Source of the DNA: Jutongia hominis
Lineage (GTDB): Bacteria > Bacillota > Clostridia > Lachnospirales > Lachnospiraceae
Assembly: GCF_014384965.1 (NCBI RefSeq)
Contig: NZ_JACRSW010000031.1
Location: 134,731-198,730, forward strand
Length of the DNA: 64,000 nucleotides
Direction of reading: 5' to 3'
Positions 1 through 64,000 of this stretch are shown in pieces (positions within the stretch are counted from its first letter, which is position 1; each line of letters opens with the position of its first letter). A model generated the notes under the pieces. It saw only the letters and a list, made by a program, of their open reading frames with translations, was not told where the DNA came from and searched no databases. A program made the position numbers and the translations under genes.

Positions 1-152
1 AAGTATGTGATCTTATTTTTTTCTTTTGAATTAAATTCGTCCGTGGACAATGCTACGATCAGATAATCTCCTAATGCTTTTGCTCTTTGCAATAAATTAA
101 TATGACCATAATGCAACAGGTCAAATGTTCCATATGTAATAACTTTCTTCAT
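1..152 (-). CDS. tagD: Glycerol-3-phosphate cytidylyltransferase (TagD-like), partial
   Basis: The N-terminal 50 residues are visible; the rest lies beyond the window's left edge. The protein begins [21 protein letters not shown]. The GTFDxxHxGH signature is the nucleotide-binding motif of the cytidylyltransferase family that makes CDP-glycerol from CTP and glycerol 3-phosphate. A GAGGAGG ribosome site lies 5-6 bases before the ATG. The gene follows a CDP-glycerol polymerase-family gene on the same strand, so both probably serve one glycerol-phosphate surface polymer or glycan decoration. Other cytidylyltransferases (for example for ethanolamine or FAD) share the motif, but the neighbour favours CDP-glycerol. 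Confidence 0.8.
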
Positions 153-174
153 TGTACCTCCTCGTTGACCACTT

Positions 175-1494
175 CTATCGGATCTTTAAAATATCTTTGA
201 TATCCTGTACCATTCGCGGTGATGCTGCGTTTTGTGTCTCATCAAAGACGTTTCTTTTTATTTCCTGATACTTCTCATTTTCTGTCATATCGGTCACTTT
301 CCGATGGCAGACTGCTTCTTTTAATGCCTCTTCTAATTCTTCCTGATTCTTCGCTTTCATACCGGGTGTAAATGCTTCATAATCAAAATACATTTCACGC
401 GTATCGGACAAATATTCTTCAAGATCATAGTCAAAAAACACAACCGGCTTATCTGTTAATAAAAAATCAAAATAAATAGAGGAATAATCCGTCACCAACA
501 CATCGGCTTCTTCTAAGAATGTATAGGGATCGGCATCCTTATCAATCACCTGAATTGCTTCTCCCTGCAGCTCTTTAAACTGCGCATTTAATTTTGACTT
601 TGGGTGCAGCTTAACACAAAACAAAATATGATTTTCTTTTAAAAATTGCTGAAAGCTTTCTAATTGCATTACATCAAAGAACTTTTTTTCACTGTCACGG
701 AAAGTAGGCATATAATATACCATCTTCCCTCTGCTGTCTCTCTCCCGGAAAGAAGTGATTTTTTCCAATTCTTTCTCTTCAAGTTCCGGAAGTACATTCT
801 CAAGCACATCAGAGATCAACCTGTCATTTCTCGGATAACCGGAAACTAAGACATGTTCCGTGCGAAATGCTGACGAAAAGATCGGCCGCATAAATTCTGA
901 TGTAGTAAGTACATAATGACTTGGTTTTTCATCGGATAAATTTCTTGGAAAACATTTGAATTTTTCCCAGCTGTTCTTTGGATGTCTGAACAGATCAAAG
1001 CGATTATCCGCCTGAATTTTCTTTAATGGAATGCCATGCCACATATTAACTTTTAAGGCTCTTCCACTCTGCCAGAAATTAATATCCTTAGAATAATTAT
1101 CAAACAAATAAACGCCTGCTCTTAGAGCCATCCAAATGCCTTTCAAAGAATGATAATAATATGCTTCATAACCATTGCTTTGTAAAAAAGAAACAATTTC
1201 TTTATTATGGCTGATCCAGACTGCCCGTATAGTAAGGCAATCTTCATTTGCCTTCCATTCATGCCCTTCTTTTTTCCATGCATCCACTCTTTGTGCAAGT
1301 TTGTCTGACTGATATGCCGAATGCTGGCTTACATACAGATAAAAATATCTTGGATTATCTGCAAATCTTCTTCCAAATGTGCTTCCAAACACCCATATAT
1401 TTTTATTTCCAGGCACTAAAAAAGATAACCAATAGACCGGAAGGAGCAGCAATTGTCCCCAATACTTTAATCCATTGATTATCTTTTTTTTCAT
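175..1494 (-). CDS. CDP-glycerol glycerophosphotransferase family protein
   Basis: A 439-residue protein of the TagB/TagF/TarL family, which transfers glycerol phosphate (or ribitol phosphate) from the CDP-activated form to a lipid-linked or sugar acceptor at the cytoplasmic membrane face. The N-terminus has a short hydrophobic stretch (about residues 10-28), fitting membrane attachment. Family motifs are visible: [10 protein letters not shown] near residue 150, KLHPKS near 295, and [14 protein letters not shown] near 330, the C-terminal GT-B nucleotide-binding region. The next gene downstream is the CDP-glycerol-forming enzyme. Whether the product is teichoic acid, capsule or a phosphoglycerol decoration of a glycan cannot be told from one gene. 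Confidence 0.85.
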
Positions 1495-1577
1495 CTATTT
1501 ATACCTCCATGTATCTGACATTTGCATCCTACTTTTTATATATATCGTCATTTTTTCTATAAATATAACCTTTATAA

Positions 1578-1651
1578 TCTAAAAAAGTGCAACGCCGGCG
1601 CGTTGCACTGCAAGAATTACGAAGTAATTCTTGTTGTCATTCCACAACCTG
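1578..1651 (-). repeat. Dispersed two-hairpin terminator repeat, copy A
   Basis: Read on the minus strand, this has a perfect 10-bp stem (1611-1633, loop of 3), then a second perfect 10-bp stem (1586-1609, loop CGGC), then a run of T (1581-1585). The second hairpin plus U-tract is a textbook intrinsic terminator for the nonulosonate synthase gene that ends at 1683. The same two-stem design recurs near 23,350, 34,390 and 55,384. Copy A has only a diverged form of the tail shared by the other copies. Confidence 0.8.
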
Positions 1652-1682
1652 CTGGCATTTCCTTTTTATATCTTAACCGGTT

Positions 1683-3176
1683 CTACCATTTATAAACCTT
1701 TGTTTTACGTTCCATTAAATCTTTCTTGGCAATAACCGGATCTTCATAATACGAATCATTCTTGACATGTGTTGTGGAAATCTCTTCAAAAACGGCTCCG
1801 GTACGTGAGCTGAACGAATGCATCTGTCCACGAAGCACTGTCTGGATATCCCCCGGTTTCATTTCTCTTTCCTCTCCGTCTACAACGACTTCGAGATCAC
1901 CATATAAAAGCTGGAAAGTCTCTTCTTTGACTTTGTGCATATGATCCGGATGCTGCTGTCCCGGTAAGACTGCAATCAGCTTCTTACAGTATTCACGATT
2001 GACAATACTGATGATCACGGCACCAAACTGACGGAAATGCTTCATACCGTAATGATGGGAAAGTTCTGCTTCAAAGGTATCTCCTAAATAAATATTCGCT
2101 TCATAAAGCATACCTTTTACATCATGGATCACGCTTCTTGCCAGATTCGTATCGGTAACCGGCTTTGTCTCATGCAATTCTTCATTTGCCTTATAATCTT
2201 TACTGGCAACGACACCTTCAAAGAATTCTCCGCTTGTCATCTGCTTATCATGGTTTGGCATCGCAAAGAAAACATCTTCTCTCTTTAACTCTGTTCCCTT
2301 TTTGACATCATGTTTCAGATAGACTCCACGCATCAATGAATTCAGCGAATCAATCTCTGCCTGGCTGATATAACGCTCTGTTTCCTTCTTCATCTTGCAG
2401 ATTTCTTTGGCTTCTAATGCCGATTTAACCCATTTGTCTGCCTGATCCGGGTTCATCGAATAGGCATTTAACGAGATTGTTTCTGTAGGAAGTCCTACAT
2501 GACGTTCTAAGATTTTAGCGCCTTTTGCAATCGCCATCATCGGGATCACATTATCATCCGGATCTTCATGACCGGAATACCCGATCACATTGTCAGGATA
2601 ACGTCTTCTTAACTTGTCAATAAAATCAAGCTGTAAACGTTCAATCGGTGCCGGATATTCGGCAATGCAATGCATAAATGCAAAGTCGCATCTTTTATGC
2701 GTAAAATAGTTATATAACTTATCAATGTCAGAAATTGTCTTTCCACCTACTGATATAATCACCGGCTTATGTGTCGCTGCAATCTTTTCGAGCAATGGCC
2801 AGTCAAGAGAGCTGCAGCTGGCAACTTTGATAATATCGAGTCCCTGATCCATACACCAGTCCACACCATCTTCATCAAATGGTGTACTCATGGCGATCAT
2901 GCCTTCACTGCGGATCGCTTCTACTAACTCTGTAAACTGGTCATAGGTCAGCCGTGTGCTTTCAAATCTTGGAATATGGTTGACATCTTTTCTACCCTTG
3001 TAGTCCGGGTGAATAAATGTATCCAGATTACGGTATTGCAATTTGACTGCTGCTTTAATGTTATACTTTCTTGCAATCTTTCCCATCTCATGGATAATAT
3101 CTTTTCCATGTTCTACACTTCCCTGATGGCTGTTTGCCATTTCAAAAATAAACAAATCATCAAATATCTTACTCAT
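1683..3176 (-). CDS. neuB: Nonulosonic acid synthase (NeuB family) with C-terminal cupin
   Basis: Predicted to condense phosphoenolpyruvate with a six-carbon amino sugar to make a nine-carbon sialic-type acid (N-acetylneuraminate, legionaminate or pseudaminate; substrate not resolved). Three parts are visible in 497 residues: the TIM-barrel NeuB domain (1-260) with EMANSHQG near the start, His203 in GYSGHE and His226 in LERH as likely metal ligands; an antifreeze-like SAF domain (about 282-340, RGVYLKHDVKKG); and a cupin (about 380-470) with H409, H412, H414 and E418 as likely metal ligands. Canonical NeuB proteins are about 340-350 residues and lack the cupin. The CMP transferase and Maf genes upstream point to flagellin glycosylation. 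Confidence 0.88.
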   Translation of the reverse strand: MSKIFDDLFIFEMANSHQGSVEHGKDIIHEMGKIARKYNIKAAVKLQYRNLDTFIHPDYKGRKDVNHIPRFESTRLTYDQFTELVEAIRSEGMIAMSTPFDEDGVDWCMDQGLDIIKVASCSSLDWPLLEKIAATHKPVIISVGGKTISDIDKLYNYFTHKRCDFAFMHCIAEYPAPIERLQLDFIDKLRRRYPDNVIGYSGHEDPDDNVIPMMAIAKGAKILERHVGLPTETISLNAYSMNPDQADKWVKSALEAKEICKMKKETERYISQAEIDSLNSLMRGVYLKHDVKKGTELKREDVFFAMPNHDKQMTSGEFFEGVVASKDYKANEELHETKPVTDTNLARSVIHDVKGMLYEANIYLGDTFEAELSHHYGMKHFRQFGAVIISIVNREYCKKLIAVLPGQQHPDHMHKVKEETFQLLYGDLEVVVDGEEREMKPGDIQTVLRGQMHSFSSRTGAVFEEISTTHVKNDSYYEDPVIAKKDLMERKTKVYKW

Positions 3177-3295
3177 AACTCTCCTCTTTTCTGTATCTAA
3201 ATATTAATCTTAAATTAAACCACGGTCGCAACAATTACTGTCAAGAGCACAAGTAATGCTAATATCACAATATATGCAAATAAAAACTTTTTTTC

Positions 3296-3817
3296 TTATG
3301 CCTTTTCTATCTCCATTTTTGTCTGCTTGTCATATTCTTCTTTATAACTTCCCAGCCCACGATAATTTTCTTCATCTTTAAATGCAGCATCTGTCTGCTC
3401 ACTATACGGTACATCCGGCTTGTTTGTTAATTCTTCAAAAATAATCTGTGCAATTCGCATTCCTGCTGATAATTCTATTGTATTGTTGGAAATATTCTGA
3501 ATTCGTAAAAATGCAAATGTCACATGACCCGGCTGATAATGTGGTCCATCTACTTTTAATCCCTGACGCATTCTGGAATTTTTCTCAGCAATCCTGCCTA
3601 AGATATTCAAAGGAATTGCCAGTTTTTCTTTTGTTTTCACAAACACGGTTTCACCCGGTCTCAAATCATAATGTATATTCTCTTTTTCATCAATACCGCA
3701 AATCACTCCTATTGTCAGATCATATGATATACCATTCAAATTTTCTTCCTGATAACCGGCTTGAATCAATTGACCTTCCTGAATATAACTTTTTATATCC
3801 TTATCTACCAATATCAT
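3296..3817 (-). CDS. dcd: dCTP deaminase / dUTPase superfamily protein
   Basis: A 173-residue protein of the trimeric dCTP deaminase-dUTPase fold. The motif NSRMRQGLKVDGPHYQPG (residues about 84-101) and the C-terminal GMRIAQIIFEEL match the family's active-site and trimer-core regions. The ATG at 3817 is chosen over an upstream one at 3892 because an AAGGAG site sits 8 bases before it. It probably makes dUMP precursors (dUTP from dCTP), but it is diverged and could be a nucleotide hydrolase or a sugar-nucleotide modifier. It sits inside the nonulosonate cluster, between the synthase and the CMP transferase, which is an odd place for a housekeeping nucleotide enzyme. Confidence 0.75.
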   Translation of the reverse strand: MILVDKDIKSYIQEGQLIQAGYQEENLNGISYDLTIGVICGIDEKENIHYDLRPGETVFVKTKEKLAIPLNILGRIAEKNSRMRQGLKVDGPHYQPGHVTFAFLRIQNISNNTIELSAGMRIAQIIFEELTNKPDVPYSEQTDAAFKDEENYRGLGSYKEEYDKQTKMEIEKA

Positions 3818-4121
3818 AAAATACACTCCTTTTAAAGCATCCGATAAAGCTATTTTACCGAATACTTTTTCCATAAAACACTCCAAAGGCATTATGTTAA
3901 TTACGCATCATTATAGCCAATACCTTAGTTCATTCATGTAGATAAATGAACATTTTTACTTATAATTCCCTTTTATATTTCTACTTTTTCAGTATAGCAC
4001 GCTTATTTTCATACAACAAGCGTTACTTACATATCTTTAACCTATATTCTATTACTATTTCCAACCAATGCTTTTATTTTTAGATAATTTATTTTCTTCT
4101 GAACAGAATCACTATGACACT
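3818..4121. other. 304-base intergenic stretch with a possible dcd promoter
   Basis: AT-rich spacer between dcd and the CMP-sugar transferase gene. I see no coding potential. On the minus strand a perfect TATAAT (3910-3915) lies about 85 bases before the dcd start, but no convincing -35 box stands at the right distance. No hairpin with a U-tract was found for the upstream gene, so read-through is possible. Confidence 0.35.
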
Positions 4122-4823
4122 TTATTCTTCCTGCAAAAGATACTCCTTCGCACGAAGGAACTCTTCTTCGGTATCAATATCAAAGTTGTCTTCCATCTTA
4201 TAACCTGCAATCGTATCTCCCGTCATTGAATGCTTTTTTGTAACAACTTCACTTCGAAAGACATCAATACACGCATTTTGATAATACACATTCGGAAGCT
4301 GCTGCCGTGGCATGTTGTAGCATTCCGGTATGTCTGTCATTAATGGAGAAAGCATTCCGGTATCTTCATCCATATGCCACATCTTATAGGGGATTTCTTT
4401 TGCCGGTGCTACGCATCGCATACTGTCTACATCCGGGTGTACCTCCATATATCGAATCATATTTTCAATATCCTGTATCCGACGGATCGGATATGTCGGG
4501 CGAAGCTGTACAACAAGATCAGGTATATATCCTTCTTTTTCTTCTAAAAAGCTAAGAGCATGCATAAATACATCCAGATCAAGAGATGTATCTGTCGCAT
4601 ACTCTGCCGGTCTGATAAACGGTACTTCTGCTCCATATTCTCTCGCAATTGATGCATATTTTTCACTATCTGTACTTACGATCACTCGATCGATCAAGGA
4701 TGTTTGCAATGCATGCTCAATAGAATACGCCAACATCGGCTTACCATTGATCAGTCTGATATTTTTATCAACAACACTTTTTGAGCCACTTCTGGCCGGT
4801 ATTACAGCAAGTACTTCACTCAT
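4122..4823 (-). CDS. neuA: CMP-nonulosonate cytidylyltransferase (NeuA family)
   Basis: A 233-residue CMP-sugar synthase expected to activate a sialic-type acid with CTP. The N-terminal IPARSGSKSVVDKN is the CTP-binding loop of acylneuraminate cytidylyltransferases. VIVSTDSEKYASIAREYGAEV and VVQLRPTYPIRR (about residue 95-106) are further family blocks. It shares the strand and cluster with the NeuB-type synthase, so together they would supply the CMP-activated donor for the Maf transferases. The first four pathway enzymes (for example PseB/PseC or LegB-type) are not in this window. The substrate among Neu5Ac, Leg and Pse is undetermined. Confidence 0.87.
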   Translation of the reverse strand: MSEVLAVIPARSGSKSVVDKNIRLINGKPMLAYSIEHALQTSLIDRVIVSTDSEKYASIAREYGAEVPFIRPAEYATDTSLDLDVFMHALSFLEEKEGYIPDLVVQLRPTYPIRRIQDIENMIRYMEVHPDVDSMRCVAPAKEIPYKMWHMDEDTGMLSPLMTDIPECYNMPRQQLPNVYYQNACIDVFRSEVVTKKHSMTGDTIAGYKMEDNFDIDTEEEFLRAKEYLLQEE

Positions 4824-4968
4824 ATGTTCTCTCCTTTGAACATTCTGTTCCTAACTATATTATATATCGGCTACACACCTAAAAAAATAACTCTTTTATC
4901 TTGCCGAATCAATTCCTGTTAAGCTTTACTACGCTGACAACATTTGTTTATCTGCTAAAAACACATGA

Positions 4969-6114
4969 TCAACATACAAAATGTGTATTATGAACAGCTT
5001 TCTCCCGGTAATGCTTTCCATAACGAAATACATTTTCAATTGCTTTTTCTTTCTCTACACAGGCAAGCTCAATAATTTTTTCTACACAGATAGAAGAAAT
5101 TTTTTTCTCTTCCAAATACGCTATTGCTTCTTTACAATCTTCATCTGACAAACTGTATTCAAGTCTTCTCACACAAAACTTCAACTTCATAAAATGTTCT
5201 TTAATCGTTGTACTATTAACCGGCTCTATGCAAGCAAAAAGATCACTTTCTCCTGCTGCTTTCTCACGATCCTGTATTTGAAAAAGCAGATATAATACAA
5301 CAAAAAGCTCACTGCTTTGCATCTTTTTGATATGCTGGTATACCATTTCTTTTGCAAAATCCAGGTTTCCCTGATCTAGCTGTGCGATAATCAGATTTTC
5401 AATTCTTTGAACAGCAGCATTTTCTGTTTGCTGCTCTTTGCTTTCTACAAGCGTAGAATGATATTCCTTGCAAAAAAGTGCTCTATATTTCTCATAATTC
5501 TGAAAATTCAGGAAACCGCAATCATGAAGCACCCATGGCACTTCCTGATACGGAACGACCACATGATACCCTTTTATACGAAATTCATAGGATTGCGATG
5601 CATCGTAAAAATCCCATCCGTCAAAAAGATCTTCTCTCCATGGCACATCATACTGTGTCATCATCAAAAGACCATCCACGGCTTCAACTTGTGTATAAAC
5701 CGCTTCTTTGTCATGTTCATGATCAAAGAAATCGTCTACTGTATTCAAATGGCAGCTCCGCAAGGCACCGATGCGGTCATTGGTTTCCCACATTACTGCA
5801 CTTTGCGGCATTTTAAGCGTTCCGACCATTCCGATTATCCCAATTTCAGGATGCTTTAAAAAAAGTGCGATCGTGTCTTTTAAAAATCCGCGATATAAAA
5901 CAAAAACGTCCTGATGCAAATAGACTTTATACTTCGCATCGCTTGCCTGCATCGCAGCATTATAGCCGGCTGTCATGGATTCTGCCTGTGCGATCGTCAA
6001 AAGATCCAGTTCAAATCCATCCGGGATTTCAAGACGATTCAAATAACGGATGCATTCCGATAAATACAGTTCATTATTATAGCAAATAATAAAGCAGATT
6101 TTTTGTTCATTCAT
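4969..6114 (-). CDS. Glycosyltransferase, GT2-like (StrF-type domain)
   Basis: A 381-residue cytoplasmic protein with an N-terminal GT-A-like fold: CFIICYNNELYLSECIRYL at the start, then SMTAGYNAAM and the acidic YKVYLHQDVFVL (about residue 75-85), with the DVF as a DxD-like position. This pattern fits the StrF-type GT2 family (PF13712-like). The C-terminal 150 residues are helical with no known motif. The ATG at 6114 has a GGAGA site 6 bases away; the start at 6144 would overlap the upstream gene. It probably adds a sugar during flagellin or surface glycan assembly, given the neighbouring GT and Maf genes. The substrate is unknown. Confidence 0.72.
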   Translation of the reverse strand: MNEQKICFIICYNNELYLSECIRYLNRLEIPDGFELDLLTIAQAESMTAGYNAAMQASDAKYKVYLHQDVFVLYRGFLKDTIALFLKHPEIGIIGMVGTLKMPQSAVMWETNDRIGALRSCHLNTVDDFFDHEHDKEAVYTQVEAVDGLLMMTQYDVPWREDLFDGWDFYDASQSYEFRIKGYHVVVPYQEVPWVLHDCGFLNFQNYEKYRALFCKEYHSTLVESKEQQTENAAVQRIENLIIAQLDQGNLDFAKEMVYQHIKKMQSSELFVVLYLLFQIQDREKAAGESDLFACIEPVNSTTIKEHFMKLKFCVRRLEYSLSDEDCKEAIAYLEEKKISSICVEKIIELACVEKEKAIENVFRYGKHYREKAVHNTHFVC

Positions 6115-6137
6115 ATCTTCTCTCCATGTGCTTTTCG

Positions 6138-7709
6138 CTACCAATATTTTTCTCTGACTCTTTGCTCTATCGCATCATTTAGATCCCTGATTGCAGACTC
6201 AGAAGAAGTCATAAGCTTTGCCCTGTCTTTTGCTTTTGCAGACATTTCCCGATAAAATGCATCATCCTTACGATACCGTTCTATCTGCTCTTTCATTTCA
6301 CTAAGATCATTGACTGCAAAATCCGGTCCACCGGATACAAAAACGTCCCCTGTCTTTGTATACACACCCGGAACTCCTTTGGCAAATGCTTCGATCACCG
6401 AGAATCCTCCCCCTAAACGGATCGGATTGATATAAAGATCACAAATTTCCATCAATGCTTCCATATCTTCACAATAGCCTATAAAGTTCGTATTTTGTTC
6501 TAAAACCGGATCATTTTGACACCAATCCGAATACGTTTCAAATTTTCCTGCCAGAACTACAAAAAAACCTTCTTTTTCCAGCGTGATCAAAAGTTTTGTA
6601 AAATCATCACTAAGCTCATAGTCCAGACGAATCCCTACGATAACCAATACAAAGGCATCTTCCGGTATCCGGTATTCTTTTCTTGTAAACGTATGTGTCT
6701 GTTCTTTTAATTCAAAAGTAAAACGGCTTTCGATCACATCCATATTGGCAAATGTCTCTTTTTCTTCTTCCCGTATCATTCTTCCTAATATCTTCATCGG
6801 GTTCATTGTATGTGGCAGATTAGAAAAAGCCAATGCCATAGATGCAGTCGGAATAGCCTGACCACATAGATCAGCGGTCATACTTCCGGTTCCCATCGAT
6901 AAAATGTAGAATGGTTTTACCTGCCTGATCAGTCGGAGCACCGTGCGCAGTTTCCGTTCAATCGTCATCTTTTCTGATATTTGTAAAAAATCAAATTCAT
7001 CTTCTCCAAAACGTATCACATGTGCGTTGCGATAGCTTTCCTCTACACTTCCAACAGCCGGATCATAGATGGGAATTTCTCCTGCTGCCAGATATTGTTC
7101 GGTTGTATTGACAATAAATACTTTTTTCCCTAATTTCTTTAACCATTTCACACGTTCGATCAACGTTTTCGTTGGAGCATGATTCATACCGAGAAGCTGA
7201 ATCGTAAGAACAACAATACAAGCAGGATCTCTTTGTTCTTTCGGAATTTTCTCCAACTGTGATTTTGTTTTTTCAAAATAAATACCATAGCTTTTCCGAT
7301 AGATCCGCTCAAGAAGGTTATAACTTTCCCGGTCTGTTTGCACCATCTTTTTCAAAGAAAGCCGTTTAAACTGATTCCAGATATAATACAGTTCATCAGC
7401 ATTAAAATCGCCCAGAAGTATTTCTTTTAATAAACTATTTGTATCTTCTGTTTTTTTCTCTAATCGCATTAAAAGAGACAGTATAAAGCAAAAAAACTCT
7501 TTTGTCATCTTTTCTTCCTGTCTTTGATAACCTGTATTTTTCCTGTCAGCACATGGCTCTAATACCTCTTTACAAGCCTCGATCAACAAATCTTTTTGTT
7601 CTATTGCCGCCTGACTCAAATAATCATAGATCATATTATCTAACTCTTTGAATGCATTTTTATCCTGACATTCTTTGTATGACCTTAAAATTTCCGTCAA
7701 TGAATTCAA
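6138..7709 (-). CDS. Glycosyltransferase, GT4-like (GT-B), TTG start
   Basis: About 523 residues. The C-terminal half has the GT-B signature of family 4: DLYINPIRLGGGFSVIEAFAKGVPGV, with the glutamate that binds nucleotide sugar. A helical N-terminal region of about 150 residues is unassigned. I place the start at a TTG (7707-7709) because a GGAGG stands 7 bases before it, inside the end of the upstream Maf gene, and the TTG overlaps that gene's TGA by two bases (TTGA). This implies coupled translation with the Maf gene. It probably takes part in building the glycan attached to flagellin. The donor sugar is unknown. Confidence 0.72.
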   Translation of the reverse strand: MNSLTEILRSYKECQDKNAFKELDNMIYDYLSQAAIEQKDLLIEACKEVLEPCADRKNTGYQRQEEKMTKEFFCFILSLLMRLEKKTEDTNSLLKEILLGDFNADELYYIWNQFKRLSLKKMVQTDRESYNLLERIYRKSYGIYFEKTKSQLEKIPKEQRDPACIVVLTIQLLGMNHAPTKTLIERVKWLKKLGKKVFIVNTTEQYLAAGEIPIYDPAVGSVEESYRNAHVIRFGEDEFDFLQISEKMTIERKLRTVLRLIRQVKPFYILSMGTGSMTADLCGQAIPTASMALAFSNLPHTMNPMKILGRMIREEEKETFANMDVIESRFTFELKEQTHTFTRKEYRIPEDAFVLVIVGIRLDYELSDDFTKLLITLEKEGFFVVLAGKFETYSDWCQNDPVLEQNTNFIGYCEDMEALMEICDLYINPIRLGGGFSVIEAFAKGVPGVYTKTGDVFVSGGPDFAVNDLSEMKEQIERYRKDDAFYREMSAKAKDRAKLMTSSESAIRDLNDAIEQRVREKYW

Positions 7710-9028
7710 AAAATCTCCTCCAGTGTTTGTTCTTTCATACCATGTATTCTTGCTCCGTTCGAAGCGTTGATCCATTCAATCTCCGTCTCAGATTCAATAC
7801 GTCTTTCGATCCAGCGTCGGTAAATATCCAGCGTTTTACCGGTTCGTACCTGTCTGCCGCCAACACCTTCTACCAAACGTAAATTCTGTGTATCGACAAG
7901 CTTCTTTCCAACTCCTCCGGCATGCGTTTGCTCACCCGGATATCCCATATCCAGACCAACGACTATGATCCTTTTGCAATGCATACGAATTCCAAGATCG
8001 ATTGCAAAGGTAGCTACCGATCCACCGGATTCATATAGTGTATATCCCATTTTGTGTGCTGTCTCTTCTGCTTCCGGCATTCCCTCCTGATAAGCAATAT
8101 AACGCTTGCTTTCATATTCATTTGCCACAATTGCCGCTACTGTCGATAGGTAGATCAACGGGATTCCTGAATTTTCAATTCCACGGATACGGCAGCGAGT
8201 GCCTGCTTTTGCATCCGTCATTACAAGATAATCCGGACGGATCTTTTCTGCCAATACTTTTTGGGCAACTTTTCCGACACAAAGCATAACAATATCTTCT
8301 CTGCCGCTTAACTCTCGAAGCTTCTCCCAGTGTTCTTCTAACGACGGTCCACCGGCTAATAATATCATCGTTTTATCGCAGAATGTATCAGAAAGCACAT
8401 CTACACATTCGTCCTGTAACGTCTGGTTTTTATGAAAATTTTCAACCAAAAGCTCACCCTGCTTTTCCATCGAAGCAAAGATCACTTTATAATTTTCTAA
8501 AATTTCACGAAGAGAACGATCCGGTGTGGTCTTGATCGCCGGTTCCCACATACAATAGCGTATGTCTTCTTTTTCTCCGTCAAGCCATGGAATATAATCT
8601 TTGGGATTTTTGCAATATACGATCGTCACTTTTGTATCTTCTAAAAGTTCTTTCAGGTTACGATAACGCATACAGATTGCAAGCACTTCGAGATCACTTT
8701 CCAAAACGACGATCTTTTTAGATGTCATTTTTGCTAATGCTTCTACATGATAGCCAAGAGCCATGCCAAACACGACATATTCCTCGCAGGATTCATTACG
8801 ATTCGCTTTTGCAAAAAGTTCAGCCTCCCGTCTGGGATTTCTTGCAGAGCAAAGACGAATCTTTTTTTGCTCTTCTTCTAATGAAAGAACGACATCTCCA
8901 TCCCTTGTCCGATCCAGATAAAATATTCTGTCGGATTCATCCTGAAATGTGTTTAACACACGATACAACTTAGAATCTTTCTTTTTTAAGATAGAAAGAT
9001 TACTTTGCCAAAAATCATTTTCTTCCAA
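7706..9028 (-). CDS. Maf-family (DUF115) motility-associated glycosyltransferase, short paralogue
   Basis: A 440-residue member of the motility accessory factor family (6-hydroxymethylpterin pyrophosphokinase MptE-like, DUF115), whose studied members transfer nonulosonic acids to flagellin Ser/Thr before export. Motifs: LAGGPSLEEHW (about residue 220), YLVMTDAKAG (about 265), ESGGSVATFAIDLG (about 330) and VVGLDMGYPGEQTHAGG (about 355). It is coupled to the GT4 gene downstream and lies 134 bases downstream of a longer paralogue (9163-10992). The pair may act on different flagellin sites or different sugars. Confidence 0.85.
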   Translation of the reverse strand: MEENDFWQSNLSILKKKDSKLYRVLNTFQDESDRIFYLDRTRDGDVVLSLEEEQKKIRLCSARNPRREAELFAKANRNESCEEYVVFGMALGYHVEALAKMTSKKIVVLESDLEVLAICMRYRNLKELLEDTKVTIVYCKNPKDYIPWLDGEKEDIRYCMWEPAIKTTPDRSLREILENYKVIFASMEKQGELLVENFHKNQTLQDECVDVLSDTFCDKTMILLAGGPSLEEHWEKLRELSGREDIVMLCVGKVAQKVLAEKIRPDYLVMTDAKAGTRCRIRGIENSGIPLIYLSTVAAIVANEYESKRYIAYQEGMPEAEETAHKMGYTLYESGGSVATFAIDLGIRMHCKRIIVVGLDMGYPGEQTHAGGVGKKLVDTQNLRLVEGVGGRQVRTGKTLDIYRRWIERRIESETEIEWINASNGARIHGMKEQTLEEIF

Positions 9029-9162
9029 TACAATTACTCCTGTACTTTTTTGCTCTCCATTAAAGTCAGATCAATACACTTTCAGAAAACTTCAGATGAT
9101 CTGACTCTATACTTTTCATGAAAAACATATATTTTACTCTAAATTTTAATGATAATCTCTTA

Positions 9163-10992
9163 TCACAATTTTGCTAACGATTCTTTCAACAATGGTGTCA
9201 ATTCATCAATAGCTTCTATCATAGCTGTATAAACCGCTCCTGAGATAGCGAGCGTCTGTAACATGTTCTGATCTGCGTCTTCAGAAAGCATATTGATCTG
9301 CTGTACTTTTTCCGTAGTCATACCTGTAATATAGGTATCCAATAAGTTATATGCACTTTGTTTTGCTATTACATTATTGACTTTACGAATTGTTTTCAGA
9401 CATTTTTCTTCTTTTTGAGCAGATGTATTATGCTTACGGATCAGTTTCATCAGATCTTCCTGTGCTTTTTTCCCTTCCGTTGCTTTCCCTCGTAAAAGAA
9501 CAAATTCCTTTTCTAGATGCAGCATTTTCTCTTTGACTTTTGTATACTCTTCTGCGGAAAAAGTAGGTCCTGTCTCTTCTAAAACAGCCGCAAAATCAAA
9601 TTCTTTTTTACATTCCTTTTTAATGACATCGGCTAAAGTCCGCACCTTAGATCCTTCGATCAAAGCACCGCCTTCTGTTGCATCAATTACTTCAATCTCG
9701 GGAAGTGCACGGATCGCATCTTCAAACCAGTCTTTATAGATCAGCCAGTCATAACGAGAACGTACTTTACCGCCATTCACGCCATCCACCATCTTCATGC
9801 CATAAGATTCATTGACAATGTGCTTTTCTACACCTCCGGCATGTGTCACATCTCCATCATAAGCAAGATCCTGACCGATCAGAACGATCTTTTTAAATCC
9901 TAAAGCAGCACAAGTACTGAATGCACCTGTCGCAACCGACCCGCCACTGCTATATGGTGGAAACTCTCTGCCAAACTCACTATACAAAGCTTCTGTATAT
10001 GGTTCACTGCGAAACCAGATTTTTCTCGATCTGTTCTTCTCTAAGAAAAGATTTTTTGCTTCCACATTGCTAAAGATCGGCACCTGTTCACATCGCTCGT
10101 CAGTCAGATGACGCGGGCTTTTCTTCGCATCCAAAGTTACGATCGCATCAAATGGTGCATCATGCATCAATAAATATTTTACTGCTGTATCTGTTGCAAG
10201 AATAAACGCTTTTCCTTTTGCATTTTTCAATTGATCAATGTTCTTATCCAAAGATGGTCCGGCAGCAACAACAATTGCCGGCACTCCGTCCGGGATTTTA
10301 TCTATCAGATCCGGAATATAGTTACTATCCTTGATAAAATGAAGATTTTTCATCACATTGCTAATAGCCGAATGCGCCAGATGTGCTTCGGTATCCCGAT
10401 TAACCTTTGCCATTTTATTCACATTTTCTACAGCTGCTAAAAAATCCTTATACTGCTCTATATATAGCTTATCATAATTAGGATGAAAGCTTAAGATCTG
10501 TGAGGGAAGATTGGTCCAATGCACGCTTCTTTCCAATGCACCCGCAAATCCGTCGAGATTGATCTGATCTACATAAATCTGTACTCTCTCATCTTTTAAG
10601 ACATCTTCCATATCAAAATGATCTAGGCAAAAACAGAATAATGCAAAATCCGGTTCACAAACAAAAACTTTTGCATCTGCATCCAGTCTTTTTAGTAATT
10701 CTCCTAAAAAGATACCATTGCCCAATCCATATAAAATGGTAATAATATTCATATTTTGAAAAGTAAACTGATCTGCCCATTTCTTAGCTTCCTGTGCCGG
10801 ACGATATGTACTGTTCATTCGATTTACTTTTCCGTCTTTTTTTATACAAAGTGCCCAGTTTCCGTCTCTTGTTTCGGTTTTTTCGAACGAATCAAACGAA
10901 GGCTGCTGTTCTTTTTCTCTTTCTATTAGTTTTTCATATAATTTTGGTCTTACTTCCTGCAAGACCGAACGATTTTTCTCAGCGTTATCCAT
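9163..10992 (-). CDS. Maf-family (DUF115) motility-associated glycosyltransferase, long paralogue
   Basis: A 609-residue Maf protein. The N-terminal domain (about 1-200, with NIITILYGLGNGIFLGELL) is followed by the DUF115 core: VVAAGPSLDKNIDQL (about 235), AIVTLDAKKSPRHL (about 280), SSGGSVATGAF (about 345) and LIGQDLAYDGDVTHAGG (about 370). A helical C-terminal tail of about 150 residues follows. Maf proteins glycosylate flagellin in the cytoplasm with CMP-pseudaminate or CMP-legionaminate. It is the second gene of the unit starting at about 11,370, beside the flagellin gene and upstream of neuA/neuB, so its donor is probably the CMP-nonulosonate made in this cluster. Confidence 0.87.
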   Translation of the reverse strand: MDNAEKNRSVLQEVRPKLYEKLIEREKEQQPSFDSFEKTETRDGNWALCIKKDGKVNRMNSTYRPAQEAKKWADQFTFQNMNIITILYGLGNGIFLGELLKRLDADAKVFVCEPDFALFCFCLDHFDMEDVLKDERVQIYVDQINLDGFAGALERSVHWTNLPSQILSFHPNYDKLYIEQYKDFLAAVENVNKMAKVNRDTEAHLAHSAISNVMKNLHFIKDSNYIPDLIDKIPDGVPAIVVAAGPSLDKNIDQLKNAKGKAFILATDTAVKYLLMHDAPFDAIVTLDAKKSPRHLTDERCEQVPIFSNVEAKNLFLEKNRSRKIWFRSEPYTEALYSEFGREFPPYSSGGSVATGAFSTCAALGFKKIVLIGQDLAYDGDVTHAGGVEKHIVNESYGMKMVDGVNGGKVRSRYDWLIYKDWFEDAIRALPEIEVIDATEGGALIEGSKVRTLADVIKKECKKEFDFAAVLEETGPTFSAEEYTKVKEKMLHLEKEFVLLRGKATEGKKAQEDLMKLIRKHNTSAQKEEKCLKTIRKVNNVIAKQSAYNLLDTYITGMTTEKVQQINMLSEDADQNMLQTLAISGAVYTAMIEAIDELTPLLKESLAKL

Positions 10993-11007
10993 ATCATTTC
11001 TCCAATG

Positions 11008-11322
11008 CTATTCCATATTACCAACAAGTTCTTCCATATATTCCAAATAGTCATATTGTAAGATATCTGCAAGCAATACCATATCTCCGTCTTGTAATGC
11101 ATTCATTGCATCTTTTAAAATATTTGTAAGCTGTGCTTCATCCAAAACAAAATCATCATGTTCTGTCCGATAAGTAAATAAGGCATCAATTGCTGTCATC
11201 ATATTGCTAAGTCCTATTGTAAATTGATCCAATGCCTCTTTTTCTTTTTGCTGGTAAAAAAGATCAACTATCCCTTTTACTTCTTCTATACTTTTCATTA
11301 CAACATCTTTTGATCCACTCAT
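11008..11322 (-). CDS. Small helical protein of unknown function next to flagellin
   Basis: A 104-residue acidic protein I do not recognise. It is predicted to be all helical, without signal peptide or membrane segment. GGAGG stands 9 bases before the ATG. It is the first gene of the Maf/glycosyltransferase unit and ends 15 bases before the long Maf gene. Size, acidity and place between flagellin and Maf would suit a small adaptor or chaperone for flagellin or the glycosylation machinery, but this is inference from context only. Confidence 0.6.
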   Translation of the reverse strand: MSGSKDVVMKSIEEVKGIVDLFYQQKEKEALDQFTIGLSNMMTAIDALFTYRTEHDDFVLDEAQLTNILKDAMNALQDGDMVLLADILQYDYLEYMEELVGNME

Positions 11323-11376
11323 CTGCAGCTTCCTCCTCTATTTTTGTTCATATTTCTAACATCTTAGAATATCCTC

Positions 11377-11405
11377 ATAATACCATAATGATATCTATAC
11401 TTCAA
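11377..11405 (-). promoter_or_regulatory. Sigma-A-like promoter of the glycosylation operon
   Basis: On the minus strand a TTGAAG (-35) and TATTAT (-10) are separated by exactly 17 bases, about 55 bases before the small ORF that heads the Maf/glycosyltransferase unit. It is just past the flagellin terminator, so the glycosylation genes have their own vegetative promoter and not the sigma-28 promoter of flagellin. Confidence 0.55.
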
Positions 11406-11461
11406 AATTCCACTCTTTTTAGCCATTATTTTTTATTAAAACAATACACAATTTAATGATA

Positions 11462-11498
11462 GAAAAAATGGAGCCGGTCGATAATCGACCAGCTCCAT
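11462..11498 (-). terminator. Flagellin intrinsic terminator
   Basis: Minus-strand stem GGAGC-GGTCGAT/ATCGACC-GCTCC (one internal mismatch) followed by ATTTTTTCT. It begins about 30 bases after the flagellin stop codon and separates flagellin mRNA from the glycosylation unit. Confidence 0.85.
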
Positions 11499-11530
11499 CC
11501 CAAGTTTAGGATACCATCCTAGTCCAATAA

Positions 11531-12361
11531 TTACTGGAGTAAAGAAAGTACACCCTGTGTAGCCTGGTTTGCCTGAGCAAGCATAGACTGACCAGCCTGC
11601 TGTAAGATAGATGATGCTGAGTAAGAAACCATCTCGTCAGCCATATCTACGTCACGGATCTTGCTTTCTGATGACTGTAAGTTCTCAGCCATGTTATCAG
11701 CATTAGCAATTGTATGATCTAATCTGTTCTGTAAAGCACCAAGTGCAGATCTCTGTGTAGAAACCTTTGTGATAGCTGTGTTTACAGTTGTGATCAACTT
11801 AGTGATATCCTTACCTGTGCTAGAAGAAATAACCTTAGCAATTACAGTTGCAGAAACACCGAGCTTACCAGCTGTCATTGAGCTGATTGTGATGCTGATT
11901 GTCTGGTTTGTGTTAGCACCAACCTGAAGTTTCTTGTTCTTGAAACCACCTGAAAGAAGTCCCATTGTATTGAACTGTGTCTGAGTTGCAATACGGTTGA
12001 TCTCTGATGTAAGAGCTCTAACTTCTTTAGCGATAGCCTTACGGTCAGCTGAAACGTTAGTATCGTTTGAAGCCTGAACTGTAAGTTCTCTCATTCTCTG
12101 AAGTACTGAGTGAATTTCACTTAAAGCACCTTCAGCTGTCTGGATAAGTGACTGACCATCTTCAGCGTTTGTTGAAGCCTGCTCAAGACCTCTGATCTGT
12201 CCTCTCATCTTCTCACTGATTGAAAGACCAGCTGCATCATCAGCTGCACGGTTTACTCTGTAACCAGAAGATAACTTCTCTGTGCTTCTTGCAAGATTTG
12301 TGTTTGTAATGCCTAACTGTCTGTTTGCGTTAAGCGCTGTCATATTATGCTGTACTATCAT
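11531..12361 (-). CDS. fliC: Flagellin
   Basis: Filament subunit, 276 residues. The N-terminal D0/D1 block starts MIVQHNMTALNANRQLG and contains LSSGYRVNRAADDAAGLSIS; the C-terminal D0 block ends with NIMANATQGV-like residues (LAQANQATQGVLSLLQ). The central variable domain is short (about residues 145-200) and rich in Thr/Ser, giving possible O-glycosylation sites. The ATG at 12361 has a GGAGG at 9 bases; an upstream in-frame start at 12445 would add a non-flagellin extension. It has a sigma-28 promoter, a leader with a GGA hairpin (possible CsrA target) and its own terminator. Maf genes downstream imply it is glycosylated. Confidence 0.95.
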   Translation of the reverse strand: MIVQHNMTALNANRQLGITNTNLARSTEKLSSGYRVNRAADDAAGLSISEKMRGQIRGLEQASTNAEDGQSLIQTAEGALSEIHSVLQRMRELTVQASNDTNVSADRKAIAKEVRALTSEINRIATQTQFNTMGLLSGGFKNKKLQVGANTNQTISITISSMTAGKLGVSATVIAKVISSSTGKDITKLITTVNTAITKVSTQRSALGALQNRLDHTIANADNMAENLQSSESKIRDVDMADEMVSYSASSILQQAGQSMLAQANQATQGVLSLLQ

Positions 12362-12365
12362 AGCA

Positions 12366-12402
12366 TTTTCCTCCTTGATTTCGCAATGGCATCCATGCCA
12401 TT
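12366..12402 (-). promoter_or_regulatory. Flagellin leader: candidate CsrA-binding hairpin and Shine-Dalgarno
   Basis: The leader RNA has a perfect 7-bp stem (12385-12402) with loop UGGA, then about 9 bases later the Shine-Dalgarno AAGGAGG (12370-12376). A GGA in a hairpin loop paired with a second GGA in the Shine-Dalgarno is the layout known for CsrA repression of the Bacillus hag leader. csrA and its antagonist fliW are encoded 4 kb upstream. More GGA triplets occur in the roughly 145-base leader. Binding itself is inferred. Confidence 0.65.
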
Positions 12403-12511
12403 GGTGCATTGTTTTTAGTTTGCTGCCCCTTCCATGTCCGTACACACTTTAGAAACCGCATATATCTATACTCCTTATGGAGAATAAATAACTTTGTTGT
12501 TTACATTAAGG

Positions 12512-12538
12512 TTATCGTCAGCTTTTCTGATTCTCTTA
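12512..12538 (-). promoter_or_regulatory. Sigma-28 (sigma-D) promoter of flagellin
   Basis: Minus strand TAAG, 15 bases, then GACGATAA, close to the sigma-28 consensus TAAA-N15-GCCGATAA with exact spacing. It lies about 150 bases before the flagellin start, leaving a long leader. Confidence 0.75.
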
Positions 12539-12569
12539 ACCCATTTCCATAAAAAAATTAATTTTTTTG

Positions 12570-13058
12570 TTATTTTTTCTGATCCACAAAATAAGTCTGC
12601 CATTGGTGATGCTGATTTGACATATTTTGATAATACGATGCTGCGGTTTTGTTACTCGCATTAAAATCACGAATCTCTTTTCTTTTATTTTTCACAAACA
12701 TTTCGAACTTATTTTTGTTCTTTTGCTCCAATGCCTGAATTTTCATGCTGCATTCCGTAATAATACGGATATAATTCTGCATTTCCAATATTTCAGGCTT
12801 AAAGCTTTGCGGATCTGCCTGTATAAAAGGATTCACTTTCGAAAATACACGCTCAAATCCACCATCTAATGTAAAGATCCGTGAGATCAATTCTTCTTTT
12901 TGCGATAGCATTTCATCAAAAGCATCTGCATCAACCGGATCTGATGACAAAATCTCTGCCTGACGCTTTGTCGCATCAAGAATCTTTTGCATCACTTCAT
13001 ATTTTTCTTTTAAGGAATCTTTTAATATGGATACATAAACTGTCACCTGATCTGCCAT
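12570..13058 (-). CDS. Putative flagellar export chaperone, FliT-like
   Basis: A 162-residue helical protein with no signal peptide. Sequence is too diverged for a firm family call, but it follows fliS directly (19-base gap), the position of fliT in many flagellar clusters, and its long N-terminal coiled-coil (about 1-60) with a QKEELI segment resembles FliT/FlgN-type chaperones. Such proteins hold late substrates such as FliD before export. A bona fide FlgN is encoded elsewhere in this cluster, which favours a FliT role here. The operon ends with this gene. Confidence 0.55.
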   Translation of the reverse strand: MADQVTVYVSILKDSLKEKYEVMQKILDATKRQAEILSSDPVDADAFDEMLSQKEELISRIFTLDGGFERVFSKVNPFIQADPQSFKPEILEMQNYIRIITECSMKIQALEQKNKNKFEMFVKNKRKEIRDFNASNKTAASYYQNMSNQHHQWQTYFVDQKK

Positions 13059-13077
13059 ACATCCTCTTTTCTATAAA

Positions 13078-13458
13078 TCACATACTATGTGTTTTTTTCA
13101 TTACTTCGATCCACGTTTCACGCATTGTCTTAATATGCTTTAACGCTTCTTCGAGTATTTCATTGTCTTTTTTCATGTTCGCTTCAACAAGTCTCCGGTA
13201 AATATAATCATATACCTTATCAAACTCCTGTGATACCGGATACTTTGTATCAAGTGACACACGAAGCTGCACGATGATCTTTTGCGCTTTCTGAATGTTC
13301 AGATTCGCCTTTTCGATATTTTTTTCATCAATTGCCACCTGTGCCATATGACAAAACTTGATCGCACCATCATATAACATCAAAATAATCTTTGCCGGTG
13401 ATGCTGTCTGAACAGAATTTTTTTGGTAAAGTTGTGCAGCATTTCGATATTGTGCCAT
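13078..13458 (-). CDS. fliS: Flagellin chaperone FliS
   Basis: A 126-residue protein typical in length for FliS. MAQYRNAAQLYQKNSVQTASP and LILMLYDGAIKF-like residues (KIILMLYDGAIKFCHMA) at the N-terminus are the family signature, followed by four helices and the conserved LRVSLD(T) region near residue 65. FliS binds the disordered C-terminus of flagellin and prevents early polymerisation; in Bacillus it also takes part in the FliW-CsrA circuit through control of free flagellin. It sits between fliD and the FliT-like gene. Confidence 0.93.
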   Translation of the reverse strand: MAQYRNAAQLYQKNSVQTASPAKIILMLYDGAIKFCHMAQVAIDEKNIEKANLNIQKAQKIIVQLRVSLDTKYPVSQEFDKVYDYIYRRLVEANMKKDNEILEEALKHIKTMRETWIEVMKKTHSM

Positions 13459-13532
13459 TGTAGTTACCTCCTTGTATTAGCAATTACACCTTTTTCATAG
13501 CAGGCAATCCCTATACGAACTGCCTTGGCTTT

Positions 13533-15596
13533 TTAACTAAAGAAGTTTGAGAGCGAATTTGACTGGGAATTTAATGAAGCTAATGCTTTCTCCATTGCCG
13601 TAAACTGAGAATAATAACGCTCTTCCATGGTTGATAATTTGCTGTCCCACTTCTTGATCTCGTCTTTATAATCCGATAACTGAGAATTCATCTCAACATC
13701 ATTATAGAATGTCAAAGCACTACTCATGCTTGTCTTACCCATTTTCTTAAACAAGTCATCATAAAGATTTGATGCAAGTCCGGAGAATACTTCCATAACA
13801 AGATCCGGATCTTTATTCAGTAATTCTTCCAACTTATTTGTTTCATCGGCGTACTCGCTGTCATCTTCATCACCCTTAATATGTAAGAGACCACCTTCTG
13901 CATAATCGGCTGATGTTGAAATACCTATTGATGACAATGCATACCTCTTGCCATCCGATGCTGTGATCGTTCCTGACATATTATCACGGAATGATGAGAT
14001 CAGAGAACTTAATGTATCATCACGGCGAAGCAGGGAATCCTTAATCTTGTCTTCCCATTTTTCTACTTCATCATCTGACATTGCTTCTTTCTGCTCATCT
14101 GTCAGAACATCATAATCTTTAGCAGAGGATGCATTGTACTTCGTATTCATCTCTTTTAAGATTGAATTGTATTCTGAAATGAAGTCTTTGATCGTATCAT
14201 AGATACCGGATACATCCTTTGTAACAGAAATCGAAACTTCACTACCCGCTGTCATATCCAGGATATTTAATGTCAACCCGTTCACTGTGATCGTAGAACC
14301 CGAACTGCTAAGCGTTGCACCATTTAATTCGATCGATGCATCACTGGCTGCTATGACAACCATACCACTTGTATTACCGGCATCGCCTTCTGCAACGGCT
14401 GTACCATCAATAGAAGAAAGCCCCAGACCGGCAAGTACCGATGAAGAGTTTGTGATTGTACCAATATCATCTTTGAACGTCGTTGCAGCTGCTACGGAAT
14501 CAATCTTACGTGTTGCACTGTCTTTCTTTAAGAAATCATCGTCTGCATTGGCAATACCGTTCTCTATACCATCTGTAATCTTCTGCTGGTATTCATCTGA
14601 CTTCAAGTCTTTTGCAACATTTTTACTGATCAGAGAATTTATGCTGTCTGCTAATTCTTTCTCTGTCATTTTGTCAAGATCATCCTGCTTTACACCGGAA
14701 TCCAGGAGTGCCTGTTTGCCTGCATCCGATACCTTTGTATGCTCATCATCTGTAAAATAGCTTGCTTCATAACCATCCTGAAGCTGCTTTTTATAATATG
14801 CATTGACCGCATTAGATGCTGCTTTATCTGTATATGACTCAATAGAATTCTGTACCTTATCAATTGTAGCAGAACCTGTCTGTAACTGGTCAAAGATCTT
14901 TTGTACACTTGCTTTATCAGAAGAAGACAAGTTATCGTAACCAATCTGCTTTTTCCAGTTAGCGATCGTATCCTGCTGGTCTGTTGTCAGATTACTTGCC
15001 GTAATTGAAAACGTCTGATCCACACCACTATCATCCGAACTGATAAAAAATCTCTGCTGTGTCTCATCAAAGCTGGCTTTTAGTCCTGCGTTTGTGCATG
15101 CTTTTGTAAAATCTCCTATTGTGGTATTTTCATCAACCAGCAAAAGCGATGTGCCGGATTTTGACTTGATCGCAATCTGTGTACCGGCTGCGATCGGATC
15201 AGCAAGCTCGGTAAGTTTTGTTGTTTCTTTTGCTTTCGAGCCATCTGTAAGTGTACCAAGTTTTCCGCTTGTTACATACTGAGCCGAAGCTAAAGAATTT
15301 ACTTTGACCTTATAAGTACCTTCTGCTGCCTGTGATGTAGCAGTCGCTGTTACTTTACTGGTATCTGAACTTGTTGCCGCTTTGGTTTTATATGCAGATT
15401 GTGATTTAATCTTATTTAAAGATCCCTTATAGAAATCATAGAGTTTTGTATTCATCTCGCTCCAGATATCTTTTTTCCATTCAAGCTTTGTCTTTTTGCT
15501 TGTGACTTTTGTTTTCTTCATTCGCTGTGCAGACATCAATGCCTGTACGATTGAATCGGTATCCAATCCTGAATTAAGACCTGTCATTCTAATCAT
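13533..15596 (-). CDS. fliD: Flagellar filament cap protein FliD (HAP2)
   Basis: A 687-residue hook-associated protein 2. The N-terminus MIRMTGLNSGLDTDSIVQALM and KKTKLEWKKDIWSEMNTKL form the D0 block. The C-terminal block (about 560-687) has GISTSADYAEGGLLHI, VFSGLASNLYD and a terminal coiled-coil. FliD caps the growing filament and folds flagellin. At 687 residues it is longer than the usual 450-500, because of a central region rich in Asp, Lys, Ser and Thr (about 200-400). GGAGG sits 7 bases before the ATG; flaG lies 12 bases upstream. Confidence 0.94.
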   Translation of the reverse strand: MIRMTGLNSGLDTDSIVQALMSAQRMKKTKVTSKKTKLEWKKDIWSEMNTKLYDFYKGSLNKIKSQSAYKTKAATSSDTSKVTATATSQAAEGTYKVKVNSLASAQYVTSGKLGTLTDGSKAKETTKLTELADPIAAGTQIAIKSKSGTSLLLVDENTTIGDFTKACTNAGLKASFDETQQRFFISSDDSGVDQTFSITASNLTTDQQDTIANWKKQIGYDNLSSSDKASVQKIFDQLQTGSATIDKVQNSIESYTDKAASNAVNAYYKKQLQDGYEASYFTDDEHTKVSDAGKQALLDSGVKQDDLDKMTEKELADSINSLISKNVAKDLKSDEYQQKITDGIENGIANADDDFLKKDSATRKIDSVAAATTFKDDIGTITNSSSVLAGLGLSSIDGTAVAEGDAGNTSGMVVIAASDASIELNGATLSSSGSTITVNGLTLNILDMTAGSEVSISVTKDVSGIYDTIKDFISEYNSILKEMNTKYNASSAKDYDVLTDEQKEAMSDDEVEKWEDKIKDSLLRRDDTLSSLISSFRDNMSGTITASDGKRYALSSIGISTSADYAEGGLLHIKGDEDDSEYADETNKLEELLNKDPDLVMEVFSGLASNLYDDLFKKMGKTSMSSALTFYNDVEMNSQLSDYKDEIKKWDSKLSTMEERYYSQFTAMEKALASLNSQSNSLSNFFS

Positions 15597-15608
15597 AATT
15601 CTGCCTCC

Positions 15609-16013
15609 TTATCGTTTCTCATCTACGATCAATCCTGCAATTTCCCAAATCTTTTTAATTGCTTCAAGAGATTTTTCAGGCGGTACTTCACGAATAAGAT
15701 CGCCGGTATCTTTATCATATACCTTTACCGTGATCGTATTGGTCGGATCATCAAAATCATACTCACAACGTGTCTTTTTGATTCTTGAATTCATATTTGA
15801 CATTGCTGACTCAAGTGTGCTCTGAGCTACTTCTTTGTCCTTTTGATTGTCTTTTGTCTTTCCTTTGTCACCGTCATCACCAAACGTAGTCTTTTTGACT
15901 GTATTTGTACTACTTACCATACCTGCTGTCGTGTCTTTTGTCTCTATCTCAGTCGGTATGATCTTTCGGTTTGGATCAGCCGAAAAACCATTAAGCTTTG
16001 CTTCCATTGCCAT
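15609..16013 (-). CDS. flaG: FlaG family protein
   Basis: 134 residues. The C-terminal half matches FlaG: ISTRIKKTRCEYDFDDPTN-like residues leading to VKVYDKDTGDLIREVPPEKSL and a terminal helix with IAGLIVDEKR. FlaG is thought to affect filament length. The N-terminal 60 residues are polar and low complexity. The start at 16013 (ATG GCA ATG) has GGAGGTG at 7 bases; an upstream ATG at 16055 lacks a site. It lies directly upstream of fliD, as usual. Confidence 0.88.
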   Translation of the reverse strand: MAMEAKLNGFSADPNRKIIPTEIETKDTTAGMVSSTNTVKKTTFGDDGDKGKTKDNQKDKEVAQSTLESAMSNMNSRIKKTRCEYDFDDPTNTITVKVYDKDTGDLIREVPPEKSLEAIKKIWEIAGLIVDEKR

Positions 16014-16118
16014 TGTAATACACCTCCATGTGCAAATGCTGTAAATAAACTTCAAAAATAACGTCTGTAACTTTTGATATATCCTTATATCTAACTAACC
16101 TTTATATCGACATTTTTG

Positions 16119-16355
16119 CTATTTATCTTTACTCTTTTTTTCAAATAAGTCTCTGATCTTTGCAATATCGACTTCCTGTCCTGCCTGTTTATTTTCTTCC
16201 TGAATCTGCAGATAAATCTCTTTTCGGTAAACCGGAATGGATTTTGGTGCACTGATTCCGATCTTTACCTGATCTCCTTTAATCTCCAGTAATGTGATCT
16301 CGATATCATCACCGATCATGATCGACTGGTTTACCTTTCTGGCTAATGCTAACAT
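16119..16355 (-). CDS. csrA: Carbon storage regulator CsrA
   Basis: A 78-residue RNA-binding regulator. [25 protein letters not shown] matches the beta-strand dimer core; the second RNA-contacting segment ([17 protein letters not shown]) is present, including the Arg near residue 45 that contacts GGA. The C-terminus extends by about 18 charged residues compared with the 61-residue E. coli protein, as in FliW-dependent CsrA of Firmicutes, where this region contacts FliW. It is 19 bases downstream of fliW. The flagellin leader in this window has candidate CsrA sites. Confidence 0.95.
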
Positions 16356-16374
16356 CTGACTCCTCCGATCCTGC

Positions 16375-16812
16375 TTATTGTTCTTCTAATATCATATGTT
16401 TAACCTGATACTCATTATTCTCTGCAATGATCTGCATCGCTTTGTTATTACGCGTATTGATAACGATAGGTGCTTTCATGTTCACAGAAGTTTTGCTGAC
16501 ATCTGCCGGAACAGTTGCCAAAAGAAAAACCGCCAGATCTTCTGTCTCAAAATCTCCAAGCTGTTTTAACAATGCATCTTCTACAACCGGATCATAGGAC
16601 GTATCCACACGAAACGGATTCACGATTGGGAATGCAAGCCCCTCTTCCGTAATACATTGCAGCCAGGAAAAGAATGCTTCCTGACCTTCTTCTATATCAT
16701 ATAAGATCGTATAATCCGTATACTGTTCAAACCCCGGAATTCCTTTTTCGAAATGGATCACTTTGGTATCTTCAATGTCTACCTCACCAAAATATCTTGT
16801 TTTTACTCTCAT
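16375..16812 (-). CDS. fliW: Flagellar assembly factor FliW
   Basis: 145 residues. The N-terminal [26 protein letters not shown] and central [11 protein letters not shown] are FliW hallmarks. FliW binds either free flagellin or CsrA; when flagellin is secreted, FliW is released to antagonise CsrA and allow flagellin translation. It is followed by csrA in one unit between flgL and flaG. GGAGG is 5 bases before the ATG. Confidence 0.95.
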
Positions 16813-16843
16813 CTTGTCCTCCTCACCAAATACTCTTTACTCA

Positions 16844-18373
16844 TTAAATATAATTAAGTAAAGAAGTACCAAGAATCTTTACTGTAGCAGATAAGGATGC
16901 CTGATACAGATTGTCTGCCTGAGTCATATTGATATATGCATCTGTCAGATCGACATCTTCATTATCTGACAATTTTTCTTCTGTGTTAGTACTCTGATCA
17001 TCCAGTTTATCTTCTGTCAGTTCAAGACGGTTATAACGTGAACCGAGATCTGCTAATGCAACATTTAACTTATCCTGCGTAAAGCTTACCATACTCAGTC
17101 CTTTTGTAAATGCCTCTGTCATAACTTCCGTACGAAGCTTTTTCTCTGCTTCAAAACGACTCTGAAGTTCCTTTAATGCAGCAATCTCATCCTCATCGGC
17201 ACTGTTTGCGATCTGCTTATCTACATCACTCATCTTCTGCTCTAACTCATCCATTGCCTGCACACATTCTTCAATGTGATTGATCGCACGATAGATCTGT
17301 GGATCAAATGCATCTTTTGCCTGTGTATTGACAACAGCTGTCTGGCTGAAATTAACTTCATAACGGATATCCTGTTTCTCCGGTGCAGAATAATTGATTG
17401 TTCTTCCTGTACTTGTATTATAACTTGTACATCCAAAATACATTTCCGGACGGATATCACTCTTTTCAAATTCTTTCTTTGTATAATCAACCATAATTGT
17501 TGCATTATTCATCTGGACATCAGAATATGCCTGCGCACCAAAGATCACGGTGCCGGTATCATACAGATAGATTGTATCAAAGTTGGTACCGTTTGCTTTA
17601 TTATAAGCATCTACATCATATGCGTTCGGATCGTCTGAACTTACCACTGCACTGGATAAAGTATCCGTAACCGTTGTGCCTGCTGCATTCTTATAGGATG
17701 TTGTAATATTAAATACCGTATTATCTCCTGTGATCGCACTGTTTGAGCAATTACGGTAAGAAAGCTGTAAGCGGTATGCGGTATCCTGAGATGCAAGCTG
17801 GTCGGAATAATCCGTGATATCATTACCTGCTACATATCCCACATTACTTGTAACATATTTGATCGTATCAATTGCTTTTGATGAAAAACTTTCCGAAATC
17901 TTATATTCCAGATTATCGGTATCGGTCGGAAAGATAAGAGAGGTATCGGTACGATATCCGCTAAATACATATCTGCCCGAATAATCGGTATTAGCTTCAT
18001 CTTCAAAGATAGAAGAAACATATTCCTGCAGCACAGAAAGGACAGAGTTTCTCTGATCTGATTCAAGATAATCATTTGCACCCTGGTTTAAATAACCTTT
18101 CATATTCTTTAAAGTTGTATTTGCATTTTTTAATGCTGTCTCTGTAGAATCCATCCAGTCCATGGCGTCCGATACATTTTTACTTGCATACTGCCTGATC
18201 TGTGTATAAGTAGTACGCAGTTGTAAAGCACGAACCGCTACTGTAGGATCATCCGATGGACGCTGGATCTTTTTTTCTGACGCAAATTGTGTCTGGTATT
18301 TTAAAAATAAATTTTTCGCATTGGTAATATGCTGCTGCGAACTATTTGTGATCATGCTGTTTGTAACTCTCAT
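16844..18373 (-). CDS. flgL: Flagellar hook-filament junction protein FlgL (HAP3)
   Basis: 509 residues. The N-terminus MRVTNSMITNSSQQHI and SEKKIQRPSDDPTVAVRALQL is the flagellin-like D0/D1 block of FlgL; the C-terminal helices (LGSRYNRLELTEDKLDDQ to ATVKILGTSLLNYI) complete it. It joins the FlgK ring to the filament. It is longer than the common 300-400 residues, with a variable middle domain (about 140-330). It follows flgK2 and precedes fliW; GGAGG is 6 bases before the ATG. Confidence 0.93.
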   Translation of the reverse strand: MRVTNSMITNSSQQHITNAKNLFLKYQTQFASEKKIQRPSDDPTVAVRALQLRTTYTQIRQYASKNVSDAMDWMDSTETALKNANTTLKNMKGYLNQGANDYLESDQRNSVLSVLQEYVSSIFEDEANTDYSGRYVFSGYRTDTSLIFPTDTDNLEYKISESFSSKAIDTIKYVTSNVGYVAGNDITDYSDQLASQDTAYRLQLSYRNCSNSAITGDNTVFNITTSYKNAAGTTVTDTLSSAVVSSDDPNAYDVDAYNKANGTNFDTIYLYDTGTVIFGAQAYSDVQMNNATIMVDYTKKEFEKSDIRPEMYFGCTSYNTSTGRTINYSAPEKQDIRYEVNFSQTAVVNTQAKDAFDPQIYRAINHIEECVQAMDELEQKMSDVDKQIANSADEDEIAALKELQSRFEAEKKLRTEVMTEAFTKGLSMVSFTQDKLNVALADLGSRYNRLELTEDKLDDQSTNTEEKLSDNEDVDLTDAYINMTQADNLYQASLSATVKILGTSLLNYI

Positions 18374-18470
18374 GAAACCCTCCTATCTATGCTTTGCAAG
18401 CATCGCTCTTCATTTATCAGTCTGTCTGATTGCGGTACAACGAAATTCAAATTTTCACATTTTCGTTATA

Positions 18471-20327
18471 CTAGACTGCTGTTCCATTGATCAACTTATC
18501 TAACACTTCATTCATAACAGATAATACTTTATATTGATAATTCAACAGATTCTGGCAGATGATCATGTTCTGGCCTTCTTCATCTTCATCAACACCCGCT
18601 GTTGATAACCTTCTATTTGCTACTGCATTTTTGATATTTTCTGCATTCTCCATCGCCGTTTTTACCTTGGATCCGTCTACACCGGCTGCAGAAGTAAGCA
18701 CCTGTAAAAAAGATCCCGGTTTTCCCTGTCGAAACATCGTAGTATCATTTGCAAGGTCAGACATCTTCGCTAAGTTACCACCATTTGATACACCGCCGCC
18801 CTGTTTATCGGAAAGTGCAAGCAAAGAACCGTCTTTTGCAATCTGTGAATCAATATTGCAATTCAACGCGGTCATCATATAATAACTTGTATTAGCATAC
18901 CCTTCGGTATCCGTTGCGATCTTTCCATTAGCATCTAAGGCTAATAAGGAATCAAACGTAAATCCTGTCTTTACTGTATCCGAAAAGCGCATCTCAATAC
19001 CATTTACTTTATCTTTTGCAATAAACATCTGCTGACCTGCATTATCATTCAGATCATAACCACTTGTCTGTACTTTATTGAAGTTATATGAAAAAGTTCT
19101 GATAAATTCATTCAGCTGCGACATATAATAAGGAACACCTCTGTAATCTACCGCATCGCTGATATGCATATCCTCATCCTGAATATCTCTTCCTAATGCA
19201 TTTTCCAATGTAAATGTATACGTATAATTTCCATCAGCATCCACTGTTGCTGTAAATGACTTATAATTATATGTAGCATTTCCCAGTGTGATCACACCAT
19301 CCGAAGCCGGAATATCCAGTTTTAAAAGAGAATTTCCAAGGTCGTTTACATCTGTTACTGTTAATGTCTTAGAACCCGCTGTTCCGGTTGCTTTTCCTTC
19401 AAATGTCTCATTATTATTACCATCACGCATTTCAAACAATGCCTGCAGTTTTCCGCCTAATGCTTTGCTCCGCTTATCAAAGCTCTGACCGGTACTCCAT
19501 GTCAGATCATACATCTTATCCATATCATTCATAGAATAACAGGTATCCATTGCTGTATACTTGATCGTATTATAATCATTGGTATCTACTAAAGGCGACC
19601 CTGCGATCGATACAATGTATTGAGCAAGTCCGTTACCGTTTGTCGGCTCTTTTTCTACCACGTCAACATCCACTAATGCCGAAAGCTCATCTATGATCGT
19701 TGCTCTCTGGTCGCGCAGATCATTTGCCTTTGTACCATATATTTCAATCGTAGCGATCTGCTTGTTCAGCGATGCGATCTGCTGTGCATACGCATTGATC
19801 TGATCTACTGTTGATGCTATCTGGTCATTTAAATCTTTTTGTAATGCCTGTAACGAATTCGCTACTTCATTGATCGATTTGACTAATGTATCTGCATAAC
19901 CGACTGTCTGTGTACGAATCGTTGTGCTGGATGGATCTGTTGTCAGACTGGTAACTACTTTGAAAAAATTATCCAAAGAATTTGTCATTCCGCCACTTGT
20001 ACTGTCTTTTGCATACAGATCATTCTCAATACTGTTCATATAATAATTTAATGATTCATAACGGCTATAGCTTGTATTGCTCATGCGATATTTATTATCG
20101 TAATAAACGTCTCTCTGGCTGTCAATGCTGATCGCATCGACACCGGTTCCTACCATACCATATGTAGTTTTAAAAGAGATTGCTTCTGTTGCCTGCTGTT
20201 TTACAACCTGTCTGGAATATCCTGTTGTTTTTACATTTGCGATATTATGTGCTGTTGTATTTAATACGGCATTGTAGGTAGACATACCTGATCTTGCAAT
20301 ATTTAACCCAAAAAATGTTGATGGCAT
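18471..20327 (-). CDS. flgK: Flagellar hook-associated protein FlgK, second paralogue
   Basis: A 618-residue HAP1. MPSTFFGLNIARSGMSTYNAVLNTTAHNIAN-type N-terminus (anchor helix with TTAHNIANVKTTGYSRQ) and C-terminal NLLNYQYKVLSVMNEVLDKLI are the D0 elements that pack in the hook-filament junction. The gene is 12 bases downstream of another full-length flgK of different sequence. Either both are needed for the junction or one serves an alternative filament or hook. Both have intact N- and C-terminal D0 regions, so neither looks like a pseudogene. Confidence 0.9.
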   Translation of the reverse strand: MPSTFFGLNIARSGMSTYNAVLNTTAHNIANVKTTGYSRQVVKQQATEAISFKTTYGMVGTGVDAISIDSQRDVYYDNKYRMSNTSYSRYESLNYYMNSIENDLYAKDSTSGGMTNSLDNFFKVVTSLTTDPSSTTIRTQTVGYADTLVKSINEVANSLQALQKDLNDQIASTVDQINAYAQQIASLNKQIATIEIYGTKANDLRDQRATIIDELSALVDVDVVEKEPTNGNGLAQYIVSIAGSPLVDTNDYNTIKYTAMDTCYSMNDMDKMYDLTWSTGQSFDKRSKALGGKLQALFEMRDGNNNETFEGKATGTAGSKTLTVTDVNDLGNSLLKLDIPASDGVITLGNATYNYKSFTATVDADGNYTYTFTLENALGRDIQDEDMHISDAVDYRGVPYYMSQLNEFIRTFSYNFNKVQTSGYDLNDNAGQQMFIAKDKVNGIEMRFSDTVKTGFTFDSLLALDANGKIATDTEGYANTSYYMMTALNCNIDSQIAKDGSLLALSDKQGGGVSNGGNLAKMSDLANDTTMFRQGKPGSFLQVLTSAAGVDGSKVKTAMENAENIKNAVANRRLSTAGVDEDEEGQNMIICQNLLNYQYKVLSVMNEVLDKLINGTAV

Positions 20328-20339
20328 CTCTTATCCCTC

Positions 20340-22193
20340 CTATCCTAAACGTTCGATCAAATGCTGTAACATTGCATCTACCGTCGTGATATATCTTGAT
20401 GCAGCATTGTACGCATGCTGGTACATCAAAAGACTTGTCATTTCTTCTTCTGTCGATACACCGGCAATCTGCTGTCTCTTATCTTCTATGCTTTCTGTTT
20501 CTTTTGTCTGGTTTTCCATAATACTCTTCCAGACACTCCCCTGCGTAGCAAGGTTTCCGACCATTGCATCATAGAAACCGTCTGCACCATATTTTGATAA
20601 TGCATTCGGATCTAATGCCGTATCTTCTTTTCTCCAGCTTGCAAGGATATTTTCATATGGTGTCTGTAAATATGTTCCATAATTTCCGGTTGCGGGATTA
20701 CCCTTGACCGGAAGGTAAGAATAATTCTCTTTGAGGCTCGAATTCACTTCTAGATTCTGTAATGTATATAATGTATTTTTATCATCTGCGTCTTCTTCAT
20801 TGTATACATACAGGCTGTATGTCTTTGTACCATCCGCTGCAACATTTTCTTTTGTCAGCGTAATCGTGTTGCCATTCTCATCTGTGGTTGTCACAGGTCC
20901 GTTTACCGTATATACCGTATAACGTGAACCTTGTCCTTTTCGTGTGAAAACTTCCGTTCCGATTGTTTCATCGTCATCCGCACCTACCAGGCAGTTGTTC
21001 GCATCAAGTACTTTTGCATTTGTCAATGCCGGCATTGCATTTCCCTTTGCATCGGTTCCGGAAACACCTGTCAGATCTGCATCAACATTTGGTGCAAATG
21101 CATCATTGACAGCTGTAACGATCTTGTGGATCAAAAGGTCAAACTGTGCTTCTACTTTCTCTAGCAGACAATTTCCTGTTGTATTATTATAATTCTCCAA
21201 TTCATAGGATGTCGGATTCTGTACAATATCTGTGTACACACCAACATTCTTGCCTCGTGCTGTCAGAATACCAAGAAGTGAACCCATATCTGTTTCTTCT
21301 TCCTGTGAGTATGCACGATTGATATCATATACTTCACCATAACCGTTCTTTTCCCATACTACCGTATACATCGGAGAAGATTCAATATCGGTATATGTTC
21401 CGGTTGCTTCATCGTATTTCTGGTTCTTGATATTTTTGCAAGCCATATGATACGATCTTGATTCATCAACTAACGGTGCGTTATTGATTCTGACGTTAAC
21501 CTGTCCTGTGCTGTCTTCATAGTAATCATAGTTTGTATATTCCGCTAACTGATCTAATAAAAGGTTTCTTGCATCACGGTAATCATTTGCATTTTCAAGT
21601 CCCGATGCTTCTGCTGCGGAAATCTTTGTATTCAGCTCTGCGATCTGGTCAGCAATCTTGTTGATCGATGTCACCTGATTTTCAATCTGTGAATTCAGAT
21701 TAACCTGATAACTCTTCAATGCAGAATAGACATTTTGTGCCTTTTCCAGGAACGATTCTGCCTGTGTAATGAAAAGCTTACGATTTGTAATACTTTCCGG
21801 ATTGGTTGACAGATCTTGTACAGTCTGCCAGATGTCCGATAAGACATCATTGAACTCCACGCCTTCTGTCTCGCCTAAGATATCTTCAATCTCGGTTGCC
21901 GTATTATACTGTACTTCGTAGAAAGTCTGTCTGCTGACTTCCTTTCTATACTCTTTATCCAGAAATTCATTTCTGATCTGACGTATTGTGGCAATCGTTG
22001 TACCGTATCCTACCTGAAGTGTAGAATTCGTTGTTGTCTTGATTGTCTGATAATAGGTATCTTTATTGATATTCTGCTGTCTGGTATACCCCTGTGTCTT
22101 TGTATTCGCAAGGTTATGTGCCGTTGTATTCAGTCCTGCCTGCGACGATTGCAAGCCGGAAACACCCGCATTAAAACTTGTAAATAAACTCAT
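20340..22193 (-). CDS. flgK: Flagellar hook-associated protein FlgK, first paralogue
   Basis: 617 residues. MSLFTSFNAGVSGLQSSQAGLNTTAHNLAN with NTKTQGYTRQQ at the N-terminus and MTSLLMYQHAYNAASRYITTVDAMLQHLI at the C-terminus are the classic HAP1 ends. The C-terminal end is closer to standard FlgK than that of its neighbour. The ATG at 22193 has GGAGG at 6 bases; the upstream start at 22244 lacks one. It is separated from flgN by about 240 bases containing two hairpins. Confidence 0.91.
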   Translation of the reverse strand: MSLFTSFNAGVSGLQSSQAGLNTTAHNLANTKTQGYTRQQNINKDTYYQTIKTTTNSTLQVGYGTTIATIRQIRNEFLDKEYRKEVSRQTFYEVQYNTATEIEDILGETEGVEFNDVLSDIWQTVQDLSTNPESITNRKLFITQAESFLEKAQNVYSALKSYQVNLNSQIENQVTSINKIADQIAELNTKISAAEASGLENANDYRDARNLLLDQLAEYTNYDYYEDSTGQVNVRINNAPLVDESRSYHMACKNIKNQKYDEATGTYTDIESSPMYTVVWEKNGYGEVYDINRAYSQEEETDMGSLLGILTARGKNVGVYTDIVQNPTSYELENYNNTTGNCLLEKVEAQFDLLIHKIVTAVNDAFAPNVDADLTGVSGTDAKGNAMPALTNAKVLDANNCLVGADDDETIGTEVFTRKGQGSRYTVYTVNGPVTTTDENGNTITLTKENVAADGTKTYSLYVYNEEDADDKNTLYTLQNLEVNSSLKENYSYLPVKGNPATGNYGTYLQTPYENILASWRKEDTALDPNALSKYGADGFYDAMVGNLATQGSVWKSIMENQTKETESIEDKRQQIAGVSTEEEMTSLLMYQHAYNAASRYITTVDAMLQHLIERLG

Positions 22194-22434
22194 CTTTTCC
22201 TCCGTTTCAATAATATGTACTCTCGATATCTTCTCAAAAACCAATCCGAAAGCACATCAATCTATATCCATTCAATATATTCAACTTTTCTTTTCAAAAC
22301 TCATATCTTTCTGACCGGATGACCACTACCGGTCATCCTATCACTTCCGATATATTGCCAGATTTTAATTCTCTTATACAGCAAAAAAACGGCTGTCACA
22401 GTACAGGGAGCTTTACGCTCCCCGTAAACAATCA
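22194..22434 (-). other. Structured spacer between flgN and flgK1
   Basis: A 241-base gap inside the late flagellar operon. It holds a perfect 8-bp stem (22317-22338, GGATGACC arms) and a second stem with GGGAGC arms (22406-22422) whose 3' side on the minus strand is followed, 16 bases later, by seven T. It could be a weak terminator or attenuator, or an mRNA processing site lowering flgK relative to flgM-flgN. No gene is seen. Confidence 0.4.
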
Positions 22435-22950
22435 CTACTGCTTTGCATCAAACCCTCCCGGTGTATATCCCGGACTGTAGGATGACGATGCATTGCGGTC
22501 GTAATTATTTACCCCTGGTGACATCCGTGTACTTTGAATAAAATTCATATTGAATTCTATCATTTCAAGGGAATTCTCAATGAGATTTTTATTTTTCTCA
22601 TTAATATCTACTAAACGCCTCATGATCACTTTCAATTCATCATGAAGCTGTGCTATCTTTTTTCTTTCTCCAGGCTGCTTTTCTAACAGCGTTGCCAATG
22701 TTGTCAGATCCAATGTGCTCGCATCCCTGTTTAGCACGACTCCAATATTGGCAATCACTTCTTCTCTTTTCTTTCCTATCGCTGTCGCTTTCTCAACCAA
22801 AGCCTGCTCTTCCCGGGTTACCTCTTCCAGTTCTTTCAGATCTCCACGGGTTAAGATCTCCGTCTTCTTCTCTGATACCGGAATCAGTTTCTCATAAATT
22901 TCTTTTTCACCGCTCAATGCAGTAAAAAGATCCTCCATCAAACTAGCCAA
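22435..22950 (-). CDS. flgN: Flagellar chaperone FlgN
   Basis: 171 residues, mostly long helices, with LEEVTREEQALVEKATAIGKKREEV and KLMRRLVDINEKNKNLIENSLEMIEF-like residues (the PF05130 FlgN pattern). The tail (about 140-171) is disordered, typical of FlgN. It binds FlgK and FlgL before export, and lies directly before flgK as expected. The likely start is TTG at 22950 with GAGG 7 bases upstream; the next in-frame ATG (22938) has no site. Confidence 0.85.
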   Translation of the reverse strand: MASLMEDLFTALSGEKEIYEKLIPVSEKKTEILTRGDLKELEEVTREEQALVEKATAIGKKREEVIANIGVVLNRDASTLDLTTLATLLEKQPGERKKIAQLHDELKVIMRRLVDINEKNKNLIENSLEMIEFNMNFIQSTRMSPGVNNYDRNASSSYSPGYTPGGFDAKQ

Positions 22951-22966
22951 TGTTCAACCTCATTTC

Positions 22967-23245
22967 TTATATTGAGATGTCATAGTAATTACTGATCATC
23001 TTTTCTGCGATTTCCTGTGAAGATACGTTATACGTTCCACTGGCAAGTGCTTCTTTCATTTCAGCAACTCTGTCTTCGCGAACATCTGATGACTCAGCGA
23101 TCGCATTCTTTGCTACCTGATAATCTTTTGCAGATTGAGAGATTTCATAAGCATCCTGATATGAGGATTTCTTTGTCTTACCTACGCTTTTTACCTTTGT
23201 TGACTGGTACAGCTGACTTACATGATTAATGGCATCTACTCTCAT
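22967..23245 (-). CDS. flgM: Anti-sigma-28 factor FlgM
   Basis: A 92-residue protein. MRVDAINHVSQLYQ at the N-terminus and the C-terminal helices (DVREDRVAEMKEALASGTYNV, QEIAEKMISNYYD) are FlgM features; RxxRVxxMKxAI/LxxGTY is the sigma-28-binding block. FlgM holds sigma-28 until the hook is finished and FlgM is exported. ATG at 23245 with AGGTGG at 8 bases is preferred over a GTG at 23257. First gene of the late operon, under a sigma-28 promoter, giving feedback. Confidence 0.92.
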   Translation of the reverse strand: MRVDAINHVSQLYQSTKVKSVGKTKKSSYQDAYEISQSAKDYQVAKNAIAESSDVREDRVAEMKEALASGTYNVSSQEIAEKMISNYYDISI

Positions 23246-23289
23246 TCTAATCACCACCTAAATAAAATTTCACAACATTTTCAATATAA

Positions 23290-23317
23290 ATATCGGAATG
23301 ATAAAAAAGAAACTTTA
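23290..23317 (-). promoter_or_regulatory. Sigma-28 promoter of the flgM late flagellar operon
   Basis: Minus strand TAAAGTTT, then 12 bases, then TCCGATAT. This is seven of eight matches to both halves of the sigma-28 consensus (TAAAGTTT / GCCGATAA or GCCGATAT) with 16 bases between TAAA and TCCGATAT, one above the most common spacing. It is about 45 bases before flgM. Confidence 0.8.
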
Positions 23318-23339
23318 GTTTTTTTTTGACTTTTTTGCA

Positions 23340-23437
23340 AAAAATAAAAAAGTGCAAAGCCCGCACTTTGCACTGCAAGAATTGCTAATGCAATTCTTGT
23401 TGATGCACCACTACTGCACGAACAGATTCCTATTCCA
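23340..23437 (-). repeat. Dispersed two-hairpin terminator repeat, copy B
   Basis: Minus-strand order: tail sequence (GGAATAGGAAT..., 23400-23437), 10-bp stem (23376-23399), 9-bp stem with AGTGCAAAG arms (23351-23374), T-rich run. It follows lysA's own terminator, so transcription from lysA meets two terminators before the sigma-28 promoter of flgM. Confidence 0.8.
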
Positions 23438-23466
23438 CAAAAAAGGACAGCACCTATGTGCTGCCC
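23437..23466 (-). terminator. lysA intrinsic terminator
   Basis: Minus-strand stem of nine pairs with one mismatch (GGGCAGCAC / GTGCTGTCC, loop ATAG) followed by TTTTTT. It lies 23 bases past the lysA stop. Confidence 0.85.
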
Positions 23467-23488
23467 TCTGTCAGACCATCTGATCTTT

Positions 23489-24760
23489 TTATTCGTATTT
23501 AACATCCTTTAAGATATCCGAAAAGTCAAAGGTAGCAAAGTAATCCTTTGGCGTCTCTGCACGACGGATCATCTTAACACTTCCGTCTTCCTGTAACAAC
23601 AACTCTGCTGATTTCAATTTACCATTGTAATTATATCCCATTGCAAAACCATGTGCACCTGCATCATGAATGAACAAATAATCTCCCATATCAATCTTTG
23701 GAAGCATTCTGTCTACTGCAAATTTATCATTATTCTCACAAAGAGATCCTGTTACATCATATTTGTGATCACAAGGAGCGTCTTCCTTCCCAAGAACCGT
23801 GATATGATGATATGCACCATACATAGCCGGTCTCATCAGATTGACAGCACATGCATCTACACCGATATATTCCTTATAAATATGCTTCTCATGGATTGCT
23901 TTTGTGACAAGTCCACCGTAAGGTGCAAGCATAAATCTTCCTAATTCTGTAAAGATTGCAACATCACCAAGCCCTGCAGGTACCATGATCTTTTCAAACT
24001 GCTTGCGTACGCCTTCACCGATCACTGCAATATCATTCGGCTCTTTGTCCGGTGTATAAGGAATACCGACACCACCGGAAAGATTGATGAATGCAATATC
24101 TACACCTGTTTCTTCCTTCAATTCAACAGCAAGATCAAAAAGGATACCTGCCAAAGTCGGATAATATTCATTTGATACGGTATTACTTGCAAGGAAAGAA
24201 TGAATTCCAAAACGCTTTGCTCCCATTTTTTTCAAACGTTTGAACGCTTCTTTCATCTGCTCTTTTGTCATACCGTATTTGGCATCTCCCGGATTATCCA
24301 TAATGTCTGTTCCCATCTTGAACACTCCGCCCGGATTGTAACGACAGCAGATAGTCTCCGGGATACCTGCTTCTTTTTCCAGGAAATCAATATGTGTAAT
24401 ATCATCTAAGTTGATAAATGCATCTAATGCTTTTGCTTTTTTATATTCTTCTGCCGGAGTTACGTTTGAAGAAAACATAATGTCTGATCCATGGAAGCCA
24501 CAAGCTTCTGACATCATAAGCTCTGTCAATGAAGAACAGTCAACACCACATCCTTCTTCCTGTAATATTTTTAAAATATATGGATTCGGAGTTGCTTTTA
24601 CCGCAAAATATTCACGATATCCTTTATTCCATGAAAATGCTGCTTTTAACTTACGTGCATTCTCTCTGATCCCTTTTTCATCATAAATATGAAACGGAGT
24701 CGGATATGTCTTTGCAATCTCTTCTACTTGTTCTTTGGTTACAAATGGTGTCTTTTTCAT
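23489..24760 (-). CDS. lysA: Diaminopimelate decarboxylase
   Basis: A 423-residue PLP enzyme of the alanine racemase-type fold III that makes lysine from meso-diaminopimelate. The PLP-lysine motif FAVKATPNP (about residue 50-58), the HSFLAS region (about 190), the GGG-like phosphate loop NLSGGVGIPY (about 225), GRFMLAPYG (about 280) and the C-terminal CENNDKFAVDR (about 350) are visible. C-E-N-N-D matches the family's CESxD substrate motif. Single gene with its own promoter and terminator, oriented away from parE. Confidence 0.92.
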   Translation of the reverse strand: MKKTPFVTKEQVEEIAKTYPTPFHIYDEKGIRENARKLKAAFSWNKGYREYFAVKATPNPYILKILQEEGCGVDCSSLTELMMSEACGFHGSDIMFSSNVTPAEEYKKAKALDAFINLDDITHIDFLEKEAGIPETICCRYNPGGVFKMGTDIMDNPGDAKYGMTKEQMKEAFKRLKKMGAKRFGIHSFLASNTVSNEYYPTLAGILFDLAVELKEETGVDIAFINLSGGVGIPYTPDKEPNDIAVIGEGVRKQFEKIMVPAGLGDVAIFTELGRFMLAPYGGLVTKAIHEKHIYKEYIGVDACAVNLMRPAMYGAYHHITVLGKEDAPCDHKYDVTGSLCENNDKFAVDRMLPKIDMGDYLFIHDAGAHGFAMGYNYNGKLKSAELLLQEDGSVKMIRRAETPKDYFATFDFSDILKDVKYE

Positions 24761-24851
24761 AATCTGTCTCTTCCTTTCTATACTTTACAGACTAACATCG
24801 CAAATCGCCTTATGATCGTCTGATTCTTCTGGTAAACTCCACACAATCTTT

Positions 24852-24880
24852 ATCATATCAAAAAGCAAATCCACTTTCAA
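24852..24880 (-). promoter_or_regulatory. Sigma-A promoter of lysA
   Basis: Minus strand TTGAAA, 17 bases, TATGAT, about 90 bases before the lysA start. I saw no lysine riboswitch in the short leader. Confidence 0.6.
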
Positions 24881-24921
24881 TACTTCTTTTTGGCACAAGC
24901 GCAAACATTTGTTCTGATTAT

Positions 24922-24951
24922 TTGCAATCTTATTTTTATTTGTGCTATACT
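24922..24951 (+). promoter_or_regulatory. Sigma-A promoter of parE
   Basis: TTGCAA, 18 bases, TATACT. It lies about 77 bases before the parE ATG and runs opposite to the lysA promoter. The leader holds a small hairpin (24981-24994, GCCGG arms) followed by an A-run, not a U-tract, so it is not a terminator. Confidence 0.55.
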
Positions 24952-25027
24952 TATTAGATATGTACGCAATAAACACTTGCGCCGGTTTACCGGCATTTAT
25001 AAAAAAGCAACTTAAAGGGGAAAGAAA

Positions 25028-27001
25028 ATGAGCGAATATTCAGGAAAAGATATTGTAATCCTGGAAGGATTAGAAGCAGTCAGAAAAAGACCGGGTATGT
25101 ATATCGGTTCAACCGGTTCGAGGGGTCTTCATCATCTGATCTGGGAAATCTTAGACAACAGTATTGATGAACATCTTGCGGGATTTTGTGATGAAATCCA
25201 TATCACGATGCAAAAAGACGGAGGAATCTGTATCGAAGATAACGGGCGAGGGGTTCCGGTTGACTTACATCCGACCAAGAAGATACCGACAGTACGTGTT
25301 GTATATACGATCCTGCATGCCGGTGGAAAGTTCGGAAACAGTGCCTACAAAGTTTCAGGTGGTCTGCATGGTGTCGGCTCTTCTGTTGTCAATGCATTAT
25401 CAACAAAAATGATCGTTGAGGTACGCCATAACGGATGCATCTATCAGGATATCTATGAGAATGGCGGTAAGCCTGCTGTCTCCTTAGAAAACGGAATGCT
25501 TCCGGTCATTGGCAAATGTGCAAAAAGTGCTTCCGGCACAAAAGTAACCTTTTATCCTGATCCGGAAATTTTTGAAACAATCCATTTCAAACCGGAAGTG
25601 ATCAAAAAGAAATTAAAAGAGATCGCCTTTTTGAATAAAAATCTCAAATTGATCTTTAAAAACGAAATAGACGACGAAGAAATTGTCTATCTTGAAGAAT
25701 TCGGAATCCAGAGTTTCGTCCGCTATATCAACAGGGATGCCGTTGTATTGCATGAAGATCCTATTTATATAGAAGGAAAAAGCGGTGATATTGAAGTTGA
25801 AATTGCTTTCCAGTATACAACGAATTTTTCAGAACAGATCAATCCGTATTGTAACCGTATCAATGTCGTAGACGGCGGTACCTTAGTAACCGGCTTTAAA
25901 ACCGGTCTCACGCGTGTAATGAATCAGTATGCAAGAGAACTTGGCATCCTAAAAGAAAAAGACGAAAACTTTGACGGAAAGGATATCCGAAACGGTCTTG
26001 TTGCAATCATTTCGATCAAGCATCCCGATCCGCAGTTCGAAGGACAGACAAAAACGAAGCTTGGAAATACTGACGCAAAAACAGCTGTAGAAGATGTCTT
26101 TACCACGCAGGTACAACGTTATCTTGATAAGAATGTCGAAGTCTTAAAAAAAATCTTAGACAATTCCTTAAAATCCTACAATGCCAGAAAAGCGAGTGAT
26201 AAAGCAAGAACCGCTGTCTTAAAACAGTTAAATGATATTGACAGCAAAAGCAAACTTGCTGCATGCACTTCTAAAAAGCCGGAAGAATGTGAAGTATACA
26301 TTGTCGAGGGTGACTCTGCCGGCGGTACGGTAAAAACAGCCCGTAACCGAAAGACGCAGGCAGTTCTTCCTTTGCGTGGAAAAATCTTAAACGTAGAGAA
26401 AGCTTCGTTAGAAAAGATCTTGCAAAACAACGAGATCAAATCCATGATCGCATCCTTTGGCTGTGGCATTGGTGATGATTTCGATATCAAAAAACTACGC
26501 TATGACAAGATCATTATCCTGACCGATGCCGATGTCGATGGTGCTCATATCAGTACATTGCTTTTAACATTCTTTTATCGTTTTATGCCGGAACTGATCT
26601 ATGAAGGAAAAGTCTATCGTGGTCTTCCGCCATTATATAAGGTAGATTACGAGAACAAAAAGCTGCCGGTCAAAGATAATGATAAAGCCGAAAAAGGCAA
26701 AAAAAGCCGTAGCAAAAAAATGCATTCCGAATATATCTTTAACGACTTTGAGTTAGAAAAATTCCGTAAGAATAAAGATAACAAGATCCTAAGTATCCAA
26801 CGTTACAAAGGTCTTGGCGAAATGGATGCCAGCCAGCTCTGGGAGACAACACTTGATCCCGAGACAAGAATTCTTGCACAGATCTCTATCAGTGATACGG
26901 TTGAGGCAGATGATGTGACTACGACATTAATGAGCAGCAGTGTCCCACCAAGACGGCAGTTTATTATGGAAGAAGCCAAGTATGCTACATTAGATGTGTA
27001 A
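25028..27001 (+). CDS. parE: DNA topoisomerase IV subunit B (ParE)
   Basis: 657-residue type IIA topoisomerase ATPase subunit. GHKL ATPase motifs: EILDNSIDEHLAG, NGRGVPVD and GGLHGVGSSVVN (residues about 40-125). Toprim motifs: VEGDSAGG, PLRGKILNVEKAS and DADVDGAHI (about 430-510). The C-terminus has QRYKGLGEMDASQLWETT. The next gene encodes the A-type subunit, whose C-terminal domain lacks a clear GyrA box, so the pair is topoisomerase IV (chromosome decatenation) rather than gyrase. A 30-residue Lys/Ser-rich linker (KADNDKAEKGKKSRSKK-type) precedes the last domain. Confidence 0.85.
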   Translation: MSEYSGKDIVILEGLEAVRKRPGMYIGSTGSRGLHHLIWEILDNSIDEHLAGFCDEIHITMQKDGGICIEDNGRGVPVDLHPTKKIPTVRVVYTILHAGGKFGNSAYKVSGGLHGVGSSVVNALSTKMIVEVRHNGCIYQDIYENGGKPAVSLENGMLPVIGKCAKSASGTKVTFYPDPEIFETIHFKPEVIKKKLKEIAFLNKNLKLIFKNEIDDEEIVYLEEFGIQSFVRYINRDAVVLHEDPIYIEGKSGDIEVEIAFQYTTNFSEQINPYCNRINVVDGGTLVTGFKTGLTRVMNQYARELGILKEKDENFDGKDIRNGLVAIISIKHPDPQFEGQTKTKLGNTDAKTAVEDVFTTQVQRYLDKNVEVLKKILDNSLKSYNARKASDKARTAVLKQLNDIDSKSKLAACTSKKPEECEVYIVEGDSAGGTVKTARNRKTQAVLPLRGKILNVEKASLEKILQNNEIKSMIASFGCGIGDDFDIKKLRYDKIIILTDADVDGAHISTLLLTFFYRFMPELIYEGKVYRGLPPLYKVDYENKKLPVKDNDKAEKGKKSRSKKMHSEYIFNDFELEKFRKNKDNKILSIQRYKGLGEMDASQLWETTLDPETRILAQISISDTVEADDVTTTLMSSSVPPRRQFIMEEAKYATLDV

Positions 27002-27078
27002 TGTTCTTTCCCGCTATAGATGGTATCACTGCATAATAAAGATTCAGATATAAAATTGAAATAGAAACGAGGATTATA

Positions 27079-29334
27079 ATGACAACGAAAGACCAATCAA
27101 TCATTCAATTAGATTTTTCAGATGAAATGAAAAATTCCTACCGGGATTATGCTGTCAGCGTTATTATCTCGCGTGCACTTCCCGATGTCAGAGACGGACT
27201 CAAACCGGTTCAGCGAAGAATATTATATGCCATGACAGAACTCGGACTGGCACCGGACAAGCCACACAGAAAAAGTGCCCGTATCGTCGGAGATACCATG
27301 GGTAAATATCATCCGCATGGCGACAGCTCCATCTACGATGCTTTAGTACATATGACCGAAGATTATTCCCTAAACCTTCCTTTAGTAGATGGTCATGGTA
27401 ACTTTGGTTCCATTGACGGAGACAGTGCTGCTGCGATGCGATATACCGAAGCCCGTTTGTCTGCAGGTGCCTTGACGCTTCTTGAAAACTTAGACAAAGG
27501 ACTGGTTCCTTTCGGTCCAAACTTTGATGAAAGCGAAAAGGAGCCACTTGTTTTACCGGCTACACTGCCAAACCTTTTGATCAACGGTACAACCGGTATT
27601 GCTGTCGGTATGGCGACAAACATTCCACCGCATAATGTATCCGAAGTTATTGACGGAACCGTGGCATTGATCAAAAATCCTGATATTACAACAAAAGGAC
27701 TTATGAAATATATCAAGGGACCGGATTTTCCAACCGGAGCAATGATCACAAATGCTGACAGCATTGAACAGATCTATAATACCGGTGAAGGAAAATTAAC
27801 GATCCGTGCCAAAACAGAAATTGAAAACAGCGATAACGGACGCAAAAATATTGTAATTACCGAAATTCCCTATACCGTTGCCGGTAACAAAACAAAATTA
27901 TTAGAAAGCCTTGTCGCTCTGACAAAAGATAAAGTCTTTGATGAGATCTATGATGTCCGTGATGAGTCTTCAAAAGAAGGAATCCGTCTTGTGATCGAAG
28001 TAAAAAAAGACCGTAATATCGAAAATCTCTTAAATGGGCTCTATAAAAAGACAGCCATGGAAGATACCTATGGTGTCAATATGCTTGCAGTCAAAGACAA
28101 ACAGCCGATCACATTTACGTTAAAGCATATGCTTCAGGAATTTGTACTTTTCCAGGAAGAGTTATATACCAAAGAATATGAGCATCTTCTTGCCAAAGCC
28201 AAAGACCGCCTTGAGATTGTAAACGGTCTGATCAAAGCAACCGATGTGATCGATCTGATCATTGAGATCTTACGTGGCAGCCAGTCTGTCAAACAGGCAA
28301 AATCCTGCCTGATCGATGGGATCACCGAAGGGATCACATTCCGTTCCAAAAAATCAGAAAAAGATGCCGCTACGCTCTCTTTTACCGAACGTCAGGCAGA
28401 TGCGATCCTTGCTATGCCGTTAAGCCGTCTGATCGGTCTTGAACTTTTAAAACTACACCAGGAAAAAGATGTACTTGATAATAACATTGCGCAATATCTT
28501 GTGATCTTAAACAACAAAGAAGAATTAGACAAAACAATCATTGCCCGTCTGAAACGATACAAAAAACAATTTGGAGTACCCAGAAAAACAGAACTTGCGA
28601 ATGTTTCTCAGGTCAAATATGTTGAAGAGATCAAAGAAGAGGATATCTATGTTCTGATCGATCGCTTTGGCTACATCAAATCTGTTGATGCCACAAGTTA
28701 TTCCCGCCTTTCTGCAGAAACGCTCAACGATTATGCACATATCGTCTGTATGCGTAACACAGATCGGCTTTGTGTCTTCTCTTCTGCGGGTAACATGTAT
28801 CAGATCAAAGCCATGAACATACCAAAAGGCAGGAGCCGTGATAAGGGTGTGCTGATCCAGTCACTTTGCAAGATCGGGCACGAAGATGCTCTGCTTTATG
28901 TCGATGCAGAAACATTATTTAATTCACAGCTTCTCTTTACAACAGCATATGGTTTTGTCAAGCTGGTATCGGGTATTGAATTCGATACGAACCGTCTGGC
29001 AATCGCTTCTACAAAACTGGATGAGAATGATTACCTTGCCGGTGTGACTTTATTAACCGTAGAAGATGCGATCGCACAGGATCGTAAAGTCATTATGATC
29101 ACAAAAGACGGACTGTCTCTTGGCTTTCCACTCACAGAAGTCAGCGAGCTCAAAAAAACAAGCCGTGGCGTTAAAGGTATTGCACTGGAAAAAGAGGACC
29201 TTGTCGAATACTCTTCCGTTGTAACGCCGGATTGTGAAGAGGTCACTTTTGAACAGACTAAATACAATCCAAAGAAGATACGAAACCGCAAACGTGGTGC
29301 GAAGGGGCAGAAAGCACAGATACGTCTTTCTTAA
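27079..29334 (+). CDS. parC: DNA topoisomerase IV subunit A (ParC)
   Basis: 751 residues. The cleavage domain has [20 protein letters not shown] (the quinolone region with Ser and Asp intact) and [11 protein letters not shown] with the catalytic Tyr. The C-terminal blades are short, and where GyrA has QRRGGKG there is KKTSRGVKG, a degenerate box; this argues for ParC. It is 77 bases downstream of parE in one operon and relaxes or decatenates DNA as ParC2ParE2. The C-terminal tail is Lys/Arg-rich. Confidence 0.85.
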
Positions 29335-29393
29335 TACAATAGAGTATTATCTGTATGAATAGAGCGATATCTGTCCGAAAACCCCTGTATAGC

Positions 29394-29496
29394 AAAAAAG
29401 CTCTATGCGATAGAATGAAACTATACTGCCTTCCAAAATCAGATTTAAAATCTATTTTGGAAAGCGGTATCAGAATTCTATAACATAGAGCTTTTT
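29394..29496. terminator. Long imperfect inverted repeat between parC and the opposing small gene
   Basis: The outer arms AAAAAGCTCTATG / CATAGAGCTTTTT (29395-29407 and 29484-29496) pair perfectly, inner arms (GATAGAAT/ATTCTAT and TTCCAAAAT/ATTTTGGAA) pair well. The T-run at the right makes it a terminator for parC on the plus strand; the A-run on the left gives a U-tract for the minus-strand gene. A bidirectional terminator of convergent units is the simplest reading. Confidence 0.7.
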
Positions 29497-29600
29497 ATGA
29501 TATGAATTTTCTTTTTTATCTAATACAATGATGATGCCAAAAAGGAATAAAAATTTTCTCATATCATTGTGGAATTTTAGCATCGATCACTTTGTACTTC

Positions 29601-29843
29601 TTATTCCTCTTTAGAAGTTTCTGTGCTTTCTTCTTTTGCTTCTGTTCCTTCTTCCTCACCGATATCTAATGTCACATAATCTCTGTCACTGTCATCGTTC
29701 TCATCTTCAAAGATATCATCAAAGTCATCATCGAAATCATCTTCTTCTAAGTCTGCTTTGCGTTTGTCCCAGAAATATAAGACACCGGCAACACTTCCTG
29801 CTACTGCAGCAACACCTACTACAAATTTCAAAAATTTCTTCAT
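29601..29843 (-). CDS. Small acidic single-pass membrane protein
   Basis: 80 residues I do not recognise. One hydrophobic segment (about residues 7-24), then an almost wholly acidic tail (residues 33-80, Asp/Glu-rich) with no cysteine. A transmembrane anchor with a charged tail, or a lipidless signal-anchor. It has a clean ATG and an AGGGATGA-type ribosome site, and follows pfkA by 25 bases on the same strand, so it is probably read with dnaE-pfkA. The function is unknown. Confidence 0.6.
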   Translation of the reverse strand: MKKFLKFVVGVAAVAGSVAGVLYFWDKRKADLEEDDFDDDFDDIFEDENDDSDRDYVTLDIGEEEGTEAKEESTETSKEE

Positions 29844-29868
29844 AAATCATCCCTCATTTCAAACATTA

Positions 29869-30846
29869 TTAACGAGTTGTCAGTTTCTTTGTAATATGCC
29901 ATAAGAATGGATCTAATCCTTTGTCCATTGCAAGAGCTTCCTGAATATCAAAGTCAACGAATTCGCCTTCTTTATATCCTACAACACGGTTAGATTTACC
30001 CTCGCAAAGAAGCTCAACTGCTTTCGCACCCATAGCAGAAGCAAATACACGATCTTTACATGTTGGATTACCACCACGCTGGATATGACCAAGTACCGTA
30101 GCTCTTGTCTCAACACCGGTAGCAATCTCAATCACCTTTGCCATCTCCGCTGAGTTTCCGATTCCCTCTGCATTGACAATGATATGGTTCTTCTTACCGA
30201 TGCGTCGTCTATCCTGAATCTTATTGATGATTCTCTGGATATCACCATGATATTCTTCTGTTGTCAATATATACTCTGCACCGCTGGCAATGCCTGTCCA
30301 AAGTGCAATATGACCTGCTGTACGTCCCATTACTTCAACAATGCTGCATCGTTCATGTGATTCTGAAGTATCTCTTAATTTATCGATTGCTTCCATTGCT
30401 GTATTGATCGCTGTATCAAATCCGATCGTGTACTCTGTACATGCAATATCCAGATCGATCGTTCCCGGAACACCGATCGTATTGATTCCATGCTGTGCAA
30501 GCTTGCTCGCACCATTGAAAGAACCATCACCACCGATTACTACGATACCATCAATACCATGCTTACGACAGATCTCAGCACCTTTTTTCTGGTATTCTTC
30601 ATGCTTGAACTCAAGACAGCGGGCTGTATATAAGATTGTACCACCTGTCTGGATAATATCCGATACGGTCAGATTATTCATATCAAAGATATCTTCTTCT
30701 AAAAGTCCTGCAAAACCACGACGGATTCCCTTTACATTTAATCCATTTGAAATACCGGTACGAACTACTGCACGGATTGCTGCATTCATTCCCGGTGCAT
30801 CCCCACCACTTGTTAAAACACCAATTGTCTTTACTGCGTTACTCAT
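29869..30846 (-). CDS. pfkA: ATP-dependent 6-phosphofructokinase
   Basis: 325 residues, typical length. GVLTSGGDAPGMNAAIRAVVR (nucleotide loop), GGDGSFNGA (Gly at the ATP-type position; PPi enzymes have Asp here) and GTIDLDIACTEYTIGFDTA (catalytic Asp in TID) are visible; the usual TIDND is TIDLD here. R/EVMGR near residue 160 binds fructose 6-phosphate. It is the committed glycolytic step and is co-transcribed with dnaE, an arrangement common in Firmicutes. Confidence 0.95.
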   Translation of the reverse strand: MSNAVKTIGVLTSGGDAPGMNAAIRAVVRTGISNGLNVKGIRRGFAGLLEEDIFDMNNLTVSDIIQTGGTILYTARCLEFKHEEYQKKGAEICRKHGIDGIVVIGGDGSFNGASKLAQHGINTIGVPGTIDLDIACTEYTIGFDTAINTAMEAIDKLRDTSESHERCSIVEVMGRTAGHIALWTGIASGAEYILTTEEYHGDIQRIINKIQDRRRIGKKNHIIVNAEGIGNSAEMAKVIEIATGVETRATVLGHIQRGGNPTCKDRVFASAMGAKAVELLCEGKSNRVVGYKEGEFVDFDIQEALAMDKGLDPFLWHITKKLTTR

Positions 30847-30898
30847 ATTGTCCTCCTTTTGTGCCTTAATCTATTTATAAATTTTACGCTAATTAAGA

Positions 30899-33800
30899 TC
30901 ATTTTTCAATACTCTTTTCACGAATTGCTAAAGCATTCTCACCGAATTCTTTTAATACATTTTCCTGTAAGATCCTGCGTGCATCTATACTGTAGCTTCT
31001 TGCCAGTTTTTTAACCTGCTTTTCTTTTTCTGCATAAATACATACGGTATCTGCACCATCAAAAGGCAGTATCTTTTGGTACAGCTCTTTTTCCTTCTCC
31101 TGAAATGATGCGATATCCGGAAAACGGATCCATAATTCACATGGAATTTTTTCAAATGGTATGATCTGCCGGCATAAAAGTTTTCCGCCTCTTCCTTCCT
31201 CTACCTGTGCTCTTCCTTTGACAAAAACTTTGCTGTCAACTTCGAGATACGGTTTGTTTTTCTCATAATCTCTTGGGAATACGACTACTTCTATGTTTCC
31301 ATACAGATCTTCAACTGTCAGAAATGCCATCATCGTATTCTGTCTTGTAGTTTTGACACTTTTGGAAATTATCATTCCTCCGACAACTACCTTTTCACCA
31401 TCGTCAACAGCCGCCATCATTTCTTCGTTTTCAGCAGACGGCTGGAAATCCAGTGAATTTCTGGTACAGTTCTTCTCCATAAGAGACACATATTCTTCGA
31501 GCGGATGACCACTGATATAAATTCCTAAAACTTCTTTTTCATACATCAGAAACTCTTCTTTATCCCATTCTCCTACATCGGGAAACGTAATGCGGTCCGC
31601 CTGATCTAACTCTTCATCTCCCATGTCAAACAACGAAAGCTGTCCGGCAAGATTGTCTTTCTTTTCACGGTTGACATGCTCAAGCATTGATTCATAGACA
31701 TAAAATTTCTGCTTTCTTGTACCATCCATACTGTCAAACGCACCTGATTTGATAAAGTTTTCAATTGTGTGACGGTTGACTTCTTTCGATGACAGACGTT
31801 TCATAAAATCTTCCATTGATGTAAATGGTCCGTTTTGTGTTCTTTCCTGAATAATAGATTCGATCACACCGTCTCCGACACCTTTGATCGCTGAAAGACC
31901 AAAACGAATCTTTCCGTCTGCTGCCGAAAATGCAGACATTCCTTCATTGACATCCGGTCCTAAGATCTCAATCCCCATTTTTCGGCAGCTCATCGCGTAT
32001 TCTAACACTTTTGCGGTGTTATCTTTAACAGATGTCATCAAAGCTGCCATAAAGGCAACCGGATAATAATATTTCAAATATGCCGTTTGGTAAGAAACCA
32101 CAGCATATGCAGCCGCATGTGACTTGTTAAACGCATACTTTGCAAATTCTGTCATATCATCATAGATCTTATTGGCAATTTCTTCTGATATTCCATTGGC
32201 AATACAGCCTTTTACGCCTTCTTCTTCATTACCATAGACGAAATTCTTACGTTCTGCTGCCATGACTGCGGCTTTTTTCTTTGCCATCGCACGACGTACC
32301 AGATCACTTCGTCCAAAGCTGTATCCGGCAAGATTACGCACGATCTGCATAACCTGCTCCTGATAGACAATACAGCCATAAGTCGGTTCAAGGATCGGCT
32401 CTAACTGTGGGCAGTCATATGTAACACTGTCACGATTGTTCTTACCTTTGATGTATTGCGGGATGTAATCCATTGGTCCCGGACGATATAGAGAAATTCC
32501 GGCAATGATATCTTCCATGTTCTCCGGTTTCAACTCTGTCATAAACTGTGTCATGCCGGCACTTTCTAACTGGAACACACCTTCGGTCTTTCCTGCTCCG
32601 ATCATCTCATAGACATTTTGATCATCAAAGTCAATATCCATTAATGTATCATCTTTTAATCCTGCCATCTTTGCTGCATTCTGGATCACAGTCAATGTAC
32701 GAAGTCCTAAAAAGTCCATCTTCAAAAGACCAAGTTCTTCTAGCGTTGTCATTGTATACTGCGTTGTGATCGTACCGTCTGCTGCCTTCGACAATGGCAC
32801 ATATTCATCGACCGGCTTAGGACTGATCAGCACACCCGCCGCATGCATTGACGTATGACGTGGCAGTCCTTCTAATCGTTTGGACATATCGATCAAGTTT
32901 CTTGCCTGTTCATCTGTCTGATAGATATTTTTAAATTCAGGATTATGCTGTAAGGCTTTCTCGATCGTAATACCAAGTTCCATCGGTACTGCTTTTGCGA
33001 TTGAATCCACATAATTGTACGGAAGATCTAACACTCTTCCGACATCACGGATCACACCTCTTGCCGCCATCGTACCAAATGTGACGATCTGTACCACATG
33101 ATCTTTTCCGTATTTTTCCATCACATAATCAATCACGCGCGGACGGTTTTCATAACAGAAGTCAATATCAATATCGGGCATCGTCACACGTTCCGGATTC
33201 AGGAAACGTTCAAACAACAGATTATAACGGATCGGATCAATATTCGTAATACCCAGTGAATACGATACAATACTTCCGGCTGCCGAACCTCGTCCCGGTC
33301 CGACACTGATCCCGTTTTCCCTTGCATAACGAATAAAATCCCATACGATCAGGAAGTAATCGACAAATCCCATTTTGTGAATGACCGCTAATTCTTCCTC
33401 TAAACGTTCTTCATGCTGTTTTGCCTGCGTACCATATCTTTTTTGCAAACCTTCTTTACAAAGTTTTTGTAAATATTCCCATGCGGTATACCCATCCGGC
33501 ACATCAAACTGTGGCAGTTTGTAATTGCCGAATTCGATCTCTACATGACAACGGTCTGCCACTTTTTGAGTATTATCAATGGCCTGCTGTGCATAAGGAA
33601 AAAGCTTTCGCATCTCTTCTTCGGATTTTAAATAATACTGTCCTCCGTCATAGCGCATACGGTCTTCATCAGTTACAAGCTTTTTCGTCTGGATACAAAG
33701 CAGGATGTCATGTGCTTCTGCATCCTCTGCCATAATATAATGCACATCGTTTGTTGCCACAAGCTCAATCCCTGTTTCTTCGCTCATTTTCAAAAGTCCG

Positions 33801-34363
33801 GTATTTACCGTCTGCTGGTCGGCAATTCCATGATCCTGCAATTCCAAAAAGAAGTTATCTTTTCCAAAGATCTTTTGCAAACGCAGTGCTTCCTTTTTTG
33901 CCTGATCATACAGACCTCTGCGCAGATTAGAAGCAACAATACCCGCAAGACAGGCACTTAATGCAATGATCCCTTCATGATATTTTTCAAGCACTTCATA
34001 ATCGACACGGGGTTTGTAATAAAAACCTTCCGTAAAACCAATCGAAACAATCTTCATCAGATTATGATAGCCAAGATCATTTTCTGCTAACAGTACCAGA
34101 TGATTATACCGGTCTTCTCCCTTGATAAGCTCTTTGTCGTGACGCGAACCGGATGTCACATAAACTTCGCATCCTATGACCGGATTGATTCCTGCTTCAT
34201 GTGCCGCACGATAAAAATCAATCACACCATACATATTTCCATGATCTGTGATCGCCAGATTTTTCATTCCGAGATCTTTAGCCCTTTGCACAAGTTCTTT
34301 GATCTTGCAGGAACCATCTAGCAAAGAATACTCTGTATGCACATGCAAATGTGAAAAACTCAT
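30899..34363 (-). CDS. dnaE: DNA polymerase III alpha subunit DnaE
   Basis: 1154 residues. The N-terminal PHP domain starts SHLHVHTEYSLLDGSC; the polymerase core has the VGPGRGSAAGS motif (about 358) and PDIDIDFCYENRP with the catalytic Asp residues (about 395). The helix-hairpin-helix and OB-fold (about 990, VVVGGMIIS) follow. Clostridia usually use PolC as the replicase and DnaE for primer extension, so this is likely the second polymerase. GGAGGAG is 6 bases before the ATG. Its stop is 52 bases upstream of pfkA. Confidence 0.96.
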   Translation of the reverse strand: MSFSHLHVHTEYSLLDGSCKIKELVQRAKDLGMKNLAITDHGNMYGVIDFYRAAHEAGINPVIGCEVYVTSGSRHDKELIKGEDRYNHLVLLAENDLGYHNLMKIVSIGFTEGFYYKPRVDYEVLEKYHEGIIALSACLAGIVASNLRRGLYDQAKKEALRLQKIFGKDNFFLELQDHGIADQQTVNTGLLKMSEETGIELVATNDVHYIMAEDAEAHDILLCIQTKKLVTDEDRMRYDGGQYYLKSEEEMRKLFPYAQQAIDNTQKVADRCHVEIEFGNYKLPQFDVPDGYTAWEYLQKLCKEGLQKRYGTQAKQHEERLEEELAVIHKMGFVDYFLIVWDFIRYARENGISVGPGRGSAAGSIVSYSLGITNIDPIRYNLLFERFLNPERVTMPDIDIDFCYENRPRVIDYVMEKYGKDHVVQIVTFGTMAARGVIRDVGRVLDLPYNYVDSIAKAVPMELGITIEKALQHNPEFKNIYQTDEQARNLIDMSKRLEGLPRHTSMHAAGVLISPKPVDEYVPLSKAADGTITTQYTMTTLEELGLLKMDFLGLRTLTVIQNAAKMAGLKDDTLMDIDFDDQNVYEMIGAGKTEGVFQLESAGMTQFMTELKPENMEDIIAGISLYRPGPMDYIPQYIKGKNNRDSVTYDCPQLEPILEPTYGCIVYQEQVMQIVRNLAGYSFGRSDLVRRAMAKKKAAVMAAERKNFVYGNEEEGVKGCIANGISEEIANKIYDDMTEFAKYAFNKSHAAAYAVVSYQTAYLKYYYPVAFMAALMTSVKDNTAKVLEYAMSCRKMGIEILGPDVNEGMSAFSAADGKIRFGLSAIKGVGDGVIESIIQERTQNGPFTSMEDFMKRLSSKEVNRHTIENFIKSGAFDSMDGTRKQKFYVYESMLEHVNREKKDNLAGQLSLFDMGDEELDQADRITFPDVGEWDKEEFLMYEKEVLGIYISGHPLEEYVSLMEKNCTRNSLDFQPSAENEEMMAAVDDGEKVVVGGMIISKSVKTTRQNTMMAFLTVEDLYGNIEVVVFPRDYEKNKPYLEVDSKVFVKGRAQVEEGRGGKLLCRQIIPFEKIPCELWIRFPDIASFQEKEKELYQKILPFDGADTVCIYAEKEKQVKKLARSYSIDARRILQENVLKEFGENALAIREKSIEK

Positions 34364-34388
34364 CTTACTCCTCCTAAAATGCCACTTC

Positions 34389-34478
34389 TAAAAGTGCATC
34401 GTCAGCACGCTGCACTACAAGAATTGCTATTGCAATTCTTGTTGGTGTACCACTACTGTACGAGCAGTTTTCTATTTC
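34389..34478 (-). repeat. Dispersed two-hairpin terminator repeat, copy C
   Basis: Located between crh and dnaE. Stem 34418-34441 (CAAGAATTGC arms), stem with AGTGCA arms (34393-34416, imperfect), and a diverged form of the shared tail (34442-34478). The T-run after the second stem is short in this copy, so termination by it alone is doubtful; crh also has its own terminator just upstream. Confidence 0.75.
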
Positions 34479-34479
34479 C

Positions 34480-34512
34480 TAAAAAAGCCATGTGAATACT
34501 CTCACATGGCTT
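34480..34512 (-). terminator. crh intrinsic terminator
   Basis: Minus-strand stem of 11 pairs (AAGCCATGTGA arms) with a 6-base loop and TTTTTT. It ends the ROK-murB-rapZ-whiA-crh unit. Confidence 0.88.
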
Positions 34513-34529
34513 CTAACATTTCTTTTTCT

Positions 34530-34790
34530 TTATGCTTCTGCTGCACTCAGGAATTTCTCAATGTCTTCCATTGCACTTGTCTCATCATCGCCTTCAGCCG
34601 ATACGACAACTTCCTCTCCTGCGTCCAGTCCTAATGCCATCATCCCCATAATACTCTTGGCATTTACTTTCTTTGCTCCACTTTCTACATATATGCTGCT
34701 GTTAAACTGACTTGCTACCTGAACAAGTACAGCAACCGGTCTAGCCTCTAAACCATTTTGAATCTGAATTTTGATCTTCTTAGTAATCAT
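34530..34790 (-). CDS. crh: Crh-like HPr protein (Glu15, Ser46)
   Basis: 86 residues of the HPr fold. The position of the phosphoryl-accepting His15 is Glu (NGLEARPVAV), verified at the DNA level, while the regulatory Ser46 (AKSIMGMM) is kept. HPr proper has GLHARP; Bacillus Crh has Gln15. So this protein cannot carry PEP-dependent phosphate at residue 15, and is expected to act only as an HPr-kinase target in catabolite control (with CcpA). Its place after whiA matches the Bacillus rapZ-whiA-crh order. ATG at 34790 has GGAGG at 10 bases. Confidence 0.85.
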   Translation of the reverse strand: MITKKIKIQIQNGLEARPVAVLVQVASQFNSSIYVESGAKKVNAKSIMGMMALGLDAGEEVVVSAEGDDETSAMEDIEKFLSAAEA

Positions 34791-34832
34791 GCTTATTTTT
34801 CCTCCTTCTGATAAGCGATAAGTCATAATGTA

Positions 34833-35801
34833 TCATTTTGCAGCCACGAAACCATTCTTTTCTCTTAACTGTTCTGCAAATTCACTAATCTTTCGCAAGC
34901 GATGATTGACTCCCGATTTACCAATCGGCTTCGAAAGCATTTTGCCTAACTCCACTAAAGAGGAATCAGGATATTCCAGCCTTAACTCGGCAATCTCTTT
35001 CAATCCATCTGCTAATTGGCTAAACCCCATATGCTCCTGTAAATACTGTATATCTTCAATCTGCTTGGCTGCAGCAGTCACCGTTTTATTGATGTTTGCC
35101 GTCTCGCAATTCACCTGACGATTTACAGAATTTCTTACTTCCTTTAAAATTCTGACATTTTCAAAATCCATAAGAGCAATATGTGCTTCAATCACATTCA
35201 AAAAGTCTACAATCTGTGTTCCTTCTTTTATGTAAAGCACAAAATATTTCTTACGCAAAACAATCTTAGCATCCATAGAAAACGACTGCATCAGTTTTTG
35301 CAGCGAACGTGCATATTCTTCTGACGCGGTTGCAATTTCCAAATGATATGCTTTTTGCGGATTCGTGATTGAACCGGCTACTAAAAATGCTCCCCGTAAA
35401 TAGGCTCTTTTACAACATGTATTCTGAACCAAAAGCTGATGCACTTTATCATAAGCTCCCCATAGCTTACCGGTATCATCGATCACTTTGATCGCTTTTA
35501 ATACCATCAAAACATCCCGGTTCCCCTTAATAATCAAGCAATAATTTGTACTGTTTGCCCGGATATTATGATTTTGCACCCGGATATCTGCTTTTACACA
35601 AAATGCATACCCTATTAAGATATAAGATTTTCGGGCAACTGTCAAGTTTTCTGTCCTGATTTCCAGATAAATATCACCATATCTGTCCTTTCTGATCTTG
35701 CCTGTTAATGCAAAAATAGCGGCAAATTCAGCAATCAGACAATGTCTTCCATTGCCTGTCTGTGAAACCAGCTCTTCTTTTACTTTTCGTGAAAAAGACA
35801 T
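34833..35801 (-). CDS. whiA: DNA-binding protein WhiA
   Basis: 322 residues: an N-terminal LAGLIDADG-like region (about 1-210) and a C-terminal helix-turn-helix (about 240-322, QLADGLKEIAELRLEYPDSSLVELGKML). The C-terminal block with KPIGKSGVNHRLRKI is diagnostic. WhiA is linked to cell division and chromosome segregation in Bacillus and to sporulation in Streptomyces. The ATG at 35801 has GGAGG at 6 bases and lies 2 bases after the rapZ stop; translation is probably coupled. Confidence 0.94.
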   Translation of the reverse strand: MSFSRKVKEELVSQTGNGRHCLIAEFAAIFALTGKIRKDRYGDIYLEIRTENLTVARKSYILIGYAFCVKADIRVQNHNIRANSTNYCLIIKGNRDVLMVLKAIKVIDDTGKLWGAYDKVHQLLVQNTCCKRAYLRGAFLVAGSITNPQKAYHLEIATASEEYARSLQKLMQSFSMDAKIVLRKKYFVLYIKEGTQIVDFLNVIEAHIALMDFENVRILKEVRNSVNRQVNCETANINKTVTAAAKQIEDIQYLQEHMGFSQLADGLKEIAELRLEYPDSSLVELGKMLSKPIGKSGVNHRLRKISEFAEQLREKNGFVAAK

Positions 35802-35803
35802 AC

Positions 35804-36682
35804 TCACCCTCCTTTACGAATGGCATCCTTTTCAATATCACGATGTTCTACTTTCAGTCCATACGGCATGTCTTTCATCTTCTTCGCTAAAGCATTTGCC
35901 ATTGATACCGAACGATGTTTTCCACCGGTACAGCCAATGCTGATCACGATCTGGTTTTTGCCTTCTAAAATGTAATTCGGAATCAAAAAACGGATCATCT
36001 GAAAAAGTTGCTTTAAAAAGACCATAGCCGGTTCTGTTGTCATCACATATTCATATACTTCACTATCATTACCGGTCAGTGGTTTTAGTTCCGGAACATA
36101 ATATGGATTTGGAAGAAAACGAACATCAAATACCAGATCCGAATCTTCCGGTATTCCATATTTAAATCCAAAAGACAGGATCGTTACAAAGAAGTTTTCA
36201 TATACTGTCTTTTCTAAAAAAATCTTATCAATCTCCTGTTTTAATTCCCGTACCAACATATGACTGGTATCCAGAATGTAATCGGCTTTTTTTCGAATCG
36301 GTGCAAGTTCTTTTCTCTCTGCTTCAATTGCTTTATCCACTCTTCCCTGTAACGCAAGCGGATGGTTACGCCTTGTTTCTTTATATCGCTTGATCAAAAC
36401 ATTGCTGTCCGCATCCAAAAAAAGGATCTCATAATGATATCCGGCTTCCTTCATGGCTTCTAAAATATCATCCAATGCCGAAAGTCCTTCCTGATTACGG
36501 ATATCGATTCCCAATGCAACTCTGTCGATCGTTTTTCTCTCTGCCATAAATACTTTTGTTAATTTAGGGATCAGCAAAACAGGAAGATTATCAATACAAA
36601 AATATCCCATATCTTCTAATATCCGAAGAGCAGAACCTCTCCCTGCACCGGACATTCCCGTAACGATCACAAAACGTATCAT
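35804..36682 (-). CDS. rapZ: RapZ / YvcJ nucleotide-binding protein
   Basis: 292 residues. The N-terminal ATPase-like domain reads VTGMSGAGRGSALRILEDMGYFCIDNLP; the C-terminal domain has VDVRFLPNPYYVPELKPLTGND-like residues and ISIGCTGGKHRSVSMANALA, the conserved phosphate/GlcN6P-binding part of RapZ. The Walker A lysine is Arg here (AGRGS instead of AGKST), verified in DNA. RapZ senses glucosamine 6-phosphate in Enterobacteria; YvcJ has a less clear role. Followed by whiA; 13 bases after murB. Confidence 0.93.
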   Translation of the reverse strand: MIRFVIVTGMSGAGRGSALRILEDMGYFCIDNLPVLLIPKLTKVFMAERKTIDRVALGIDIRNQEGLSALDDILEAMKEAGYHYEILFLDADSNVLIKRYKETRRNHPLALQGRVDKAIEAERKELAPIRKKADYILDTSHMLVRELKQEIDKIFLEKTVYENFFVTILSFGFKYGIPEDSDLVFDVRFLPNPYYVPELKPLTGNDSEVYEYVMTTEPAMVFLKQLFQMIRFLIPNYILEGKNQIVISIGCTGGKHRSVSMANALAKKMKDMPYGLKVEHRDIEKDAIRKGG

Positions 36683-36695
36683 AACAACCGCCTTT

Positions 36696-37691
36696 CTATT
36701 GTATCATTTTTACTTCCAACTCCAACGATACATGAAACTTTTCTTCTACTGTTTTTTGCACATGTTCAATTACCTGACGTGCTTCATCATATGTTCCTTC
36801 GCCTACATTGACAACAAAACCGCAATGCTTATCCGATACCATCACATCACCGACACGATATCCTTTTAATCCGGCATCTTCTATCAATTTGCCGGCAAAA
36901 TATCCTTCCGGTCTTTTAAATGTACTGCCGGCACTTCCATATTGCAATGGCTGTTTTTCACGTCTCCGCTGATTCAGATCGCGCATCGTTTCTTCAATCT
37001 TTTGGGTGTCTCCCTTTGCAAAAGCAAACAATGCCCATAATACAATCCGTTCTTCTTTTTGTATACGGCTGCTTCGATATCCGAGTTCTAATTCCTCTTT
37101 TGTCAGATATTCGGTTTTGCCATCTTTTGTCAATGTCATGGCTCCTAAAATGGAATCCTTAATCTCTCCACCATACGCACCGGCATTCATCACAACAGCT
37201 CCTCCGAGTGTTCCCGGAATGCCTCCGGCAAACTCAAATCCTGTCAATCCGGCTTTTGCAGCTTTTGCTGCCATGTTAGAAAGCATGATCCCGCTTCCGG
37301 CAAAGATAATGGTCTTACCTTCTGTCTCCGTCTGTTCTTCCGCCAGAATCTTTTTACGGTTCAAATCGCCCGGCATTAAGATCTGTAACGTATCCAGTGC
37401 TGTCTTATCTGCTTTTTCTTTCACCGTTTTTCCAGCCATATGCGTTGCGATCACAATGCCGTCATATCCGGTATCATATGCTAACAGATTACTTCCGTTT
37501 CCCATTACAAAGTAACGAAGATTCTGCCTTCTAACGTAATCCAATAAAGCAACAAGATCTTCTATATATTGAGGCATCACAAAAATCTTTGCATTTCCAC
37601 CAATATGAAATGTCGTGTGTTTTGACAATGGTTCTTCACAAAGTACATTTTCCTCTCCGGCTATTCTTTTAATCTCATCTAAATCAGACAT
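36696..37691 (-). CDS. murB: UDP-N-acetylenolpyruvoylglucosamine reductase MurB
   Basis: 331 residues. FAD-binding motifs: VMGNGSNLLAYDTGYDG (about 60) and GFEFAGGIPGTLGGAVVMNAGAYGGEI (about 140-165). YGSAGSTFKRPEGYFAGKLIEDAGLKG (about 245-270) contains the catalytic Ser. It reduces the enolpyruvyl intermediate to UDP-MurNAc in peptidoglycan synthesis. An extra segment of about 35 residues (about 85-118, Lys/Glu-rich) lies between two strands of the FAD domain. In Firmicutes the murB-rapZ-whiA order is common. Confidence 0.93.
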   Translation of the reverse strand: MSDLDEIKRIAGEENVLCEEPLSKHTTFHIGGNAKIFVMPQYIEDLVALLDYVRRQNLRYFVMGNGSNLLAYDTGYDGIVIATHMAGKTVKEKADKTALDTLQILMPGDLNRKKILAEEQTETEGKTIIFAGSGIMLSNMAAKAAKAGLTGFEFAGGIPGTLGGAVVMNAGAYGGEIKDSILGAMTLTKDGKTEYLTKEELELGYRSSRIQKEERIVLWALFAFAKGDTQKIEETMRDLNQRRREKQPLQYGSAGSTFKRPEGYFAGKLIEDAGLKGYRVGDVMVSDKHCGFVVNVGEGTYDEARQVIEHVQKTVEEKFHVSLELEVKMIQ

Positions 37692-37729
37692 TCAATCACA
37701 TCCTTTCCATCAGGCTGTTCTTTGCGTTA

Positions 37730-38668
37730 TTAATCCAACACCATTCTTGCACTGCCATAAATACCGGCATCATTGCCAAGCTCTGCCATTTTAAATGCTT
37801 TGTTCTTTAAAGCAAACATAACATTTTCTTCATAGTTTTTGCTGACTTCATCAATAATGATCTGACCGGCACGTGCAACGCCTCCGCCAATGACAAAAAC
37901 TTCTGGATCGATCACCTGTGAAATATGTGCTAAAGCCATTCCAAGATAAAAACCAAATTTTTCAACAATATCCATTGCAAGTTCATCACCTGCTTTGGCA
38001 GCGCCAAAAACAGCTTTAGCAGAAAGATCATCCGCAACTAATGTTGTTTTCTTTTCCTTTTTTTCTAATGCTTTCTTAGCAAGTCTGACCACTCCGGTAG
38101 CGGATGCATATTGCTCTAAGCATCCTGTCTTTCCACAGCCGCAGACATCCTTTTCCTCATAATTCACACGAATATGACCGATCTCGCCACCAGCACCATT
38201 GCTTCCGGTTAAGATCTTACCGCCCAGAATGACACCGCCGCCAACACCGGTTCCCAGTGTGACCATCACCAGATTATTATAACCTTTACCGCCGCCCTGC
38301 CACATTTCACCCAAAGCGGCAACATTAGCATCATTTCCCACTTTAACATTTTCTATTCCGGTTAGTTCTCTTACAGTATCCGCCACATTAAAAACGCCCC
38401 ATCCTAAATTTGCGCATTTTAATACGGTTCCATCTTCTTTGACCGGTCCCGGAACACCAATACCAAGTCCTGCAATATCTTCTAATGTTAATGTATCTCT
38501 TTGCATTCTTTCCTTAACGGATTTTGCAATATCTTCTAAAATATATTTTCCATTTTCTTCTTTTCTCGTCGGAATCTCCCATTTGTCTGTTACTTTTCCA
38601 TCAACCGTAAAAAGTCCCATTTTAACTGTTGTGCCACCAATATCTACACCAAAACATCTCTTTTCCAT
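37730..38668 (-). CDS. glcK: ROK-family glucokinase
   Basis: 312 residues. The ATP site GVDIGGTTVKMGLF at residue 7-20, the sugar-binding GxGxGV (GIGVPGPV; VGNDANVAALGE with catalytic Asp) and the zinc motif CGCGKTGCLEQYAS (about 175-188) are diagnostic of ROK kinases. It phosphorylates glucose to glucose 6-phosphate. It heads the ROK-murB-rapZ-whiA-crh unit from a sigma-A promoter. Confidence 0.92.
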   Translation of the reverse strand: MEKRCFGVDIGGTTVKMGLFTVDGKVTDKWEIPTRKEENGKYILEDIAKSVKERMQRDTLTLEDIAGLGIGVPGPVKEDGTVLKCANLGWGVFNVADTVRELTGIENVKVGNDANVAALGEMWQGGGKGYNNLVMVTLGTGVGGGVILGGKILTGSNGAGGEIGHIRVNYEEKDVCGCGKTGCLEQYASATGVVRLAKKALEKKEKKTTLVADDLSAKAVFGAAKAGDELAMDIVEKFGFYLGMALAHISQVIDPEVFVIGGGVARAGQIIIDEVSKNYEENVMFALKNKAFKMAELGNDAGIYGSARMVLD

Positions 38669-38767
38669 GAAAATTCCTCTCTCTCTTATAATCTGTCACA
38701 AACTATTCTATATATGTGTTTTTCCGGACTGGAAATTATTCCCGTCTTTTAACGCCAATTACTTTAT

Positions 38768-38796
38768 ATTTTATCATATCCACTATTGCTTTTCAA
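38768..38796 (-). promoter_or_regulatory. Sigma-A promoter of the ROK-murB-rapZ-whiA-crh operon
   Basis: Minus strand TTGAAA, 17 bases, TAAAAT, about 100 bases before the ROK start. The direct-repeat pair lies immediately upstream. Confidence 0.55.
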
Positions 38797-38952
38797 CAAA
38801 AAAGGCTGTCACAAACACTTTTCTATGACACAAAAAAAGCTGTCACAAACACTTTTCCGGTACATCTTTATCTGCAGGATATGATGATATCTGCTTCTTG
38901 TTTGTATTCCTTTACTGTACAGGCATTTTCCGATTCCATCAAAAAATGCAAC

Positions 38953-38980
38953 AAAAAACCTGTCAAATAATTGACAGGTT
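38953..38980 (-). terminator. tRNA-Arg terminator
   Basis: Minus-strand perfect stem of 10 pairs (AACCTGTCAA arms, 4-base loop) and TTTTTT, 6 bases past the tRNA. Confidence 0.9.
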
Positions 38981-38986
38981 CTTCAG

Positions 38987-39060
<74 letters not shown>

Positions 39061-39371
39061 ATATTTTATTTTTCAAATGCTTTTCGTAAGCACCGAACGA
39101 ATAGAATAATAACACACATATTTTTAAAATGCAAGCCTTTTTTTAATTTTTTTCAAACCTTTTTCAAAAAATACCTTTTTCAAAAAATATACTAAACATA
39201 TATTTATTATAAAAACAAATAAATGGTGTATCATTTTTCCATCTTATGATACACTATAGGTACTAACATACACTCGATACATACGAATAGATTCGGGTAT
39301 AGTCTGAAATTTGAAATAAGATATAGTTTTATATTTTTACAACACATAATTTAGTAGAAATGAGGCTTTAT
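39061..39371. other. Spacer between tRNA-Arg and ktrB, with a palindrome
   Basis: 311 bases, AT-rich. It contains the tRNA promoter (39106-39134), and a perfect 9-bp inverted repeat GTGTATCAT / ATGATACAC (39226-39254) about 120 bases before ktrB that could be an operator. I found no c-di-AMP (ydaO) riboswitch elements, though ktr genes in Firmicutes often carry one. Confidence 0.5.
39106..39134 (-). promoter_or_regulatory. Sigma-A promoter of tRNA-Arg
   Basis: Minus strand TTGCAT, 17 bases, TATTAT, about 45 bases before the mature tRNA 5' end. Confidence 0.6.
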
Positions 39372-40739
39372 ATGAAATCAATAAAAAAAAGTTTATCCAC
39401 CACCCAGATCATTGCTTTGGGCTTTTTTGTTGCTATACTGATCGGCACTGCCCTTTTAATGCTTCCGGTATCTTCTGCCGATGGCAGGGTTACGCCATTG
39501 ATTGACTCTCTTTTTACCGCAACAACTTCGATCTGCGTAACCGGTCTTGTTGTTGTTCCCACTTATTTGCATTGGAGTGCTTTTGGAAAAGTAGTCATCC
39601 TGCTTCTGATCCAGCTTGGTGGTCTTGGCATTATCTCTTTTACAACCGGTATTATGATGGTGATAGGCCGACGCATTACCTTACATGACCGTATTCTTTT
39701 AGAAGATGCCTTAAATCTGAATACCTTAAGCGGTCTGGTTGCTTTTTTACGCAAGATCTTTTGCGGTACATTTATCATAGAAGGAATCGGAGCACTCGGA
39801 TATACGTTTCTTTTCATTCCAAAATATGGTCTCCTTCGTGGTATCTGGTATTCCATTTTCCACTCAGTATCAGCTTTTTGTAACGCCGGGATCGATCTGC
39901 TTGGCAATAACAGTCTTAGTAATTATCTGACTAATACATGGATGAATGTTGTAACAATGTTTTTAATCATTTCCGGCGGAATCGGCTTTATTGTCTGGTG
40001 GGATCTGTTAGATGCTTTTAAAAATCTGATGAAAAAGGAAAAAACTTTTTCTTTTATTGTAAAGAAACTCCGTGTTCACACTAAACTTGTATTGATTACA
40101 ACTTTTATATTACTTTTTGGCGGAATGTTACTGATTCTGCTGTTTGAATATGATAATACCGCAACAATCGGAAACTTGGACTTCTACCATAAAATATTAG
40201 CTTCTCTTTTCCAGTCCGTCACTACCAGAACCGCAGGATTTCTGACTATATCGCAAAGCAGTCTGCGTCCTCATACTGCTTTGATCTGTATGTTTTTGAT
40301 GTTTATCGGCGGTTCATCAATCGGTACAGCTGGAGGAATCAAAACAACAACTTTCGCTCTTTTGGTCTTAAATACCATAATGATCGTAAAAGGACAGAAT
40401 CATGTTACCGTCTTTCACAAAACAATTCCACATAAAACACACCAAAAAGCAATTGCTGTCACTTTAGTCAGCTTTTTGGTACTAGGTGTTGCCATCATTA
40501 CAATGTCCTGTTTTGAAACAGGCTCTTTGATGGATATTGCCTATGAGGTAACAAGTGCGATCGCTACTGTCGGTCTTTCCCGTGACTTTACCCCTCACTT
40601 GCATCTGATCGGAAAAACCATTATCATAATCTGTATGTATCTTGGACGAATTGGTCCATTATCACTGGCCATCCTTTTTAATAACAATACCAAACGTTCT
40701 TTAATAGCGTATCCGCATGAAGATGTTACAGTTGGTTAA
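39372..40739 (+). CDS. ktrB: Potassium uptake protein KtrB/TrkH
   Basis: 455 residues, polytopic membrane protein of the Trk/Ktr/HKT superfamily with four MPM repeats. Selectivity-filter glycines appear as CVTGLVV near residue 55, AFCNAGID (about 170), TTRTAGFLT (about 290) and SAIATVGLSR (about 395). It forms a dimeric potassium (sodium-coupled) channel gated by KtrA. ATG 39372 has GAGG at 6 bases; the upstream ATG at 39360 overlaps that site. ktrA lies 104 bases downstream. Confidence 0.92.
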   Translation: MKSIKKSLSTTQIIALGFFVAILIGTALLMLPVSSADGRVTPLIDSLFTATTSICVTGLVVVPTYLHWSAFGKVVILLLIQLGGLGIISFTTGIMMVIGRRITLHDRILLEDALNLNTLSGLVAFLRKIFCGTFIIEGIGALGYTFLFIPKYGLLRGIWYSIFHSVSAFCNAGIDLLGNNSLSNYLTNTWMNVVTMFLIISGGIGFIVWWDLLDAFKNLMKKEKTFSFIVKKLRVHTKLVLITTFILLFGGMLLILLFEYDNTATIGNLDFYHKILASLFQSVTTRTAGFLTISQSSLRPHTALICMFLMFIGGSSIGTAGGIKTTTFALLVLNTIMIVKGQNHVTVFHKTIPHKTHQKAIAVTLVSFLVLGVAIITMSCFETGSLMDIAYEVTSAIATVGLSRDFTPHLHLIGKTIIIICMYLGRIGPLSLAILFNNNTKRSLIAYPHEDVTVG

Positions 40740-40843
40740 AAGCAATATGCCTATAAATTACCAACACTGATATTGTTCTGTTTTTTTAGGATGACATGGT
40801 TATAAATTTGATTTATTAATTGCATTTAGAATAGGAGGCACTT

Positions 40844-41494
40844 ATGAAAAAATCAATTGTAGTATTCGGTCTTGGCCAATATGGTAAAAGCATTGCTTTA
40901 GAACTTACCAATGCCGGTGCTGATGTACTTGCTGTTGACAATAATAAAGAACGTGTCAACGAACTTTCTGACATTGTAACCTGCAGCGTGATCGCTGATG
41001 CATGCGATACAGAAAGTATGCAGACATTAGGTATCTCAAATATGGATGCCGCCGTGGTCGCGATCACACAAAGTCTTGATGCCAGTATTATGGCAACCAT
41101 CTTTTGCAAAGATGCCGGAGTACCTTATATCTTTGCAAAGGCAAAAGATACAATTCATACAAAGATCTTATATAAAGTCGGTGCTGATAAAGTTGTGATA
41201 CCGGAACATGAATCCGGTATCCGGGCTGCCAGACAGCTCTTAACCGGCAACATTTTAGATTTTGTAGAATTATCGGATACGATACGTATGATTGAAATTA
41301 CGATACGCCCTGAATGGATTGGACAGACACTGCGCGAATTAAACCTACGACAAAAAGAAAATATCAATGTTGTGGCAATTCGCTCTCATGGCGAGATTCT
41401 TGTCAATCCCAACCCGGATCATGCATTAGAAGCAGATATCACACTTTTGATCATCGTCAATCAAAAAGATATCCAAAAAGTTATTAACGGATAA
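40844..41494 (+). CDS. ktrA: Potassium channel regulator KtrA/TrkA
   Basis: 216 residues. The RCK-N domain has VVFGLGQYGKSIA (GxGxxG nucleotide loop) and an Asp at the end of the second strand (VLAVDNNKERV); the RCK-C domain (about 135-216) carries ITIRPEWIGQTL and GEILVNPNPDHALEADITLLIIV. It forms the octameric ring that gates KtrB and binds ATP/ADP, and usually c-di-AMP. AGGAGG lies 6 bases before the ATG. Confidence 0.93.
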   Translation: MKKSIVVFGLGQYGKSIALELTNAGADVLAVDNNKERVNELSDIVTCSVIADACDTESMQTLGISNMDAAVVAITQSLDASIMATIFCKDAGVPYIFAKAKDTIHTKILYKVGADKVVIPEHESGIRAARQLLTGNILDFVELSDTIRMIEITIRPEWIGQTLRELNLRQKENINVVAIRSHGEILVNPNPDHALEADITLLIIVNQKDIQKVING

Positions 41495-41497
41495 TAC

Positions 41498-41540
41498 AAA
41501 CAGCCATTCAAAAAGCAAATACCTTTTGAATGGCTGTTCT
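41498..41540 (+). terminator. ktrA terminator
   Basis: Plus-strand stem AACAGCCATTCAAAA / TTTTGAATGGCTGTT with a short loop, followed by CTTATG. The U-tract is short, so efficiency is uncertain. A second perfect 14-bp stem (41575-41611, AGGTATTTCCGTCA arms) stands between ktrA and the opposing alcohol dehydrogenase gene. Confidence 0.6.
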
Positions 41541-41642
41541 TATGTTGGCTAAAGAAAATATATTCTTTCATAGCAGGTATTTCCGTCATGTTGATGCTGA
41601 CGGAAATACCTACAAAGAAGTAGTACTTCTGTGATATCCTGA

Positions 41643-42791
41643 TTAGATCAGGCTCTTATATAATTCTGTGATATCTTCCACACTTGTCTCTTTTGGATTG
41701 CCCGGTCTGCAAGCATCATCATAAGCAGACTGTGCAAGGAACGGAATATCTTCTTCTTTTACGATCTCTTTTAAATCTTTTGGAATTCCAACATCCTCAG
41801 AAAGCTTCTTAACAGCATCTACTGCTGCCTTACGATATTCTTCCTGTGTCATGTTCTCTGTTCCTTCTACGCCCATTGCCTTTGCAATATCACGATATTT
41901 CTCTCCTGTAGCTTCTGCATTATATTCCATAACAGTTGGAAGAATGATCGCATTTGCTACACCGTGTGGAGTATCATATAAAGCACCGAGAGGATGTGCC
42001 ATAGAATGAACAATACCAAGCCCTACATTAGAAAATCCCATGCCGGCTACATACTGGCCAAGAGCCATGCCTTCACGACCTTCCGGTGTATTGGCAACAG
42101 CACCTCTTAATGATTTTGAAATAATCTCAATTGCTTTTAAATGGAACATGTCTGATAATTCCCATGCACCTGCTGTAATATAACCTTCGATCGCATGTGT
42201 CAATGCGTCCATACCGGTTGCTGCTGTCAGTCCTTTTGGCATAGATGACATCATTTCAGAATCAATAAATGCTACAACAGGAATGTCATGTGGATCAACA
42301 CAAACCATCTTTCTGTTCTTCTCAGCATCTGTAATAACATAGTTGATCGTTACTTCTGCTGCTGTACCTGCTGTTGTAGGAACAGCAAAGATCGGAACTG
42401 CTTTATTCTTTGTATCAGCAACTCCTTCTAAGCTGCGGACATCTGCAAAATCAGGGTTATTAATAATGATACCGATTGCTTTTGCTGTATCCATAGAAGA
42501 TCCACCACCAATTGCGATCAGATAATCTGTCTCTGCTTTTTTGAATGCCTCTACACCGGTCTGAACATTTTCAATCGTTGGATTTGGTTTAATGTTAGAA
42601 TACAATTCATATGCAAGTCCGTTCTTTTCTAACACGTCAAGTACCTTTTGTGTTACACCAAACTTTACAAGATCGGGATCGGAACATACAAATGCTTTCT
42701 TAAATCCTCTTCCTTTTGCTTCATCAGCAATACTTGCAATCGCTCCCGCTCCATGATATGAAGTTTCGTTCAAAATAAATCTGTTTACCAT
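41643..42791 (-). CDS. fucO: Lactaldehyde reductase / iron-containing alcohol dehydrogenase
   Basis: 382 residues of the group III Fe-dependent alcohol dehydrogenases. IAIGGGSSMDTAKAIGI (NAD loop), VPTTAGTAAEVTINYVITD and GIVHSMAHPLGALYDTPHGVANA with the metal-binding His residues are visible. By recollection of E. coli FucO the similarity runs through the whole protein (VNRFILNE..., VCVDPHDIP..., MALGQYVAGMGFSNVGLG), so lactaldehyde to 1,2-propanediol is the best call; butanol or ethanol dehydrogenase activity is possible. Start at 42791 (GAGG 10 bases away). No other fucose or rhamnose gene lies nearby. Confidence 0.85.
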   Translation of the reverse strand: MVNRFILNETSYHGAGAIASIADEAKGRGFKKAFVCSDPDLVKFGVTQKVLDVLEKNGLAYELYSNIKPNPTIENVQTGVEAFKKAETDYLIAIGGGSSMDTAKAIGIIINNPDFADVRSLEGVADTKNKAVPIFAVPTTAGTAAEVTINYVITDAEKNRKMVCVDPHDIPVVAFIDSEMMSSMPKGLTAATGMDALTHAIEGYITAGAWELSDMFHLKAIEIISKSLRGAVANTPEGREGMALGQYVAGMGFSNVGLGIVHSMAHPLGALYDTPHGVANAIILPTVMEYNAEATGEKYRDIAKAMGVEGTENMTQEEYRKAAVDAVKKLSEDVGIPKDLKEIVKEEDIPFLAQSAYDDACRPGNPKETSVEDITELYKSLI

Positions 42792-42893
42792 CGTCAAAAA
42801 ACCTCTCTTTCTTTACTTTATCTTTGCTATCTGCCGGATACTTTCTGTCTTTTTTCAGAAAACATTCAACAGATAGGTACTGTCACTATCTCT

Positions 42894-42921
42894 ATTATAC
42901 ATCAGAACGGAAAAAAAGCAA
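42894..42921 (-). promoter_or_regulatory. Promoter of fucO
   Basis: Minus strand TTGCTT, 16 bases, perfect TATAAT, about 100 bases before the start codon. An imperfect palindrome (AATATT arms, about 42924-42952) lies just upstream of the -35, a possible activator site. Confidence 0.5.
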
Positions 42922-43089
42922 TGCAATATTACCAATTTTCCAATAATATTGATTGCTTTTTTATGCAAAATTTACATATAATACACTGATCCAACACAAT
43001 ATCAGCAACGTTGACCTTATCTTCGCCAAAACTTTTTTCATATAACACATTATCGGCAGCATTGACTTTATCTGCATCAAAGCTGCTTT

Positions 43090-45012
43090 TTAATGTAACA
43101 CTTCATCAACCACCCGGATCTCGTTCTTTAATTTGTGAACCATGCCGTTGCGTTCCACATAAATATAATATTCATCTTTTGGCAGATCTTCTAATGCAAC
43201 AGCAAACGGGAATTTGATCTTGCCTGAGATCATATTCGAGTAATCCTGCACAAACGTGTGATTCTCACCGACAAAATAAATACGGTCCACATGGCTTGGC
43301 ATAATATAACTCAGGAAAATATTTTCACAAAGATAAGCACTGCTGAAATTCTCACGTCCGACCGGTTTATCCGAAAGTGGCGGAAGTGTTCCATGAAATT
43401 CTGCAGGAGCAGATAATCTGCCAAAAATAACATTTTCCGTTACAGCAACCGGCTCACTAAACTGTTTGATATCCGGCTTAAACTGCCATACCTTGTTAAA
43501 TAACTTAGCAAAATACAATTCTCTTTTTACTTCACCATTGGTACTGTCAATCTCTACTAATTTTGATTTCTTACCTTTAACACGCTTTTTCATGCAGCCT
43601 GCACAGGCAAGAATACGTTCCTGATCATCAGAATATAACGCACTGCCGGAACGCTGGTTCTTAACACAATCATGCACACATAAAGTCTGAAATTTCTTTG
43701 TCTGATCATCAATTTCAATCAATGCTATACCGGAATTTTCACTGTCTTTTTCCTGCAATTTGACCTCACCCATGCTGTGCTCTTCAAATATCAGGATCTT
43801 TTCTTTCTGCTGTGCAACATTCTTTGTGATCACTGTAACAGAGTCCGGTCTGCGGCAGATTTCTTCTGCATCTACATTTCCTTTCAGACAATAGTTTTCC
43901 AACTCGGTTCCTTCCCAGACCTCTTTTGGTGCAAGTATCCACCGGATTTTTCTACTCTTCCAATCCATTTTCAGAATTGTGTGTAATCGTTTCAATGTAA
44001 TCAGTAATGATCCCTTCTGACAGCAAAGATGTGATATATTTGCCCAGTTTTCACAATCACGATATTTGTCTCCGATCACATCACAGAGGTTGCATTCTTT
44101 TAAAATACTTCCACTATTGATATCGAGTTCAATGATCTTATCTGCAATATGCTTTTCATCCGAAGAAGTAACAAGATAAAGCGAATTGCCTTTCTGTGCA
44201 ACCGCACCCATAATCGGAAAATCCAGCAAAAACGTACGATATACCCTGCCCATATAATCCATCTCATGATAACGGCATGGAACAATCTGTCCTTTCACAT
44301 TCATGCGGTTTGCGGTACGGTCTTCATACAGGAAGTGTCCATTTTCCAAGGGAATCATACCGATACTGTTTGTTCGAAGCTGTAAAGAATAACGGATTGC
44401 GCTGTTGCAATCAACGACCAACGGATTAAAAGATACACCATTTACTAATATAAACGGGAAATGGGTTGCATCTTCATATTTTGCTTCACCAACAACATCA
44501 ATGATCTTTTTGGGTGTTTCCGATACATAGATACGCAGCATTCTCCTTTTGATCACATTACCTTTCTCGTCGATCATCTCTAATTCCACTTTATTGCTTC
44601 GTTCAAGATACAGCCCCATAACCGGCACACGGTGTCGTCTGGTATATTCTGTTTCACCGACAAAATCAGCTTCAGGTGTATCACCAAGCACACGATAACG
44701 TACCTTCGTCAGTTTCGAAGAATTAAACAGGATCAATGCCGACTGTTTGACTAAATCATACGGATTCGGTACAACCAGCAAATGTGCAAATGTATACATA
44801 TGGCCGTCTAATATCTTTTCAAACGCATAGTCTCTAATCTGTGTTAAATATGCCTGCTGCGGTGCCTTTCGCAGTGGTGACATGATCTTTCTTCTTCCAC
44901 TTGGAAAAACTTCCTTTTCATAAGTACGGTCTAATTTACGAAGATCGCTTTCGCTATAGGTTACTTTGGTACCTCTTTTTACATCTACAAACCATTTTCC
45001 AAATAATCCCAT
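43090..45012 (-). CDS. Arylsulfotransferase (AssT)-like propeller protein, probably non-catalytic
   Basis: 640 residues, no signal peptide. I recognise an AssT-like plan: an Ig-like N-terminal segment with RHRVPVMGLYLERSNKVELE (126-145) and propeller blades with EMDYMGRVYR (250-259), ENWANISHLC (321-330) and KMDWKSRKIRWIL (348-360), echoing AssT segments such as HxVPVLGLYxDxxNKV, DWxHxNSI and KIxWxLG. Yet the family's histidines (the HHD and DWxHxN positions) are missing: PIMGAV and NWANIS stand there. Predicted pseudoenzyme, or a diverged enzyme of another group; the cytoplasmic location is also unlike classical AssT. A hairpin separates the Shine-Dalgarno from the start. Confidence 0.55.
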   Translation of the reverse strand: MGLFGKWFVDVKRGTKVTYSESDLRKLDRTYEKEVFPSGRRKIMSPLRKAPQQAYLTQIRDYAFEKILDGHMYTFAHLLVVPNPYDLVKQSALILFNSSKLTKVRYRVLGDTPEADFVGETEYTRRHRVPVMGLYLERSNKVELEMIDEKGNVIKRRMLRIYVSETPKKIIDVVGEAKYEDATHFPFILVNGVSFNPLVVDCNSAIRYSLQLRTNSIGMIPLENGHFLYEDRTANRMNVKGQIVPCRYHEMDYMGRVYRTFLLDFPIMGAVAQKGNSLYLVTSSDEKHIADKIIELDINSGSILKECNLCDVIGDKYRDCENWANISHLCCQKGSLLITLKRLHTILKMDWKSRKIRWILAPKEVWEGTELENYCLKGNVDAEEICRRPDSVTVITKNVAQQKEKILIFEEHSMGEVKLQEKDSENSGIALIEIDDQTKKFQTLCVHDCVKNQRSGSALYSDDQERILACAGCMKKRVKGKKSKLVEIDSTNGEVKRELYFAKLFNKVWQFKPDIKQFSEPVAVTENVIFGRLSAPAEFHGTLPPLSDKPVGRENFSSAYLCENIFLSYIMPSHVDRIYFVGENHTFVQDYSNMISGKIKFPFAVALEDLPKDEYYIYVERNGMVHKLKNEIRVVDEVLH

Positions 45013-45042
45013 ATATTTTCATGTACTTTTGTACATGCCTCC
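45010..45042 (-). promoter_or_regulatory. Shine-Dalgarno separated from the start codon by a perfect hairpin
   Basis: Minus strand GGAGG (45038-45042), then a 7-bp perfect stem CATGTAC/GTACATG with loop AAAA (45020-45037), then seven bases, then ATG. The linear distance from GGAGG to ATG is 25 bases; with the hairpin folded out it is 7, which is optimal. This decides the start and suggests structure-dependent initiation. Confidence 0.6.
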
Positions 45043-45140
45043 TTTTTGCTTGCTTTGTACTCTTGTCTGTTTCTTTTTTTGAAAGCATTGGTATCTGTTA
45101 TTTTGTTATACCAGGCTCTTCTTTATGAATCTTGCATTTT

Positions 45141-47456
45141 TTATAATTTCATTGTAAGCTGAATTCTTTGTTTTTGCAGATCGACACTCATTACTTTTAC
45201 ATCGACCACATCGCCTACGCTGACAACTTCAAGCGGATGCTTGACAAATTTCTTATCCGATAACTGTGAAATATGAACCAGCCCGTCCTGATGCACTCCG
45301 ATATCCACAAATGCACCAAAATCAATAACATTACGCACTGTTCCCTTTAAGATCATACCTTCTTTGAGGTCTTTCATCTCTAATACATCGGTACGAAGAA
45401 TCGGTTTTGGCATTTCTTCACGCGGATCTCTTGCCGGCTTTTCTAATTCTTTTAAGATATCCGTCAATGTGATCTCACCAACGCCAAGTTCTGCTGCCAT
45501 TTTCTTTTTATCTTTGACTTTCTTCATAATACCTAAAGAAGCTTTTGCCTCATCCCCGGTGTCTGCTGCCTGCTCAAAGGAAAGTTCTTTGTTTCCAAAA
45601 GCTTTTGCAAATGCAGCACCGAATGCCGTATTTGTATTGACTGCTTTGAATTCTTTCTTCTTTTCTTTTTTTACAGTTTTTTTCGTCGTTGTCTTCTTTT
45701 TTGCCTCGCTTTGCATCTTCTTTACATCATCCATTGTCATGCCAAGCTTATCAAGCAATGCATTGGCTGCGTCATAAGACTCCGGATGTACACTGGTTGC
45801 ATCGAGTGCATTGTCTCCGTCTAAGATTCTCATGAAACCGGCACATTGTTCAAAGGCTTTTGGTCCAAGCTTGGGTACTTTTAAAAGCTGCCTGCGATTC
45901 TTAAACTTACCGTTTTCTTCACGAAATACGACAATATTTTTTGCGATCGCTTTTGATATGCCCGAAATATATTCTAATAAAGAAGCAGAAGCTGTATTTA
46001 AGTCAACACCGACTTTATTTACACAGTCTTCTACCACACCCGATAAGGTCTCTGAAAGTTTCTTCTGGTTCATATCATGCTGATACTGACCGACACCGAT
46101 CGACTGCGGATCAATCTTTACTAATTCCGCTAACGGATCTTGCAAACGTCTTGCAATGGATACCGCACTTCTTTGTCCTACATCAAAATTCGGAAATTCC
46201 TCTGTAGCGAGTTTACTTGCCGAATAGACAGAAGCTCCTGCCTCATTTGTAATAATATATTGTACCGGTTTGTCAATCTCTTTTAGCATCTGTGCAATGA
46301 TCTGCTCGGATTCTCTGGAAGCCGTACCGTTTCCTACCGAGATCAGACCGATATCATATTTTGCAATAAGCTGTTTGACTACTTTTTTAGACTCTTCAAC
46401 CTTATTCTGTGGTGCTGTCGGAAAAATGACCGTAGTGTCAAGCACTTTGCCGGTTGCATCAACGACAGCCAGTTTACATCCGGTACGGAATGCCGGATCC
46501 CATCCAAGTACATTTTTGCCTGCGATCGGTGGCTGCATCAAAAGCTGTTCTAAGTTCTTACCAAAAACTTTGATCGCTCCATCTTCTGCTTTTTCTGTCA
46601 ATTCATTACGGATCTCCCTCTCGATTGCCGGTGCGATCAGACGCTTGTAACTGTCTTCTAACGCTTCTGCTAAGAGCGGTTCTGTATATTCATTTTCCTT
46701 GGTTACAACATTTTTCTTTAAATATTGTAAAATGCGTTCTTCCGGTGCTTCCATCTTTACTACAAGGAATTTTTCTTTCTCACCGCGATTCAGAGCAAGC
46801 ACACGATGTCCTGCCACTTTATTGATCTCTTCCTGATAATCATAGTACATTTCATAGACAGACTGTGCTTTTTCATCTTTGGCACCAGAAAGCAGTTTTC
46901 CTTCTTCAAAAGTCAGTTTACGGATATACATACGATATTCTGCATTATCAGAAATTTCTTCTGCAATGATATCTTTTGCACCATTGATCGCATCTTTGGC
47001 ATTTTCTACTTCTTTTTCCTCGGAAATATATTTTTCCGCTTCATCTTCTACCGGTGTAGAGCATTCCTGTTCCAAGATGTATGCAGCCAGTCCGTCAAGT
47101 CCTTTTTCTTTGGCGATCGTTGCTCTGGTTCTCCTCTTTGGACGATACGGACGATACAGATCGTCTACTACAACTTGTGTTTCTGCTTTTGTAATCTTTT
47201 CTTTTAATTCGTCTGTCAGCTTGCCCTGCTCTTCAATGCTTGCAAGTACCTGTGCTTTCTTTTCTTCGAGATTACGAAGATACACCAGACGTTCGTGCAG
47301 ATTACGAAGTTGTTCATCATTTAAGGAACCATGTGCTTCTTTACGGTAACGTGCGATAAAAGGGATTGTATTGCCTTCATCAATCAGCTTTACGGTAGCT
47401 TCTACCTGCCATAATTTTATATCTAATTCCTGCGCAATCTTCTTTAAAATATCCAT
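45141..47456 (-). CDS. tex: Tex-family RNA-binding S1 protein
   Basis: 771 residues: an N-terminal Tex domain with NTIPFIARYRKEAHGSL, a YqgF/RNase H-like fold (about 330-470, GWDPAFRTGCKLAVVD), helix-hairpin-helix motifs (about 490-560, NTASASLLEYISGISKAIAKNIV) and a C-terminal S1 domain (about 695-771, GTVRNVIDFGAFVDIGVHQDGLVHIS). Tex affects transcription. A lysine-rich linker of about 35 residues (TTKKTVKKEKKKEF) lies before the S1 part. The ATG at 47456 has GGAGAGG; an upstream in-frame start at 47486 lacks one. Confidence 0.93.
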   Translation of the reverse strand: MDILKKIAQELDIKLWQVEATVKLIDEGNTIPFIARYRKEAHGSLNDEQLRNLHERLVYLRNLEEKKAQVLASIEEQGKLTDELKEKITKAETQVVVDDLYRPYRPKRRTRATIAKEKGLDGLAAYILEQECSTPVEDEAEKYISEEKEVENAKDAINGAKDIIAEEISDNAEYRMYIRKLTFEEGKLLSGAKDEKAQSVYEMYYDYQEEINKVAGHRVLALNRGEKEKFLVVKMEAPEERILQYLKKNVVTKENEYTEPLLAEALEDSYKRLIAPAIEREIRNELTEKAEDGAIKVFGKNLEQLLMQPPIAGKNVLGWDPAFRTGCKLAVVDATGKVLDTTVIFPTAPQNKVEESKKVVKQLIAKYDIGLISVGNGTASRESEQIIAQMLKEIDKPVQYIITNEAGASVYSASKLATEEFPNFDVGQRSAVSIARRLQDPLAELVKIDPQSIGVGQYQHDMNQKKLSETLSGVVEDCVNKVGVDLNTASASLLEYISGISKAIAKNIVVFREENGKFKNRRQLLKVPKLGPKAFEQCAGFMRILDGDNALDATSVHPESYDAANALLDKLGMTMDDVKKMQSEAKKKTTTKKTVKKEKKKEFKAVNTNTAFGAAFAKAFGNKELSFEQAADTGDEAKASLGIMKKVKDKKKMAAELGVGEITLTDILKELEKPARDPREEMPKPILRTDVLEMKDLKEGMILKGTVRNVIDFGAFVDIGVHQDGLVHISQLSDKKFVKHPLEVVSVGDVVDVKVMSVDLQKQRIQLTMKL

Positions 47457-47534
47457 ATGCCTCTCCATTTCCAAACAATCTTTCACAAACTATTCCTGTC
47501 CTATCTGTCGAAACCAAAAATCACCCAATATGGC

Positions 47535-47567
47535 AGGAAGGCAGCTAACAAATGTAACTGCCTTCCT
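47535..47567 (-). terminator. Possible terminator of the hom-apgM-lysC unit
   Basis: Perfect 10-bp stem (AGGAAGGCAG / CTGCCTTCCT) with a 13-base loop, about 110 bases past lysC. The T-tract on the minus strand is separated by about 14 bases, so this is a weak or atypical terminator. Confidence 0.45.
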
Positions 47568-47676
47568 GTTTACGATATATTATTTTTTCGCGACAGCCTG
47601 ATCTGAATTTGATCTGAAATATCAAAATCCATGCACAACACATACCTGCATGTGCATCTATTGATCTATCTTTTTC

Positions 47677-48888
47677 TTATTTCTCCAATGCAAATGCATC
47701 ATGTACAGCCTGTGCTGCTACTTCTGTGTACTTCTGATCGATCAATACCGTAACACGGATCTCTGAAGTAGAGATCTGTCTGATATTTACACCTGCATCA
47801 TAAAGAGCTTCAAACATCTTTGCAGCAACACCCGGATTTGACATCATACCGGCACCTACTACAGATACTTTTGCTACATCTTTTACGATTGCCATCTTTT
47901 CACACTTTAAACTTGTATCTGCATGACGCTTTAATGTTTCCATTGCTACATCAGACATGTCCTCTGTTACGGTAAAACAGATATCCTGTGTTCCGCCATG
48001 TTCTACAGACTGTAAGATCATATCTACATTAACCTGATGATTTGCAAGATGCTGGAACAGCTTAAAGGCAACGCCCGGTTTATTCTCAAGACCTTCTACT
48101 GCGATCTGTGCAACATTTTTATCTGTGGCAACTCCACTAACTAACATTTTCTCCATTTTACTTTCCTCCTTTACAACTGTTCCTTCTGTCGTATTTAAAC
48201 TTGAACGTACTACTAACTGTACTCCGTATTTTTTAGCCATTTCTACGGAACGATTATGCAAAACGCCCGCACCAAGGCTTGCCAACTCAAGCATCTCATC
48301 ATAAGTGATCTCATCTAATTTACGTGCATTTGATACTACACGGGGATCTGCGGTAAAGACACCATCTACATCGGTATAGATCTCACAGGCATCTGCATGA
48401 AGAGCCGCTGCCAATGCAACTGCTGTTGTATCAGAACCACCACGGCCTAATGTGGTAAGATCATCATATTTGCTGATTCCCTGGAATCCTGTGATCACAA
48501 CAATACGACGATTGTCTAACTCAAATTTGATCCTTTCTGTATCAATCTTTTTGAGTCTGGCATTACCATAATCTGCTGTTGTATGCATTGCTACCTGAAA
48601 AGCATTCAATGATACCGCCGGCACTCCAAGAGAATCCATTGCCATTGCCATCAAAGCAACGGATGTCTGCTCACCTGTTGTCAAAAGCATATCTAATTCA
48701 CGACGGGAAGCCTTCGGATTGATGTCTTTTGCCATATCCAAAAGTACATCTGTCTGCTTACCCATAGCAGAAAGTACAACGACAACCTGATTTCCTTTTT
48801 TATAATCTTCAATACAACGTTTTGCTACATTAAAGATTCTTTCTTTGTTGGCAACCGATGTGCCACCAAACTTCTTTACTACTAACAT
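47677..48888 (-). CDS. lysC: Aspartate kinase
   Basis: 403 residues. The N-terminal kinase has VVKKFGGTSVANKERI (Lys and Gly-Gly-Thr-Ser of the aspartokinase motif) and TLGRGGSDTTAVALAAAL; the C-terminal part carries two ACT domains (about 265-400). It phosphorylates aspartate, the first step for Lys, Met, Thr. The gene has the usual short monofunctional length. It is 18 bases after the apgM stop, in one unit with hom. Confidence 0.95.
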   Translation of the reverse strand: MLVVKKFGGTSVANKERIFNVAKRCIEDYKKGNQVVVVLSAMGKQTDVLLDMAKDINPKASRRELDMLLTTGEQTSVALMAMAMDSLGVPAVSLNAFQVAMHTTADYGNARLKKIDTERIKFELDNRRIVVITGFQGISKYDDLTTLGRGGSDTTAVALAAALHADACEIYTDVDGVFTADPRVVSNARKLDEITYDEMLELASLGAGVLHNRSVEMAKKYGVQLVVRSSLNTTEGTVVKEESKMEKMLVSGVATDKNVAQIAVEGLENKPGVAFKLFQHLANHQVNVDMILQSVEHGGTQDICFTVTEDMSDVAMETLKRHADTSLKCEKMAIVKDVAKVSVVGAGMMSNPGVAAKMFEALYDAGVNIRQISTSEIRVTVLIDQKYTEVAAQAVHDAFALEK

Positions 48889-48905
48889 AGTATCCTCCTA
48901 TCTAT

Positions 48906-50108
48906 TTACTTTTCTAATAGTTTACTCATCAATGTGTATCCCTGTTCCACTACAACGCCACTCTTCTTGGCATCTGCTTCATTATACAAACCGTCAAACT
49001 TTTTGTCTACCCTGCTATCATATAACATATATGGCACAGGATCTGAAGTATGGGTACGGCAGGCGATCGGAGTCGGATGATCCGGCATTACAAGAATACG
49101 GAAATCTTCACCGGACTGTTCCATTTTCTCTACAACAGTAGAAAGCACTCTGTTATCCACATATTCGATTGCTTTGATCTTACGCTCTAAACTTCCCTGG
49201 TGTCCCATTTCATCCGGTGCTTCCATATGAATATATACAAAATCAAATCCATCTTCTAAAAGAGCTTTGACCGCTGCATCTGCTTTGCCTTCCCAGTTTG
49301 TCTCAAGAGTGCCGTCAGCACCCTCAACATCAATATTGGTCATTTCGGCACCTACTGCAATGCCTTTTAAAAGATCAACCGCAGAGATCATTGCACCCTT
49401 TTTATGGAATTTTCCTTCAAAGGAATCTAAGATCGGTTTTGTACCGGCTCCCCAGAACCAGATCGAATTAGCTTTATTCAAGCCTTTTTTCGCACGCTCT
49501 ACATTCAGTGGATGATTGTTTAAGATATCATAACTGCGTTTCATCATTTCACGAAGTTTTGCATCCTGTGGAAGATATTGTCCAATCTTTTTGCCGAGGA
49601 CATCATGCGGCGGTGTCAGTTCTACAACTTCACCCTTATCCCAAATCGTCAGGTGACGATAGCTTGTTCCTACATAATGCTGATAGATTTCATCATTCAT
49701 TTCTTTCTGGATCGCTTCCATTAAAACAGCAGCATCTTTTGTTGATATCTCGCTTGAACTATGATCAATGATCGTCTTTTCTTCATAAGGAAGATCATCA
49801 TCCGATACCGTTACGATATTACAACGGATCGCAATATCGGTATCTTTCATTGGAACACCGATACTTAATGCTTCCAGCGGAGAACGTCCTGTATAATATT
49901 TTTTTGGATCATATCCCAATACAGCTAAGTTTGCTGTATCACTGCCCGGTTTCATTCCTTCCGGGATCGTATGAGCCAATCCAATCTCTGATCTCTTAGC
50001 AAGAACATCCATCGTTGGTGTCTTTGCATATGCAAGAGGCGTCTTTCCTCCGATCTCGGCAATCGGTTCATCTGCCATGCCATCACCTAACACTACAATA
50101 TACTTCAT
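48906..50108 (-). CDS. apgM: Archaeal-type (cofactor-independent) phosphoglycerate mutase family, possible homoserine kinase
   Basis: 400 residues of the alkaline phosphatase superfamily. MKYIVVLGDGMADEP and GLAHTIPEGMKPGSDTANLAVLGYDP are the ApgM signature. The catalytic Asp/Ser are present (GDGMAD, GSDTAN), and IHMEAPDEMGHQG and VMPDHPTPI hold metal ligands. The gene sits between homoserine dehydrogenase and aspartate kinase. Some members in this position have been proposed, and in a few bacteria shown, to act as homoserine kinase, which this window otherwise lacks. Glycolytic mutase is the alternative. Confidence 0.8.
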   Translation of the reverse strand: MKYIVVLGDGMADEPIAEIGGKTPLAYAKTPTMDVLAKRSEIGLAHTIPEGMKPGSDTANLAVLGYDPKKYYTGRSPLEALSIGVPMKDTDIAIRCNIVTVSDDDLPYEEKTIIDHSSSEISTKDAAVLMEAIQKEMNDEIYQHYVGTSYRHLTIWDKGEVVELTPPHDVLGKKIGQYLPQDAKLREMMKRSYDILNNHPLNVERAKKGLNKANSIWFWGAGTKPILDSFEGKFHKKGAMISAVDLLKGIAVGAEMTNIDVEGADGTLETNWEGKADAAVKALLEDGFDFVYIHMEAPDEMGHQGSLERKIKAIEYVDNRVLSTVVEKMEQSGEDFRILVMPDHPTPIACRTHTSDPVPYMLYDSRVDKKFDGLYNEADAKKSGVVVEQGYTLMSKLLEK

Positions 50109-50141
50109 CTTTTCGTCCTTCTTTCCGAATATACTATGAAT

Positions 50142-51353
50142 CTATGCATCAAAACGAATCTTATTGATAATCTCCATTTCTTTTGCTGCCTGTTCATAAA
50201 CAGCTTCTGTGATCTCTTCTGTCACAAAACCAAATTCATCATCAAATCCCGCATCAACAGCTGTAATCTTACCAAATAATTTAGCTGCCTGCTCTTGTAC
50301 CTCATCTTTTGTACCTTTTACACGGACAAAAAATTTAGACTTTACTTCATCCATTGGCATTAATGCTAGTTTTTCATGATCCCATAATGTTCTCATGTTG
50401 ACATTGACATGCTTTGCTTCATCGATCACATCTGATACTACTGCACTTGCTGTAGCAAGCTTTCCGGCACCCTGACCATAGAACATAACATCGCCAACCA
50501 TATTTCCTTTTACTAAAATTGCATTAAACACACCATCTACACTATATAACGGATGTTCTGATGTGATCAGCTTCGGAGCAACCATAGCAGAGACTTTGTC
50601 TCCTACTTTTTTGCTGGAACCAAAGATTTTGACTTTAGCACCGATCTTTTTTGCATAGCAGATATCCCGGTCTGTGATCTTTGTAATACCCTCTGTATAA
50701 ATATCTTCAAAATCAAGCTGTTTGCCATATGCTAAAGAAGTAAGGATCGCAATCTTACGACACGCATCATATCCTTCTACATCCGCTGTCGGATCTTTTT
50801 CTGCATAACCTTTGTCCTGTGCATCCTTTAATACGGTATCAAATGCAGATCCGTTATTGGTCATCTCTGTCAGAATATAGTTTGTTGTACCATTTAAGAT
50901 ACCTGAAATTTCAAGGATCTCATCCGGCGCGAGCGAGATCTTTAACGGACGGATGATCGGAATACCGCCACCGACACTTGCTTCAAACAGGAAATTAACA
51001 TTGTGCTCCTGAGCGATCTCTAACAATTCAGGTCCATATGCCGCAACAAGTGCTTTATTCGATGTGCTGACACTTTTGCCGCTTTCTAAAGATGCCTTTA
51101 CAAATTCATAGGCAGGATGAACGCCACCCATTGTTTCAACAACAATCTGTACGTCCGGATCATTTTTGATCTCTTCAAAATCATGGACAATCATATCCTG
51201 AACCGGATCTCCCGGAAAATCTCTTAGGTCAAGGACAGATTTTACTCTGATCTCTTCGCCGGCTCTCTTTGTAATAAGATCTGCATTTTCCTTTAAAATC
51301 TCTACTACACCGGAACCAACGGTACCATAGCCTAATACACTAACGTTAATCAT
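50142..51353 (-). CDS. hom: Homoserine dehydrogenase
   Basis: 403 residues. NVSVLGYGTVGSGVVEIL is the NAD(P)-binding loop; ASVGGGIPIIRPLK and GILNGTTNYILTEM with DVEGYDA and catalytic Lys/Asp are the catalytic domain. The C-terminal 75 residues (FFVRVKGTKDE... ) are ACT-like, probably threonine-feedback. It reduces aspartate semialdehyde to homoserine. It heads hom-apgM-lysC, 36 bases downstream of prfB's stop. Confidence 0.94.
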   Translation of the reverse strand: MINVSVLGYGTVGSGVVEILKENADLITKRAGEEIRVKSVLDLRDFPGDPVQDMIVHDFEEIKNDPDVQIVVETMGGVHPAYEFVKASLESGKSVSTSNKALVAAYGPELLEIAQEHNVNFLFEASVGGGIPIIRPLKISLAPDEILEISGILNGTTNYILTEMTNNGSAFDTVLKDAQDKGYAEKDPTADVEGYDACRKIAILTSLAYGKQLDFEDIYTEGITKITDRDICYAKKIGAKVKIFGSSKKVGDKVSAMVAPKLITSEHPLYSVDGVFNAILVKGNMVGDVMFYGQGAGKLATASAVVSDVIDEAKHVNVNMRTLWDHEKLALMPMDEVKSKFFVRVKGTKDEVQEQAAKLFGKITAVDAGFDDEFGFVTEEITEAVYEQAAKEMEIINKIRFDA

Positions 51354-51389
51354 GTTTTCCTCCTTTTTCTGCCTGGCAGTCTTGTATTT

Positions 51390-52494
51390 TTATTTTGTGA
51401 TCCATGCTAAATATGCATTGATAAACGGATCAATATTACCATCTAAAACATTCTGTACATTTCCGACTTCTGCATTCGTACGATGATCTTTTACCATCGT
51501 ATACGGCTGCATAACATACGAGCGGATCTGGCTTCCCCAGCCAATTTCCTTTGACTCGCCACGAATGCCATTTGCTTTATCGATCTGTTCCTGCTGTTTG
51601 AGTATAAAAAGTTTTGCTTTTAACATCTGCATTGCTTTGTCTTTGTTCATATGCTGTGAACGCTCATTCTGACATTGTACGACAATTCCTGTAGGGAAAT
51701 GTGTGATTCGGATAGCCGATGAAGTCTTATTGATATGCTGTCCGCCTGCACCGCTGGAACGATAGGTGTCAATACGGATATCGTCATCATTGATCTCTAC
51801 ATCCAGATCTTCTTCAATATCGGGCATAACATCACACGATACAAAGGATGTCTGACGTTTTCCTGCTGCATTAAATGGTGAAATACGCACCAGACGATGT
51901 ACACCATGTTCTGACTTTAAATAGCCATATACATTCAGGCCGGATATCTGCAAAGTGACAGATTTGTAACCGGCTTCATCACCATCCAGAAAATCAAGCA
52001 TTTCTACCTGAAATCCTTTTTTTTCTGCCCATCTTTGGTACATACGGCAAAGCATTGATGCCCAGTCACAACTCTCTGTTCCGCCGGCTCCTGCATGTAA
52101 CGTCAGAATCGCATTATTCTTATCATATTCTCCACTTAGCAAAGTCTCTATACGAAGCTCTTCGAATTGCTGCTTAAATTCTTCAAGTGATTCTGCTACT
52201 TCTGATACGATATCCGTGTCGCCTTCTTCTTCACCGATCTCGATCAATGTAAGCATATCTTCTCTGTCGTTACACAAAGTTTCGTATCGTTCTATTGTTG
52301 TCTTTAGTTTCTTACATTCTTGTACTACTGCTGTCGAATGGTCCGGATTATCCCAAAAACCCGGTTCTTCCATTGTTTTCTCTAATTCTTCAACCCTGTC
52401 TTTTTTATTAGCAAGGTCAAAGTGAGTTCCCCATTTCAAGCAGTGGCTGTTCGTAATTTGATAATTCCATCTTCATGTTATCAAATTCTACCAT
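51390..52494 (-). CDS. prfB: Peptide chain release factor 2, programmed +1 frameshift
   Basis: 367 residues after one +1 shift. The first part starts at ATG 52494 (MVEFDNMKMELSNYEQ) and runs to CTT TGA C (TGA at 52417-52419) preceded by GGGG six bases earlier; the second part continues D L A N K K D in the next frame. RF2 motifs: HGVHRLVRISPFNAAGKRQTSF (SPF codon-recognition) and SSGAGGQHINKTSSAIRITH (GGQ). Low RF2 slows UGA termination and promotes shifting, which autoregulates the protein. Upstream gene is secA. Confidence 0.95.
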
Positions 52495-52543
52495 CAACTC
52501 ACCTCTTTCTATTCGGATCGTTTCTGATCCTTTGTGCTGTGTT

Positions 52544-55108
52544 TTAAAATTTCTTTCCACAGCACATTTTATATTTCTTTCCACTTCCACATGGGCATGG
52601 ATCGTTTGGCTGAATCTTCTTGCCTTCTCTTTTCTTTGGTGTGGCAACTGCAGAATCATCTTTGTTTGTTCCGGTTACCTGCGCAACCTGTTCACGCTCT
52701 ACTTTCTGTTCGATCTGAACATGCATCATCGCTTTAACGGTTTCTTCTGAAATCGCATCGATCATTGCATCAAACATTTCAAATCCGGCAAATTTATATT
52801 CTACTACCGGATCTCTCTGACCAAATGCCTGTAAACCGATTCCCTGACGAAGCTGATCCATATCATCAATGTGATCCATCCATTTGTGATCGATGACTTT
52901 CAATAAAATGATACGTTCTACTTCACGGATCTGATCAGGATCAGGGAATTCTGCTTCTTTTTCTTCATAAACTTTGACAGCTTCTTCTTTTAATTGCTGT
53001 AAAAGTTCATCTTTCTTCATATGCTTGATCTGTTCTTCTGTCAATACGATCTTCTTCATCGGAATGATCGGACGAAGTACATTATTCAACTCTGCAAGAT
53101 CCCAATCTTCCGGAAGTGCATCATCATTGATGATCGAATTCACATAATGCTCTACCACATCCGTGATCATCTTGTAGATCGTATCGCGCATGCTCTCGCC
53201 ATCGAGTACCTGACGACGCTCTTTATAGATTACTTCACGCTGCTCGTTGTTGACACGGTCAAATTCAAGCAGGTTCTTTCTGATACCAAAGTTATTACCT
53301 TCGATCTTCTTTTGTGCACCTTCGATCGCATTCGAAAGCATCTTATGTTCGATCTGCTCTCCCTCCGGCATTGCTTCAAACAGCCCCATCAAACGTTCTG
53401 ATCCAAACAGACGCATCAGATCATCTTCGAGAGAAATATAAAATCTTGATTCACCCGGATCACCCTGACGACCGGCACGACCACGTAACTGGTTATCAAT
53501 ACGACGTGATTCATGACGTTCGGTACCAATGATCTTTAATCCTCCAAGTTCCTTTACGCCTTCACCAAGCTTGATATCGGTACCACGACCTGCCATATTT
53601 GTTGCGATCGTTACAGCACCCTTCTGTCCGGCATCTGCAATGATCTCTGCTTCTAATTCATGGAATTTCGCATTTAAGACCTTATGCGGAATTCCTTTCT
53701 TTTGTAACTTTTTGCTCAGATATTCAGAAGTATCGATCGCAATCGTACCGACTAAGACTGGCTGTCCTTTTTCATGGGCTTGTGCAATGTCTTCTACAAC
53801 GGCATTGAATTTTTCTTCTTTTGTCTTATAAACCACATCATTATAATCAATTCGTGCGATCGGAAGGTTGGTTGGAACTTCCACTACGTCCATACCATAG
53901 ATCTCACGGAATTCCTTTTCCTCTGTCAGAGCAGTACCGGTCATACCTGACTTCTTTGCATATTTATTAAAGAAGTTCTGGAATGTGATCGTAGCTAATG
54001 TCTTACTCTCTCTCTTTACTTTTACATGCTCTTTTGCCTCGATCGCCTGATGCAATCCATCAGAGAAACGACGACCCGGCATGATACGGCCTGTAAATTC
54101 ATCAACGATCAGGACTTCATCATCTTTGACAACATAATCTTTATCCTTAAACATCAATGAATGTGCGCGAAGTGCAAGGTTGATATTATGCTGTAATTCC
54201 AGATTATCAGGATCAGCAAGATTGTCTACCTGGAAGAAACGTTCTGCCTTGCGGACACCTTCTTCTGTAAGGTTTACATTCTTATCTTTCTCATCTACAA
54301 CATAATCACCTGTTTCTTCCTCTTCTTCATTCATCAGAATATCCATTTTAGATAATTCTTTTGCCGTACCTCTTGTCAACTGTTTCACAAAGATATCACA
54401 GGCTTCATATAGCTTCGTTGACTTCCCGCTCTGTCCTGAAATGATCAATGGTGTTCTTGCTTCATCAATTAAAACAGAGTCGACCTCATCGATGATCGCA
54501 TAATGTAATTCTCTTTGTACTAATTCTTCTTTATATACAACCATATTATCACGCAGATAATCGAAACCTAATTCATTGTTTGTCGCATATGTAATATCGC
54601 AATTATAGGCTGCTCTTCTTTCATCGTTATCAAGATTATTTAGGATTACACCAACGGTCAGACCGAGGAATTCATGTACTTTACCCATCCACTCAGCATC
54701 ACGTTTTGCCAGATAATCATTGACGGTAACGATATGAACACCTTTTCCTTCCAATGCATTCAGATAAGCAGGAAGTGTCGATACCAACGTTTTACCTTCA
54801 CCGGTACGCATCTCTGTAATACGTCCCTGATGTAAGATCACACCACCAATCAACTGTACATGATAATGACGCATACCGAGTACACGGGTTGCTGCTTCAC
54901 GTACGGTAGCATATGCTTCCGGCAAAATATCATCCAATGTCTCTCCATTGGCAAGACGTTCCTTAAACTCCGGTGTCTTTGCCTGTAACTCTTCATCGGT
55001 CATCTTTTCAAATTCCGGTGCTAACGCTTCAATCTTATCCACGATTGGCAAAATTCTTTTTACTTCATGCTGACTATGTGTTCCAAATATCTTGCTAAAT
55101 AAACTCAT
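52544..55108 (-). CDS. secA: Protein translocase subunit SecA
   Basis: 854 residues. N-terminal [19 protein letters not shown]; Walker A MRTGEGKT (about 100), Walker B with [13 protein letters not shown] (about 210), GTDIKLG and [11 protein letters not shown] (about 490-530) of the motor; and a C-terminal SEC-C zinc motif [16 protein letters not shown]. It drives preprotein export through SecYEG. An acidic insertion of about 20 residues ([16 protein letters not shown]) sits near 270. The ATG at 55108 is chosen over an upstream one at 55141. hpf, common upstream of secA in Firmicutes, is not adjacent here. Confidence 0.96.
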
Positions 55109-55383
55109 ATATTTCGCTCCTATCCACCTGCTTGCTCCCAATCAAAAGGAATACTCCTTTTTATTTTCAAGACTGCAGGCAAGTAATCTGTCTTCTTCTC
55201 TTTTTAAAGAGGGTTTGAAAATACCAAACCAATCTAAAGTATAGCATTAAATGATTTTCAAAGCAACTCTTTTATCTCCCTGCTTTTTCTACATTTTTCA
55301 ACGCTATGAATGCTTTTTTATAAGCATCTTCTTAAATACGCTATATAAAGCGGATATTATTTTACAAATTTATATGTATTAAT
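55109..55383. other. Spacer upstream of secA
   Basis: 275 bases of AT-rich DNA between secA and the repeat array. I see no ORF of interest and no certain promoter. This is where hpf often lies in related genomes. Confidence 0.4.
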
Positions 55384-55698
55384 GAAAAAGCGCAAAGCCG
55401 GCACGTTGCACTACAAGAATTGCTAAAGCAATTCTTGTTGATGTACCTCTACTATATGAGCAATTTCCTATTCCATAAAAAAGTGCAAAACCAGCGCTTT
55501 GCTATGTGTACCACCACTGTACGAGCAATTTCCTATTCCATAAAAAAGTGCAAAGCCGGCGCGTTGCACTACAAGAATTGCTAAAGCAATTCTTGTTGAT
55601 GTACCTCTACTATATGAGCAGTTTCCTATTCCACGAAAAAGCGCAAAGCCTGCGCTTTGCTATGTGTACCACCACTGTACGAGCAGTTTCCTATTCCA
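55384..55698 (-). repeat. Tandem array of the dispersed terminator repeat, copy D (2 x 157 bp)
   Basis: Two near-identical 157-bp units in tandem (55384-55540 and 55541-55698). Each unit has a long module (two hairpins and tail, about 92 bp) and a short module (one hairpin and tail, about 65 bp). Tail consensus GTACCACTACTGTACGAGCA / TTTCCTATTCC recurs four times. The minus-strand order is the same as at copies A-C. It lies between an ABC transporter gene and secA. Not a CRISPR: no unique spacers. Confidence 0.9.
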
Positions 55699-55699
55699 T

Positions 55700-55755
55700 G
55701 AAAAAACAGCTTTATCCAAAATGCTCTGCCTGTATTGCACTTTGTATAAAGCTGT
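55700..55755 (-). terminator. Terminator of the MarR-ABC exporter unit
   Basis: Minus-strand stem ACAGCTTTAT / ATAAAGCTGT closing a 30-base loop, followed by TTTTTT. It lies about 90 bases past the ABC stop and directly before the repeat array. Confidence 0.7.
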
Positions 55756-55844
55756 CTGTCTTTTCTGTCTCTGTATCTCTATCCTTCAGCAAACAGTTAC
55801 CAATGATATGGGAACTTTGCCACTCCAATGCAGTTGCCGCTATA

Positions 55845-57683
55845 TTAGCTGACTGTCTCAAACTGGCTCTGATACAGATCCGCGTAGAATCCGCCTTTTT
55901 CCAAAAGCTCTCCGTGTCTGCCCTGCTCAATAATATCTCCATCTTTCATAACAAGGATACAGTCTGCATCACGGATCGTTGACAAACGATGAGCGATCAC
56001 AAAGCTGGTTCTTCCTTCCATCAGATGGTCCATTGCTTTCTGAATACGAGCTTCGGTATAAGTATCAACAGATGAAGTCGCCTCATCTAAGATCATGATC
56101 GGATTATTTGCCAGAATGGCTCTTGCGATGGTCAAAAGCTGCTTTTGTCCCTGAGAAACGTTGCTTGCTTCTTCGTTTAATTCCATCCGGTAACCTCCAG
56201 GCAATGCTTTGATAAAGCTGTGTGCATGCGCGGCTTTGGCTGCTGCTATTACTTCTTCATCTGTCGCATCCAAACGGCCATAACGGATATTTTCCATGAT
56301 CGTTCCTTTAAACAGCCATGTATCCTGTAAAACCATTCCCATTGCATTTCTAAGATCGCGTCTGTTGAAATCACGGATATCATGACCATCCAGACGGATC
56401 GAACCGCTGTTGACATCATAAAAACGCATCAAAAGTTTTACAAGCGTTGTCTTACCTGCACCGGTCGGTCCTACGATTGCTATCTTTCGTCCGGCTTTTA
56501 CATTGGCACTAAAATCATGAATGATCACCTGATTTTCCTGATATCCAAAAGAAATATGGTCAAAGTCAACATTTCCCTGAATATGCTCTTCTTTGACAGG
56601 ATCTTCGATCACCTGTACCTCTTCTTCCTCGTCTAAGAATTCAAAAACACGCTCTGCCGCTGCTGCCATAGACTGTAACATATTCATAACCTGAGCGATT
56701 TGCTGGATCGGCTGCGTAAACTGCTTTACATATTGGATAAATGCCTGGATATCACCAACCTGGATCGTTCCCTGTATCGTTAAAAAGCCACCGGCAATAG
56801 CAACCCCGGCATAGCCTAAGTTTCCGACAAATGCCATGATCGGCATCATCATGCCGGATAAAAACTGTGACTTCCATGCAGAATCATAAAGCACTTCATT
56901 CGTGTTATGGAATTCTTCGACTTCTTTCTTTTCTTTATTAAATGCTTTTACAACATTATGTCCGCCATATGTCTCTTCAATCTTACCATTGATATGACCA
57001 AGATATTCCTGCTGTGTTTTAAAATATTTCTGTGATTTTTTCACAACAATACTGATCAATGCAATGGAGATCGGAAGTATAACCAAGGCGATCAATGTCA
57101 TTAAAGGACTGATTGAAAGCATCATGATCAAGACACCGATCAGCGTTGCAATTGATGTGATCAACTGCGTCACACTCTGATTCAAACTGATACCAAGCGT
57201 ATCGACATCATTGGTAATCCTTGATAAGACTTCACCGTTTGTTCTGCTTTCAAAATATTTCATAGGCATACGATTGATCTTTTCGGATATTTCTTTTCGC
57301 ATCCGGTAACAGATCTTTTGTGTGATGCCGGTCATGATCCAGCCTTGTATCAGGCTAAACAAAGTACTGCATCCATACAGGCACATTACACCGACTAAGA
57401 TCCAGCCGATCTTTGAAAAATCAATACCGCCACTGCCCTGTATTTTTCGCATCAGGCCTTTGGAAAGTTCTGTTGTTGCACGTCCTAATGTTTTAGGTCC
57501 TAATACATTAAAGACCGTAGACCCTACAGCAAACAACATAACAACTACAATTCCGATCTTATAACTGCCAATATACGCAAGTAATTTACCGATCGTTCCT
57601 TTGAAATCTTTCGCTTTTTCCGTCGCACCCATGCCACGCATCGGACCATGACCTCTTCGCATATTCGTTCTGGATTCACTCAT
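55845..57683 (-). CDS. ABC exporter, ATP-binding/permease subunit, catalytic-site partner
   Basis: 612 residues with an N-terminal six-helix permease (about 35-330) and C-terminal ATPase: Walker A GPTGAGKTTLV (about 400), signature NVSQGQKQL (about 503), Walker B MILDEATSSVD with catalytic Glu (about 525), and H-loop IAHRLS (about 558). The start MSESRTNMRRGHGPM has GGAGG nearby and overlaps none of the upstream gene. It is one half of a probable heterodimeric multidrug-type exporter with the gene at 57685-60003. Confidence 0.9.
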   Translation of the reverse strand: MSESRTNMRRGHGPMRGMGATEKAKDFKGTIGKLLAYIGSYKIGIVVVMLFAVGSTVFNVLGPKTLGRATTELSKGLMRKIQGSGGIDFSKIGWILVGVMCLYGCSTLFSLIQGWIMTGITQKICYRMRKEISEKINRMPMKYFESRTNGEVLSRITNDVDTLGISLNQSVTQLITSIATLIGVLIMMLSISPLMTLIALVILPISIALISIVVKKSQKYFKTQQEYLGHINGKIEETYGGHNVVKAFNKEKKEVEEFHNTNEVLYDSAWKSQFLSGMMMPIMAFVGNLGYAGVAIAGGFLTIQGTIQVGDIQAFIQYVKQFTQPIQQIAQVMNMLQSMAAAAERVFEFLDEEEEVQVIEDPVKEEHIQGNVDFDHISFGYQENQVIIHDFSANVKAGRKIAIVGPTGAGKTTLVKLLMRFYDVNSGSIRLDGHDIRDFNRRDLRNAMGMVLQDTWLFKGTIMENIRYGRLDATDEEVIAAAKAAHAHSFIKALPGGYRMELNEEASNVSQGQKQLLTIARAILANNPIMILDEATSSVDTYTEARIQKAMDHLMEGRTSFVIAHRLSTIRDADCILVMKDGDIIEQGRHGELLEKGGFYADLYQSQFETVS

Positions 57684-57684
57684 A

Positions 57685-60003
57685 TTACATAACCTCCTTT
57701 CCCTGTGCTTTTAATTTGGCAATATCCGCTTCTGAAAGTTGGGATTCTGCAATCTCACGATATACGGCACAGTGATCAAAAAGTTCCTGATGTGTTCCGA
57801 TTCCGGCTACTTTTCCCTCGTCTAAGACAATGATCTGCTCTGCATGTAAGATTGTACTGATACGCTGTGCAACAATGATAACAGCTGCTTCTTTTGTTTT
57901 CTTAGAAAGCTCCCGTCGTAAGATGGCATCTGTTTTATAATCAAGTGCCGAAAAACTGTCATCAAAAATGTAGATCTTAGGATCTTTGACGATTGCTCTT
58001 GCAATCGAGAATCTCTGCTTCTGGCCACCTGAAACATTACTTCCTCCCTGTGCGATCGCACTGTCTAATCCATCTTTCTTTCCGTCAATGATCTCTTTTG
58101 CCTGTGCAATACGGGCTGCGTCCATAACCTGCTCTTTTGTTGCATCTTCTTTTCCATATCGTAAATTTGAAGCAATCGTTCCCGAGAACAGAACACCTTT
58201 TTGCGGAACATAACCGATTGCTTCACGCAGGCTTTCCTGCGACATTTCCCTGATATCGGTACCATCTACCATAACTTTACCTTTTGTCACATCAAAGAAT
58301 CTTGGAATCAGATTGACTAATGTAGTCTTACCGCTTCCGGTACCACCGATGATCGCTGTTGTCTGACCGGTCTTTGCTACAAAAGAAATATCTTCTAACA
58401 CATTTTCTTTTGCGCCCGGATAAGCAAACGATACATGTTCAAAGGCTACTTCTCCGTTAGCAACAGAATTTGCTTTCGTATCCGGTTTGTCCTCAATACT
58501 GACTTTTGTATTTAATACTTCATCGATTCGTTCTGCTGATACCGAAGCTCTCGGAAGCATTACGGAAAACATCGTAATCATCAAAAACGCCATAACAATC
58601 TGCATAGAATACGTAATAAATGCAGTCATGGTACCAACCTGAATGGTTCCTGTATTGATCTTATCTGTAGAAACCCATACGATCAGAATGGACACACCGT
58701 ACATGATAAACATCATAAGTGGCATCATAAATGTCATAACACGGTTTGTAAAAAGCATATTCTTTGTCAGTGCAACATTGGCATCGTCAAAACGTTCTTC
58801 TTCTTTCTTTTCTCTTCCAAATGCACGGATAACAGGCAATCCTGTTAAAATCTCTCTGGCAACCAGATTGATCCTATCTACCAAAATCTGCATTTTCTTA
58901 AAGCGTGGCATAGCAACCCCCATTAATACCATGACAACTGCAACCAGTGTGATCACGGCAACCACGATGATCCATTCCATTCCGGACCTGGTACTAAGTA
59001 CTTTGAAGATTCCACCGATTCCTATGATCGGTGCGTATAGGATCATTCGCAAAACCATAGTTTCTACCATCTGGATCTGCTGGATATCATTTGTGCTTCT
59101 GGTGATCAGAGAAGCCGTTGAGAACTGGTTCATCTCAGCATCGGAAAATGACATGACTTTTTCATACATTTTTCCTCGAAGCTCTTTACCAATACCGGCA
59201 CCCACTCTGGCAGAGAAAAAACCTGCCAAGATTGCGGAAGCTGCCATCAAAAATGCCATACAAAGCATCTTTGCTCCTGCGATCCATAAATATCCTGTCT
59301 GTCTTGCATCAATATCGATCCCTGTTTTCTTTTCTTCGGCAATCGTTGAAGTGATCGCTGTTGATCTGACCATTGACTCGCCTAAGGTATCAAACTTCTT
59401 TTCCATTTTGCTGCGCATCGTAAGAAGTATCTTTTGATCCATTGTTCCACTGTTTATCATAGCAGCAAAGACCGGACGTTCGTCAATGTATTCAACTTTT
59501 ACTTTCTTTCCGCTTTTCTTTACGGTCTTTGTCGTCACCTGATAAGGAATCCCCAGTTTAGCAAACATTCCTTTGACCTGCTCTTCCTGTAACGAACCTT
59601 TTGGAAGCTTTTGCTGCTGTTCTAATTGCTCAAAAAAACTGCTCTTTTCTACAGAACTTAATTGTGCGTTTGCAATAAAAGCAACTGCTAGCTGATCATC
59701 AAGCTTTTCTAACGTATCTTTCTTCAGATCTTTTCTTACATAATATTTTCCGTCTTTTTTATACGCTTTTTGAAAATCCTTTTGCTCCGACGATTTCATA
59801 AAAAGCTGTACATATTGGTATTCTTCTGTTCTGATCTTTTCGGGAAGTACATGTTCTACTCCTTTGTTCTGAATACCGGTATCAATAATATCTGACGTGT
59901 ACTGCGGCAGTGACAGGTCACAAAACGCCTGCACTAAAAGCAATACAATGATAATTCCTACTGTCGGCAGATATTTTTTCAAATATTGAAATATTCGTAA
60001 CAT
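57685..60003 (-). CDS. ABC exporter subunit with degenerate ATP site and large extracytoplasmic insertion
   Basis: 772 residues. The first helix is about 12-30; then about 190 polar residues (45-235) before the next helix, an extracytoplasmic domain unlike the roughly 580-residue norm. ATPase: Walker A GGTGSGKTT, signature NVSGGQKQRF, Walker B IYIFDDSFSALD with Asp instead of catalytic Glu, and AQR instead of an H-loop His. In heterodimeric exporters (BmrCD-like), one subunit has such a degenerate site, and the partner here (55845-57683) is complete. Likely drug or peptide export, substrate unknown. Confidence 0.88.
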   Translation of the reverse strand: MLRIFQYLKKYLPTVGIIIVLLLVQAFCDLSLPQYTSDIIDTGIQNKGVEHVLPEKIRTEEYQYVQLFMKSSEQKDFQKAYKKDGKYYVRKDLKKDTLEKLDDQLAVAFIANAQLSSVEKSSFFEQLEQQQKLPKGSLQEEQVKGMFAKLGIPYQVTTKTVKKSGKKVKVEYIDERPVFAAMINSGTMDQKILLTMRSKMEKKFDTLGESMVRSTAITSTIAEEKKTGIDIDARQTGYLWIAGAKMLCMAFLMAASAILAGFFSARVGAGIGKELRGKMYEKVMSFSDAEMNQFSTASLITRSTNDIQQIQMVETMVLRMILYAPIIGIGGIFKVLSTRSGMEWIIVVAVITLVAVVMVLMGVAMPRFKKMQILVDRINLVAREILTGLPVIRAFGREKKEEERFDDANVALTKNMLFTNRVMTFMMPLMMFIMYGVSILIVWVSTDKINTGTIQVGTMTAFITYSMQIVMAFLMITMFSVMLPRASVSAERIDEVLNTKVSIEDKPDTKANSVANGEVAFEHVSFAYPGAKENVLEDISFVAKTGQTTAIIGGTGSGKTTLVNLIPRFFDVTKGKVMVDGTDIREMSQESLREAIGYVPQKGVLFSGTIASNLRYGKEDATKEQVMDAARIAQAKEIIDGKKDGLDSAIAQGGSNVSGGQKQRFSIARAIVKDPKIYIFDDSFSALDYKTDAILRRELSKKTKEAAVIIVAQRISTILHAEQIIVLDEGKVAGIGTHQELFDHCAVYREIAESQLSEADIAKLKAQGKEVM

Positions 60004-60019
60004 CTTTTTCCTCCTGTTT

Positions 60020-60493
60020 TTAATTATTTTCTGTATTCATATCATTCATTACTTCTTTTGATACTTCATAAAATTCATTCATAAAATCAATGATCTGACC
60101 AAGCTTTTCTTCTCCAAACCGTTTAACGATCTGATCTGTGTAAGCAGCAAGTACAATACGGCCTTCTTTGACTTTCTCTTTACCAAATTCGGTCAACGTA
60201 ACCTGCACATTTCTCTTATCCTGCTGATCCATACTGCGTGTGATCATATCCTTCTTTTCTAAGCCACGAAGAATCTTTGAGATCATCGGCGGTGTACATT
60301 GCATCATTTCAGCTAAACACCTGACACCGGGATGTTTCATGGCATCGTTTTCTAAAACTTTTTCCACCTGTACTTCATAAAGAGAATTCATGATGATCCA
60401 TTCGTTCTGATTGAAATTATCCTGAATCGAATCTAACTTGATCTGATGGATCTTCTTCTCACAAATCAGCATTTGTCGAAACAAATTATTCAA
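60020..60493 (-). CDS. MarR-family transcriptional regulator
   Basis: 157 residues, winged helix. NEWIIMNSLYEVQVEK precedes the HTH: VRCLAEMMQCTPPMISKILRGLEKKDMITRS-type helices (about 75-105), then the wing (DQQDKRNVQVTLTEFGKEKV). Dimerisation helices flank it. Start is a TTG (60493) with GGAGG 7 bases upstream. It precedes both ABC subunits in one unit and probably represses it; an inducer would be an exported compound. A 526-bp quasi-palindrome begins 32 bases upstream. Confidence 0.87.
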   Translation of the reverse strand: MNNLFRQMLICEKKIHQIKLDSIQDNFNQNEWIIMNSLYEVQVEKVLENDAMKHPGVRCLAEMMQCTPPMISKILRGLEKKDMITRSMDQQDKRNVQVTLTEFGKEKVKEGRIVLAAYTDQIVKRFGEEKLGQIIDFMNEFYEVSKEVMNDMNTENN

Positions 60494-60524
60494 ATCACTT
60501 CCTCCTTCCACAAAGATTCCCTAC

Positions 60525-61050
60525 GATATCTGCCAGTCAAAGACATTTTTATGTCCCGGTATTATAGCATTTTTCTATCTGACAACATACCAGAGTTATG
60601 CCTGCTTTTTTATTTATGTTATCTTTTAGAGCATTGTCTCGTCAGATAAGAATAACTATGTTTTTTTGCTTTTTTGCCCTGATTATGGGCGCTCTCATCT
60701 GATATAGGGGCAAGGCCAGTCCTGATGTATATTGCTGTTGGGACTCTCTAAGCCCGTCGCCACTTGCACATTAAAAGGAGTTTTTATCTTTTAATGTGCT
60801 ATGTGTACGCTACGTGGCTTTGCGAAGCGGAAGCGTGTCCTACACAGCAATGTTACTCAGGCTGAGTCGCCCCTATAGTTATGACCCGCGCCCAATCAGC
60901 AAAAAGGCTAAAAAAACAGTTATTCTAATCAGACGGCATGCCTATCTAAAAGATAAAATAAATAAAAAAGCAGACACAAATCTAATCCATTGTCAGATAG
61001 AAAAATGCTATGATATGCTTACATTAAAATGTTTTTGACTGGCAGATATC
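60525..61050. repeat. 526-bp quasi-palindromic element
   Basis: The ends are inverted copies: GATATCTGCCAGTCAA at 60525-60540 and its complement at 61035-61050. Continuing inward the arms stay alike for about 170-200 bases with gaps: ATAGCATTTTTCTATCTGACAA, CTGCTTTTTTATTTAT, ATCTTTTAGA, AGAATAACT and a T-rich block are shared. The palindrome surrounds a compact central region (about 60704-60876). Motifs of the type TATCTGxC recur on both arms. No ORF explains it; a MarR gene lies 32 bases from the left end, ung about 390 from the right. Confidence 0.85.
60704..60876. ncRNA. Candidate structured RNA core of the palindrome
   Basis: Closed by an 8-9 bp perfect stem TATAGGGGC / GCCCCTATA (60703-60711 and 60869-60877). 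Inside: AGTCC/GGACT (60718-60722, 60741-60745); a perfect 12-bp stem with GCACATTAAAAG arms (60766-60777, 60788-60799); TGTGTA/TACACA (60802-60807, 60841-60846) enclosing CGCT/AGCG and GCTT/AAGC; and CTCAG/CTGAG (60856-60866). GC-rich unpaired blocks such as TCTCTAAGCCCGTCGCC stand out from the AT-rich surroundings. It resembles a conserved structured noncoding RNA; the raiA motif class is one possibility from memory, not verified. Strand undetermined. Confidence 0.5.
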
Positions 61051-61442
61051 CGATATACACTATATGAACCAAATTAATTATTAACCTGGTTAACCATTTG
61101 GTGTAGTTGCTATGCTAGCACTCTTTTCTTGATGTTGCAATACTTTTTTTGAGTTTTAAGACTTTAGATATATTGTTAAGGTTATGTTATGAAAAAACAG
61201 AGAAAATTTCAGTTCCCTCATTCTTGCCAAAGAAACAAAAAGATATCAAAACAAAGCAATCTGTTTTATTTGGCATTTTCAGTATGAGCAATACTTACCC
61301 AAAAAACAGGTTCTTTGTCCGATATCTTTTACATAAATGAAGTTATTGTTATCTGTGTTACTATTTATTCATATAACGAATGATGCAGCTAAATATGGCT
61401 GACCATATTTTCATCTGATCATATAATGAGTTTGCTATATGG

Positions 61443-62132
61443 CTAATTAGTTGTATGGCAATTCTCGATCTGCCAATCGATCGGTTCTACGCCATTGTCC
61501 TGTAAAAATTGATTTGCCTGACTAAAGTGTTTGCAGCCAAAAAAACCACGATATGCTGAAAGCGGACTTGGATGTGGTGCCTTTAAGATTAAGTGCTTTG
61601 GATTAGTCAGCATTGGTATCTTAGACTGTGCCGGTCTTCCCCACAACATATAAACAATCGGGCGATCCTGCGCATTGATTGCCTGAATCACCGCATCCGT
61701 AAATTGCTCCCATCCCTTTCCCTGATGAGAATTCGCCTGATGTGCACGTACCGTCAATACCGTGTTTAACAAAAGCACACCCTGATCAGCCCATTTTTTC
61801 AAATAGCCATTATCCGGGATGTAACATCCTAAATCACTTTGCAATTCTTTGTAAATATTTTGCAAAGAAGGCGGGATTTCTTTTTGATCCTGCGGAACAG
61901 AAAAACTCAAGCCATGTGCCTGATGCACATTATGATAGGGATCCTGCCCTAAGATCAATACTTTTACTTTTGATAATGGTGTGAAATGAAATGCATTAAA
62001 AATATCATCTGACGGCGGATATACTACAACCTTACTGTATTCATCTTTTACAAATTCAAACAAATCCCTGTAATATGTTTTTGAAAATTCCGGTTGGATC
62101 GCATCCAGCCAGTCATTTGTGATCATTGCCAT
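61443..62132 (-). CDS. ung: Uracil-DNA glycosylase
   Basis: 229 residues, family 1. The GQDPYHN motif (residues about 63-69, catalytic Asp), the PPSLQNIYKEL loop, LLLNTVLTVRAHQANSH (Ser/Asn pocket) and HPSPLSAYRGFFG (about 190, catalytic His) are all present. It removes uracil from DNA to begin base-excision repair. AGGAGT stands about 9 bases before the first ATG. It follows hisF by 29 bases on the same strand. Confidence 0.96.
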   Translation of the reverse strand: MAMITNDWLDAIQPEFSKTYYRDLFEFVKDEYSKVVVYPPSDDIFNAFHFTPLSKVKVLILGQDPYHNVHQAHGLSFSVPQDQKEIPPSLQNIYKELQSDLGCYIPDNGYLKKWADQGVLLLNTVLTVRAHQANSHQGKGWEQFTDAVIQAINAQDRPIVYMLWGRPAQSKIPMLTNPKHLILKAPHPSPLSAYRGFFGCKHFSQANQFLQDNGVEPIDWQIENCHTTN

Positions 62133-62161
62133 TTTTATGTACTCCTTTACCTGCCTTACTC

Positions 62162-62923
62162 TTACAAACGTACACTAATTCCCTGCTCCCGCAAATATTC
62201 TTTCACTTCGCGGATCTCTAACTCTTTATAATGGAATAACGATGCTGCTAATACCGCATCTGCATTTCCTTTTGTAAATGCATCTTTAAAATGCTCTAAC
62301 TTACCCGCTCCACCGGATGCAATAACCGGGATCGACACGTTATCGGATACGATCTTTGTCAATTCAATATCATAACCATCCTTCGTACCATCACAGTCCA
62401 TGCTTGTCAAAAGGATTTCGCCGGCACCGAGTTCACAGGCTTTCATTGCCCATTCTACCGCATCAATCCCCATATCAACACGTCCACCGTTTTTATAAAT
62501 GTTCCAGCCGCTTCCATCTGCCCGTCTTTTTGCATCAATCGCAACAACAACACATTGGCTTCCGAATTTCATTGCGGCTTCCGAGATCAGTTCCGGATTA
62601 AGGATTGCGGCTGAGTTTACCGATACTTTATCTGCCCCCTCACGCAATACCATTTTAAAATCATCAATCGTGCGGATTCCACCGCCCACCGTAAATGGAA
62701 TAAAAACTGTTTCTGCCACACGACGAACCATATCTAACTTTGTTGCTCTGGCATCCGAAGATGCTGTAATATCCAGGAAAACAAGTTCATCCGCTCCGGC
62801 TTTTCCATAAGCAGCTCCTACACTGACCGGATCTCCGGCATCTTTTAAATCCACAAAATTAACACCTTTTACAACACGTCCGTTATTTACATCCAAACAT
62901 GGTATAATTCTCTTTGTATACAT
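62162..62923 (-). CDS. hisF: Imidazole glycerol phosphate synthase subunit HisF
   Basis: 253 residues, TIM barrel. [20 protein letters not shown] with the catalytic Asp at the N-terminus, [19 protein letters not shown] (second catalytic Asp), [18 protein letters not shown] and [12 protein letters not shown] (phosphate loop) are visible. With HisH it converts PRFAR and glutamine to IGP and AICAR in histidine synthesis. The ATG at 62923 has GGAGG at 5 bases; a start at 62935 would overlap that site. Confidence 0.96.
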
Positions 62924-63028
62924 GTGTTCCTCCATTTTCTAAATACATGCATTCCAGTTTTTGCATTCTATTTGTTCTTTTCGTTAAGGATATGCATTTT
63001 TGTTCCTACAAAGCTGTCTGTTCTTCTT

Positions 63029-63637
63029 TTAGTCTAATTCACAAAAATTCTTAAGGATCTGTAAGCCGACATCACCACTTTTTTCAGGATGAAACTGGCA
63101 TGCAAAGATATTGTCATGCTCTACGGATGCATGCACCTGTGTAATATATTCTGTCGTCGCAGCCACATCATCCGGATCAGCCGCCTGAAGATAATACGAA
63201 TGCACAAAATACACATACGGATTTGTACCGATCCCCTGTAAAATCTTAGCTCCCTTTTTGATCTCTATGGAATTCCAACCCATATGCGGGATCTTATATC
63301 CTTCTTTTTCCGGAAATCGTACGATCTTACCCGGTAAAAGTCCCAGGCCTTTTACTCCCGGACCTTCTTCACTGCTTTCAAACATAAGCTGCAGCCCAAG
63401 ACAGATTCCCAAAAACGGAGTTTTCTTATCTACAACCTGATGGATCACATCTATCAGATCATATTTCTGTAATTTTTCCATAGCATCTGCAAAAGCACCT
63501 ACTCCGGGTAAGATCACTTTATCTGCTTCTAAGATTTCCTTTGCATTTCTTGTAATCTTGCAATCCTGTCCTAAATGCTGTAGTGCTTTTTCTACACTTT
63601 TTAAGTTACCGGCATCATAATCGATTATCGCTATCAT
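63029..63637 (-). CDS. hisH: Imidazole glycerol phosphate synthase subunit HisH
   Basis: 202 residues of the class I glutamine amidotransferase fold. IIDYDAGNLKSVEKAL at the start; oxyanion PGVGAF; the nucleophile in GICLGLQLMFESSEEG (Cys about 78); and the catalytic His-Glu in CQFHPEKSGDVGLQIL (about 180). It feeds ammonia to HisF, which is 105 bases downstream. No other his genes are in the window, so they lie elsewhere or to the right. Confidence 0.96.
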   Translation of the reverse strand: MIAIIDYDAGNLKSVEKALQHLGQDCKITRNAKEILEADKVILPGVGAFADAMEKLQKYDLIDVIHQVVDKKTPFLGICLGLQLMFESSEEGPGVKGLGLLPGKIVRFPEKEGYKIPHMGWNSIEIKKGAKILQGIGTNPYVYFVHSYYLQAADPDDVAATTEYITQVHASVEHDNIFACQFHPEKSGDVGLQILKNFCELD

Positions 63638-63985
63638 TGTTGTATATCACCTCTGCTGTCGTTGTTTTGTATGGTAAAAGTGTACCACATACGGGGAGGG
63701 TTGTCGATATGGTTATTCCTATTATCTCTTTACTTTTGTTTCTATAATACAAGACCAACTCTAATGCTTTTTCCTTCTCTCTTCATCCAGTATTTATTGT
63801 ATTCGACAATAACGCTCAAAAAGCTTCCAAAAACTATACACTATATACTTTCATACGATATAACTATTATAAAAAACACAAAGCATTCCTATAGAGAATG
63901 AAATTTGAAAAAAATAAAATCTCCCCGTAAGATGTATATGAGTTTGGCGACTTAATACATCGAAGTACAAAGGAGATTTTATAAC
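63638..63985. other. Right-end spacer with hisH promoter and a leader hairpin
   Basis: 348 bases. It holds the hisH promoter (63679-63707) and, near the end, a 9-bp inverted repeat AAAATCTCC / GGAGATTTT (63916-63924 and 63972-63980) whose right arm is the Shine-Dalgarno of the gene starting at 63986. No tRNA, rRNA or ORF of interest is seen. Confidence 0.5.
63679..63707 (-). promoter_or_regulatory. Promoter of hisH-hisF-ung
   Basis: Minus strand TCGACA, 17 bases, TACACT, about 42 bases before hisH. It is a fair but not strong sigma-A match. Confidence 0.45.
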
Positions 63986-64000
63986 ATGAGTAAAAGAAAC
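63986..64000 (+). CDS. Unidentified CDS, N-terminal five codons only
   Basis: MSKRN visible before the window ends. An AAGGAGATTT site lies about 8 bases before the ATG, and the upstream hairpin overlaps it. Too short to name. The inverted repeat near the start would also fit a transposase leader or an attenuated gene, but nothing here decides it. Confidence 0.4.

What the first reader, a model, noticed from the sequence alone, without database searches (positions are those of the whole stretch)
60525..61050. A 526-bp quasi-palindrome with a folded core and no gene: candidate novel structured RNA
Seen: inverted arms of about 170-200 bases (first 16 bases of each end perfect, later blocks conserved with gaps) around a core of about 173 bases closed by a 9-bp perfect stem and holding at least four internal stems, one of 12 bp. 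The core is GC-richer than its surroundings. Known: long conserved structured RNAs (raiA, ROOL, OLE, HEARO types) occur in gene-poor spacers of Firmicutes. Inference: the element is a noncoding RNA whose ends pair, or a large bidirectional regulatory element. I could not match it to a class with certainty; raiA-like is my best guess for the core from memory. If not in Rfam, it would be new.
Basis: partly seen in the sequence, partly recalled or inferred. Interest (0 to 1): 0.82.

Follow-up and report, generated by a model that had tools for sequence, protein, structure and literature searches.

The report
Mobile DNA palindrome with conserved head
The 526-base mirror-image DNA in this gut-bacterium window is one copy of a widespread, gene-less, apparently jumping DNA repeat whose folded tip is conserved across many related bacteria while its arms are not, so it is probably not the new RNA gene it was taken for.

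Summary
The palindrome is real: 60525-61050 folds end to end on either strand (z about -21) and is the only long inverted repeat found in the window. Rfam gives no credible match. A spurious ORF in it has 26 relatives among metagenome proteins, so this copy is not alone. Its tip (60738-60843, minus strand) is a conserved 91-position "head": a model built without the window finds it at 54.3 bits, E 1.8e-11. Heads occur in 40 of 99 relatives, dozens of copies in some. Their stems covary (97.2% of cells paired, 652 double changes, 104 distinct heads), yet the arms differ between families. In the arms G-U and A-C mismatches are equal (105 and 106), heads show no strand preference relative to genes, and paired heads mostly face each other: DNA is favoured over RNA. 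In one relative the headed palindromes are MITEs: 13 of 16 copies have exact 7-8 bp target duplications; three long ones elsewhere have them too. The window copy shows none outside its ends. Best reading: a non-autonomous mobile palindrome of an apparently undescribed headed family. What reads the head is unknown.

The parts
60525..61050 (.). whole palindromic element (526 bp); ends GATATCTGCCAGTCAAA / TTTGACTGGCAGATATC
60525..60630 (+). outer left arm, 84% complementary to 60945-61050
60945..61050 (-). outer right arm
60640..60674 (+). inner left arm, 80% complementary to 60901-60935
60901..60935 (-). inner right arm
60703..60711 (+). 5' side of the perfect 9-bp stem that closes the core (TATAGGGGC)
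60869..60877 (+). 3' side of the 9-bp closing stem (GCCCCTATA)
60738..60843 (-). conserved head module (91 model positions) shared with relatives
   Evidence: 54.3 bits, E 1.8e-11 with model R2, built without the window; 70.3 bits with R1, whose alignment includes it
60826..60837 (-). conserved, mostly unpaired stretch CACGCTTCCGCT on the 5' side of the head
   Evidence: alignments A5, A6, A7
60766..60777 (+). variable apical stem of the head, one side
   Evidence: double changes in helix 5
60788..60799 (+). variable apical stem of the head, other side
60796..61038 (+). spurious 80-aa ORF across part of the head and the right arm; used as a probe for other copies
   Evidence: 26 further relatives, E 1.2e-19 to 1.4e-8; no Pfam match
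60020..60511 (-). neighbouring MarR-family regulator gene; listed start 13 bp from the element
   Evidence: ORF; Pfam MarR 5.5e-9
61443..62132 (-). neighbouring uracil-DNA glycosylase gene
   Evidence: Pfam UDG 2.2e-19

Best explanation
It is a non-autonomous mobile DNA palindrome (MITE-like), one copy of a headed-palindrome family of Lachnospiraceae. SHOWN: the copy is a full palindrome with a strand-asymmetric head at its tip; the head recurs, with covarying stems, at the tips of palindromes with different arms, and a head model matches 40 of 99 relatives; in G003 such elements are dispersed MITEs with target duplications, and closely similar termini bound a DDE-transposase gene. INFERRED: the window copy spread the same way, moved in trans by a transposase recognising its ends. 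The arms stay complementary because one arm is repeatedly copied from the other during replication or repair of the hairpin, and/or because the DNA must fold. The head is the folded-DNA feature read by a still unknown protein, which would be why it is kept while the arms drift. Its place just before marR is probably incidental; it may displace or supply the marR promoter (untested).
For: Whole-length palindrome on both strands. 26 relatives of its spurious ORF, most with different downstream sequence. Head found by a model built without it. Covariation score 0.711 against 0.231 shuffled and at most 0.088 slid. Arms: 4068 Watson-Crick, 105 G-U, 106 A-C, 300 other pairs; head 16 G-U, 29 A-C. In G030 15 A-type stems are 87% complementary within a copy but 56% identical between copies, with 1021 both-arm against 466 one-arm differences. 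In G003 13 of 16 copies with both termini have exact 7-8 bp target duplications, control 2 of 240; a DDE transposase gene lies between termini 1 and 2 mismatches from the searched pattern. 3 of 8 elements of 450 bp or more (L241, L254, L255; two genomes) have exact 8-9 bp duplications, control 15 of 8880. In G030 19 of 21 loci are intergenic.
Against: The window copy has no 7-8 bp duplication outside its ends; a 6-bp GATATC, 4-bp ATAT or 2-bp TA duplication cannot be told from the palindrome itself. Its ends do not resemble the G003 termini beyond chance (1019 of 4000 random 22-mers score as well). No DNA of a second copy of the window's subfamily was obtained, and its own genome is not held. 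Of 95 elements with arms of 25 nt or more only 4 show a duplication of 7 or more, though most ends were only estimated. Double compensatory change is also what a structured RNA would show. One of the five measures, the number of further pair types, is lower than in the shuffles (47 against 52.0).
Confidence: 0.8

Rival explanations
1. A structured noncoding RNA (or RNA regulatory element) in which the head is the functional RNA and the arms help it fold.
For: Very strong covariation of the head; conserved, mostly unpaired CACGCTYYCGCT stretch.
Against: No Rfam family at its threshold. G-U pairs are 16 of 2235 head cells and not in excess in the arms (105 against 106 A-C). Orientation to neighbouring genes is even: 33 same and 25 opposite upstream, 26 and 31 downstream. 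In convergent pairs one head would always be antisense (12 pairs in the G030 stretches; 9 elsewhere). Tens of copies in some genomes. Arm-to-arm copying could mask a wobble signal, so this is not excluded.
Confidence: 0.12
2. A REP/BIME-type repeat moved by a Y1 (HUH, RAYT-like) transposase acting on folded single-stranded DNA. (A sub-case of a mobile palindrome, so not exclusive of the best explanation.)
For: Dispersed, mostly intergenic palindromes with an asymmetric tip; heads often in inverted pairs, as said of BIMEs (PMC2817692, start of abstract in search listings).
Against: Y1_Tnp is in 23 of 40 head-bearing and 14 of 21 head-free genomes; G018, G041, G003, G001 and G011, with 19 or more head matches each, have none. 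No head in the 30 Y1 loci fetched, which are only the best matches. Elements run from about 100 to 690 bp, against 20-40 bp for REPs (PMC3733652, abstract start and passages).
Confidence: 0.1
3. A plain decayed inverted duplication with no mobility and no function.
For: Differences between the window's arms are mostly transversions with no strand bias (7 and 6 wobble-type, 20 transversions).
Against: Head conserved across many genomes; arms co-vary within copies; target duplications in relatives.
Confidence: 0.03
4. A promoter/operator region of the marR-ABC operon built as a palindrome.
For: The element ends 13 bp before the listed marR start, so the operon's promoter must lie in it or beyond it.
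Against: Relatives sit beside genes in all orientations; promoter-like sites around it are at chance level (5 found, 4.4 expected).
Confidence: 0.05

Closest known systems
[quoted passage not shown]
   Same: Small, gene-less, inverted termini; multicopy with target duplications in G003, and duplications at three long relatives.
   Different: Palindromic along the whole length (here 526 bp, up to 685 bp), with one conserved tip shared by elements whose termini differ; no duplication seen at the window copy.
REP / BIME / REPIN palindromes
   Same: Dispersed intergenic palindromes, often in inverted pairs.
   Different: Mostly several times longer than the 20-40 bp of REPs; no association with Y1 transposases found. 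A GTAG or CGTC foot was not looked for.
IS1182-family insertion sequences
   Same: The transposase between the G003-type termini matches the NCBIfam IS1182 model best (109.7 bits, below its cut-off of 270), and Pfam DDE_Tnp_1_6, DUF772 and DDE_Tnp_1 above cut-off.
   Different: The window's ends are not significantly like those termini; no transposase was recognised among the five window ORFs scanned, and the rest of the window was not scanned.
raiA, ROOL, OLE, HEARO RNAs
   Different: None of these covariance models matched on either strand.

Membership tests
Headed palindromes (defined here by model R2) | 91-position head with conserved CACGCTYYCGCT stretch and covarying stems | tested here: met
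   54.3 bits, E 1.8e-11, model built without the window
Headed palindromes (defined here by model R2) | Head at the tip of self-complementary arms | tested here: met
   window arms 214/220 nt, element 526 bp
MITE | Inverted termini and no gene | tested here: met
   17-bp perfect ends; only a spurious ORF
MITE | Dispersed multiple copies | tested here: inconclusive
   26 relatives of the ORF on other contigs; no DNA copy of this subfamily found (only 2 candidates per genome scored in 16 and 51)
MITE | Target-site duplication | tested here: inconclusive
   none of 7-8 bp at the window copy; GATATC, ATAT or TA would be hidden in the palindrome
MITE | Cognate transposase with the same ends | tested here: inconclusive
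   found for the G003 type only; own genome not held
REP/BIME | Y1 (RAYT) transposase associated with the repeat | tested here: not met
   23 of 40 head-bearing and 14 of 21 head-free genomes; 0 heads in 30 Y1 loci
REP/BIME | 20-40 bp palindrome | tested here: not met
   526 bp here
REP/BIME | GTAG or CGTC foot | not tested
   not looked for
raiA and other Rfam RNAs | Covariance-model match at the family threshold | tested here: not met
   the only sub-threshold matches were SNORD77 0.18 and RT-17 0.25 and MIR2646 0.065 on L119
Structured noncoding RNA | Strand-specific folding constraint (wobble pairs favoured on one strand) | tested here: not met
   arms 105 G-U and 106 A-C; head 16 and 29
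Structured noncoding RNA | Discrete transcript | not testable with these tools
   no RNA-seq data

The most novel reading that the evidence does not exclude
The head is a mobile-DNA module in its own right: a folded DNA signal shared by palindromes with different termini, with stems kept by continual copying of one arm from the other. It would be a new kind of recognition site, read as a hairpin or cruciform by an unknown Lachnospiraceae protein, that lets long palindromes survive or move.
Probability: 0.35. Interest if true: 0.82.

Novelty: new variant of a known kind. Interest (0 to 1): 0.6.

Why it matters
Long palindromes are normally unstable in bacteria (recalled), yet some of these genomes carry dozens, capped by the same folded tip. 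That offers a natural comparative system for asking how long DNA palindromes persist, how their arms stay matched while drifting, and what protein reads the tip. It also warns that very strong covariation need not mean RNA: here the double changes come with almost no wobble pairs and no strand preference.

Tried and rejected
Whole-element DNA searches: plasmids and phages none, 8 genomes none, 395 relatives seven hits of 22-46 nt (2 candidates per genome scored), rejected as chance because no long palindrome covers them. The ORF protein P0012 against plasmids and phages: none. A 23-base tip pattern with up to 3 mismatches: 0 of 28 genus genomes, although the later model finds heads in 25 of them, so that blank meant little. 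Viral contigs: four scans gave no relative; 12 stretches matched a pattern but none was confirmed, and the pattern matches only 22 of 104 known heads. The ORF-protein alignment A4 in 291 class-level genomes: none. Kinship of the window's ends with the G003 termini: not supported. The tandem repeat 55385-55706 was suspected as kin; the unfiltered R1 scan of the window reports nothing there up to E 10. A first split of G030 heads into two types was wrong and was redone. Y1 association rejected. Promoters at chance; 2 terminator-like sites against 0.3 expected, one in the element, not pursued.

Full report
WHAT IS THERE. The window is from a member of the Lachnospiraceae whose species seems not to be among the held genomes: no genome is held for it, its MarR protein has no close relative in the genome contigs and eight in the protein collection, seven of them on contigs under 3 kb and one on a 94-kb contig, while its uracil-DNA glycosylase is up to 90% identical to Lachnospiraceae proteins. 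The element at 60525-61050 lies between marR and the glycosylase gene. It is palindromic over its whole length: 106-nt outer arms 84% complementary, inner arms 80%, a 9-bp closing stem and a 12-bp apical stem. Either strand folds at about -255 kcal/mol, z about -21, with 0 of 100 shuffles as good. No other inverted repeat of 30 nt or more within 2.5 kb was reported in the window. Differences between its arms are 7 wobble-type on one strand, 6 on the other, and 20 transversions: no sign of a favoured RNA strand.

IT IS NOT A KNOWN RNA AND NOT UNIQUE. In 59500-62000 Rfam gives two matches up to E 5, both far below their gathering scores: SNORD77 (0.18) and RT-17 (0.25, 60598-60717 minus, inside the element). 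The whole window has only a tRNA at gathering thresholds. DNA searches of plasmids, phages and 395 relatives gave nothing convincing. The 80-aa ORF in the element is judged spurious, but used as a probe against 5.8 billion predicted proteins it found 26 others, E 1.2e-19 to 1.4e-8, on contigs of up to 379 kb. They share the core and part of the right arm, and most then diverge, as copies of a dispersed repeat do. Their DNA could not be fetched, and their hosts are not told.

THE HEAD. A 198-base core search in 397 family genomes gave one 30-nt hit, in G003. It lies at the tip of another palindrome with quite different arms. That palindrome is repeated in G003, and a motif scan of fetched loci found the same tip on further palindromes. 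Ten tips including the window's were aligned (A5; 22 predicted pairs, 14 with double changes) and modelled (R1). R1 matched 40 of 99 relatives of G003 at E 0.01 or less: 25 of the 28 genus members, 15 of the next 33 (G031-G063), and 0 of the last 38 (G243-G280, whose kinship the tool does not tell). Stricter filters were used, and four genomes reach the limit of 43 scored candidates, so counts are minima. Over 93 chosen sources R1 gave 127 matches, 104 distinct. A second model, R2, from 21 tips without the window, finds the window at 60738-60843 minus with 54.3 bits, E 1.8e-11. Most of its members had been found with R1, so it is independent in sequence but not in discovery. In the 80 loci R2 finds five heads, two of them in its own training set, and one convergent pair (L054). 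Seven relatives' loci searched against Rfam gave one match, MIR2646 at 0.065, far below its gathering score.

COVARIATION. On 104 distinct heads 97.2% of 2235 cells are paired, 20 of 22 pairs show double changes (652 cells), and the covariation score is 0.711 against 0.231 in shuffles and at most 0.088 when slid; the number of further pair types goes the other way (47 against 52.0). The alignment was fitted to the model, which flatters the score. Wobble pairs are only 16 cells, and A-C mismatches 29. The arms have 4068 Watson-Crick, 105 G-U, 106 A-C and 300 other pairs. An RNA fold should favour G-U over A-C on its strand; neither is favoured. In published GTAG REPs frequent G-T pairing was taken to suggest RNA function (PMC3733652, passages), so the contrast is informative. 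In G030 15 A-type stems are 87% complementary within a copy but only 56% identical between copies, with 1021 both-arm and 466 one-arm differences; 16 B-type stems give 87%, 64%, 985 and 515. These are pairwise sums over related copies, not independent events. Arms that change together fit arm-to-arm copying, selection for folding of the DNA, or both.

ARRANGEMENT. In 779,801 bases of G030, from contigs chosen because they hold heads, R1 gives 39 matches, three of them weak. The 36 strong ones form 21 loci: 12 convergent pairs, one triple, one same-direction pair at a stretch end, and 7 singles; 19 of the 21 loci are intergenic by a simple ORF caller. Elsewhere there are 44 single-head loci and 9 pairs within 600 bp, all convergent; 10 of 66 heads fall in called ORFs, some of which may be spurious. 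Heads do not follow gene direction: upstream gene 33 same, 25 opposite; downstream 26 and 31.

MOBILITY. Of 21 fetched G003 copies 16 have both termini recognisable, and 13 of these have exact 7-8 bp target duplications, against 2 of 240 cross-copy controls. Termini 1 and 2 mismatches from the searched pattern bound a 546-aa DDE transposase ORF in L169, itself flanked by ATGTCAT on both sides (read by eye). Its Pfam matches DDE_Tnp_1_6, DUF772 and DDE_Tnp_1 are above cut-off; the best NCBIfam match, IS1182, is below. Long headed palindromes like the window's occur elsewhere: L254 (587 bp), L255 (590), L241 (685), L188 (624), L190 (642), L189 (576). Of the 8 elements of 450 bp or more, window included and one (L218) probably a paired-head artefact, 3 have exact 8-9 bp duplications; control 15 of 8880. 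By eye their termini differ from those of G003 and of the window, so the same head rides on different termini. Over all 95 elements with arms of 25 nt or more only 4 show a duplication. The window copy has none of 7-8 bp, and its ends are not significantly like the G003 termini. Whether GATATC, ATAT or TA is a hidden duplication cannot be told.

RIVALS. Y1 transposases, expected for REP-like repeats, are in 23 of 40 head-bearing and 14 of 21 head-free genomes and absent from several head-rich ones; none of the 30 Y1 loci fetched holds a head. RNA function remains possible, because arm-to-arm copying could mask a wobble signal, but the lack of strand preference and the convergent pairs speak against it.

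CONCLUSION. The palindrome is most likely a non-autonomous mobile DNA element, one copy of a headed-palindrome family. Shown: the palindrome, the shared head, covariation, copy number in relatives, target duplications in relatives. Inferred: mobility of this copy, arm-to-arm copying, recognition of the head by a protein. Four literature searches brought no description of such a family. PMC3733652 and PMC10969869 were seen as passages, the other papers only in listings.

Noticed in passing
window 55385-55706: Two copies of a 158-bp tandem repeat (93% matches) with hairpins, between the 52544-55141 gene (secA by recognition, not tested) and the ABC transporter pair; not matched by the head model.
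   Followed up: partly
window 55845-61442: The marR gene and two ABC exporter genes sit between the glycosylase gene and the 52544-55141 gene. In L001 (strain D16-51) the two ABC genes follow the glycosylase gene after 23 bp with no marR; in L005, L007 and L058 the two flanks lie within about 200 bp of each other without ABC genes.
   Followed up: partly
L289, L281, L279, L282 (G030 stretches): Ends of the paired-head elements show partial tandem duplications of one hairpin arm, as slippage at a hairpin would leave.
   Followed up: no
L171:270-334 (G003:C24:37269-37333): A 65-bp minimal element with the termini of the G003 headed palindromes but no head.
   Followed up: no
L117:1516-1584: A short head on a 19-nt stem just after what looks like a gene end, among the smallest members seen.
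   Followed up: no
proteins P0010-P0035: Gene callers predict small proteins across these palindromes in public collections; such entries are probably spurious.
   Followed up: partly
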